From assembly GCA_012267505.1 (NCBI GenBank), contig JAAXGI010000156.1, positions 1 through 36,067 on the forward strand: a stretch of DNA of 36,067 nt, in the 5' to 3' direction. Position numbers and translations under genes: made by a program. This DNA comes from Gemmatimonadota bacterium (GTDB lineage: Bacteria > Gemmatimonadota > Gemmatimonadetes > Longimicrobiales > Gaopeijiaceae). Positions within the stretch are counted from its first letter, which is position 1; the number at the start of each line of letters is the position of its first letter. A model generated the notes under the pieces. The model was given only the letters and a program-made list of their open reading frames with translations, was not told the origin of the DNA and searched no databases. Of the stretch, positions 1-36,067 are shown piece after piece.

Positions 1-2
1 CG

Positions 3-2507
3 CTCGGGGACCCCCCGGCGCCGGACGCGGCGCTTGATCTCGCGGAACTCCTCCGCACCGTCGGGCGGCTCGAGGAGAGCGGGCAGGTCCTCGAGGACGC
101 GCTCGCCGCGGCGCCGGGCCACCCCGGCCTCCTCCTCCTTCGGGGACGGCTCCTCCTCGAGACCGGGCAGCTGGCCGACGCGCTCGAGACGCTCCGGGAG
201 GCCGAGGCGGCGGGGACCGGGGGCGACGCGCTCCTCGCGCGGATGCATGCCGGCGACGTCCTCCTCCGGACCGGCGAACAGGAGGAGGCGCTCGCGCTCT
301 TCGACTCCTTCATCGACGTCTACAACCGCTCCGCCTCGCTCGACGCGCGCGGACTCGTCGCCATCGCCCACGCGGTCCGGCGTCTGGAGGCCACGGACTC
401 GGCACTCCTCCAGGACGCGCTACGCGCCTTCGACGAGGCGCTGGCGCTCGACCCCGACAACCTCGAGGCGCACCTCGGGATCGGATCCCTCTTCGTTCGG
501 ACCTACCAGACCGCCGACGCGCAGCAGGCCTTCCAGGAGGTGCTCACCCGCCGGCCGAGGGACCCCCGGGCGCTCCTCGGCCTCGCGGAGGCGCTCCAGG
601 TCGAGGGCTCCGCCCGGGCGGGCGAGCTCGTCGACCAGGCTCTCGAGGTGAATCCGAACCTCGTTCCCGCCCGGGTGCTCCGCGCCCGGATCCGCTTCGC
701 CGCCGAGGACCTCGAGGGGGCGGAGGAGGACCTCGAGGCCGCCCTCCAGGTGGACCCGACGTCGAGCGCGGCGAGGGCCGTCCTCGCGGCGATGCACTTC
801 GCCGGGGGCCGCCAGGCGGCGTTCGACGCGGTGACCGCAAGCGTCCTCGCCCTCAACCCCCACGACGCCGGCTACTTCGTCACCGTCGCAGAGCTCGCCG
901 CGACCCGCCGCTACTACGCGGAGGCGGCCGCCTTCGCCGCCCGGGGCGTGGGCGTCGACTCCCTCGCCTGGAGCGCCTACGGCACGCAGGGGCTGAACCA
1001 GCTCCGGGTCGGGGAGATGGCCGGCGGCCGGGAGAACCTCGAGACCGCCTTCGCGGGAGACCCCTACAACCTCTGGTTCAAGAACACCCTCGACCTCCTC
1101 GACGTGATGGACGGGTTCGCGACCCTCGGGTCGGAGCGGATCCAGGTCTTCGTGGATCCCGAGGACGGCCAGGCGCTCGCGCTCTACCTCCTCGATGCGA
1201 GCGAGCGGGCCTACGAGACGCTCTCGGAGCGCTACGGGTTCCGGCCCGCGACGCCGCTCAGGGTCGAGGCCTTCCGGCGGAGCGCCGACTTCTCCGTGCG
1301 GACGGTGGGACTCGCGGGGCTCGGCGCGCTCGGGGTGGCGTTCGGCCGCGTGGTCGCGATGGACTCCCCCGCCGCGCGGGGGCCCGGGGGCTACCACTGG
1401 GCGTCGACCCTCTGGCACGAGATGGCGCACGTGGTCCACCTCGGGATGACGGGCCACCGCGTCCCCCGCTGGCTGAGCGAGGGGCTCGCCGTCCACGAGG
1501 AGCGGCTCGCCGGACCCGGGTGGGGATCGCGCCCCGGGCTCCCCTTCCTCGCGTCCTATCTCGACGGGCGGCTCCGCCCCCCGAGCGAGCTGAGCCAGAG
1601 CTTCGTGCGCCCGCGCTTTCCCGAAGAGATCGGATTCGCCTACGTCCTCGGATCGCTCGTATCGGAGTGGGTCGAGTCGGAGTGGGGCTTCGCCGGGATC
1701 CGGGGGATGCTCACGGGCTATGGGGAGGGGCTCTCGCACAGCGAGGTGCTCGAGCGCGAATTCGGCCTCGGCCCGGAGGCCTTCGACGAGGCGTTCGACG
1801 AGTGGGTCCGGGCACGCTATCCGGGCGGGTTCGCCGCCGCCGAGGCGGCGCGCGAGCTGAGGGAGGTCGATGCGGAGGTCCTGAGGGACCCGGAGTGGCT
1901 CGAGGAGCGGGTCGCCGTGCGGCCGGAGGCTGTGGAGAGCCGTCTCGCCCTCGCCCGCGTCCGGATCGAGGAGGAGCGCGGGGAGGAGGCCGAGGAGCTC
2001 CTCCGGGAGGCGCGCGTACGGTTCCCGGAGAATCCCGACCCCCGCGGGCCGAGCCGCCTGCTCGCAGGCCTTCTCGCCGAGCGGGGCGACTCAGCCGGGG
2101 CCATCCAGGCGCTCGAGGCCCACCTCTCGGTCACGGCCGACGACTACGGCGCGCACCTCCAGCTGGCGGAGCTGCGCGAGGCGGCCGGCGATCGCGAGGG
2201 GAGCGCGCGGGCCCTCGAGCGCGCCCTCGAGGTCTACCCCTTCGAGATCCCGGTCCACGAGCGGCTCGCCGGCCTCTACCGGGAACTCGGAGAGGCGGAG
2301 GCGGAGGTGCGCGAGCAGCGCGTGATCCTCGCCCTCGCGCCCGTCGACCGGACGGGCGCGCTGTACGAACTCGCCGACGCGCTGTACCGTGCGGGCGCGG
2401 TGGAGGAGGCGAGGGAGCGGGTCCTCGAGGCGCTCGAGCTGGCGCCGCGCTACCCCGAGGCGCAGGATCTCCTCCTCCGGCTCATGACGGCGCCCGACGG
2501 GAGGTAG
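3..2507 (+). CDS. TPR protein with peptidase MA-like zinc metallopeptidase domain (5' truncated)
   Basis: The reading frame is open from the first complete codon at base 3, so the true start lies outside the window; the ATG at 243 is internal. The product has TPR-like helical repeats on both sides of a gluzincin-type domain. That domain carries HEMAH at 1416-1430 (two zinc ligands plus the catalytic Glu) and a downstream EGLAVHEE from 1479 that would give the third ligand, the arrangement seen in peptidase MA-like proteins (PF13485 type). Export cannot be judged without the N-terminus. It lies about 90 bases upstream of the MoxR gene on the same strand, so it may be co-transcribed. The fold and metal site are well supported; the substrate is unknown. 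Confidence 0.85.
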   Translation, partial: LGDPPAPDAALDLAELLRTVGRLEESGQVLEDALAAAPGHPGLLLLRGRLLLETGQLADALETLREAEAAGTGGDALLARMHAGDVLLRTGEQEEALALFDSFIDVYNRSASLDARGLVAIAHAVRRLEATDSALLQDALRAFDEALALDPDNLEAHLGIGSLFVRTYQTADAQQAFQEVLTRRPRDPRALLGLAEALQVEGSARAGELVDQALEVNPNLVPARVLRARIRFAAEDLEGAEEDLEAALQVDPTSSAARAVLAAMHFAGGRQAAFDAVTASVLALNPHDAGYFVTVAELAATRRYYAEAAAFAARGVGVDSLAWSAYGTQGLNQLRVGEMAGGRENLETAFAGDPYNLWFKNTLDLLDVMDGFATLGSERIQVFVDPEDGQALALYLLDASERAYETLSERYGFRPATPLRVEAFRRSADFSVRTVGLAGLGALGVAFGRVVAMDSPAARGPGGYHWASTLWHEMAHVVHLGMTGHRVPRWLSEGLAVHEERLAGPGWGSRPGLPFLASYLDGRLRPPSELSQSFVRPRFPEEIGFAYVLGSLVSEWVESEWGFAGIRGMLTGYGEGLSHSEVLEREFGLGPEAFDEAFDEWVRARYPGGFAAAEAARELREVDAEVLRDPEWLEERVAVRPEAVESRLALARVRIEEERGEEAEELLREARVRFPENPDPRGPSRLLAGLLAERGDSAGAIQALEAHLSVTADDYGAHLQLAELREAAGDREGSARALERALEVYPFEIPVHERLAGLYRELGEAEAEVREQRVILALAPVDRTGALYELADALYRAGAVEEARERVLEALELAPRYPEAQDLLLRLMTAPDGR

Positions 2508-2595
2508 ACGACCCGGACGGGAGCGGGTGGTCCACGCCGGAGCTCCCCGGCGGCCCCCGATGCACGATCAACGGAATGGACTTGAGGAGGGACGT

Positions 2596-3648
2596 GTGGC
2601 AATCGAGACAGCGACGGCGGTCCAGACGGCCGAGGCCCCGCCGGAGAAGAGAAACGATGTCGAGCTGGCGGACCGGATGCGGCGGAGCCGGGAAGCCATT
2701 CTCGCGGAGGTGGGCAAGCAGATCGTGGGGCAGCGCGAGGTGCTCGACCAGGTGCTCCTCTCCCTCTACGTCGGCGGCAACAGCCTCATTATCGGCGTGC
2801 CGGGGCTCGCCAAGACCATGATCATCCACGTCATGGCGCAGGTGCTCGACCTCGACTTCTCGCGGATCCAGTTCACACCGGACCTGATGCCGTCCGACAT
2901 CACGGGGACGGAGATCCTCCAGGAGGACGCGGGCACCGGACGGCGGCGGATGACCTTCCGGCCCGGGCCGATCTTCGCCAACATCGTGCTCGCCGACGAG
3001 ATCAACCGCACGCCCCCGAAGACGCAGGCGGCGCTTCTCGAGGCCATGCAGGAGCACCGGGTGACCGTCCAGGGGGTCACCTACACCCTCGAGGAACCCT
3101 TCTACGTCTTCGCGACCCAGAACCCGATCGAGCTCGAGGGCACCTATCCCCTCCCGGAAGCGCAGCTCGACCGCTTCATGTTCGAGATCGTGATCGACCA
3201 CCTCCCCGAGGACGAGGAGCTGGACGTGGTGCGCGAGACGACGGGGGTGGTCAAGGACGACCCCGTGAGCGTCGTCACGAAGGAGGAGATCGTCCAGTTC
3301 CAGCAGCTCGTGCGCCGCGTGCTCGTCTCGGACGCGGTCGCCGGCTACGCGCTGAGCATTGTGCGGGCCACCCGCCCGGAGGCGGAGGGATCGCTCGACT
3401 TCATCCGGGAGTGGGTCGCCTACGGAGCGAGCGTGCGCGCCGCGCAGTACCTCGTCCTCGGCGGCAAGGCCCGCGCGCTCACGCACGGACGCTTCGCCGT
3501 GGACTTCGAGGACATCCGGGCGCTGGCCCACCCGGTGCTCCGCCACCGCATCCTCGCCAACTTCCAGGCCCAGTCCGAGGGGGTCACGACGGACCAGCTC
3601 GTCGACCGGCTCCTCAAGGCGGTCCCCGAGCCCAGATCGGGGATGTAG
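2596..3648 (+). CDS. MoxR-family AAA+ ATPase
   Basis: A 350-residue AAA+ protein of the MoxR family, cytoplasmic chaperones thought to act on partner VWA proteins. Visible are Walker A GVPGLAKT (about residues 67-74), Walker B VLADEIN (131-137) and the family-typical sensor region ATQNPIELEGTYPLPEAQLD. Possible starts are GTG 2527, ATG 2560 and GTG 2596. I chose 2596 because GAGGAGGG ends four bases before it and the conserved region begins only about 40 residues later. The DUF58 gene follows after 13 bases and a VWA protein after that, which is the usual MoxR neighbourhood. Confidence 0.93.
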   Translation: MAIETATAVQTAEAPPEKRNDVELADRMRRSREAILAEVGKQIVGQREVLDQVLLSLYVGGNSLIIGVPGLAKTMIIHVMAQVLDLDFSRIQFTPDLMPSDITGTEILQEDAGTGRRRMTFRPGPIFANIVLADEINRTPPKTQAALLEAMQEHRVTVQGVTYTLEEPFYVFATQNPIELEGTYPLPEAQLDRFMFEIVIDHLPEDEELDVVRETTGVVKDDPVSVVTKEEIVQFQQLVRRVLVSDAVAGYALSIVRATRPEAEGSLDFIREWVAYGASVRAAQYLVLGGKARALTHGRFAVDFEDIRALAHPVLRHRILANFQAQSEGVTTDQLVDRLLKAVPEPRSGM

Positions 3649-3661
3649 GGAGAGACGGACG

Positions 3662-4609
3662 ATGCCTGCGGAAAACGCGTGGAGCCAGGGCCGGGTCGGC
3701 CCGGGCGCCCGGTTCCTCGACCCTAAGACGCTGCAGCGGATCGGGAGCCTGGAACTCGTCGCGCGCGGTGTCGTGGAGGGATTCCTCCAGGGCCTCCACC
3801 GCTCTCCCTTCCTCGGCCAGTCGATGGACTTCGCCGAATACCGCCCGTACGTCGTCGGCGACGACCCGCGGCGCATCGACTGGAAGGTCTTCGCCCGCAC
3901 GGAGCGCTACTACGTCAAGGAGTACGAGGCGGAGACGAACACGAACTTCACCGTGCTTCTCGACTGCTCCCATTCGATGGCGTTCGGCGAGGCGGAGTTC
4001 ACGAAGTTCGACTACGCGCGCTACCTCGCCGCCTGCCTCTCCTTCCTGGCGCGCAAGCAGGGCGACCGCGTGGGGATCCTGACCTTCGACTCGAAGGTCC
4101 GCGAGATCGTTCCTTGCTCGGCCCGCCACCTCGAGCTCGTCCTCATCACGATCAACCGGGCCGACGCCAGCCGCCGGGGTGACTTCGCATCCGCGCTGCA
4201 CGACGTGACGAGCCGGAGGACGCGGAAGGGCCTCGTGGCCCTCGTCTCCGACCTCTACCTTGAGCCGGAGCGGTTCCGCGGACCGCTGAACCGCCTCCGC
4301 GAGGTCGGCAACGACGTCATGGTCTTCCACGTCCTCGACCCGGCCGAGCGCGACCTCCCCTACGAGGGGAAGTTCACCCTCGAGGATATGGAGACCGAGG
4401 AGTTCCTCCCGGTCACGCCCGAGGATCTCAAGGCCGAGTACCGTGAGCTCATCGCGGCCCACATCGCCGAGGTCCGCCGGGTCCTCGTCGGAACCGGGGC
4501 GGACCACATCCTGGTAGATACGGGCAAGCCGCTCGACCACACGCTCTTCCACTACCTCCTCTCCCGGCAGGAGCGGGCAAGGCGGGGACAATGGGCCTCT
4601 CTTTCCTGA
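3662..4609 (+). CDS. DUF58 domain-containing protein (MoxR partner)
   Basis: A 315-residue soluble protein. It has the DUF58 signature with GQSMDFAEYRPYVVGDDPRR followed by IDWKVFART (around residues 55-85), then a VWA-like fold with a DxSxS-type metal site, LLDCSHSM. The start at ATG 3662 is preceded by GGGAGAGACGG. The frame is open further upstream inside moxR, but that part is a shadow. DUF58 proteins are regularly encoded next to MoxR ATPases and VWA proteins and are presumed client or adaptor proteins. The last 19 bases overlap the next gene, suggesting translational coupling. Confidence 0.92.
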   Translation: MPAENAWSQGRVGPGARFLDPKTLQRIGSLELVARGVVEGFLQGLHRSPFLGQSMDFAEYRPYVVGDDPRRIDWKVFARTERYYVKEYEAETNTNFTVLLDCSHSMAFGEAEFTKFDYARYLAACLSFLARKQGDRVGILTFDSKVREIVPCSARHLELVLITINRADASRRGDFASALHDVTSRRTRKGLVALVSDLYLEPERFRGPLNRLREVGNDVMVFHVLDPAERDLPYEGKFTLEDMETEEFLPVTPEDLKAEYRELIAAHIAEVRRVLVGTGADHILVDTGKPLDHTLFHYLLSRQERARRGQWASLS

Positions 4610-6798
4610 CACCCCTCTTCCTCGCCGGCTTCATCGGCATCATGGTGCCGCTCATCGTGCACCTGATCCGGCGGCACCGGGGCCGGGTGATCCCCTTCCC
4701 CTCCCTCATGTTCCTCCGCCGGCTCCCCGTCGAGACCGTGCAGAGGCGCACGCTGCGCGACTGGCCGCTGCTCCTCCTCCGGATCGGGGTTCTCGTCCTC
4801 ATCGCGCTCGCCTTCGCCCGGCCCGTCCTCCAGCTCGGCGCCGAGGAGGACGGGGTCGCGGGCGATCCGCTGCGCGAGGTCGTGCTCGTCGTGGACCGCT
4901 CCTGGAGCATGGCGGGTGACGGCCGGTGGGAGCGGGCGATGGAGGAGGCCCAGGACGCCCTCGGCGGCCTCGTGAGCCCGGACCGCGCCTCTCTCGTGCT
5001 CTTCGACGGGGTGGGCCGGGTCGTCGTCGAACCGACGCTCGATCCCGGCCGCGTCCGGACGGCGCTCGACACGGTGCAGCCCGGGTGGGGCGGCACGCAG
5101 ATCGGAGCGGGGCTCCAGGCCGCGAGCGGGATCCTCCAGGCCTCGGACCGCTCCCGGAGGGAGGTCGTCCTCATCTCCGACTTCCAGCGCCGCGGGTGGG
5201 AGGACGGCCCGAGGGACCCGCTCCCGGAGGGCACCACGTTCGTCACGGCGGACGTGGGCGACGACGGGCTCGGCTCGATGATCGTCTCGGACGTGACGCT
5301 GGAGTACACCTTCCAGGAAGGCCGGCAGCGGGTCCAGCCGTCCGCACGGGTCGTCCGGCAGGGAGAGGAGGCACCGACGCGCGCGGAGATCTCCATCGAG
5401 ATCGACGGCCAGGAGATCGAGGCCACAACGATCGAGATGCCTTCCGACGGGGCGGTCTCGGTCCCCTTCGCCCCCATCACCCTCCCGCCGGAGGCGATCC
5501 TGGGGACCGTGCATGTGAATGCGGAGGGAGGCCGAGAGATCGAGCCCTTCCGCTTCGTCGTCTCGCCGAGCGAGGTCCTCTCGGTCGTCCTGGTGGAGGA
5601 CGGGGACGCCCTCGGCGAGGAAGCGCCCTACCTCAGGCGCGCGCTCGAGGTGCAGGGCGGCGTGCCGATGCAGGTCGAGACCCGGCGGACCGCGAACTTC
5701 TCGGACGCCGAGCTCGAGGGTGTGGACCTCGTCATCCTGAACGACGTGCCCCTCCCCGGCGGGGCGTCCGCCGCGGCCCTCCAGTCGCATCTGCGGGGCG
5801 GAGGCGGCCTCTTCGTCGCCGCCGGCCCCGGGAGCGACGCCGACAGCTGGAGCACGGCGTGGACCGAGTTCATCCCCGCCCGGCCGGGCGAGATCGTCGA
5901 GCGCGACCCCGCGAGGGCCGCGAGCCTGGCGCAGGTCGACCGCGACCATCCGGTCTTCACGGTCTTCGACGGGGAGGGAGGGACCGGACTCGGCGCGCCG
6001 AGATTCTTCCGCTACCGCCGCCTCGACGTGCCCGAGCCCGACCCGGCCGACGGCGACGGAGCCGCGACCGAAGAGCAGGATCCGCGGGTGCTCGCCCGGC
6101 TCGACGACGGCACGCCCATCCTCGCCCAGCGCACGCCGGGGGCGGGGCGGGTGCTCGTCTGGACGTCGACCTTCGACAACGAGTGGAGCGACTTTCCGCT
6201 CCACCCGGTCTTCCTTCCCGTGGTGAGGGAGATCGTGCAGTTCGCGGGCGCGCGGCGCGAGAGCGTTCCCTTCTTCACGGTGGGCCAGCCGCTGGACCCC
6301 AGTTTCGTCCTCATCGAGGCCGGGCTGCTCGAGGAGGGAATGGCGGCGGCCGGAGAGGAGGAGGGCGGCGAGGCGCCGGGTCCGGCCCTCGGCCTCCTGA
6401 TCGATCCCGACGGGTCGGCCGTCGAGCTCGTCGCGGACGGAGGGGCGCTCCTCCAGCTCGCCTCCCCGGGATTCTACGAGGTCCGCGAGGAGGAGGAGGG
6501 GGCAACGGAGTGGGTGCTCGCCGTCAACCCGGATGTGCGCGAGGCGGATCCGGCGAGGATCGACCCCGAGGACCTCACGCTCGCCGTGGCCCCGGAGAGC
6601 ACCGCGGAGGGCGCGGCCGCGGCCGCGAGCCTGGCCGGCGGCGACCTCTCCCAGGTGAGCGATCCGGAGGCGACGCTCGAGGACGGTGAACGGAGGCAGG
6701 GCGCATGGCGTTTCCTCCTCGCCGGGGCGATCCTCCTCCTCCTCGGCGAGACGCTCCTCGCCGGACGCAAGAAGCCGCTAGCGAAGCAGGCGGGATGA
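4591..6798 (+). CDS. BatA-like membrane protein with VWA domain
   Basis: A 735-residue protein. The N-terminus has the BatA/aerotolerance-regulator type hairpin (PF07584-like): membrane helix at about 5-26, the RRHRGRVIPFPSLMFLRRL segment, and a second helix at about 58-80. A VWA domain follows with the MIDAS-like motif DRSWS at residues 102-106. A long extracytoplasmic region comes next, including a ThuA/glutamine-amidotransferase-like stretch (VILNDVPLPGG), and a C-terminal helix lies near 706-724 with a basic tail. Translation starts inside the DUF58 gene. BatA-type proteins sit in the inner membrane and work with MoxR and DUF58 partners; the process served here is unknown. Confidence 0.88.
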   Translation: MGLSFLTPLFLAGFIGIMVPLIVHLIRRHRGRVIPFPSLMFLRRLPVETVQRRTLRDWPLLLLRIGVLVLIALAFARPVLQLGAEEDGVAGDPLREVVLVVDRSWSMAGDGRWERAMEEAQDALGGLVSPDRASLVLFDGVGRVVVEPTLDPGRVRTALDTVQPGWGGTQIGAGLQAASGILQASDRSRREVVLISDFQRRGWEDGPRDPLPEGTTFVTADVGDDGLGSMIVSDVTLEYTFQEGRQRVQPSARVVRQGEEAPTRAEISIEIDGQEIEATTIEMPSDGAVSVPFAPITLPPEAILGTVHVNAEGGREIEPFRFVVSPSEVLSVVLVEDGDALGEEAPYLRRALEVQGGVPMQVETRRTANFSDAELEGVDLVILNDVPLPGGASAAALQSHLRGGGGLFVAAGPGSDADSWSTAWTEFIPARPGEIVERDPARAASLAQVDRDHPVFTVFDGEGGTGLGAPRFFRYRRLDVPEPDPADGDGAATEEQDPRVLARLDDGTPILAQRTPGAGRVLVWTSTFDNEWSDFPLHPVFLPVVREIVQFAGARRESVPFFTVGQPLDPSFVLIEAGLLEEGMAAAGEEEGGEAPGPALGLLIDPDGSAVELVADGGALLQLASPGFYEVREEEEGATEWVLAVNPDVREADPARIDPEDLTLAVAPESTAEGAAAAASLAGGDLSQVSDPEATLEDGERRQGAWRFLLAGAILLLLGETLLAGRKKPLAKQAG

Positions 6799-6846
6799 AC
6801 GTACCGTAGGGTGGGAAAACCGGGACCCGATACGGGAGACGGGGTC

Positions 6847-9800
6847 ATGAGGCGACGGTTCGAGGGAGGCGAGCGACGGGAACTCCGCACCGTTGTCCGG
6901 ACCGTGCGCCGCCGGTGGCGGCTCCGCACGGTGCTCCGCGGGGCGCTCTACTCGACGGTCTCCATCGTCTCGGCGGTCGTCATCGTCCAGCTCCTCGTCG
7001 AGGCATGGCCGTGGGGGCCCCGGAGCGCGGCGGTCGCCACCGCCGTCCTCTACCTCGGCGCGGCCGCCGTCACGGCCGTCACACTCCTCTGGGCCCTCGT
7101 ACGCCGTGTCTCCGACCGCCAGGTGGTCCTCTACCTCCGCGAGCACGAGCCCGGCCTCAAGTCGGAGATCCTGACCGCAGTCGAGGCGCTCGAGGCGGCG
7201 CCGGATCCCAAGCGCGCAGAGCTCCTCGACGGCCTCGTCCGCTCGGCGGTCCTCCGCGCGCGGGCCGTGGCGGGCGGGAGGCGGGTCGACGCGGAACCGA
7301 TCCGGCGCCTCTCCTGGTGGAGCGCCGCGGCCGCGGCGGCCGTCGGGCTCCTCCTCCTCACCGACCCGCTCGGGTTCCGCGAGGAGGCGGCGCCCGGCCT
7401 CCTCCGTCCGTGGACGGCCGTCGAGCTTCCCCCGCCGCTCGCCATACAGCTCTTCCCCGGGGACACGATCGTTCCCCGCGGCGCGGAGCTCCATATCGCC
7501 GCGCGGCTCGAGGGATTCGATGCGCAGGAGGTCGACCTGGCCTTCCGGTCCGGGGAGGGGACGGAGTGGGAACGCTGGCCGATGCTCATCCAGGACGAGG
7601 AGGACGGCGACCACGAATTCGTGCTCTTCCGGGTGGAGGAGCCGATGGACTACTTCGCCGAGGCGGCCGGGATCCGCTCGGAGACCCACAGGATCGATGT
7701 CGTCGATCTCCCCTACGTCGCACGCCTCGAGCTCGAGCTGCACCACCCCGCCTACACGCGCCTCCCCCCGGAAGTCATCGAGTCGGCGGGCGACATCTAC
7801 GTCCTCCCCGGCACGCGGGTCGTCGTGCGGGCCGAGCCGACGGTACCGATCCCCGCCGCGCGCATCGTCGTCGACGGGATGGGCGAGGTGGCGATGGCCG
7901 TGGACGCGGAGGGCCGGCTCGCCGGCGCGTTCATGGCGGAGGAGCCAGGGTTCTACCGGATTGACCTCGACGACGAGGAGGGCACGACGCACCGGGGCAC
8001 GCCCGACCACCTGATCGACATCGTCGAGGACCTCGCCCCGATCGTCTCGATCGAGCGGCCCGCGAGGGACGTCCGCGTGACGTCGGTGGAAGAGGTGTAC
8101 GTCGAGGCGGAAGCCTCCGACGACTACGCGATCGCAACCCTGGAGCTGATCTTCTCCGTCAACGGCGGGAGCGAGGAGACGATCCCCCTCCTCTCGGGAT
8201 CGGAGTCGCGGCTGACCGACGTGTCGGCCGGCCACACCTTCTTCCTCGAGGACTACGACCTCGTGCCCGGCGACCTCGTCGCCTATCACGTCCGGGCGCT
8301 CGACAACGGACCGGCGGCCGAGGAGCGGGAGGCACGCACCGATCTCTTCTTCATCGAGGTCCGGCCCTTCTCCCAGGACTTCCGCCAGGCCGAGCAGGGT
8401 GGCGGGGGCGGGGGTGGCGGAGGAGGGGGCGGCGGCGACCCGATGGCCGGACAGTTCTCCGAACGCCAGCGGGAGATCGTGACGGCCACCTTCAACGTCG
8501 GGCGCGACTGGCGCCAGATCGCCCCCGAGCTCGTGGAGGAGGACATCGCCACGATCGCGCTCTCGCAGGGGAGCCTGATGGAGGAGGTCCGGGCCTTCCT
8601 CGCGGAGCTGCAGGGCCGCCTCCAGCGGGCACCGGAGGAGATGCGGCAGGTCGCCGAGGAACTGCCCCTCGCGACGGCGGAGATGGAGGCCGCGCTCGCC
8701 GAACTCGAGGAGAACGACACGGAGGAGGCGCTCCCGCCGGAGCAGCGCGCCCTCCAGCACCTCCTCCGGGCCGAATCGGTCTTCCGCGAGATCCAGCTCG
8801 CGCAGCAGCAGAACCAGGGAGGCGGAGGGGGCGGAGCGAGCGGCGCGGAGATCCGGGAGGATCTCGCCGACTTCTTCGACCTGGAGATGGACCGGCTCCG
8901 CAACCAGTACGAGGAGCTGCAGCGGGGCCAGCGCCAGCAGATGGACCAGGAGCTCAATTCGGCGCTCGAGCGCCTGAGGGAGCTCGCCCGGCGGCAGGAG
9001 CAGGAACAGGAGCGCCTCCAGCGCGTCGCCGAGCGGCTCCCGCCCGGGGCGGCCGGCGCGGGCGGCGAGAGCCAGCGCCGACTCGCGGAGGAGGCCGAGG
9101 AGCTCGCCCGCGAGCTGGAGAGGCTCTCGCGGGAGTACTCCTCCCCCGAGCTGGCCCAGACCGCGCGCGAACTCGAGGAGGCCGCCAACGCGATGCGGCG
9201 CTCCGCCACCTCACGGAACCAGAACGGGGTGGGACAGGCGAGCGCGGCGCAGGAGGCGCTCGAGGAAGCGCGGCGGCTCCTCGAACGCGACCAGTCGAAC
9301 CGGCTCGGACGGGACGCCGAGAACGCCGTCGCGGATGCGGAGCGCGCGCTCGAGCAGCAACGCGAGATCGAGGAGGCGGTGGGCGAGATGCCGAGCGGGC
9401 TCGCCGGCCGGGCCGAGGCGCTGCCCCCCGTGCTCGACCGGAAGGACCAGCTGATCGAGGAGCTCGGGAATCTCGAGGGCGAGCTGAACCGGCTGGCCGA
9501 CGAGGCGGAGGATCCCCGGGCGGAGCGGGGGTTCCGGGAGGCGGCGTCGGCGATCCGCGACGGCCAGCTGCCCGACCGGATCGACTTCTCCAAGAGCCTG
9601 GTCGCCTCCTCGAGGCCCGAACAGTCCGAGGAGTTCGAGGCGCAGATCACCGAGCTGATGGAGGAGCTCGCCGAGCAGGTCCGGGAGGCCGCCGGGGCCA
9701 TCGGTCCGGATGCGAACCAGACGGCCGCCGAGTTCGCGGAGCGGACCCGGGAGCTCGTCCGCGCCGCGGAATCGATGGAAGAGCGGGCCCGGCAGGCGGC

Positions 9801-10332
9801 CGAGGGCCAGCAGGAGGGCGAAGGGCAGGCCGGCGGCGAGCCCTCGGACGGAGAGCAGGCGGGCGGACAGCAGGCCGGTGGACAACAGGCCGGCGGGCAG
9901 CAGGCGGGCGGGCAACAGGCCGGCGGAGGCGGGGCGTTCGGCGGAAACCGGTTCGGACCCGGCGGGCCCGGGGGGTGGTTCGACGGAGAGATCGCGCGCC
10001 AGCTGAGCCGGGAGGCCGTGGAGCGCCGGATGCAGGCGGAGACGCTCCGCGACCGCCTGAGGGAGGCCGGGGCGCCGCTCGAGAGCCTCGAGAGCCTCGA
10101 CGGCGTGATCGACCGGTTCCAGAGGCTCGAGGCGCTCGGGATCTACGGAGAACCCCGGGCTCTCGCCGAGCTCCAACAGGAGCTGATCGAGAGCCTCCGG
10201 GAGCTCGACTTCGACATCCGCCGCCACTTCGCCGCCGAGGCCCTCGACGGACCCATGGTCGTCGGCTCGGGGGAGGTGCCCGCGGGCTACCAGGATCTCG
10301 TCGAGGAGTACTTCCGGAGCCTGGCCAGGTAG
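6847..10332 (+). CDS. DUF4175-type giant membrane protein with Gly-rich and coiled-coil regions
   Basis: About 1161 residues. The N-terminal part has three likely membrane helices (about 32-52, 59-82 and 150-167). An extracytoplasmic beta-rich region follows, then a long Gln/Glu/Arg-rich coiled-coil half. Two low-complexity breaks stand out: a run of about 14 glycines encoded at 8398-8436, and five tandem (Q/E)QAGG units encoded at 9853-9927. The layout matches DUF4175/TIGR02302-like proteins. ATG 6847 is preferred (GGAGACGGGG upstream) over GTG 6811. It lies 48 bases after the BatA-like gene and may belong to the same complex. Function is not established. Confidence 0.8.
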   Translation: MRRRFEGGERRELRTVVRTVRRRWRLRTVLRGALYSTVSIVSAVVIVQLLVEAWPWGPRSAAVATAVLYLGAAAVTAVTLLWALVRRVSDRQVVLYLREHEPGLKSEILTAVEALEAAPDPKRAELLDGLVRSAVLRARAVAGGRRVDAEPIRRLSWWSAAAAAAVGLLLLTDPLGFREEAAPGLLRPWTAVELPPPLAIQLFPGDTIVPRGAELHIAARLEGFDAQEVDLAFRSGEGTEWERWPMLIQDEEDGDHEFVLFRVEEPMDYFAEAAGIRSETHRIDVVDLPYVARLELELHHPAYTRLPPEVIESAGDIYVLPGTRVVVRAEPTVPIPAARIVVDGMGEVAMAVDAEGRLAGAFMAEEPGFYRIDLDDEEGTTHRGTPDHLIDIVEDLAPIVSIERPARDVRVTSVEEVYVEAEASDDYAIATLELIFSVNGGSEETIPLLSGSESRLTDVSAGHTFFLEDYDLVPGDLVAYHVRALDNGPAAEEREARTDLFFIEVRPFSQDFRQAEQGGGGGGGGGGGGGDPMAGQFSERQREIVTATFNVGRDWRQIAPELVEEDIATIALSQGSLMEEVRAFLAELQGRLQRAPEEMRQVAEELPLATAEMEAALAELEENDTEEALPPEQRALQHLLRAESVFREIQLAQQQNQGGGGGGASGAEIREDLADFFDLEMDRLRNQYEELQRGQRQQMDQELNSALERLRELARRQEQEQERLQRVAERLPPGAAGAGGESQRRLAEEAEELARELERLSREYSSPELAQTARELEEAANAMRRSATSRNQNGVGQASAAQEALEEARRLLERDQSNRLGRDAENAVADAERALEQQREIEEAVGEMPSGLAGRAEALPPVLDRKDQLIEELGNLEGELNRLADEAEDPRAERGFREAASAIRDGQLPDRIDFSKSLVASSRPEQSEEFEAQITELMEELAEQVREAAGAIGPDANQTAAEFAERTRELVRAAESMEERARQAAEGQQEGEGQAGGEPSDGEQAGGQQAGGQQAGGQQAGGQQAGGGGAFGGNRFGPGGPGGWFDGEIARQLSREAVERRMQAETLRDRLREAGAPLESLESLDGVIDRFQRLEALGIYGEPRALAELQQELIESLRELDFDIRRHFAAEALDGPMVVGSGEVPAGYQDLVEEYFRSLAR
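9853..9927 (+). repeat. 15-bp in-frame tandem repeat (five copies)
   Basis: Five consecutive 15-base units, roughly CAGCAGGCGGGCGGA, each encode (Q/E)QAGG inside the DUF4175 gene. The copies differ mainly at third codon positions, so the array has been kept at the protein level rather than expanded very recently. It probably forms a flexible linker before the C-terminal helical domain. Confidence 0.9.
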
Positions 10333-10353
10333 CCGCTCGTTAAGGATTCAGCC

Positions 10354-11715
10354 ATGCGACGCATCCGTTGGATCCTCGGTGCGGCCCTCCCACTGGCCGC
10401 ACTCCTAGCGACGACCCGGACTTCCTCCGCGCACGAGATTCCGGCAGCCGTCACGGTCCAGACCTACCTCCGCGCCGAGGGCGATGTCCTCCGGATGCTG
10501 GTCCGCGTCCCGCTCGCATCCATGCGCGACATCCAGTTCCCTCTCCGGGGTCCCGGCTACATCATGATCGAGGAGGCGGACCCCTACCTCCGGGACGCCG
10601 CCGTCCTCTGGCTCGTCGACTACCTCCAGCTCTTCGAGAACGACCGCCTGCTCGAGCGCCCGGAGGTCACGGCGACCCGGATCTCCCTTCCCTCCGACCC
10701 GTCCTTCATCTCGTTCGACACCGCAGTTGAGCACATCTTCGGGCCCCCGCTGCCCGCCGGAACGGATCTGATCTGGAACCAGGCGATGCTCGACGTCGTC
10801 CTCGAGTACGCCGTCGAGTCCGACGAGTCGCGGTTCTCGATCCTCTCCGAGCTCTCGCACCTCGGCCTCACGACGACGACGATCCTCCGCTTCGACCTCC
10901 CGGGAAGCGAGGAGCGCCTCTACCAGTTCATCGGGAATCCCGGGCTCGTCGAGCTCGACCCGAGGTGGTACCAGGCCTTCTTCCAGTTCGTGAGGCTCGG
11001 CTTCCTGCACATCCTCGACGGGATCGACCACCTCCTGTTCCTCCTCTGCCTCGTCATCCCCTTCCGGCGCATCGTCCCGCTGATCACCCTCGTGACCTCC
11101 TTCACGGTGGCCCACTCGATCACGCTCGGGGCATCGGCCTTCGGTTATGCGCCCTCGGGGCTCTGGTTTCCCCCGCTCGTCGAGGCGCTCATCGCACTCT
11201 CGATCGTTTTCATGGCGCTCGAGAACATCGTGGGTGCGAACCTGCAGAGACGCTGGCTCGTGGCGTTCGGGTTCGGGCTCGTCCACGGCTTCGGATTCTC
11301 CTTCGCGCTCCGCGAGTCGCTCCAGTTCGCCGGCTCGCACCTCGTGACATCGCTCCTCGCCTTCAACCTGGGCGTGGAGTTCGGTCAGATCGCCGTTCTG
11401 CTGGTGGCCGTCCCGGCCCTCGTCCTCCTCTTCCGGCACGTGGTGGCCGAGCGGCTGGGCGTGATCATCCTCTCCGCCCTCGTCGCCCACACCTCCTGGC
11501 ACTGGATGACCGAGCGCTGGGAGACGCTCCAGGCCTATGCGATCTCCCTCCCGCCGCTCGACATCGTCTTCCTCCTAACCCTGGTCCGCTGGGCGATGGC
11601 GATCCTCGTTCTCGTTGGACTCGCCTGGCTCCTCAAGGGGATCTTCGGCAAGATCGACGAACTCGCCGGGGGGGGAGCCGGATCCGCCGGCTCGAGTCCC
11701 CAGGTCGAACACTAG
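10354..11715 (+). CDS. HupE/UreJ family membrane protein with N-terminal exported domain
   Basis: A 453-residue protein. It has a signal peptide (basic start, hydrophobic core, likely cleavage after TSSA at about residue 26), an extracytoplasmic domain of roughly 180 residues, then six to seven membrane helices from about residue 209. The membrane part carries HupE/UreJ-type conserved segments: FLHILDGIDHLLF, VAHSITLGAS, LVHGFGFSFAL and ALVAHTSWHW, all with His residues in or near helices. Family members are linked to nickel or other metal transport. The predicted mature N-terminus begins with His, a feature of some copper-binding periplasmic domains. The gene begins 21 bases after the DUF4175 gene and is probably in the same operon. 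Transport substrate is not known. Confidence 0.85.
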   Translation: MRRIRWILGAALPLAALLATTRTSSAHEIPAAVTVQTYLRAEGDVLRMLVRVPLASMRDIQFPLRGPGYIMIEEADPYLRDAAVLWLVDYLQLFENDRLLERPEVTATRISLPSDPSFISFDTAVEHIFGPPLPAGTDLIWNQAMLDVVLEYAVESDESRFSILSELSHLGLTTTTILRFDLPGSEERLYQFIGNPGLVELDPRWYQAFFQFVRLGFLHILDGIDHLLFLLCLVIPFRRIVPLITLVTSFTVAHSITLGASAFGYAPSGLWFPPLVEALIALSIVFMALENIVGANLQRRWLVAFGFGLVHGFGFSFALRESLQFAGSHLVTSLLAFNLGVEFGQIAVLLVAVPALVLLFRHVVAERLGVIILSALVAHTSWHWMTERWETLQAYAISLPPLDIVFLLTLVRWAMAILVLVGLAWLLKGIFGKIDELAGGGAGSAGSSPQVEH

Positions 11716-11732
11716 CGCCCGCCTTCTTCTTG

Positions 11733-11761
11733 TTGCCGCCTCCGGCGCGCCGCCATAGACT
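11733..11761 (+). promoter_or_regulatory. Candidate promoter for the Met-rich secreted protein
   Basis: TTGCCG (11733-11738) and TAGACT (11756-11761) are separated by 17 bases and lie just after the HupE gene. Each box matches four of six sigma-70 consensus positions. Transcription would start near 11768, giving a leader of about 80 bases. This is a motif-only prediction. Confidence 0.35.
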
Positions 11762-11849
11762 AGACGGGTCGGATCCCCTTCGAGCAGTCCCGCCGGCCCC
11801 GCCCGGCATGGGAGCCTCGACCCTCCGAAATCATCAAGCCCCGACTCAT

Positions 11850-13001
11850 ATGGCCCGGATCCCAGTGTGCACCGCGCTCGCCCTACTCCTCCTCGCGGGG
11901 CTCGCCCGCACCACGCCGCTCTCCGCGCAGAGCGCGGGGGAGGCGCTCCGCAACGGATACTCCGAGCTCGCCGGCCGCTTCGACGCCGCCGACGTCACGC
12001 AGGCGGAGATGTACGACCGGCTACTCGCCATCACCGAGTCCGCCGAGTCGGCCGCGGGCAGGAACGCGCTCCGGGAGCTGCTCATCCGTTCGATGACGAT
12101 GTCGATGGCCGAGATGATGGCTGAAATGCACCAGATGGGGGCGATGGACATGGGACCGATGCCCGGTCCCTTCGGGGATCTCGAGGCGGATGCGGCCGGG
12201 GATCTCAGGACGCTCCTCCAGGGACAGTCGTCCGCCGTCGAGGCCCGCGGCTCGCTCTCCGGCGACGGAGCGCTCACCGGGAGCGCCGCGGCCGTGCTCG
12301 CGCACGGACGTGCGTTCCAGGCCCGGATCTACGACATCTACGCCGACGCCGGCGTCGCGGACAAGCAGGCGGCCGTCGACGAGGCGATCGACGCCTACCT
12401 CTCCGACCCGAATTCCGTGGCCGCCGAGCCGAAGAGCCCGATCCTCATGTACGGCCATCCCTTCGCGGGCGCGATGAAGTCCGGTTACCCGCAGGTCAGC
12501 GGCCTCTTCTGGGCCTCGCAGTGGCTCCAGCTGGCCGCGCTCGAGCCGCTCATGTCCGGCGGCGAGACCGCGGCGGGGCTCAACACCGTGATCGAGCGCT
12601 ACGAGGCGAAGGTGGCCGGGATGGAGGACGTCTCCCCCGTGCCGACGGAGATCCCGATGGTGCCGGCGATCTCCCCCCTTCTCCTGAGCCGCCACCCCGA
12701 GGCGGCGTGGATCATCGACAATGTGAACATCCTCGAGTTCGTGATCGCCGATCTCCTCGTCCACCCGGACGTGGAGGACCGCGATGGCTCGATCGACGCC
12801 GTGACGGCCGAGTTCACCGACAAGGAGTCGAACCTCCTCGTGGGATCGATGGCCTACCGCGACTACCTCCTCTCGGCCCTGCGGACGGGGATCTACAACC
12901 AGGGCGGGCCTGCCCTCGGCCAGCTCGTGCGCTCCGAACGGAACCGCTCCCGGATGGAGATGGAGATGGGAGGGCACGTCTCCCTCCCCGGAATGAACTA
13001 G
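11850..13001 (+). CDS. Secreted methionine-rich protein of unknown function
   Basis: A 383-residue protein I do not recognise. A signal peptide is clear (LALLLLAGLA core, cleavage likely after SAQ near residue 27). Residues 82-104 hold ten methionines and one histidine (MTMSMAEMM, EMHQMGAMDM, GPMPG). The C-terminus has MEMEMGGH and ends in GMN. Clustered Met with His is typical of soft-metal (Cu(I)/Ag(I)) binding segments, but this is composition only. The remainder looks helical and globular. ATG 11850 puts the signal peptide at the N-terminus; an in-frame ATG at 11808 is possible. It lies 134 bases downstream of the HupE-like gene on the same strand. Confidence 0.75.
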   Translation: MARIPVCTALALLLLAGLARTTPLSAQSAGEALRNGYSELAGRFDAADVTQAEMYDRLLAITESAESAAGRNALRELLIRSMTMSMAEMMAEMHQMGAMDMGPMPGPFGDLEADAAGDLRTLLQGQSSAVEARGSLSGDGALTGSAAAVLAHGRAFQARIYDIYADAGVADKQAAVDEAIDAYLSDPNSVAAEPKSPILMYGHPFAGAMKSGYPQVSGLFWASQWLQLAALEPLMSGGETAAGLNTVIERYEAKVAGMEDVSPVPTEIPMVPAISPLLLSRHPEAAWIIDNVNILEFVIADLLVHPDVEDRDGSIDAVTAEFTDKESNLLVGSMAYRDYLLSALRTGIYNQGGPALGQLVRSERNRSRMEMEMGGHVSLPGMN

Positions 13002-13039
13002 TCCGGGGTCCTGACGGGAGAGGGCGGTCGCGGGGAGAC

Positions 13040-13200
13040 GGCAGCGGACGTCTTCCCCGCCCGCTCCACCTTCTCGGGGTATCTCACCGGCCGGTCACAT
13101 CCAGACCGGTGGCCCGGCGTTCTCACTGAGCGTGGCGATGTAGTCCCCGATACACCGCCCGAGGTCATGGACGGAGTGGGGGACGCCGGCAACGGGACTC
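13040..13200 (-). pseudogene. IS630-family transposase remnant, C-terminal part
   Basis: On the minus strand, HSVHDLGRCIGDYIATLSEN followed by AGPPVW (about 13178 down to 13098) resembles the C-terminus of IS630 transposases, whose usual form is like SVDELERAIREYIETHNADP..FVW. After a frameshift, RYPEKVERAGKTSAA (near 13075-13040) matches the usual closing TADEILEKVERARKTL-like segment. Stops and frame changes show it is not functional. The assignment rests on recalled family patterns, not on a search. Confidence 0.65.
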
Positions 13201-13435
13201 CGTCCGCACATCCATCTGGCCCCCGGTCGATGTCGTACTTGGATTCTCCTGTACCGGTCCCGGTCTTCTGGACAACTGGGCGGCCTGGTCAATCCGGAAC
13301 CCGGGTGAGCTCCCCGCTGAGCTGGCGAAGACTCGCCGCCATCGGACGGCTCACGGCGATGCAGCGACCCGTCGAGCCGAGGGTCACCAATGTGCTACAG
13401 CCAGCAGGGCACTCCGGCAGCCCGGGAATGGGCTG

Positions 13436-13864
13436 CTACGCGCGCAACCTCCGCGATCCAAACCAGACGCCCACGACCCCGATCAGCGGGTTGAGCCAGC
13501 TGAGCCATGCGGGCTGGCGGGCACCTGCGGTCGCCTCCATCATCGACACGTCATCGGGGCGCGGTCCTTCCGCCATCTCCACCGGCATCAGCGCCGTCAC
13601 CACCCCGAGCACGATCACGACGGCGATCAGAATCGTGGCGGCCCTTGCATCGTGCGCCACCCCGGCACAGACTCGCCCGCCGATGTACGCCGCCACGAGC
13701 CCGAGCACGACCGAACCGAGTGCCCAGCCGCCGGATACCTCCCACGTACCCGGCTCGAAGGCGCGCGAGGGCCCCAGCGTCAGCCAGAGAAGCAAGAAGA
13801 GTGCGAAGAGCACGGCAGCCATCGCAAAGTAGCCGGCGACGGCGGCAAGGATGTTCCTGAGCAT
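13436..13864 (-). CDS. Small four-helix membrane protein, unknown function
   Basis: A 142-residue protein with four predicted membrane helices (about 4-28, 45-65, 74-93 and 119-138) and a short loop containing GPRPDD. The frame runs on upstream to 14200, but that part is transposase debris. The start at 13864 is supported by AGGGAGG six bases upstream; an adjacent ATG lies at 13867. No family is recognised. It sits between the two pieces of an IS630-type transposase, on the same strand, so it may be a passenger or an insertion into the old element. Confidence 0.65.
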   Translation of the reverse strand: MLRNILAAVAGYFAMAAVLFALFLLLWLTLGPSRAFEPGTWEVSGGWALGSVVLGLVAAYIGGRVCAGVAHDARAATILIAVVIVLGVVTALMPVEMAEGPRPDDVSMMEATAGARQPAWLSWLNPLIGVVGVWFGSRRLRA

Positions 13865-13894
13865 CATGTGCCTCCCTGATAGTGAGTAGTGCTG

Positions 13895-13954
13895 TCCAAC
13901 TGATGTCTGAGCCTGACGGGAGCGCGGGTTTCCAACGAGGTGTGAGCTTGACGG
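13895..13954. repeat. Imperfect direct repeat upstream of the four-helix gene
   Basis: Two copies of about 24-25 bases, at 13895-13919 and 13931-13954, share TCCAAC, then GA.GT.TGAGC.TGACGG with three mismatches and one gap, spaced 36 bases apart. They lie just upstream of the small membrane protein gene and could be remnants of element ends or a regulatory repeat. Confidence 0.5.
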
Positions 13955-13956
13955 CG

Positions 13957-14200
13957 GGGGTGCAACCATCCCCGAGGCATGATCCTGAACCTCTCGCTGG
14001 ACAAGAACCAGACCGTCGCGGATCTCATCCCGCACGCCCTCGCCATCGGGCACGTGCTCCACTGCGTGGCTCCCCGCGCATCGTCCCCGGCGACCCACCC
14101 TGTTCCGGTCGATTCCCAGCTCCGTTGCGATCGCCCTGTTCGTCATCCCATCGGCCCCCATCAACACCATCCGCGACGGCTCCCGCAGCCGCGCCGCCAC
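13957..14200 (-). pseudogene. IS630-family transposase remnant, N-terminal part
   Basis: The minus strand from 14200 encodes REPSRMVLMGADGM, then NRAIATELGIDRNRVGR, the N-terminal helix-turn-helix of IS630-type transposases. After an apparent deletion and frame shift, TQWSTCPMARACGMRSATVW and then ERFRIMPRGW (about 14067 to 13957) resemble the usual THWSTRTMAR..G.S..TVWR..K.....PHR block. The stretch between the HTH and THWS blocks is too short, so the gene is internally deleted. Together with 13040-13200 it covers both ends of one transposase in the correct order. Confidence 0.65.
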
Positions 14201-14264
14201 TCCTCGGGACCGCGACTACCATTCCAGGCGATTCCTCTCCTCGCCGGTCAACACCATCCGCGAC
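14161..14264. repeat. 17-bp direct repeat flanking transposase debris
   Basis: TCAACACCATCCGCGAC occurs at 14161-14177 and again at 14248-14264. On the minus strand both copies read SRMVL-like codons of the transposase N-terminus, so a partial duplication of that region is likely. The 14201-14443 stretch otherwise contains no gene that I can support. Confidence 0.7.
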
Positions 14265-14443
14265 TGCCACCCGCATGGCCCCTCCCCGTCTCCGAGAGTA
14301 CGATGGAGCAATGGGTCGCGAGCGCAACGCTGACAATTAGTATCCTGTTCGCGACACTACGCTGGTCTTCCGCGATTCCGTCATCTACGGTCGGAAACGG
14401 AGGGTTCCCGGACGATCGCATGCCACCATCCACGGGAGGACCC

Positions 14444-15385
14444 ATGGCACATCGGACACCTGACGCGCGCCCGCTCTGGCGGGCCGCCCCCGTTCTGGCC
14501 CTGGCGGTGCTCGGCTCGATCCCCACTCCGGCGGCCGCGCAAGAGGTCGGTCCGGCCCGCGGAGCACTGGTGATAAGCGGCGGCGGGGAGACCACGAGCC
14601 ACATCGTCGATCGCTTCATCGAGCTCGCCGGCGGTCCGGACGCGCCTATCGTCGTGGTCCCGACCTCCGGACGGCAGGACGAGGACTATCACCAGTTCTG
14701 CCCTTGCCTCCGGCGTTTCCGCGACGCTGGTGCGACGAACCTGACCGTGATGCATACGAGGGACCGGGCGGTCGCCGACACCGAGGCTTTCGTCGAGCCG
14801 CTGCGGGGGGCCCGCGGCGTGTGGTTCATGGGAGGAAGTCACTGGCTCCACACCGACGCCTACCTCGACACCCGGGTCCATGAGGAGATCTTCGCGCTCC
14901 TCGATCGCGGCGGGGTGATCGGGGGAGGGTCCGCCGGTGGTCATATACAGGGCGAGATCATGAATGTGAGCCGATCCCCCGAACGGGAATTCTCGGAGCG
15001 GAAGCTTCCCCGCGAGGACTGGCGGCGGGGGTTCGGACTCCTTCGGGGCGTGATCATCGACGTGCACGTGCTCGCCAGGAACAGGCAGTTCGACATGATC
15101 GGAGTGATGGAGAGGCACCCCGGGATGCTCGGGATCGCGATAGACGAGAACACGGCGATCGTGGTCGAGGAAGACGAGTTCGAGGTCATCGGGACGAGCT
15201 ACGTGATCATCCACGACAGCGGGCGTGCGATCCCGCCCGACCCTCCGGAGACGTGGCGGACCGTCGGCGGTCCGTTCTACTTCCTCCGTCCCGGAGACAG
15301 ATACGACCTGGTGGCGAGGGAGGCCACCCGACCGACCGGTTCCGCGGATCCGATCGCCCGGGTGGCCCCGGCGAACACTCGGTGA
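14444..15385 (+). CDS. Secreted S51-family (cyanophycinase-like) peptidase
   Basis: A 313-residue protein with a signal peptide (cleavage near AAAQ, residue 33). The mature part starts with GALVISGGGE and has the nucleophile elbow GGGSAGGHIQGE with the presumed catalytic Ser163, as in S51 peptidases and cyanophycinases. The segment usually read as GGDQ or GGNT in the family is GGSH here (residues 130-133). A C-x-C pair (FCPC, 86-88) could form a disulfide or bind metal. The start at ATG 14444 has GGGAGGA upstream; ATG 14420 is less likely. It is followed by a gamma-glutamyltranspeptidase homologue, so both may degrade exported isopeptides. True cyanophycin cleavage is unproven. Confidence 0.85.
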   Translation: MAHRTPDARPLWRAAPVLALAVLGSIPTPAAAQEVGPARGALVISGGGETTSHIVDRFIELAGGPDAPIVVVPTSGRQDEDYHQFCPCLRRFRDAGATNLTVMHTRDRAVADTEAFVEPLRGARGVWFMGGSHWLHTDAYLDTRVHEEIFALLDRGGVIGGGSAGGHIQGEIMNVSRSPEREFSERKLPREDWRRGFGLLRGVIIDVHVLARNRQFDMIGVMERHPGMLGIAIDENTAIVVEEDEFEVIGTSYVIIHDSGRAIPPDPPETWRTVGGPFYFLRPGDRYDLVAREATRPTGSADPIARVAPANTR

Positions 15386-15520
15386 ACCGATCCCGCCCGG
15401 GGAGGCGTGCGGGGCCGCTTTGGGCCCGGTCACGCCGCTCTGCCCGCCGGGGGTGCCAAGGGGAGGACTGATCTCCGGGCTGCCGTGGGCCGGGTTCCTC
15501 TCCGGGGGGGCTGCCGCGGG

Positions 15521-15551
15521 TTGGACAATCCGGCCGGCCGGGTCCTATCCT
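15521..15551 (+). promoter_or_regulatory. Candidate promoter for the gamma-glutamyltranspeptidase-like gene
   Basis: TTGGAC (15521-15526) and TATCCT (15546-15551) are 19 bases apart, slightly longer than ideal, in an otherwise GC-rich spacer upstream of the gene at 15649. This is a weak motif-only prediction. Confidence 0.3.
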
Positions 15552-15648
15552 GGGACCACGACGAACCCGGCGGATGCCTTCCGCGAGGCAACTGAACGAG
15601 GCTGCCGAAGCGGGTGGCGCGATGTGTGAGCAGAGGGGGGAGAGAGCG

Positions 15649-17499
15649 ATGAACGACCGAAAGAGATGTCAGCCGTTCCTTACGATAGCGGCTCTGGCCT
15701 TGGGTCTCGCCATCCCGGGCGTGCTTCTGGCACAGAACCGCCAGGACCAGGTACACCCCGATGCCGCGGGTCCGGCGGCGCAGTCACGGGCCGTACATCG
15801 GCCGCCTGTCCAGTTCGTGCACGGTGCGGTCACGGCCGGCCACCCCCTGGCATCGATGGCCGGACTCAGGATCCTGCTTGAGGGCGGAAACGCGGCCGAC
15901 GCAGCCGTGGCCACCCTCGCGACCCTTCACATCATGCGGCCCCAGAGCTCGGGCACGGGCGGCAACGGGTTCTTCACGATCTACGACAAGGCCACCGACC
16001 GGGTCTATTCGCTGGGCGCCACGGGCGCCACTCCCATGGGAATCGATCCGGCGACGATGACGCGCGAGGCGCTGAACCACGGCATTCGCGCCGGGGTCGT
16101 CCCCGGGCTCTTCGGAGGCTGGGTCGCGCTTCTCGACCGGTTCGGAACAAAGAGCCTGTCGGAGGTGCTCGAGGCCGCGATCGACTACGCGGAAAACGGC
16201 CATCCGATAGAGGAGTCGGTGGCTCGGTCGATCGCGGGAGCCCGGGAGCGGTTCGAGGAGTTTCCCACCAGCGCCGCCTTCTTCCTCCCCGGCGGGGAAG
16301 TGCCGGTACCGGGGGAGATGTTCCGGATGACCGACTTGGCGAACACCTTCAAGAAGGTGGTGGAAGCCGAAGAGGAGGCGCTCCGGGCGGACAAGAGCCG
16401 TTCCGAGGCGCTGCAGGCGGCCTTCGATCGGTTCTACAAGGGCGACATCGCCCGGGAAATGGCCCGGTTCTACCAGGACAACGGCGGGGACTTCACGCTC
16501 GAGGACTTCGCCGCCTACGAGCCGATCTGGGCCGAGCCCGTGCACACCACGTTCCGGGGCTACGACATCTATTCGAGCCCGTCGACCTCCCGGGGCGGGT
16601 TCGAGGTCGCGATGCAGCTGAACCTGGTGGAGGGGTTCGACCTGAAGGCGCTCGGGCACAACAGCCCGGAGGCAATCCACCTGCTCACCGAAGCGATCAA
16701 GGTGGCGAAGTCCGACATCTACCACTACGTCGCCGATCCGGCATACACGGATCTCCCGGACGCCGGCCTCCTCTCGAAGGAATACGCGGCCGAGCGGCGC
16801 CGGCTCATCAGCCGGCAGGCGGCGATGAACTATCCGGAGGCCGGGCGGCCCGCCGGCGTCTCGGCCTCCCTCCCCACACCGGGGGGACCGCAGTTCGACG
16901 AGCCCGCAGAGGTGGGCGGCACGACCAGCTTCACCGTCGCGGACAGCTTCGGCAATGTGATCAGCGCCACGCCGACACACGGCGGCGGCTTCGGTACCGG
17001 CGTGGTCGTCGGCAACACCGGCCTGCTCTTCAACAACGGAACCCGGATCGGATCGACATCCCCCTACCCGGACGATGTCAACTACGTCCGCGGAGGGCAG
17101 ATCCCGCTCCTCAACAACTCGCCCGTCATCGTCATGAGGGACGGCGAGTTCGTCCTCGGCATCGGAACTCCCGGCGGCGAGACGATCGGCCAGACACAGT
17201 TCCAGACCGTGCTGAACGTCCTGGAGTTCGGGATGTCGATACAGGAGGCGGTCGCGGCCCCGCGGTTCGTCCTGACCGCCGAGCCCAACTTCTATCTCCC
17301 GGGCGCGGATATCGTGCTGAACCTCGAGAACCGGATCTCGCCCGAGACCGCCGGCGCGCTCTCCGCCATGGGGCACAACGTGGAGCTGGCCGCGCCATAC
17401 GCCTTCGGGAGCAACCAGGGCATCCTCCGGGATGCCGAGACCGGGACGATGTCGGCGGGCGCGGATCCCCGGCGCGCGGCTTACGCTGTGGGCTGGTGA
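15649..17499 (+). CDS. Secreted gamma-glutamyltranspeptidase-family (Ntn) hydrolase
   Basis: A 616-residue exported protein with a signal peptide ending near VLLAQ. Family hallmarks are AGHPLAS, GGNAADAA, SSGTGGNGFF, and the autocleavage/catalytic block GGTTSFTVADSFGNVIS, with Thr425 as the likely nucleophile that would start the small subunit of about 192 residues. GFGTGVV and the GTPGGETIGQT loop also fit. Residues that bind the gamma-glutamyl donor in E. coli GGT appear changed: the Arg114 region reads SLGATGATP, the Asp433 region reads NNGTRIG, and Ser462-Ser463 reads NN (PLLNNSP). GGGGGGAGA precedes the chosen ATG. Self-processing hydrolase activity is likely; classic glutathione specificity is doubtful. 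Confidence 0.9.
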   Translation: MNDRKRCQPFLTIAALALGLAIPGVLLAQNRQDQVHPDAAGPAAQSRAVHRPPVQFVHGAVTAGHPLASMAGLRILLEGGNAADAAVATLATLHIMRPQSSGTGGNGFFTIYDKATDRVYSLGATGATPMGIDPATMTREALNHGIRAGVVPGLFGGWVALLDRFGTKSLSEVLEAAIDYAENGHPIEESVARSIAGARERFEEFPTSAAFFLPGGEVPVPGEMFRMTDLANTFKKVVEAEEEALRADKSRSEALQAAFDRFYKGDIAREMARFYQDNGGDFTLEDFAAYEPIWAEPVHTTFRGYDIYSSPSTSRGGFEVAMQLNLVEGFDLKALGHNSPEAIHLLTEAIKVAKSDIYHYVADPAYTDLPDAGLLSKEYAAERRRLISRQAAMNYPEAGRPAGVSASLPTPGGPQFDEPAEVGGTTSFTVADSFGNVISATPTHGGGFGTGVVVGNTGLLFNNGTRIGSTSPYPDDVNYVRGGQIPLLNNSPVIVMRDGEFVLGIGTPGGETIGQTQFQTVLNVLEFGMSIQEAVAAPRFVLTAEPNFYLPGADIVLNLENRISPETAGALSAMGHNVELAAPYAFGSNQGILRDAETGTMSAGADPRRAAYAVGW

Positions 17500-17725
17500 G
17501 GGGAACGCCGGAGGCTCGGCGCGCACCGGAACGGGAGCCGCCCGGGTGGCCGGGGTCGTGAAGTCGGCACGGCGACCGGCCCGGGGGATCGCGGCTGGCG
17601 GGGCCAAGGGCCGGCTCTCACGCCGGGAATGACCGCTCAGCCCGAGCGCCTCCGAATGCGTCCGCCGCCGCTCAGTTGCCCACGCCGAGAGAGAATCACG
17701 CCGCTGAGAAACGCCGAGGCGGACA

Positions 17726-18421
17726 ATGAGGACCGCTGATGAGGCTCGGGCGGGACCCCCGGCCGGCCCCCCGTCGCGCGCGGAGCGGGAGGCCACGATC
17801 GACCGGCTCTGTGCCCACTTCTCGCGCGATGCTCTGACCGAATCGGAGCTGGAACGCCGCCTCGACCTCGCCTACGCGGCCGGGACGAGGGCGGAACTCG
17901 CCTCGCTCGAGCACGATCTGCCGGTCCTCGAATCCGGGACCCAGCCGGGCGGCGCGCGTTCGTCCGTGCCGATCGATCCCCGCCCTGCTGTCCATGGACG
18001 CGACCTCGTCGTCTCGATCTGGGGGGGCACGGAGCGGAAGGGGGCCTGGACGGTCCGCCGCAGGCTGGCAACGCTCAACGTGATGGGCGGTGCTGAGCTG
18101 GACTTCCGCGAGGCGGTGTTCACGACGCGAGATGTCTCGTTGCGCGTCGTTGCGGTGATGGGCGGTGTCCAAGTCATCGTCCCGCCGGGTGTCGGGGTCG
18201 AGTGGGCCGGGGTCGCGCTCATGGGCGGCGTCTCGATGCCGGAGCGCACCGGACACCCCGCTCCGGACGGCCCTGTCGTACGGATCAGCGGACTCGTCTT
18301 CATGGGCGGCGTGGAGGTGGTGGAGCGTCTCCCGGGTGAGAGCGCCAGGGAAGCCCGGAAGCGCCGAAGGCGCGAGAAGAAGAAGGCACGCCAGAGGCGC
18401 GACTCGTGGACCCGGCGGTAA
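17726..18421 (+). CDS. DUF1707 / LiaF-like C-terminal domain protein
   Basis: A 231-residue protein. Residues about 17-69 form a DUF1707-type helical domain (RLCAHFSRDALTESELERRL). The rest is a beta-helix-like LiaF C-terminal domain with four regularly spaced MGG turns (NVMGGAEL, AVMGGVQV, ALMGGVSM, VFMGGVEV). The tail is strongly basic (KRRRREKKKARQRR). No membrane helix is evident, so it may be cytosolic or peripheral. LiaF-like proteins modulate cell-envelope stress signalling in Firmicutes, but no LiaR/LiaS partner is nearby. It converges on the GMC gene, with 220 bases between them that hold no recognisable gene. Confidence 0.8.
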   Translation: MRTADEARAGPPAGPPSRAEREATIDRLCAHFSRDALTESELERRLDLAYAAGTRAELASLEHDLPVLESGTQPGGARSSVPIDPRPAVHGRDLVVSIWGGTERKGAWTVRRRLATLNVMGGAELDFREAVFTTRDVSLRVVAVMGGVQVIVPPGVGVEWAGVALMGGVSMPERTGHPAPDGPVVRISGLVFMGGVEVVERLPGESAREARKRRRREKKKARQRRDSWTRR

Positions 18422-18641
18422 GGGACGTCCTGAGCGGGCCTTCGGTGGAACCCCGTTCGAGGGCCGGGGAGCACCGACACCGGAGTCCCCCCACCGCCGG
18501 GGGAGGTAAGGACACCACCTACGCCACACCATCCCCGATGTGGACCGGAAAGGCCAGGTCGCGTGTCAGGAGGCCGCGGCCAAGCTGACCTCGGGATCGC
18601 CGCAGCTATCTGAAGGAGACTATACCAGGGGCCGCCCGGGC

Positions 18642-20348
18642 TCAGCCCGCGATATCGTTCCAGGCCTCGACGAGGCGCTCCGCGGTCCGCCACGCGAGCG
18701 CCTGAACCGTCAGCGTCGGGTTCCGGGCGCCGCTCGTGCCCATCACGGAAGCGCCAAGAACGCCGAGGTTTCCCGCCTCGTGCGAGAACCCCCAGCGGTC
18801 CACAACATTCGTCTCGGGATCGTCTCCCATCCGCGTGCCCCCGTAGGCGTGCGTCGTCACGCCCATCGTGCTCCCGAGCCCCGAGGGATTCACCTCGACG
18901 GCCCCCGCCGCGCGGTACCACTCGATCATCCTCTCCTGCAGGAATGCGGCGATCTTGAGTTCGTTGTCCCGGTAGGAGGCGGTGATCCGTATGACGGGCT
19001 GGCCCAGGCGGTCCGTCACCGCCGGATCCAGGTCCAGGTAGTTCGTGTCGTAGGGCAGCGTCGTCTTCTGGATGTAGGAGCTGACCGAGCGGTCCGCATT
19101 CTCCCGGATGAACCGCTTCCACGCGCTCCCCCAGTTCGGCCCCCGCCCGAAGGTGTTCATGCTGGCGGCCCCGATCGGACGTCGGTCGGAGTAGACCCAG
19201 AGGTTGCCTCCGCCGATGAAGGGGAGCTCCGAGTGGTCGAAGTTGTCGTCGGCGAAGTCGTCGATGGCCACGCCCTGGGCGGGAAGCCCGTACCACGCCC
19301 CCAGGTCGAAGGGGAAGAGTGCCGATACCCCCGCACCCTGGTGATGGCTGAAGTAGTGGCGCCCGACTTGCCCGTGGTTGTTCGAGAGGCCGTCGGGATA
19401 GGCCACCGAGCGGGAGAGGAGAAGAAGCCGGACGTTCTCGTAGGTGTAGCCCGCGAGGAGGACGACCCTCGCCGGCTGGAAGAACTCCTCGGTGCCTGTC
19501 ACGTAGCGCACTCCGGCCGCCCTTCCCTCTCCGTCGACCTCCACCCCCGTGACATGGGCCCGGGGGATCACGGTGAGGTTCCCCGTCTCGAGCGCCTTCG
19601 GGATCGTCGTCACGTATGTCGCGCTCTTCGCGTCGACGTGGCACCCGCCCCTGCTGCAGTGTCCGTGGTAGACACACCCGGGCCGGCCCTCGTACGGCTC
19701 GGTCGTGATCGCCGCGGGTCCCGGGAAGGGCGTCCATCCGAGCGTCCGCGCCGCCTCCGCCAGCCGCTCGAGGAAGGCGGTCCAGCGGAGCGGCGGCATG
19801 GGATACTCCCGGGCACGCGGGCCCTCGAACGGGTTCCCGCGCGGATCGATCCGCCCGCGGACGTTCCCGGCCTGGCCAGACACACCGAGTTCCCGCTCCA
19901 CGACATCGTAGTGGGACTCGAGCTCATCGTAGTCGAGCGGCCAGTCCTCGACCGTCGATCCCGCGGGGATCCGGTCCGCCCCGTATCGCCGCCTCGTCTC
20001 GCTCACGACGCGGAAATCCCACGGGTTCAACCGCCAGCTCTGTGCCCAGTAGTGGATCGAGGTGCCGCCGACCGCGTTCATCATCGGGTGCGTTCCGACC
20101 TGCACGGCGGTGTCCGTCGAGTGGCCACGGACGGTCGGCCGCTCCTCCTGCGTCTTCTTCACGATGAAGGGCCAGTTGCGGACGTTGTTCCGGATCTCGT
20201 CCGGCACGAAGTCCCGCCGGTCCAGCCAGGTGCCGGCCTCAAGTCCCACGACCCGGAGGCCCGCCCGGGCCAGCGGGAGCGCGGCCACCCCTCCGGCTGC
20301 CCCCATCCCCACGATTACGACGTCCGCGTCGCGATTGCGCCGGGTCAT
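18642..20348 (-). CDS. GMC-family FAD-dependent oxidoreductase (gluconate 2-dehydrogenase large subunit type)
   Basis: A 568-residue flavoprotein. The N-terminal dinucleotide fold is VVIVGMGAAGG (about 10-20). The C-terminal GMC domain has THAYGGTRMGDDP, with His500 in the place of the catalytic His of GMC enzymes, and GARNPTLTVQALA, with Asn543 as the second active-site residue (a His/Asn pair). A Cys-containing stretch (PGCVYHGHCSRGGCHVDAKS) resembles that of the membrane-bound sugar-acid dehydrogenase subgroup. It starts seven bases after the stop of the subunit 3 gene, so the two are surely co-expressed. It probably oxidises a sugar or polyol; the substrate is unknown. Confidence 0.92.
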   Translation of the reverse strand: MTRRNRDADVVIVGMGAAGGVAALPLARAGLRVVGLEAGTWLDRRDFVPDEIRNNVRNWPFIVKKTQEERPTVRGHSTDTAVQVGTHPMMNAVGGTSIHYWAQSWRLNPWDFRVVSETRRRYGADRIPAGSTVEDWPLDYDELESHYDVVERELGVSGQAGNVRGRIDPRGNPFEGPRAREYPMPPLRWTAFLERLAEAARTLGWTPFPGPAAITTEPYEGRPGCVYHGHCSRGGCHVDAKSATYVTTIPKALETGNLTVIPRAHVTGVEVDGEGRAAGVRYVTGTEEFFQPARVVLLAGYTYENVRLLLLSRSVAYPDGLSNNHGQVGRHYFSHHQGAGVSALFPFDLGAWYGLPAQGVAIDDFADDNFDHSELPFIGGGNLWVYSDRRPIGAASMNTFGRGPNWGSAWKRFIRENADRSVSSYIQKTTLPYDTNYLDLDPAVTDRLGQPVIRITASYRDNELKIAAFLQERMIEWYRAAGAVEVNPSGLGSTMGVTTHAYGGTRMGDDPETNVVDRWGFSHEAGNLGVLGASVMGTSGARNPTLTVQALAWRTAERLVEAWNDIAG

Positions 20349-20355
20349 ATCCGAC

Positions 20356-21048
20356 TCACTCGTACGCCGAGCGGCGGAGCGGCTCGAGCGTTCCGGCCTC
20401 GAGCGCCGCCTGCTCCTCGGCGCTCACCACGCGCCGGGGCCCGGGATATCCGATCAGGTCCCACCCGATGAAGTCCCTGTTTCCGCCGTAGGCCGGATCC
20501 CCGAAGGTCGCCTGCCAGGTGTGGGCGCGGACCGTGTTGAAGAAGGCGGCCGAGCTGCCGAGGAAGCCGGCTCCGCTCCCCGTCGCTCCGCCCGTCTGGA
20601 GGTCGAAGAGGACCGAGTCCTGCTCGTGTTCGGGGAGCTCCACGAAGGGGGCCCTGCGCGTGTATTCCGCGTAGCGGTCGAGCGCTAGAAGACCCGCGCG
20701 GTAGAGCTCCCGGGAGTTCGCGAGAGCGCCACCGAGTTCCCGGTCGATGTAGTCGAGCGCGCCGGCCTCTCTCGCCCCCGGGCCGGTCTCGTCGCTCGGG
20801 ATCAGCCGGCCGATCACCGCATCGAGGATCTCCCGCTCGCCAGCTGTGAGGTTCCGTGGCGCGGGCAGTCCCGCCGGGTCCGGAGCCGGCGGGAGGGGCG
20901 TTTCGGGGGGGAGGACCTCGCCCTCGCCTTCAGCGACGCCGGCCAGGGGTGTGGCGGGGAGCATCGCGGCGGCGCCGGCAAGTCCGGCACCGCGGAGGAG
21001 ATCACGTCTCGACCACTTCTTCGGCCTGCGGGCCCCGCCCTCTGCCAT
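20356..21048 (-). CDS. Gluconate 2-dehydrogenase subunit 3-like protein, Tat-exported
   Basis: About 230 residues. The start at ATG 21048 is preceded by AAGGAGG at ideal spacing and is preferred to GTG 21069. The N-terminus carries a twin-arginine signal (SRRDLLRGAG followed by an alanine-rich hydrophobic stretch). The body matches the small subunit that pairs with GMC dehydrogenases (EREILDAVIGRLIPSDETGP, and FIGWDLIGYPGPRR near the end). In known enzymes this subunit forms a complex with the flavoprotein and helps its export. It lies between the PEBP-like and GMC genes. Confidence 0.9.
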   Translation of the reverse strand: MAEGGARRPKKWSRRDLLRGAGLAGAAAMLPATPLAGVAEGEGEVLPPETPLPPAPDPAGLPAPRNLTAGEREILDAVIGRLIPSDETGPGAREAGALDYIDRELGGALANSRELYRAGLLALDRYAEYTRRAPFVELPEHEQDSVLFDLQTGGATGSGAGFLGSSAAFFNTVRAHTWQATFGDPAYGGNRDFIGWDLIGYPGPRRVVSAEEQAALEAGTLEPLRRSAYE

Positions 21049-21065
21049 CTTCGCCTCCTTCTCTG

Positions 21066-21731
21066 TCACCGCGGGCCGTCGTCCGCGCTAGCGCGGCCCC
21101 CCGGAAGATCCCCGCCCTCCCGCTCCCACGGGTCCGGCATGGGAATGCGCTCATACACGGGAACGAGCGCCCCCTCTCCGATCACGTGGCCCTCGATCGC
21201 GGCCAGGAACTCGTCGCGTTCGAGCCCCGGCGGGAGGTCGAGTTCGGTACCCAGCGCATATACCGCGAAGTGGTAGTGGTGAAGGCTTTCCGCGGGCGGC
21301 GCGGGACCCCGGTACATCGGGAGCCCCCAGCTGTTGTTTCCCTGCACGGCTCCGGCGATCTCCGCCGGCATCGGATCCAGCGGATCGAAGGGGACACCCT
21401 CGGGAAGACCGGCCGCGGTCGCGGGGATGTTGTAGATGATCCAGTGGACCCAGGGCGGGGGGTTGCCGGCGCCGTGGTCCTGGCAGATGACGGCAAGCTG
21501 TCTCGTGCCGGACGGGAGATTCGACCAGGCGATCGGGGGCGAGAGGTTCCTCCCGTCGGGGGAGTGGTCACGCGGGATCAGCTCCCCGGTCCGGAGAACC
21601 GGGCTTGTGACGACGATGGGCTCCGGCGCCTGCGCCGCGATGTCCGGCGGGAGAAGCGCGACCACCGCGAAGAGGGGAACGCAGCTCCATGGAGAGACGA
21701 TGCCCCTCGGAAGGGATCGGAGCGTCGCCAT
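21066..21731 (-). CDS. YbhB/YbcL-type phosphatidylethanolamine-binding (PEBP) protein, secreted
   Basis: A 221-residue protein with a signal peptide ending near IAAQA. The PEBP ligand-site motifs are present: DHSPDGRNLSPPIAW, DHGAGNPPPWVHWIIYNIP and GNNSWGLPMYRGPAPP. The start at ATG 21731 has GGGGAG five bases upstream; the frame extends to 21803, but that part precedes the signal peptide. It is first in an operon with subunit 3 (17 bases apart) and the GMC oxidoreductase. Bacterial PEBP proteins have no settled function; here a role next to a periplasmic dehydrogenase is implied only by position. Confidence 0.9.
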   Translation of the reverse strand: MATLRSLPRGIVSPWSCVPLFAVVALLPPDIAAQAPEPIVVTSPVLRTGELIPRDHSPDGRNLSPPIAWSNLPSGTRQLAVICQDHGAGNPPPWVHWIIYNIPATAAGLPEGVPFDPLDPMPAEIAGAVQGNNSWGLPMYRGPAPPAESLHHYHFAVYALGTELDLPPGLERDEFLAAIEGHVIGEGALVPVYERIPMPDPWEREGGDLPGGRASADDGPR

Positions 21732-21773
21732 CGTTTCTCCCCGGAGATGGGCGGGCATGCTTCGTTCCGGGCG

Positions 21774-21803
21774 AAGATACGGGCGCCGGTTTTCGGCGGT
21801 CAA
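21774..21803 (-). promoter_or_regulatory. Sigma-70-like promoter of the PEBP/subunit 3/GMC operon
   Basis: Read on the minus strand, TTGACC (21803-21798) and TATCTT (21779-21774) are 18 bases apart. Transcription would start near 21767, giving a leader of about 36 bases that includes the ribosome-binding site of the PEBP gene. The rest of the 311-base gap 21732-22042 shows no gene that I can support. Confidence 0.55.
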
Positions 21804-22042
21804 GACCGGCTGACTCCCGGTGGATCTGCCGTCTCGGGGCTCTGCCCGGAGGTCAGTGTTCCGGTGTCCTGCAAACGCCGACGGCTCCTTCCCGACACCG
21901 GTCCCTGCGCTCCCCCGAGACTGCGACGGGCCTTCCCGCGGTCGATGGAGGCAGCCCGCCCGGCGTCTGCACCGGGAGCCGCCAGGTGATCACAGCCCGC
22001 CGGCAGCGTGTGCGAGAGCGGGAATCCGCGGGATCTTCGGGG

Positions 22043-23296
22043 CTAAGCAGCGTTCGTGCAGGGCTCGGCCTCCGCCGCTCCGTCCGGGTAGATGACGCGC
22101 TGCACCAGCCCGCCTTGCCCATTGTCCTGCCACTGGAGCTGCAGGCGGGTGATCCCGCGCTGGCTTCCCGCATCCGGCTCGCCGAGCGGTACCACCCCGA
22201 AGGGCCCGAGCACCGTCTCGGTCGAAGCGGAGAAGAGGTAGTCGCGCACGCCGGCCTCGGAGATCTCCCCATCGGACGACAACGAGGCCTGTGCCGCCTC
22301 GGCAAGCAATTCGATGGCCCCGAATCCAGCTGCGGCATTGTAGGCCGGAAGAACTCCGTGGGTCTCCTCGTAGCGCTCCACGAATGCGGCGTTGCTCGCG
22401 AGGAACCCCGACGTGGCGAGCGACGGGACCCAGGGGGCGTTGCCGATCACGCACCGGGCCAGCTCGAGACCCACCTGGGCGGGAAAGTCGGGCGCGGCGG
22501 TCCCGACGCTCCAGCTCGAGAGGAGTGGACGGTAGCCAGCCTCCGCCACAGCCCGCGTAAACGCGATGGCATCCTCCGTATAGCCACCGCCCAGGAAGAG
22601 GTCGGCCCCCAGATCGCGCGCCTGGACCGCGAGCGCGAGATGATCGGCCTCCCCGATCCGGTACCTTTCGTCCATGACCAGGCGGAGGCCGAGCTCAGCC
22701 ACGGCGCCGCGGACCCCTTCCGCCGCCGAGAGAGGAAAACTCGAGTCCTCGTAGACGACCGCCACGGTCTCGACGCCTACCCTCGCCCCGACGAGAACGG
22801 CACCGCTCAGGTTGTCACGCGCATCGTTCAGCATCTGCACGCTCCACTCGCGGCCCTGGCCGCTCCAGATCGTGTGCGATGCGGCCAGGGGCGCGACCAG
22901 CGGCCTCGACGCCGCTTCAGCCACGGACACCACGGCAGCCGTGATCGAGCTCGCGTACGGGCCGACGAGTAGGTCGATGGAATCGGTGGCCGCCAGTTCG
23001 CGGTAGATGGCGGCAGCCGCCTGGGGATCGCTGTCGTCGTCCCGCAGGAGAAGCTGCACCGGACGGCCGCCGATCCCTCCTGCCTCGTTCAGCATCACCA
23101 CAGCCAACCGGAGTCCCTGCTCCATCTCGCCCCCTTCCGTTCGGAGGGGACCGGTCGCCGGCCGCGTGCCGGCGATTGTGACGGGTATCTGCGGCTCCTC
23201 GGGCGGGGCCACGACCGACTCACTGCAGGACGCGGCGGCGGCCAGGAGGAGGATGGCGAGAGACCGAACAACAGCCACCACGCCGCTCTCAGTCAT
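22043..23296 (-). CDS. ABC-type branched-chain amino acid substrate-binding lipoprotein
   Basis: About 417 residues. The start at ATG 23296 gives a lipoprotein signal (LAILLLAAAASC, likely lipid-modified Cys near residue 22). The body is a type 1 periplasmic-binding protein of the Leu/Ile/Val-binding family (PF13458 type): TGPLRTEGGEMEQGLRLAV, NEAGGIGGRPVQLLLRDDDS, LVGPYASS and VYEDSSF. No permease or ATPase gene is adjacent, so it is an orphan here and its ligand is unknown. Upstream in-frame starts at 23335 and 23422 would put the signal peptide internally and are rejected. Confidence 0.88.
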   Translation of the reverse strand: MTESGVVAVVRSLAILLLAAAASCSESVVAPPEEPQIPVTIAGTRPATGPLRTEGGEMEQGLRLAVVMLNEAGGIGGRPVQLLLRDDDSDPQAAAAIYRELAATDSIDLLVGPYASSITAAVVSVAEAASRPLVAPLAASHTIWSGQGREWSVQMLNDARDNLSGAVLVGARVGVETVAVVYEDSSFPLSAAEGVRGAVAELGLRLVMDERYRIGEADHLALAVQARDLGADLFLGGGYTEDAIAFTRAVAEAGYRPLLSSWSVGTAAPDFPAQVGLELARCVIGNAPWVPSLATSGFLASNAAFVERYEETHGVLPAYNAAAGFGAIELLAEAAQASLSSDGEISEAGVRDYLFSASTETVLGPFGVVPLGEPDAGSQRGITRLQLQWQDNGQGGLVQRVIYPDGAAEAEPCTNAA

Positions 23297-23594
23297 GGAT
23301 CGGTGCCCTCTCACGCTGGATCGAAGAACCCACATGCGTGGGACGGTAGATGCCGATGCTGGGCGGGCAAGACCGACCGCGGGAGATCGCCACCGCGTCT
23401 GCCCTCCCGTGCAACCGCGCATGCGATATATCGATGGCCGGAGCCGCGATCAACCGGTTTCGCGAAGCATTCCTCGGAACGCGGCGCGGACGTCTTCGCC
23501 CTGTCTCCGTCTTCCGCCGGGCGGGATTCCCGATCGGGCAGCGAGCGACTACCATGGATGCAACTCCAACCCCTCGACCCGAGGCTCAGAGGCC

Positions 23595-23966
23595 ATGCCC
23601 CCTTCCGTCCGCCACACGAGTGCGATTCCCGTCGAGCCCGTGGGAGCCGCCGACTCCACCACCCGGCAGGTCCTGACCGGACCCGGCGAGGGCGCCGGGT
23701 TCCACATGCGCCGGTTCTCCATCGGCGCAGGGGGCGGGATGCCTCCCCACAGCAATATCATCGAACACCAGCAGTACGTGCTCGGGGGACGCGCCCAAGT
23801 CGGGATCGGCGACGAGGTCCATCAGGTCGGGGCGGGTGACGTGGTCCACATCCCCGGCGGCACCCCTCACTGGTACCGGACGGAGGGCAGCGAACCCTTC
23901 GAGTTCCTCTGCGTCGTTCCGGACGACGAGGACAGGATCGAGCTCGTGGCCGACCGGGAGGAATGA
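23595..23966 (+). CDS. Small cupin-domain protein
   Basis: A 123-residue single-domain cupin. Motif 1 reads PPHSNIIEHQQYVLGG and motif 2 reads GDVVHIPGGTPHWY, giving His and Glu candidates for one metal ion. ATG 23595 is preceded by AGAGG. Its stop codon overlaps the next start (ATGA), so it is translationally coupled to the ACT-DUF5612 gene. Cupins of this size may be small-molecule sensors, isomerases or dioxygenases; nothing here decides which. Confidence 0.85.
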   Translation: MPPSVRHTSAIPVEPVGAADSTTRQVLTGPGEGAGFHMRRFSIGAGGGMPPHSNIIEHQQYVLGGRAQVGIGDEVHQVGAGDVVHIPGGTPHWYRTEGSEPFEFLCVVPDDEDRIELVADREE

Positions 23967-24652
23967 CACCCGTGGCACCCGAGCGCGCGGCATCGAGGGG
24001 TTCCGCGCTCGGCCTCCTCGTCCGGACGGAGAGCCGGCCGGGCGTCCTCCATCAGCTGACCGGCGTGATCGCCCACCTCGGTGGCGACATCACCTGGGTT
24101 GTGATCCTCGGCGGCGGGGAGCGCGTCAACAGCGTCTTCTTCGAGATCCGGGGCCTCCCGACGCTCGCGCCCCTGATCGAGGAGCTGCGAGCGCTCCCGG
24201 CCGTCATCGACGTGACCGAGGAACAGACGCACCGCCGCGTCTTCGGGAAGCGCGTGATCATCATGGGCGGCGGCGCGCAGGTCGGGCAGGTCGCGGTCGG
24301 CGCCGTCGCGGAGGCGGACAGGCACAACCTCCGCGGGGAGCGCATCTCCGTCGACACGATCCCCCTTGTGGGCGAATCGGCGCTCGCCGAGGCGGTGCTC
24401 TCGGCATCCCGGCTCCCGCGGGCCCGCGTGCTCGTCCTCGCAGGCGCGCTGATGGGAGGCGAGATCGAGGCCGCCGTGCGGAAGGTCCGGGAGCGCGGGC
24501 TCGTCGTCATCACGCTGAACATGGCCGGCTCGGTGCCCGGGGCCGCCGACCTCGTGGTGACCGATCCGATCCAGGCGGGGGTGATGGCCGTGATGGCGAT
24601 CGCGGAGACGGCGCGCTTCGACGTGAGCAAGCTGAGAAAGAGGATCTATTGA
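23963..24652 (+). CDS. ACT domain plus DUF5612 protein
   Basis: A 229-residue protein. The N-terminal 80 or so residues are an ACT domain (LGLLVRTESRPGVLHQLTGV, then VFFEIRGLPTLAPLIEEL). The C-terminal part (KRVIIMGGGAQVGQVAVGAV, ADRHNLRGERISVDTIPLVG, LVLAGALMGGEIEAAV, LVVTDPIQAGVMAV) matches what I recall of DUF5612, a family known mostly from archaea such as methanogens. It resembles a nucleotide- or ligand-binding Rossmann-like domain. ACT domains usually sense amino acids. It overlaps the cupin gene by four bases. Confidence 0.75.
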   Translation: MTPVAPERAASRGSALGLLVRTESRPGVLHQLTGVIAHLGGDITWVVILGGGERVNSVFFEIRGLPTLAPLIEELRALPAVIDVTEEQTHRRVFGKRVIIMGGGAQVGQVAVGAVAEADRHNLRGERISVDTIPLVGESALAEAVLSASRLPRARVLVLAGALMGGEIEAAVRKVRERGLVVITLNMAGSVPGAADLVVTDPIQAGVMAVMAIAETARFDVSKLRKRIY

Positions 24653-24802
24653 CGGGCCGCGCGAAGGCGGCGGAACCCCGCATCAGCAGGCTGCCCGATG
24701 CCGGAGGGAGACCGCCGAGTTCCGCATCGCCTCTGCCACGCTGCACACGGGAACCGCGCGTCATCTTCCGTTCGTGCGCAACGACCCCTGGCTTCTGACC
24801 CG

Positions 24803-25390
24803 ATGAACGTCTTCGTGCTCTGCACCGGCCGGAGCGGGTCAACGACCTTCTACCGGGCGTGTTCCCACATCACGAACTACACGGCGGGCCACGAGCTCAG
24901 GACCTCCGAGATCGGAGAGGCGCGTCTCGCCTATCCCCCGGATCACATCGAGGTGGACAATCGCCTGAGCTGGCTCCTCGGACGGCTCGACCAGACCTAC
25001 GGAGACCGTGCCTTCTACGTTCATCTGACCCGCGCCGAGAGGCCGACGGCACGGAGCTTCGACCGCCGGTGGGCGAGCCGGTACTCCATCATCCGGGCGT
25101 ACGCCGAGGGGATCCTCCGGCGAAAGGACCAGACCGAGGCGCTCTGCCGGGACATGGTCCGGACCGTGAACGCCAACATCGAGCACTTCATCGCCGCGAA
25201 GAGCCGGACGCTCACGATCCGCATCGAGGAGGCCCGGGAGCGCTTTCCCGAGTTCTGGGAGGCGGTCGGCGCCGAAGGCCCGCTCGAGGACGCACTCAGG
25301 GAGTTCGACGTCCGCCACAACCCCTCCCCCTCCCGCGCCTCGCGCGCCTTCGCCCGGCTCCGCTGGCGGGTGCTCAGCCCGTTCAGGTAG
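24803..25390 (+). CDS. Small sulfotransferase-like P-loop protein
   Basis: A 195-residue protein starting MNVFVLCTGRSGSTTFYRAC, the 5'-phosphosulfate-binding loop typical of PAPS-dependent sulfotransferases. A later conserved-looking segment is TLTIRIEEARERFPEFWEAV. It is shorter than most sulfotransferases (usually 250-350 residues), so it may be a reduced family member. It lies 150 bases after the ACT-DUF5612 gene and converges on rtcB with a 17-base gap. Substrate unknown. Confidence 0.7.
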   Translation: MNVFVLCTGRSGSTTFYRACSHITNYTAGHELRTSEIGEARLAYPPDHIEVDNRLSWLLGRLDQTYGDRAFYVHLTRAERPTARSFDRRWASRYSIIRAYAEGILRRKDQTEALCRDMVRTVNANIEHFIAAKSRTLTIRIEEARERFPEFWEAVGAEGPLEDALREFDVRHNPSPSRASRAFARLRWRVLSPFR

Positions 25391-25407
25391 CCGCCCGGAC
25401 CGCGAAG

Positions 25408-26868
25408 CTATCCCTTCAGGACACCGAGCGGCCTGAGCCGGACCACCCTCCGTCCGATGCCCGCGCGGTCCACCACGCCGACCACGTCCGCGACGTCCTT
25501 GTACGCCTCGGGAAGCTCTTCGGCGACCGTGCCCATCGACGAGGCGCGCACCTCGATCCCGCGGCGGCGGAAGTCACGGGCGAGATCGCGGCCGCGGGCG
25601 TCCCGCTTCGCCTTCCGCCGGCTCTTCCGTCGCCCGGCCCCATGGCATGTCGAGCCGAAGGTCTCGGTGAAAGCGCCCTCCGTCCCGAGGAGAACGAAGG
25701 AGTAGCGGCCCATGTCTCCGGGGATGAAGACGGGCTGGCCCAGATCGCGGTATGCGCCGGGGACCTGCGGATGGCCCGGCGGAAACGCCCGTGTGGCCCC
25801 CTTCCGGTGAACCCAGAGTTCGCGTTCCTTGCCGCCGACCCTATGGCGCTCCGCCTTCGCGTTGTTGTGCGCCACATCGTATACGAGCGACATCCGGAGA
25901 TCGCGCGCCGCGGTGCGGAAGAGCCCGGCAAAGCTCCGGCGCACCTCGTGGCCCATCATCTGCCGGCTCGCGAAGGCGTAGTTCGCCGCCGCGCGCATCG
26001 CCCCGATGTAGCGGCGCCCCTCGGGAGAGTCGACCGGAGCGCAGGCGAGCTGCCTGTCGGGGAGATCGATCCCGTAATGGCCCGCCGCCCGGAGCATGAG
26101 CCCGAGATAGTCGTCGCAGACCTGGTAGCCGAGTCCGCGCGAGCCCGAGTGGATGAGCACGGTGACGGTGCCCTCTTCGAGACCGAGGCGTCCGGCTGCG
26201 GCCCCGTCGTAGACCTCGTCCACGAATCCGACCTCGACGAAGTGGTTCCCGCTCCCGACGGTCCCGAGCTGATTCCTCCCCCGCTCGACGGCCCGGGCAC
26301 TCACTTGCCCGGGGTCCGCGCCGGCAAGCCGGCCGCCGTCCTCGATGACGGCGAGGTCCTCGGACCACCCATGGCCCCGCGAGACCGTCCACTCCGCGCC
26401 CCGGACGAGGACGTCGCGCACCTCGCGGGTCGTGAGCGCCGCCGTCCCGTGCCCCCGGCCGATGCCGGCCGGGATCCGCCGCGAGAGGTCGTCCATCAGG
26501 GCGGCGATCCGGGGCCGTACCTCTCCGACCGAGAGGTCGGAGCGGTGCAGCCGGACGCCGCAGTTGATGTCGTATCCCACCCCGCCGGGAGAGATCACGC
26601 CCCCCCGGGCGGGATCGAAGGCGGCGACCCCGCCGATCGCGAATCCGTATCCCCAGTGGATGTCCGGCATCCCGATCGACCGGCCGACGATCCCGGGGAG
26701 GCTCGCGACGTTGGCCACCTGGGCCACCGCGCCGCTACCGCGGATCTCGTCCATCATCCCGGCCGACGCGTAGATGAGTCCCTCGACGCGCATCGCGCCG
26801 CAGCGGGGGATCCGCCAGCGGAGGTCGTCGATGCGCTCGATCCGGAACTCCGCGACCCGCCGTTTCAT
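25408..26868 (-). CDS. rtcB: RNA-splicing ligase RtcB
   Basis: A 486-residue RtcB, which joins RNA 2',3'-cyclic phosphate or 3'-phosphate ends to 5'-OH ends using GTP and manganese. Visible metal-site and active-site blocks are GVGYDINCGVRL (Cys ligand), GSGNHFVEVG, HSGSRGLGYQV, YDVAHNNAKAE and STCHGAGRRKSRR, the last with the His that is guanylylated. The C-terminus keeps the YKDVADVVGVVDRAGIGRRV segment. It overlaps the archease gene by four bases. The complete active site argues for a working RNA ligase in tRNA or other RNA repair. Confidence 0.97.
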   Translation of the reverse strand: MKRRVAEFRIERIDDLRWRIPRCGAMRVEGLIYASAGMMDEIRGSGAVAQVANVASLPGIVGRSIGMPDIHWGYGFAIGGVAAFDPARGGVISPGGVGYDINCGVRLHRSDLSVGEVRPRIAALMDDLSRRIPAGIGRGHGTAALTTREVRDVLVRGAEWTVSRGHGWSEDLAVIEDGGRLAGADPGQVSARAVERGRNQLGTVGSGNHFVEVGFVDEVYDGAAAGRLGLEEGTVTVLIHSGSRGLGYQVCDDYLGLMLRAAGHYGIDLPDRQLACAPVDSPEGRRYIGAMRAAANYAFASRQMMGHEVRRSFAGLFRTAARDLRMSLVYDVAHNNAKAERHRVGGKERELWVHRKGATRAFPPGHPQVPGAYRDLGQPVFIPGDMGRYSFVLLGTEGAFTETFGSTCHGAGRRKSRRKAKRDARGRDLARDFRRRGIEVRASSMGTVAEELPEAYKDVADVVGVVDRAGIGRRVVRLRPLGVLKG

Positions 26869-27392
26869 ACGTCGAAGACGACCCGCGCGTACCAGCCGCC
26901 GCGGCGTCGGTCGGCGGCGAGGCCGTGGTAGGTGACACCCTTGATCTCACGCACCGGCTTGGCCTCGATGCGTCCGAGGGCCACCGTGGCCTCGATCGCG
27001 GCGGGGCCGGGACCGCCGGCCTCGACACCGACCGGACCGAACTCCGATGGCGCGAGGCCGTCGACCTCCTGCCAGTAGAGGATCTCCTGGAGCCAGCGCC
27101 TAAGAAGGGCGGGGAGATCACCGGCCGAGAGGCAGAGAGCGCGGCGGGTCGCCGCCGGGGGGACCGGAGCCTCGAGCGCCATCCAGACGGCGGCGAACGC
27201 GGCTCTCTCGAAGAGCGCCGGGAGGTGCGGGGCCTCGAGCTCGAGCCCGATGTCCGCCGTATGGTCGATCGCGCGGGCGCCCGGCACCGGGAGCCCGCCC
27301 GGGGGACGGGGCGGGGGCGCGGGCGCCGGAGGCCTGTCCCCGCCTCCCGTCCCCTTCCCCTCCGGCGTCAGCAAGGCCGCTTCCCCCCGCAC
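26865..27392 (-). CDS. Archease (RtcB activator)
   Basis: A 175-residue protein with the archease signature IDHTADIGLE near residues 42-51 and EIKGVTYHGL near the C-terminus. Archease speeds RtcB turnover and broadens its cofactor use. The start is GTG 27392, with GGAGGGAG upstream; this gives an unusual Pro-rich N-terminal extension of about 40 residues, so GTG 27287 is an alternative that yields the usual length. Its stop overlaps the rtcB start (ATGA), giving direct translational coupling. Confidence 0.92.
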   Translation of the reverse strand: MRGEAALLTPEGKGTGGGDRPPAPAPPPRPPGGLPVPGARAIDHTADIGLELEAPHLPALFERAAFAAVWMALEAPVPPAATRRALCLSAGDLPALLRRWLQEILYWQEVDGLAPSEFGPVGVEAGGPGPAAIEATVALGRIEAKPVREIKGVTYHGLAADRRRGGWYARVVFDV

Positions 27393-27419
27393 GGACCCGC
27401 TCCCTCCGGGGTGCGCGGC

Positions 27420-29237
27420 CTACGCGACATCGGAGACCGGGGTCAGCTCCTCCCCCGGGTTCACGTAGGTGTCCGACGCGATCCCGTGCTGGCGCTCGTA
27501 GAGCCGCCTGTAGACCCCGCGCACCGCCATCAGATCCGCGTGCGAGCCCCGTTCGACGATCTGTCCCTCGTCAAGCACGAGGATCTGGTCCGCGCTCCGG
27601 ATCGTCGAGAGGCGGTGCGCGATCACGAAGGTGGTGCGGCCGCGGCGGAGCCGCCGGAGCCCTTCCTGGATCAGCGCCTCGCTCTCCGAGTCGAGGCTGC
27701 TCGTGGCTTCGTCCAGGATCAGGATCCGCGGATCGGCGAGGATCGCCCGCGCGATCGCGACCCGCTGGCGCTGGCCGCCGGAGAGCCGCACCCCCCTCTC
27801 CCCGACGATGGTCTCGTAGCCGGCGTCGAAGCGGTCGATGAACTCGTGGCAGTTGGCGGTCCGCGCCGCCGCCACGATCTCGGCGTCGCTCGCTCCGGGC
27901 ATCCCGTACCCGATATTCTCGCGGATCGTCCCGTCGAAGAGGAAGTTCTCCTGGAGGACGACGCCGAGATGGCGCCGGTACTCCGGCAGCCTGAGCGCCC
28001 TCAGGTCCCTCCCGTCCACGAGGACGCGGCCCTCCTGCGGGTGGTGGAAGGCCATCACGAGCCCGATCAGCGAGCTCTTCCCGGCTCCGCTCGGGCCCAC
28101 GAGCGCGGTCGTGGTTCCGGCCGCGGCGGCAAGGTCGACCTCCCGGAGCACCGGCACCCCCTCCTCGTAGGCGAAGGTCACGTCCTCGAAGACGACCTCG
28201 CCGCGGACGGCATGCACCGGCTCGCGCCCGCCCTCGCCCTGGTCCTCCCCGGCGAGGTCCATGATCTCCCGGATCCGGTCGAGCCCCGCGAAGGCCTCGG
28301 TGATCTGCGTTCCGATATTCGCCATCTGGACGAGCGGAGCACCGAGGAGCCCGACGAAGAAGATGTAGACGACGAGATTGCCGAGCGTCATCGAACCCTC
28401 GAGGATCGCGCCGCCTCCGACGAGGATGATGGCCACGCCCACGCCCCCGATGCAGAGGGTCGAGAACGCCGTCACGGCCGAGGTGCCGGTGATCGTGGTC
28501 GCGATGTTCCGGAAGAGCCGGTAGACCCCCCGCGTGAAGATCCGCTCCTCGCGCCGCTCCGACACGTATGTCTTGACGACCCGGATGCCCCCGAGACCCT
28601 CGCCGAGCCGGCCCGTCACCTCCGCCCGGATCTCGCCTCTCGCGCGGAAGATCGGCCGGAGGCGGGTGAAGGCGAAGGCCATCGTCCCGCCAAAGGCGCC
28701 GAGGATCAGGATCGCCGCGAGGGTGAGCCGCGCATTCAGGTAGAAGAGCACGCCGACGGCGATCACGGCGGTGAAGAGCCCCCCGGTGAGGTGCACGAGC
28801 CCGGTGCCCACGAGGTTCCGGATCCCCTCGGCGTCCGTCATGATCCGCGAGATGAGGATCCCGGACTTCGTCCGGTCGAAGTAGGAGACGGGAAGGCTGA
28901 GGACGTGCGCCTGGACCCGCCGGCGCATCTCGGCGATCGCCCGCTGGGCGGCCACGCTCACGACCCGGGAGATCCCGAAGGAGGTGAGCGCCTGGACGAG
29001 CGTCGCGGCGCCGACCGCGAGGGCGAGAGGAAGGAGGAGGTCGGGGCGGCCCGGCGTCACGACCTCGTCGACGAGGTATCCCGAGGAGGCCGGGAGAACG
29101 AGGCCGGCGAGCCGGTTGACGACCATGAGGCCGAGGCCGAGCGCGAGGGACCGGCGGTGCGTCCAGATGAGGGCCCTCGACTCCCGCCAGACCCGCGAGC
29201 GGTCGAGCGGCCTCTTCTTCTCGCCTGGGGGGCTCAC
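27420..29237 (-). CDS. ABC exporter, fused permease and ATPase (half-transporter)
   Basis: About 605 residues. The N-terminal half has six membrane helices of the type I exporter fold (SYFDRTKSGILISRIMTDAE is the typical coupling region). The ATPase has Walker A GPSGAGKSS, Q-loop QENFLFDGTIREN, signature [15 protein letters not shown], Walker B ILILDEATSSLD and the switch AHRLSTI. It probably works as a homodimer exporting lipid, peptide or drug. GTG 29237 with GGAGGCG upstream is preferred, because the frame to TTG 29360 would run into the preceding gene. It lies 27 bases upstream of archease. Confidence 0.93.
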   Translation of the reverse strand: MSPPGEKKRPLDRSRVWRESRALIWTHRRSLALGLGLMVVNRLAGLVLPASSGYLVDEVVTPGRPDLLLPLALAVGAATLVQALTSFGISRVVSVAAQRAIAEMRRRVQAHVLSLPVSYFDRTKSGILISRIMTDAEGIRNLVGTGLVHLTGGLFTAVIAVGVLFYLNARLTLAAILILGAFGGTMAFAFTRLRPIFRARGEIRAEVTGRLGEGLGGIRVVKTYVSERREERIFTRGVYRLFRNIATTITGTSAVTAFSTLCIGGVGVAIILVGGGAILEGSMTLGNLVVYIFFVGLLGAPLVQMANIGTQITEAFAGLDRIREIMDLAGEDQGEGGREPVHAVRGEVVFEDVTFAYEEGVPVLREVDLAAAAGTTTALVGPSGAGKSSLIGLVMAFHHPQEGRVLVDGRDLRALRLPEYRRHLGVVLQENFLFDGTIRENIGYGMPGASDAEIVAAARTANCHEFIDRFDAGYETIVGERGVRLSGGQRQRVAIARAILADPRILILDEATSSLDSESEALIQEGLRRLRRGRTTFVIAHRLSTIRSADQILVLDEGQIVERGSHADLMAVRGVYRRLYERQHGIASDTYVNPGEELTPVSDVA

Positions 29238-29322
29238 GGCGCCACGCCTCCGTGCGGGCCGGGGCGGAGGGATCGGGCCGGGGACGCGGCGGGAGGACGG
29301 AGACGGACGAGCGGGAGCGGGG

Positions 29323-29913
29323 TCATGGCATCCGGAAGAGCACGGGGAGGAGACCGGCAAGCTTCGCCCACTCGACGAGCGCCGCGAGGGGATAGACGAG
29401 CGGGATCGCGAGCGCCTCGGCGATCGCTCTCAGGAGCGCGCCCGCGTCCAGCGCGCCGAGCGTCCCCATCCGGGGCCGCCTGAGCGCGGGGAGGAAGCGC
29501 GGGACCCCGGCACGGTAGGCGCGGTAGCGGTCGCCGAAGAGCGCGGCGAGCCGGCGCTCCTCGGCGGTGATCGTGGGCCAGTGCGCCCCGAAGAAGCAGA
29601 GGGCGAAGAGCGCGGCGAGCGAGAACGATCCGAAGGAGAGCCCCGCGCCGATGAAGCCGAGGAGGCTGAAGAAGTAGAGCGGGTTGCTCGTCAGGGAGTA
29701 CGGACCGTCGGAGACGAGCGAGCGGTTCTTTCTCCCGACCATGTACGCCCCCGCCCATATCCGCCCCCCGGCAGAGGCGAGGAGGAAGAGCATCCCGGTG
29801 CCCGCGAGGAGGAGGTGCGCGAGCCCCCCGGGGCGGTAGGGGTGGTGCGTGAAGAGGGCGAGGAGAACCGCCGGGAGAACGAGCGCCCGCGTCACGCGCA
29901 ACCTGAGTTTCAT
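29323..29913 (-). CDS. Isoprenylcysteine carboxyl methyltransferase-like membrane protein
   Basis: A 196-residue membrane protein with about five helices. The SAM-binding region of the ICMT/PEMT type is clear: VSDGPYSLTSNPLYFFSLLG and EERRLAALFGDRYRAYRAGV. Bacterial members methylate small molecules or lipids, and the substrate is unknown. It is first in a same-strand run leading to the ABC exporter (85-base gap), archease and rtcB. Confidence 0.85.
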   Translation of the reverse strand: MKLRLRVTRALVLPAVLLALFTHHPYRPGGLAHLLLAGTGMLFLLASAGGRIWAGAYMVGRKNRSLVSDGPYSLTSNPLYFFSLLGFIGAGLSFGSFSLAALFALCFFGAHWPTITAEERRLAALFGDRYRAYRAGVPRFLPALRRPRMGTLGALDAGALLRAIAEALAIPLVYPLAALVEWAKLAGLLPVLFRMP

Positions 29914-29952
29914 CTCTCGTGTCCGGCCCGCGGGGTCAGGGGGTGCGGGGGA

Positions 29953-29980
29953 AGTATATGGGGAACGCGCGTCGCGCCAA
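29953..29980 (-). promoter_or_regulatory. Promoter upstream of the methyltransferase-like gene
   Basis: On the minus strand TTGGCG (29980-29975) and TATACT (29958-29953) are 16 bases apart, with a leader of about 33 bases before ATG 29913. The AT-rich -10 box stands out in very GC-rich DNA. It may drive the whole run down to rtcB. Confidence 0.5.
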
Positions 29981-30086
29981 CCCGTGCGGCAGCCCCAATG
30001 TAGCGGACGCTGCGCGTCGCGCGCCCGGACACCCGGACAATCTAGGGACCCGGGGGTCGCCGGCCGCCGGGAGAGGACCGGCCGGA

Positions 30087-31163
30087 TCAGTCGATCACCG
30101 CCACCGATTTCACCCTCGCCACGACGCGCATCCCGGGCTCAAGTCCGAGCCGGTCGGAAGAGAGGGATGTGATCCGGGCGAGAAGCGCCGCCTCCTGCCG
30201 GCCCCGGCCGAGCTCGATGAACACCTCCCCCTTTCCGCCGGGGAAGATCCGCCGCACCTCCATCCCGAACTCGTTCAGGATGCTGCTCCCGGATCCGGAT
30301 TCGAGGGCGATGCTCACATCCCCGGCGCGGACCTGCAGCCGGACGGACTCCCCGGGGGAGCCGGGCCGGCGACGCGCGTAGAGCGGCCCCCACGGCGAGG
30401 ACATCCGCGTTAGGTGATGCACGTCGTCGTGCGCGGCGATGGTCGCTCGGACCACGACCGCGGCCTCGCTCCCCTGCCAGCGGACGAACCCCCCGTCGCG
30501 GACCACCTCGTCGGGTGTGCCCGCCCGCTTCACCCGGCCGGCCACGAGCCAGATCATCCGGTCGGAGAGCCGGAGCACCTCCTCGAGCGAGTGACTCACA
30601 TAGACGACCGGAATCGAGAGGCGGGACGGGATCTCGGCGATGCGCGGGAGGACCTCGCGCCGGCCGACCTCGTCGAGCCAGGAGAGGGGCTCGTCCATGA
30701 GGAGGAGCCCCGGACGGGCGAGAAGCGCGCGCGCGATCGCCACGCGCTGGCGCTCGCCCCCCGAGAGATCTCCCGTCGTCCGTCCGAGGAGGGCCTCGAG
30801 GCCCAGCCACTCCACCGCCTCGGAGAGAGAGAGGCCCGGGCCGCGCGCCCTCCTCATCGCGTACTCGAGGTTCCCGCGCACGCCTAGGTGGGGAAAGAGG
30901 CTCGATTCCTGGAAGACGTAGCCGACGCGGCGGCGATGGGGCGGCACGAAGAGGCGGGGCCGGTCGCGCTGCCACGTCTCCTCCCCGCGGACGAGGCTCC
31001 CCGTGGCCCGCGCCTCGAGACCCGCCAGGCAGCGGAGCAGCGTCGTCTTGCCGGAGCCCGAGGCCCCGAAGACGGCGGTGATCCCCCGGCCGGGGATCGT
31101 CCCGTCGAAGTCGAGGAGGAAGCTCCCCAGCCGGAGGTTGAGACGGGCCCGGAGGTGCGTCAC
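30087..31163 (-). CDS. modC: Molybdate ABC transporter ATP-binding protein ModC
   Basis: A 358-residue ATPase with Walker [10 protein letters not shown], signature [15 protein letters not shown], Walker [13 protein letters not shown] and the SHSLEE switch. The C-terminal part from about residue 250 is a TOBE/Mop-type oxyanion-binding domain ([10 protein letters not shown]), typical of ModC. The start is GTG 31163, overlapping the modB stop as GTGA. A larger open frame reaching 31742 is a shadow over modB. It energises molybdate (or tungstate) import with ModA and ModB. Confidence 0.93.
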
Positions 31164-31846
31164 GGCGTCCTCCCGCCCCGGGTCCGGCTGGAGCCGTAGG
31201 CGACGGCGAGCACCGCGAAGGAGAAGACGAGCATCCCGAACGAGAGGAGGTGCGCGGAGCCGTAGTCGAGAGCCTCCACATGGTCGAAGATCGCGATCGA
31301 GACGACCTGTGTCCGGCCCGGGATGTTCCCGCCCACCATGAGGACGACCCCGAACTCTCCCACGGTGTGGGCGAAGCTCAGGGCGGCGGATGTGACGACG
31401 CCCTGGCGGGCCATCGGGAGGGCCACCGTGAAGAAGCGGTCCCGGGGCGTGGCCCCGATCGTGGCGGCCGCCTCGAGGGGGCGCGGGCCGATGGCGCGGA
31501 AGGCGGTATGGAGCGGCTGGACGGCGAAGGGGAGGGAGAAGAGGACCGAGCCGACGACGAGCCCGGGAAAGGAGAAGACGAGGCGGTCCCCCCCGAGGCT
31601 CTCCCACCACCCGCCGACGGGACCGGACGGGCCCAGGAGCACGAGGAGGTAGAAGCCGAGGACGGTCGGGGGGAGGACGAGGGGCAGCGCGGTCACCGTC
31701 TCGACGAGTGCACGAAGGGGCGAGGCGGTGCGCGCGAGCCACCAGGCGAGCGGCGTTCCGAGGACGAGCAGGATGAGCGTCGTCACCGTGGCGAGCCGGA
31801 GCGTGAGGGCGATGGCCGCCCAGTCGCCTGCGGAGAAGAGGCTCAC
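31160..31846 (-). CDS. modB: Molybdate ABC transporter permease ModB
   Basis: A 228-residue membrane protein with about six helices and the EAA loop that docks on ModC ([20 protein letters not shown]). [20 protein letters not shown] and [20 protein letters not shown] are typical ModB segments. The start is GTG 31846 in a GTGA overlap with the modA stop, with no good ribosome-binding site of its own, so it relies on coupling. Confidence 0.95.
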
Positions 31847-32625
31847 GGGAGGAGAGCCGGAGCGGCGTACCCGGAGGAGCGGATCACCTCCCGCGCCTCG
31901 GCGCTCCCGAGGAACGCGAAGTAGTCGCGCGCCGCGGCGTTGGCGGCCGCGGCCGGAAGGAGCACACCGTCCTGGTCGAGGGGGGGGTGATACCCGCCCG
32001 GGACGACCCAGTAGCTGTCCGCCGGCTCGTCGATGACCTGCGCGAGGGCGACGAATCCGAGCTCGGCCGCGCCCGAGCGGACGAACTGGAGGACCTGGCT
32101 CACGCTCTCCCCCCGGACAAGCCGGGGCGTGAGGAGAGGCGTGAGCCCCAGACGGTCGAGAACCGCCGCCGCGGCGGCTCCGTACGGCGCCGAGCGGGGG
32201 TTTGCGAGTGCGACGTTCACGACGCGCGGATCCCTCAGGTCGAGGCCGTCCGCGCGGACCGGGTCGAGTCCCGGACCGAAGAGAGCGAGCCGGCCGGTCG
32301 CGTAGGTGAACCGCGTGCCCGGAAGGATCAGCTCCGCCTCCTCGAGAAGCCGGGGCCGGAGACGGTCGGCGGCGAGAAAGACGTCGAAGGGGGCGCCGTT
32401 CGCGATCTGGGCGTAGAGCTGGCCGGTTGAGCCCACGCTCACCTCGACCCGGACGCCCGTCCTCGCCTCGAACCGGCGCGAGAGCTCCGCGTGGGTCCGG
32501 CTGAAGTTCGCCGCGACCGCCACGAGAACGCGCGCCCCGCCCCCGGCGTCCTCATCCGGCACGCCGCATCCGGCGAGACCATGGAGGGCCGCGAGCGCAA
32601 GGGGAAGCCACCCTCCAGCCCTCAC
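31843..32625 (-). CDS. modA: Molybdate-binding lipoprotein ModA
   Basis: A 260-residue periplasmic binding protein with a lipobox (LHGLAGC), so it is probably membrane-anchored. ModA features include [14 protein letters not shown] (anion-binding start), [32 protein letters not shown] and [13 protein letters not shown]. The start is GTG 32625, overlapping the regulator stop as GTGA. It captures molybdate or tungstate for ModBC. Confidence 0.94.
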
Positions 32626-33701
32626 CTACGCCTCCCCATTCCTTCCGCGTCGTAGCCGCCGAGCGCCTCCACCTGCCGCCGCACGGCGGGCGAGCGGAGG
32701 AGTCCGAGGAGGGCACCGACGGCGGGAAGGCCGAAGAAGTGATCCGGGATCACGAGATCGTAGCTCTCCTCCTCGAGAGGGAGGGTGTCGAGTCCCCAGG
32801 CGAGGGCGGCCGCGCGGATCCCGACGCCCGCATCCGCCAGGCCGGCGGCGATGGCCTCGGCCACCGCCAGGTGTCCCGACGCCGCACGCTCGCGAAACCC
32901 GCGAACCCGGTCCCCCGCGATCCCCTCGGTATGGAGCCGCGCCTCGACGAGCGCGCGGCTTCCCGATCCCTTCTCCCGGTTCACGAACCGGAGCTCAGGG
33001 CGGGCGAGGTCACCGATCCCCCCGACGCCGAGGGGATTGCCCCTCGCCACAATCAGGCACTGCTCCCAGACGGAGAAGCGGACGACGGTCACCGGGAAGG
33101 GGAGGCCCGCCTTCGCGAGTGCGGGCTCGCCGTGCACCCCCGCGATATGGGCATCCCCACGGGCCAGAGCCTCGAGCGCACTGCGGGCGCTGCAGGCGAG
33201 CCATGTGGCCTCGAGCCCCGTCCGCCGCCGGAGTTCCTGCGAGACGAGCGCGAAGGCCGGGTCGCACCCGAGCACGAGAAGCGCGCTCTCGGGCGGCGCC
33301 TCGTCGAAGAGATCGATGTGGACCCTCCCCCCCGAGAGCGGGCGGGCCATCCCGTCGGCGGGCTCGCCGAACCGGCCGAGCTGCTCTCCGAGAGGGACCG
33401 CCATCAGCCTACGGCCTACCCTCACCACCCTGACGCGCCCGAGCCGGCGGTCTCTCCGCAGCGTGACCGGATCGGCCACAACCGCACGCGGCCGGCGCGC
33501 GGGGAGCCGGAAGAGGGTCTCGACGGGAAGCCCTAGCGCGCGGGCCAGCCGGAGAGCCACCCCGGTCGAGGGCACCGAGGCGCCCGACTCGATCGCGGCG
33601 TAGCTCTGGCGGCTGATCCCTGCGAGGTCGGCGAGGGCCTGCTGCGAGAGCCGCCGCTCAAGCCTCTCCTCGCGAAGCGAGTTGATGAGTCGACCGGACA
33701 T
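32622..33701 (-). CDS. HTH regulator fused to a periplasmic-binding-protein-like domain, mod operon regulator
   Basis: A 359-residue one-component regulator. Residues about 10-65 form an XRE-type helix-turn-helix (LSQQALADLAGISRQSYAAI). From about 135 onward lies a PBP-like ligand domain (PF12727 type: LVLGCDPAFAL, EKGSGSRALVEARL, GLADAGVGIRAAA). It has no signal peptide, so it senses its ligand in the cytoplasm, most likely molybdate or tungstate given that it heads the modABC operon. ATG 33701 has no ribosome-binding site and sits directly at the predicted transcript start. The mod operon is therefore probably autoregulated through the upstream dyad. Confidence 0.88.
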   Translation of the reverse strand: MSGRLINSLREERLERRLSQQALADLAGISRQSYAAIESGASVPSTGVALRLARALGLPVETLFRLPARRPRAVVADPVTLRRDRRLGRVRVVRVGRRLMAVPLGEQLGRFGEPADGMARPLSGGRVHIDLFDEAPPESALLVLGCDPAFALVSQELRRRTGLEATWLACSARSALEALARGDAHIAGVHGEPALAKAGLPFPVTVVRFSVWEQCLIVARGNPLGVGGIGDLARPELRFVNREKGSGSRALVEARLHTEGIAGDRVRGFRERAASGHLAVAEAIAAGLADAGVGIRAAALAWGLDTLPLEEESYDLVIPDHFFGLPAVGALLGLLRSPAVRRQVEALGGYDAEGMGRRR

Positions 33702-33704
33702 CGG

Positions 33705-33755
33705 TCGATATGTAATGTATACCTGTCATTATGGCAAGTTTACATGACTATACGA
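33705..33755 (-). promoter_or_regulatory. Dyad operator over the mod operon promoter
   Basis: Two 18-base arms, 33705-33722 and 33738-33755, form an interrupted inverted repeat matching at 12 of 18 positions, with a core ATGTATAC/GTTTACAT and centre at 33730. On the minus strand TTGCCA (33737-33732) and TACATA (33714-33709), 17 bases apart, give a promoter inside the dyad whose start would fall at about 33702, next to the ATG at 33701. The region is strikingly AT-rich compared with its surroundings. Binding by the adjacent regulator is inferred. Confidence 0.5.
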
Positions 33756-33798
33756 TCACGGAAGCAGCCAGACGTGCCGCTTCACGAGCCGGGGGCGT

Positions 33799-34449
33799 CT
33801 ACGCGGCGATCCAGAGGACCCCGGCGACGGCCGGCGGGATGGTCAGGTTGTCGTCGACCCTCCAGGGGGCGATCTCGACGAGGCCGCCCACGATCGCTCC
33901 GAGGAGCGCGGCCGGCAGTGGCACCGCGACCGTGAGGATCGCGCCGGCCACGAGGACGAAGGCGGCGAATCCCTCGAGCATCCCGGCTCCGAGCGGCCGC
34001 CGTCCCCACCGGCGGCCGACCCAGCTCGCGGCCGGATCGGCGAGGGCCAGGACCCATATCGCCGGCACCGCAGCCTCTGGCGGAAAGAGAACGACGGCAG
34101 CCAGGATCCCGGCGACGTACCAGGTGGAGCCGGCGACACGGTGCGCCTCCGGGGGCGTGAGGAGGGGGCGGAGGAGGCGGTGGAACGAGAGGTTCAGGCG
34201 CGGGACGGCGAGACGCGCGAGGTCAAGTCCGAGAAAGCCGGCCACCGCGCCGGCCCCGGCGGCCGCCGAGACGGTCCGGGACGGCTCGAGCGCCCAGAGG
34301 AGCGAGGCCACGCCGGCGCCGAGACCCGCGTGGACGAGCCGGCGTGCGTGCGTGGGGCCGGCAGTGGAAGCGACGAGGCACTCGAAGTCCTCCCGCACGC
34401 TCCCGCCCGGCCCGGTCCACTCCGTACTCCGCCTGCGGATCGGCCCCAT
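33799..34449 (-). CDS. Polyprenol/diacylglycerol kinase-like membrane protein (CTP-dependent dolichol/phytol kinase type)
   Basis: About 216 residues with six or so membrane helices. The family signature is ALADPAASWVGRRWGRRPLG, then MLEGFAAF, and VDDNLTIPPAVAGVL near the end, as in SEC59/VTE5-like kinases. It probably phosphorylates a lipid alcohol. The start is uncertain (ATG 34449, GTG 34464 or GTG 34398). It follows the DapA-like gene by about 40 bases on the same strand. Confidence 0.78.
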   Translation of the reverse strand: MGPIRRRSTEWTGPGGSVREDFECLVASTAGPTHARRLVHAGLGAGVASLLWALEPSRTVSAAAGAGAVAGFLGLDLARLAVPRLNLSFHRLLRPLLTPPEAHRVAGSTWYVAGILAAVVLFPPEAAVPAIWVLALADPAASWVGRRWGRRPLGAGMLEGFAAFVLVAGAILTVAVPLPAALLGAIVGGLVEIAPWRVDDNLTIPPAVAGVLWIAA

Positions 34450-34489
34450 GGGCGGACGGCACACGGCGCGTGCACTCTGGCGCCGGCGG

Positions 34490-35458
34490 TCAGGCCTCCG
34501 GGTGGTATTTCTTCAGGCTGGGCGCATCCGTCTCTATCAGCTCCATCACGCGCGCGAGCGCCTCCGTCCCGCCCTCCGTCTCCTCGATCGTCACGAGGGG
34601 GAGGTAGAGAGGCGAGTTGAAGAACGCGCCGAGCGGGATCGGGTTCTTCCTGAGGAAGACACCCTCGACGAGGGGAAGCACCGAGTCCTGAAGATCCCGC
34701 GCGCGTCCCGCCTCGCCGGCCTCCCACGCCCCGAGGACCCCGAGGAAGGCGGCCGCCACCTCCGGGATGTTCCCCGCCGCCGTGATGATCCCGCTGCCGC
34801 CGAGCTCGAGGAGATCCACGAGCGCATCGTCCTCCCCGCTCAGGACCGAGAGGTCTCCCGACGCCTCGCCGATGACGCGGACCGTGTCGTCGCGGTGCTT
34901 CCCCGGGGAGCGGAAATCGACCGCCTGCTTGAGGCCGATCACGTCGGGATGGCGTGCCAGCCGGATGAGCGTCTCCGGCTCGAGGTAGCTGCTCGTTCGC
35001 CCCGGGATATTGTAGATGATCAGCTTCGCGCCCGTCTCGCGGGCGATCGTCTCGTAGTGCCGGACCAGGCCCTCCTGGGGGGGATTGTTGTAGTACCCGG
35101 TCACACAGAGGCAGGCCAGATGCCCGCAGGCCTCCTGGATCGCCTCGATCATCTCGATGGATTCCCGGGTGCAGTTCGAGCCGGCGCCCGCAATGACCGG
35201 GACGCGCCCGTCCACGTAGTCGACGGTGAAGCGGATGAAGTCGACGTGTTGGGCGTGGCTGAGAGTCGGGCTCTGCCCGGTCGTCCCGACGGGTACGAGG
35301 CCGCTCACGCCGAGGGCGATCAGGTCGTCGATCATCTGCCTGGCCTTGGCGTGGTCCACCCGGTTCCGGAGCCCGAGGGGATCGTTCTCCTCGAGCGGAG
35401 TGAAGAGCGCGGGATAGACTCCGCGCAGCTCCTCGGGGGTCGACACGCTCCTCATCAT
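34490..35458 (-). CDS. Dihydrodipicolinate synthase family aldolase
   Basis: A 322-residue class I aldolase. It has GTTGQSPTLS (residues 58-67; threonines 59-60 in the catalytic triad position), YYNNPPQEG, IIYNIPGRTSS with Tyr149, and the Schiff-base lysine in VIGLKQAV (Lys177). True DapA usually reads GTTGES, so the Gln is a small deviation. It could be DapA or a related lyase of the DHDPS/NAL superfamily acting on another 2-oxo acid. The start at 35458 has GAGGGAGAGG directly upstream. The 267 bases to the next gene hold nothing I can support. Confidence 0.88.
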   Translation of the reverse strand: MMRSVSTPEELRGVYPALFTPLEENDPLGLRNRVDHAKARQMIDDLIALGVSGLVPVGTTGQSPTLSHAQHVDFIRFTVDYVDGRVPVIAGAGSNCTRESIEMIEAIQEACGHLACLCVTGYYNNPPQEGLVRHYETIARETGAKLIIYNIPGRTSSYLEPETLIRLARHPDVIGLKQAVDFRSPGKHRDDTVRVIGEASGDLSVLSGEDDALVDLLELGGSGIITAAGNIPEVAAAFLGVLGAWEAGEAGRARDLQDSVLPLVEGVFLRKNPIPLGAFFNSPLYLPLVTIEETEGGTEALARVMELIETDAPSLKKYHPEA

Positions 35459-35725
35459 CCTCTCCCTCGCATGACATCCCCCGGCCGGCCGCCGGCGGGA
35501 CGGGCCCAGGCTCCGGCGCGAAACAGAGCCCCGCGCGGGACGGGCCGGCAAGTCTCTTCCGCGACCGGAGGCAACCGGTCCCGGTGGAAATCCGGGCGCC
35601 GGACACGCCTCGCAGCATTCCGTCCCCGCCCGGATACCCCGCAGACGGAGTGAGGAGTCCGGGGCGGGGACCCTGGCCTCTCCGGGGCGACGCGCACGAT
35701 CAGCCGCACGTGCCCACCCCGTCCC

Positions 35726-36067
35726 TCACCCGCTCCCGGCGGGCTCGAGCACGTCGGCCCACCCCGCCACGGTGCGCGCCACCCCCTCCAAGACCTCTCC
35801 CTCGGTGCGTCCCGACCGTTTGGGGAGGCGGAGCGAGTGGTCCCCGCCCTCCACGAGATGGAGACGGGCCCGGGGACCGAGGGCCCGGACCGCGGGCTCG
35901 AGGAGGTCGAGGCCGGCGAGCCTGTCGCGCGTCCCCTGGATGAAGAGCATGGGCACCCGCACCTCCGCCAGGTGATCCGCCCGTTCCCGCGAGGGCCGAC
36001 CGGCGAGATGGAGAGGGAATCCGAGGAAGACGAGGCCCCGGACCGCAGGGAGGAGGCCCGCCGCCGC
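35726..36067 (-). CDS. Alpha/beta hydrolase (dienelactone hydrolase/KANL3-Tex30-like), truncated by the window edge
   Basis: The frame stays open to base 36067, so the N-terminal part, including the nucleophile, is missing. The visible C-terminal 110 or so residues read [37 protein letters not shown] (Asp as the likely acid) and [14 protein letters not shown] (His as the likely base), a pattern of small single-domain alpha/beta hydrolases. Substrate is unknown. Confidence 0.82.

Follow-up and report, generated by a model that had tools for sequence, protein, structure and literature searches.

What does a member of the gamma-glutamyltranspeptidase (GGT) superfamily act on when its catalytic residues are in place and those that should hold a gamma-glutamyl group are replaced? 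The question is raised by an open reading frame (ORF) at positions 15649-17499 on the + strand of the window, by which we mean the whole 36,067-nucleotide stretch of DNA that was analysed. The start and stop of this frame were confirmed, a purine-rich stretch precedes the ATG at 15649, and the ORF, Pfam and model evidence identify its 616-residue product (P0001) as an Ntn-hydrolase precursor of the GGT superfamily, with a PF01019 match of 407.9 bits (9.3e-122) that spans residues 74-610 and amounts to a full-length GGT domain. A hydrophobic leader, in which residues 13-26 form the most hydrophobic 14-residue stretch, points to a probable Sec signal peptide at residues 1-28 (15649-15732, + strand) with a putative cleavage site at its end, and hydrophobic, signal-like N termini also occur in the subfamily rows inspected. 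Judged from its sequence, the gene product is probably a secreted relative of GGT, located in the periplasm or outside the cell.

The best solved relatives of the window protein are Bacillus licheniformis GGT (4y23, 257.5 bits), E. coli GGT (2e0w), the Bacillus halodurans protein 2nlz and LmbA2991 (6j3a, 201.1 bits), and CapD is also among the matches listed. An AlphaFold2 model built from a 33-sequence alignment (pLDDT 89.9, pTM 0.92) matched these four structures at Z 46-48 in a fold search, with Z 48.4 and an rmsd of 2.2 over 534 residues for 4y23. In the structural comparison with E. coli GGT that the preliminary description had suggested, the small subunits superposed, with model range 379-570 (where 379 is Thr425) lying on residues 391-580 of chain 2e0y_B at Z 14.0 and an rmsd of 1.7 over 179 aligned residues. 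The fold search cannot tell the donor, as proteins with and without the donor-binding Arg114 tie at Z 46-48. With E. coli K-12 GGT (L024) as the reference for residue mapping, Thr425 corresponds to Thr391, Thr443 to Thr409 and Gly509-Gly510 to Gly483-Gly484, so that the window protein shares with the E. coli and B. licheniformis enzymes (MEROPS T03, PF01019) the fold (Z 47-48), the Thr nucleophile, Thr409 and the oxyanion Gly-Gly. The Thr block had been described as intact, and it is indeed complete (Thr425, Thr426, Thr441 and Thr443). The small subunit (16921-17496, + strand) would begin with the predicted nucleophile, Thr425 (16921-16923), as the superposition and a Thr at this position in 28/28 aligned rows indicate, and the oxyanion-hole glycines are followed by an acid, giving Gly509-Gly510-Glu511 (17173-17181, + strand; 28/28 rows). 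With its Thr block intact, the protein probably cuts itself into subunits.

The donor site, by comparison, is thoroughly altered. In E. coli GGT the donor is contacted by Arg114, Ser462 and Ser463 at its carboxylate and by Asn411, Gln430 and Asp433 at its amine, according to the available part of PMC6769717. Alignment with the E. coli enzyme bears out the earlier reading that the equivalents of Arg114, Asp433 and Ser462-Ser463 are ATGATP, NNGTRIG and PLLNNSP. Thr125 takes the place of Arg114 in ATGATP (residues 124-129; 16018-16035, + strand; GATGATP where E. coli has DFREMAP). In NNGTRIG (residues 462-468; 17032-17052, + strand; NNGTRIGS where E. coli has NNQMDDFS) Asp433 is replaced by Ile467 and an arginine, Arg466 (17044-17046), is gained, and PLLNNSP (residues 486-492; 17104-17124, + strand) stands where E. 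coli has PLSSMSP, with Leu488-Asn489 instead of Ser462-Ser463. Two further contacts, Asn411 and Gln430, have become Gly445 and Gly464, and the lid-loop residue Tyr444 falls in a gap. The Asp433 segment is two residues longer in the subfamily than in Bacillus GGT, and different aligners pair Asp433 with Ile or with Ser, in neither case with Asp. By its donor contacts (Arg114/Asn411/Gln430/Asp433/Ser462-463), then, the window protein does not qualify as a true gamma-glutamyl GGT. That donor residues can be lost was known already: Table 3 of PMC4568574, a source available in part, sets R114, N411 and S462 of E. coli against S88, Y378 and I422 of a 'Bact4ext' protein.

The replacements are shared by the subfamily to which the window protein belongs. 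In alignment A3, which has 28 rows including the window protein and one partial row (L014), the donor positions read T24/A4 at R114, G28 at N411, G28 at Q430, I24/V3/H1 at D433, L28 at S462 and N28 at S463, so that five of the six E. coli contacts have gone altogether, with Asn in place of the sixth. The positions of T391, T409, G483 and G484 are conserved in 28/28 rows, and four new residues, Arg466, Asn489, Asn490 and Glu511, are equally invariant (28/28) and may, by their position in the sequence, be relocated donor contacts. Five later members outside A3 (L097-L101) carry the Arg, LNN and GGE in 5/5 cases, L101 having a gap at the N411 position. Sequencing error or local decay of the window gene was considered and is ruled out, because the replacements are fixed across 28 rows. 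Together, sequence and model establish that the GGT fold, the Thr nucleophile and the oxyanion glycines are kept and that the gamma-glutamyl contacts are swapped for a fixed alternative set. One subfamily member, L097 (G378:C186), has Ala at the nucleophile position (GSATSF) and is possibly inactive or affected by a sequence error. That relative lends some colour to the idea that the window protein is a self-processing homologue that is catalytically dead or purely structural, which we regard as scarcely credible given that the equivalents of Thr425, Thr443 and Gly509-510 are present in all 28 rows of A3.

With a threshold of E <= 1e-120, a search of 298 genomes sampled from the window's phylum found the subfamily in 26 (the window's own genome included), and a sample of 199 from the phylum to which an Acidobacteria metagenome-assembled genome (MAG) belongs gave 6 (that MAG included); one named match is a Planctomycetales MAG. 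The window's own genome has eight GGT-family matches, two of them partial at contig ends. Two paralogues, L001 and L002, keep the classical pocket (Arg114, Asn411, Asp433 and Ser462) and could cover gamma-glutamyl work; L003 and L006 are without Arg114; and a second subfamily copy (L005/L051; G000:C248, L051/L071) shows 61-65% identity. Near this second copy are a PQQ dehydrogenase-like gene and a putative cyclase. In the phylum, GGT-family genes occur in several copies, with 6 to 22 first-look candidates in each genome listed.

A maximum-likelihood tree was built from 47 rows, which remained after L014, L016, L017, L030, L031, L032, L034, L036, L039, L040 and L048 were dropped from a 58-row set in which one gene appears twice (L014, L096), several rows are near-identical, and the partial L017, with no residue at position 114, is counted among the 48 rows without Arg114. 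Outside both row sets are the partial sequences L007, L008, L049 and L050, the sequences L020, L021 and L023 (close to L019 and L022), L026 and L046 (repeats of one gene), and L029. The 21 subfamily rows form one clade (100/100), nested in a 35-row branch (100/99) that also holds LmbA2991 and 2nlz, the B. halodurans 'cephalosporin acylase', and from which the 10 Arg114 rows are all absent. Among the 16 other tree rows that have no Arg114, two (L006 and L088) fall outside this branch; the sister position of L095 has weak support (88/88), and L006, L088 and L090 sit on long branches. LmbA2991 groups with L015, L090 and L092 (100/97), separate from the window protein's clade (100/100). Clades with changed donor residues, including R114/N411/S462, had already been separated in a 2015 study of 47 GGTs (PMC4568574), and the available part of that paper holds no mention of the window protein's clade; a literature search on GGT in the window's phylum found no papers. 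The clade thus appears to be distinct and undescribed, within a known and poorly charted non-glutamyl branch.

The tree and the pocket bear on whether the window protein might still be a gamma-glutamyl hydrolase whose donor is held by the relocated Arg466, Glu511 and Asn489-490. Some evidence favours this: in the available part of PMC6769717, Ser-to-Ala changes in the SS motif leave B. licheniformis GGT fully active and the human enzyme with about 1% of its activity, and the accessible text of PMC8062742 lists E. coli GGT D433N with 82% of hydrolysis. The curated NCBIfam model TIGR00066 also scores the window protein at 356.0, just below the cut-off of 357.85, a weak test in that L003 and L019, likewise without Arg114, pass it. 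Set against these points are the clade-wide loss of five contacts, with Asn at the sixth, and the classical-pocket paralogues in the same genome, and we judge retained gamma-glutamyl hydrolysis distinctly unlikely.

The preliminary description had proposed a different substrate with the processing Thr kept, and this gains support from the fixation of the loss in the clade, from LmbA2991 in the same branch and from the classical paralogues L001 and L002; the donor-residue loss is stronger than had been stated, and a different substrate with autoprocessing kept is the best reading of the sequence. One of the substrates offered as an example, a D-amino-acid polymer, found no support. Cleavage of such a polymer, for example poly-gamma-D-glutamate, would suit the missing lid loop of the window protein: Bacillus GGTs lack the loop as well, and the part of PMC8062742 that was available ties their open cleft to poly-gamma-glutamate hydrolysis. 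CapD was compared through the description in that review, in which the donor site is said to be conserved and rigid in both CapD and human GGT; an enzyme that cleaves poly-D-glutamate should accordingly retain the donor residues. Their loss speaks against any gamma-glutamyl polymer, and the proposal is very improbable.

A different feature of the donor site may indicate what is bound instead. In the 58-row set, an Arg in the small-subunit segment equivalent to E. coli 426-435 is found in 0/10 rows with Arg114 and in 45/48 of the others (30/30 subfamily rows and 15/18 other rows, the exceptions being L006, L088 and L095), counts that reflect few independent evolutionary events, perhaps one, because the rows are related. 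The same Arg is present in 4/4 non-canonical PDB proteins that were aligned, as GTR in LmbA2991 and as QNRG in 2nlz, HpxW (5hft) and 2i3o, although Arg466 aligns with the Arg of other branch members only if an insertion of two residues is accepted, and is otherwise two positions off. HpxW is an oxamate amidohydrolase with an oxalyl donor. LmbA-type C-C cleavage has been proposed to proceed through an oxalyl-Thr intermediate (PMC5519988, available in part). From the Arg pattern, this proposal and the activity of HpxW, we hypothesize that the donor-binding Arg has shifted to the small subunit, where it would anchor a small carboxylate-bearing acyl group and not a gamma-glutamyl group. The link from the Arg to an oxalyl-like carboxylate is an analogy with two characterized enzyme types.

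Arg466 could instead be merely structural, in a non-gamma-glutamyl amidohydrolase with a neutral or bulky, acylase- or peptide-like donor. The site is less charged, with polar contacts changed to Thr, Gly, Leu and Ile, the lid loop is missing (the gap at Tyr444), and the branch holds a protein deposited as a cephalosporin acylase, 2nlz, whose name is however the depositor's label. The invariance of Arg466 and Glu511 beside the site (28/28) fits charged-group binding better than pure structure, and we consider a neutral or bulky donor possible, if somewhat unlikely. The mark of class IV cephalosporin acylases is Asp433 to Asn, according to the accessible part of PMC8062742, and the window protein lacks it, having Ile or Ser, by aligner, at this position.

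The closest comparisons with characterized or solved proteins show both kinship and differences. LmbA2991 (6j3a/6j3i; Z 46) belongs to the same non-canonical branch, has lost Arg114 and has the small-subunit GTR and a GTPGG followed by an acid, but it is 32% identical to the window protein, has TPSGG and RPRTTL where the window protein has TPTHG and IPLLNN, and lies in another sub-branch; no LmbA-type biosynthetic genes were found among the window neighbours scanned. The LmbA-type GGT homologues LmbA and Ant6 are stated to be without gamma-glutamyl activity in the available parts of PMC6085292 and PMC5519988, the latter calling the role of LmbA2991 in its own host unclear. HpxW, also of the GGT superfamily, has its Arg in the same small-subunit segment and an acid after Gly-Gly, but it has HT where the window protein has LN, is distant (its small chain scores 57.5 bits against the subfamily profile) and is outside the tree. 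The B. halodurans 2nlz, which shares a branch with the window protein, and the Thermoplasma acidophilum GGT-related 2i3o (Z 48.2 and 44.4) have HTI or HTL and GVMGGF or GSMGGD in place of LNN and GTPGGE. Classical GGTs differ at Arg114, Asn411, Gln430, Asp433 and Ser462-463 alike, and the window protein stands apart from the Arg114 rows in the tree.

We also asked what the surroundings of the gene indicate. Directly upstream lies an S51/cyanophycinase-like ORF (13979-15385, + strand; PF03575, 5.5e-10), probably secreted, which scores 104.5 bits with TIGR02069, below the cut-off of 126.6, and which probably starts further downstream than the ORF list gives. The two genes are on the same strand with 263 bases between them, and the S51 ORF has a signal-like stretch and a GGGSAGG motif, features that would suit joint action of the two enzymes on isopeptides such as beta-aspartyl dipeptides. 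No S51 match was found by tblastn (E <= 1e-8) in 32 other loci, 26 of the subfamily (two of which are the same contig) and 6 of other GGT relatives, several with short flanks; a beta-aspartyl donor would moreover require amine and carboxylate contacts like those that are lost, and we give this partnership very little credence. Of 12 window ORFs sought in these 32 loci with the same threshold, only one HupE stretch (L066) was found beyond GGT. An all-against-all comparison of ORFs from the window and 24 other loci gave 13 lineage-crossing clusters, the two widest being the GGT gene and frames over the GGT gene. The next widest, a PQQ-dehydrogenase-like ORF, was found at differing distances in 10/25 loci (L056, L058, L060-L064, L066, L070 and L071; Pfam-checked in L056, L066, L070 and L071). 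These loci come from four lineages, with a single genus accounting for 7 of them, and the ORF is absent around the window's own GGT gene. The PQQ-dehydrogenase family is multi-copy, with 51, 22, 8 and 10 matching stretches in four genomes, often several per protein, and for this reason we tentatively hold the ORF to be a chance neighbour, with association also possible. Serine beta-lactamase-like, NHL-repeat and S15-peptidase ORFs recur in two to four lineages (of the beta-lactamase-like cluster, the Pfam scan covers L052), and among 20 nearby ORFs of relatives scanned with Pfam, which include alkaline phosphatase, aminotransferase, thymidine kinase, thioesterase, 2-oxoglutarate dehydrogenase and solute-binding proteins, no family was common across loci. 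In the loci and ORFs compared, no neighbour is conserved throughout and the context points to no pathway. Elsewhere in the window, 18642-21069 (- strand) encodes a GMC oxidoreductase and a gluconate-2-dehydrogenase subunit 3-like protein with a TAT-signal match, and 30087-33701 (- strand) encodes an ABC ATPase with a TOBE domain, a solute-binding protein (SBP_bac_11) and an HTH plus PBP-like regulator, presumably resembling a molybdate-type uptake set.

The reading that we favour, while giving it not quite an even chance, is a secreted non-gamma-glutamyl Ntn-hydrolase of the GGT superfamily with an open site, a carboxy-acyl donor gripped by Arg466 and a scavenging role. After export, the precursor would undergo self-cleavage on the N-terminal side of Thr425, giving a large and a small subunit. 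This threonine would then attack the carbonyl of a small acyl donor, in an acyl amide or at a C-C bond as in LmbA, and the acyl-Thr intermediate, stabilized by Gly509-Gly510, would be resolved by water. More tentatively, the donor may be an oxalyl, malonyl or similar group whose carboxylate lies near the carbonyl under attack, and Arg466, in the small subunit, would grip this donor in place of an Arg from the large subunit. Asn489, Asn490 and Glu511 perhaps complete the pocket, and the open site without a lid loop might accept large or varied leaving groups. The likely role would be extracellular scavenging of amide-bound nitrogen or carbon. Counting against a carboxy-acyl donor, the branch relatives mostly have His-Thr and Asp where the window protein has Leu488-Asn489 and Glu511.

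A broader proposal, which we consider unlikely, divides the GGT superfamily in two. One part would handle gamma-glutamyl groups with an Arg in the large subunit; in the other, the donor Arg would lie in the small subunit and the pocket would be turned round for short carboxy-acyls and oxalyl-Thr chemistry. To this other part the GTR/LNN/GGE clade, found in Gemmatimonadota, Acidobacteriota and a Planctomycetales MAG, would add a new class of secreted enzymes, for example an environmental de-oxalylase or a similar acyl-amide scavenger. Curated models tend to label such proteins gamma-glutamyltransferases, as the passing of TIGR00066 even by L003 and L019 illustrates. A two-site rule, large-subunit Arg114 or small-subunit Arg, splits the 10 classical rows from 45/48 others and could help to correct annotation in this multi-copy family. 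To our knowledge, the activities of the branch comprise only LmbA-type C-C cleavage and oxamate hydrolysis by HpxW, and a substrate for the window protein's clade would open up this branch.
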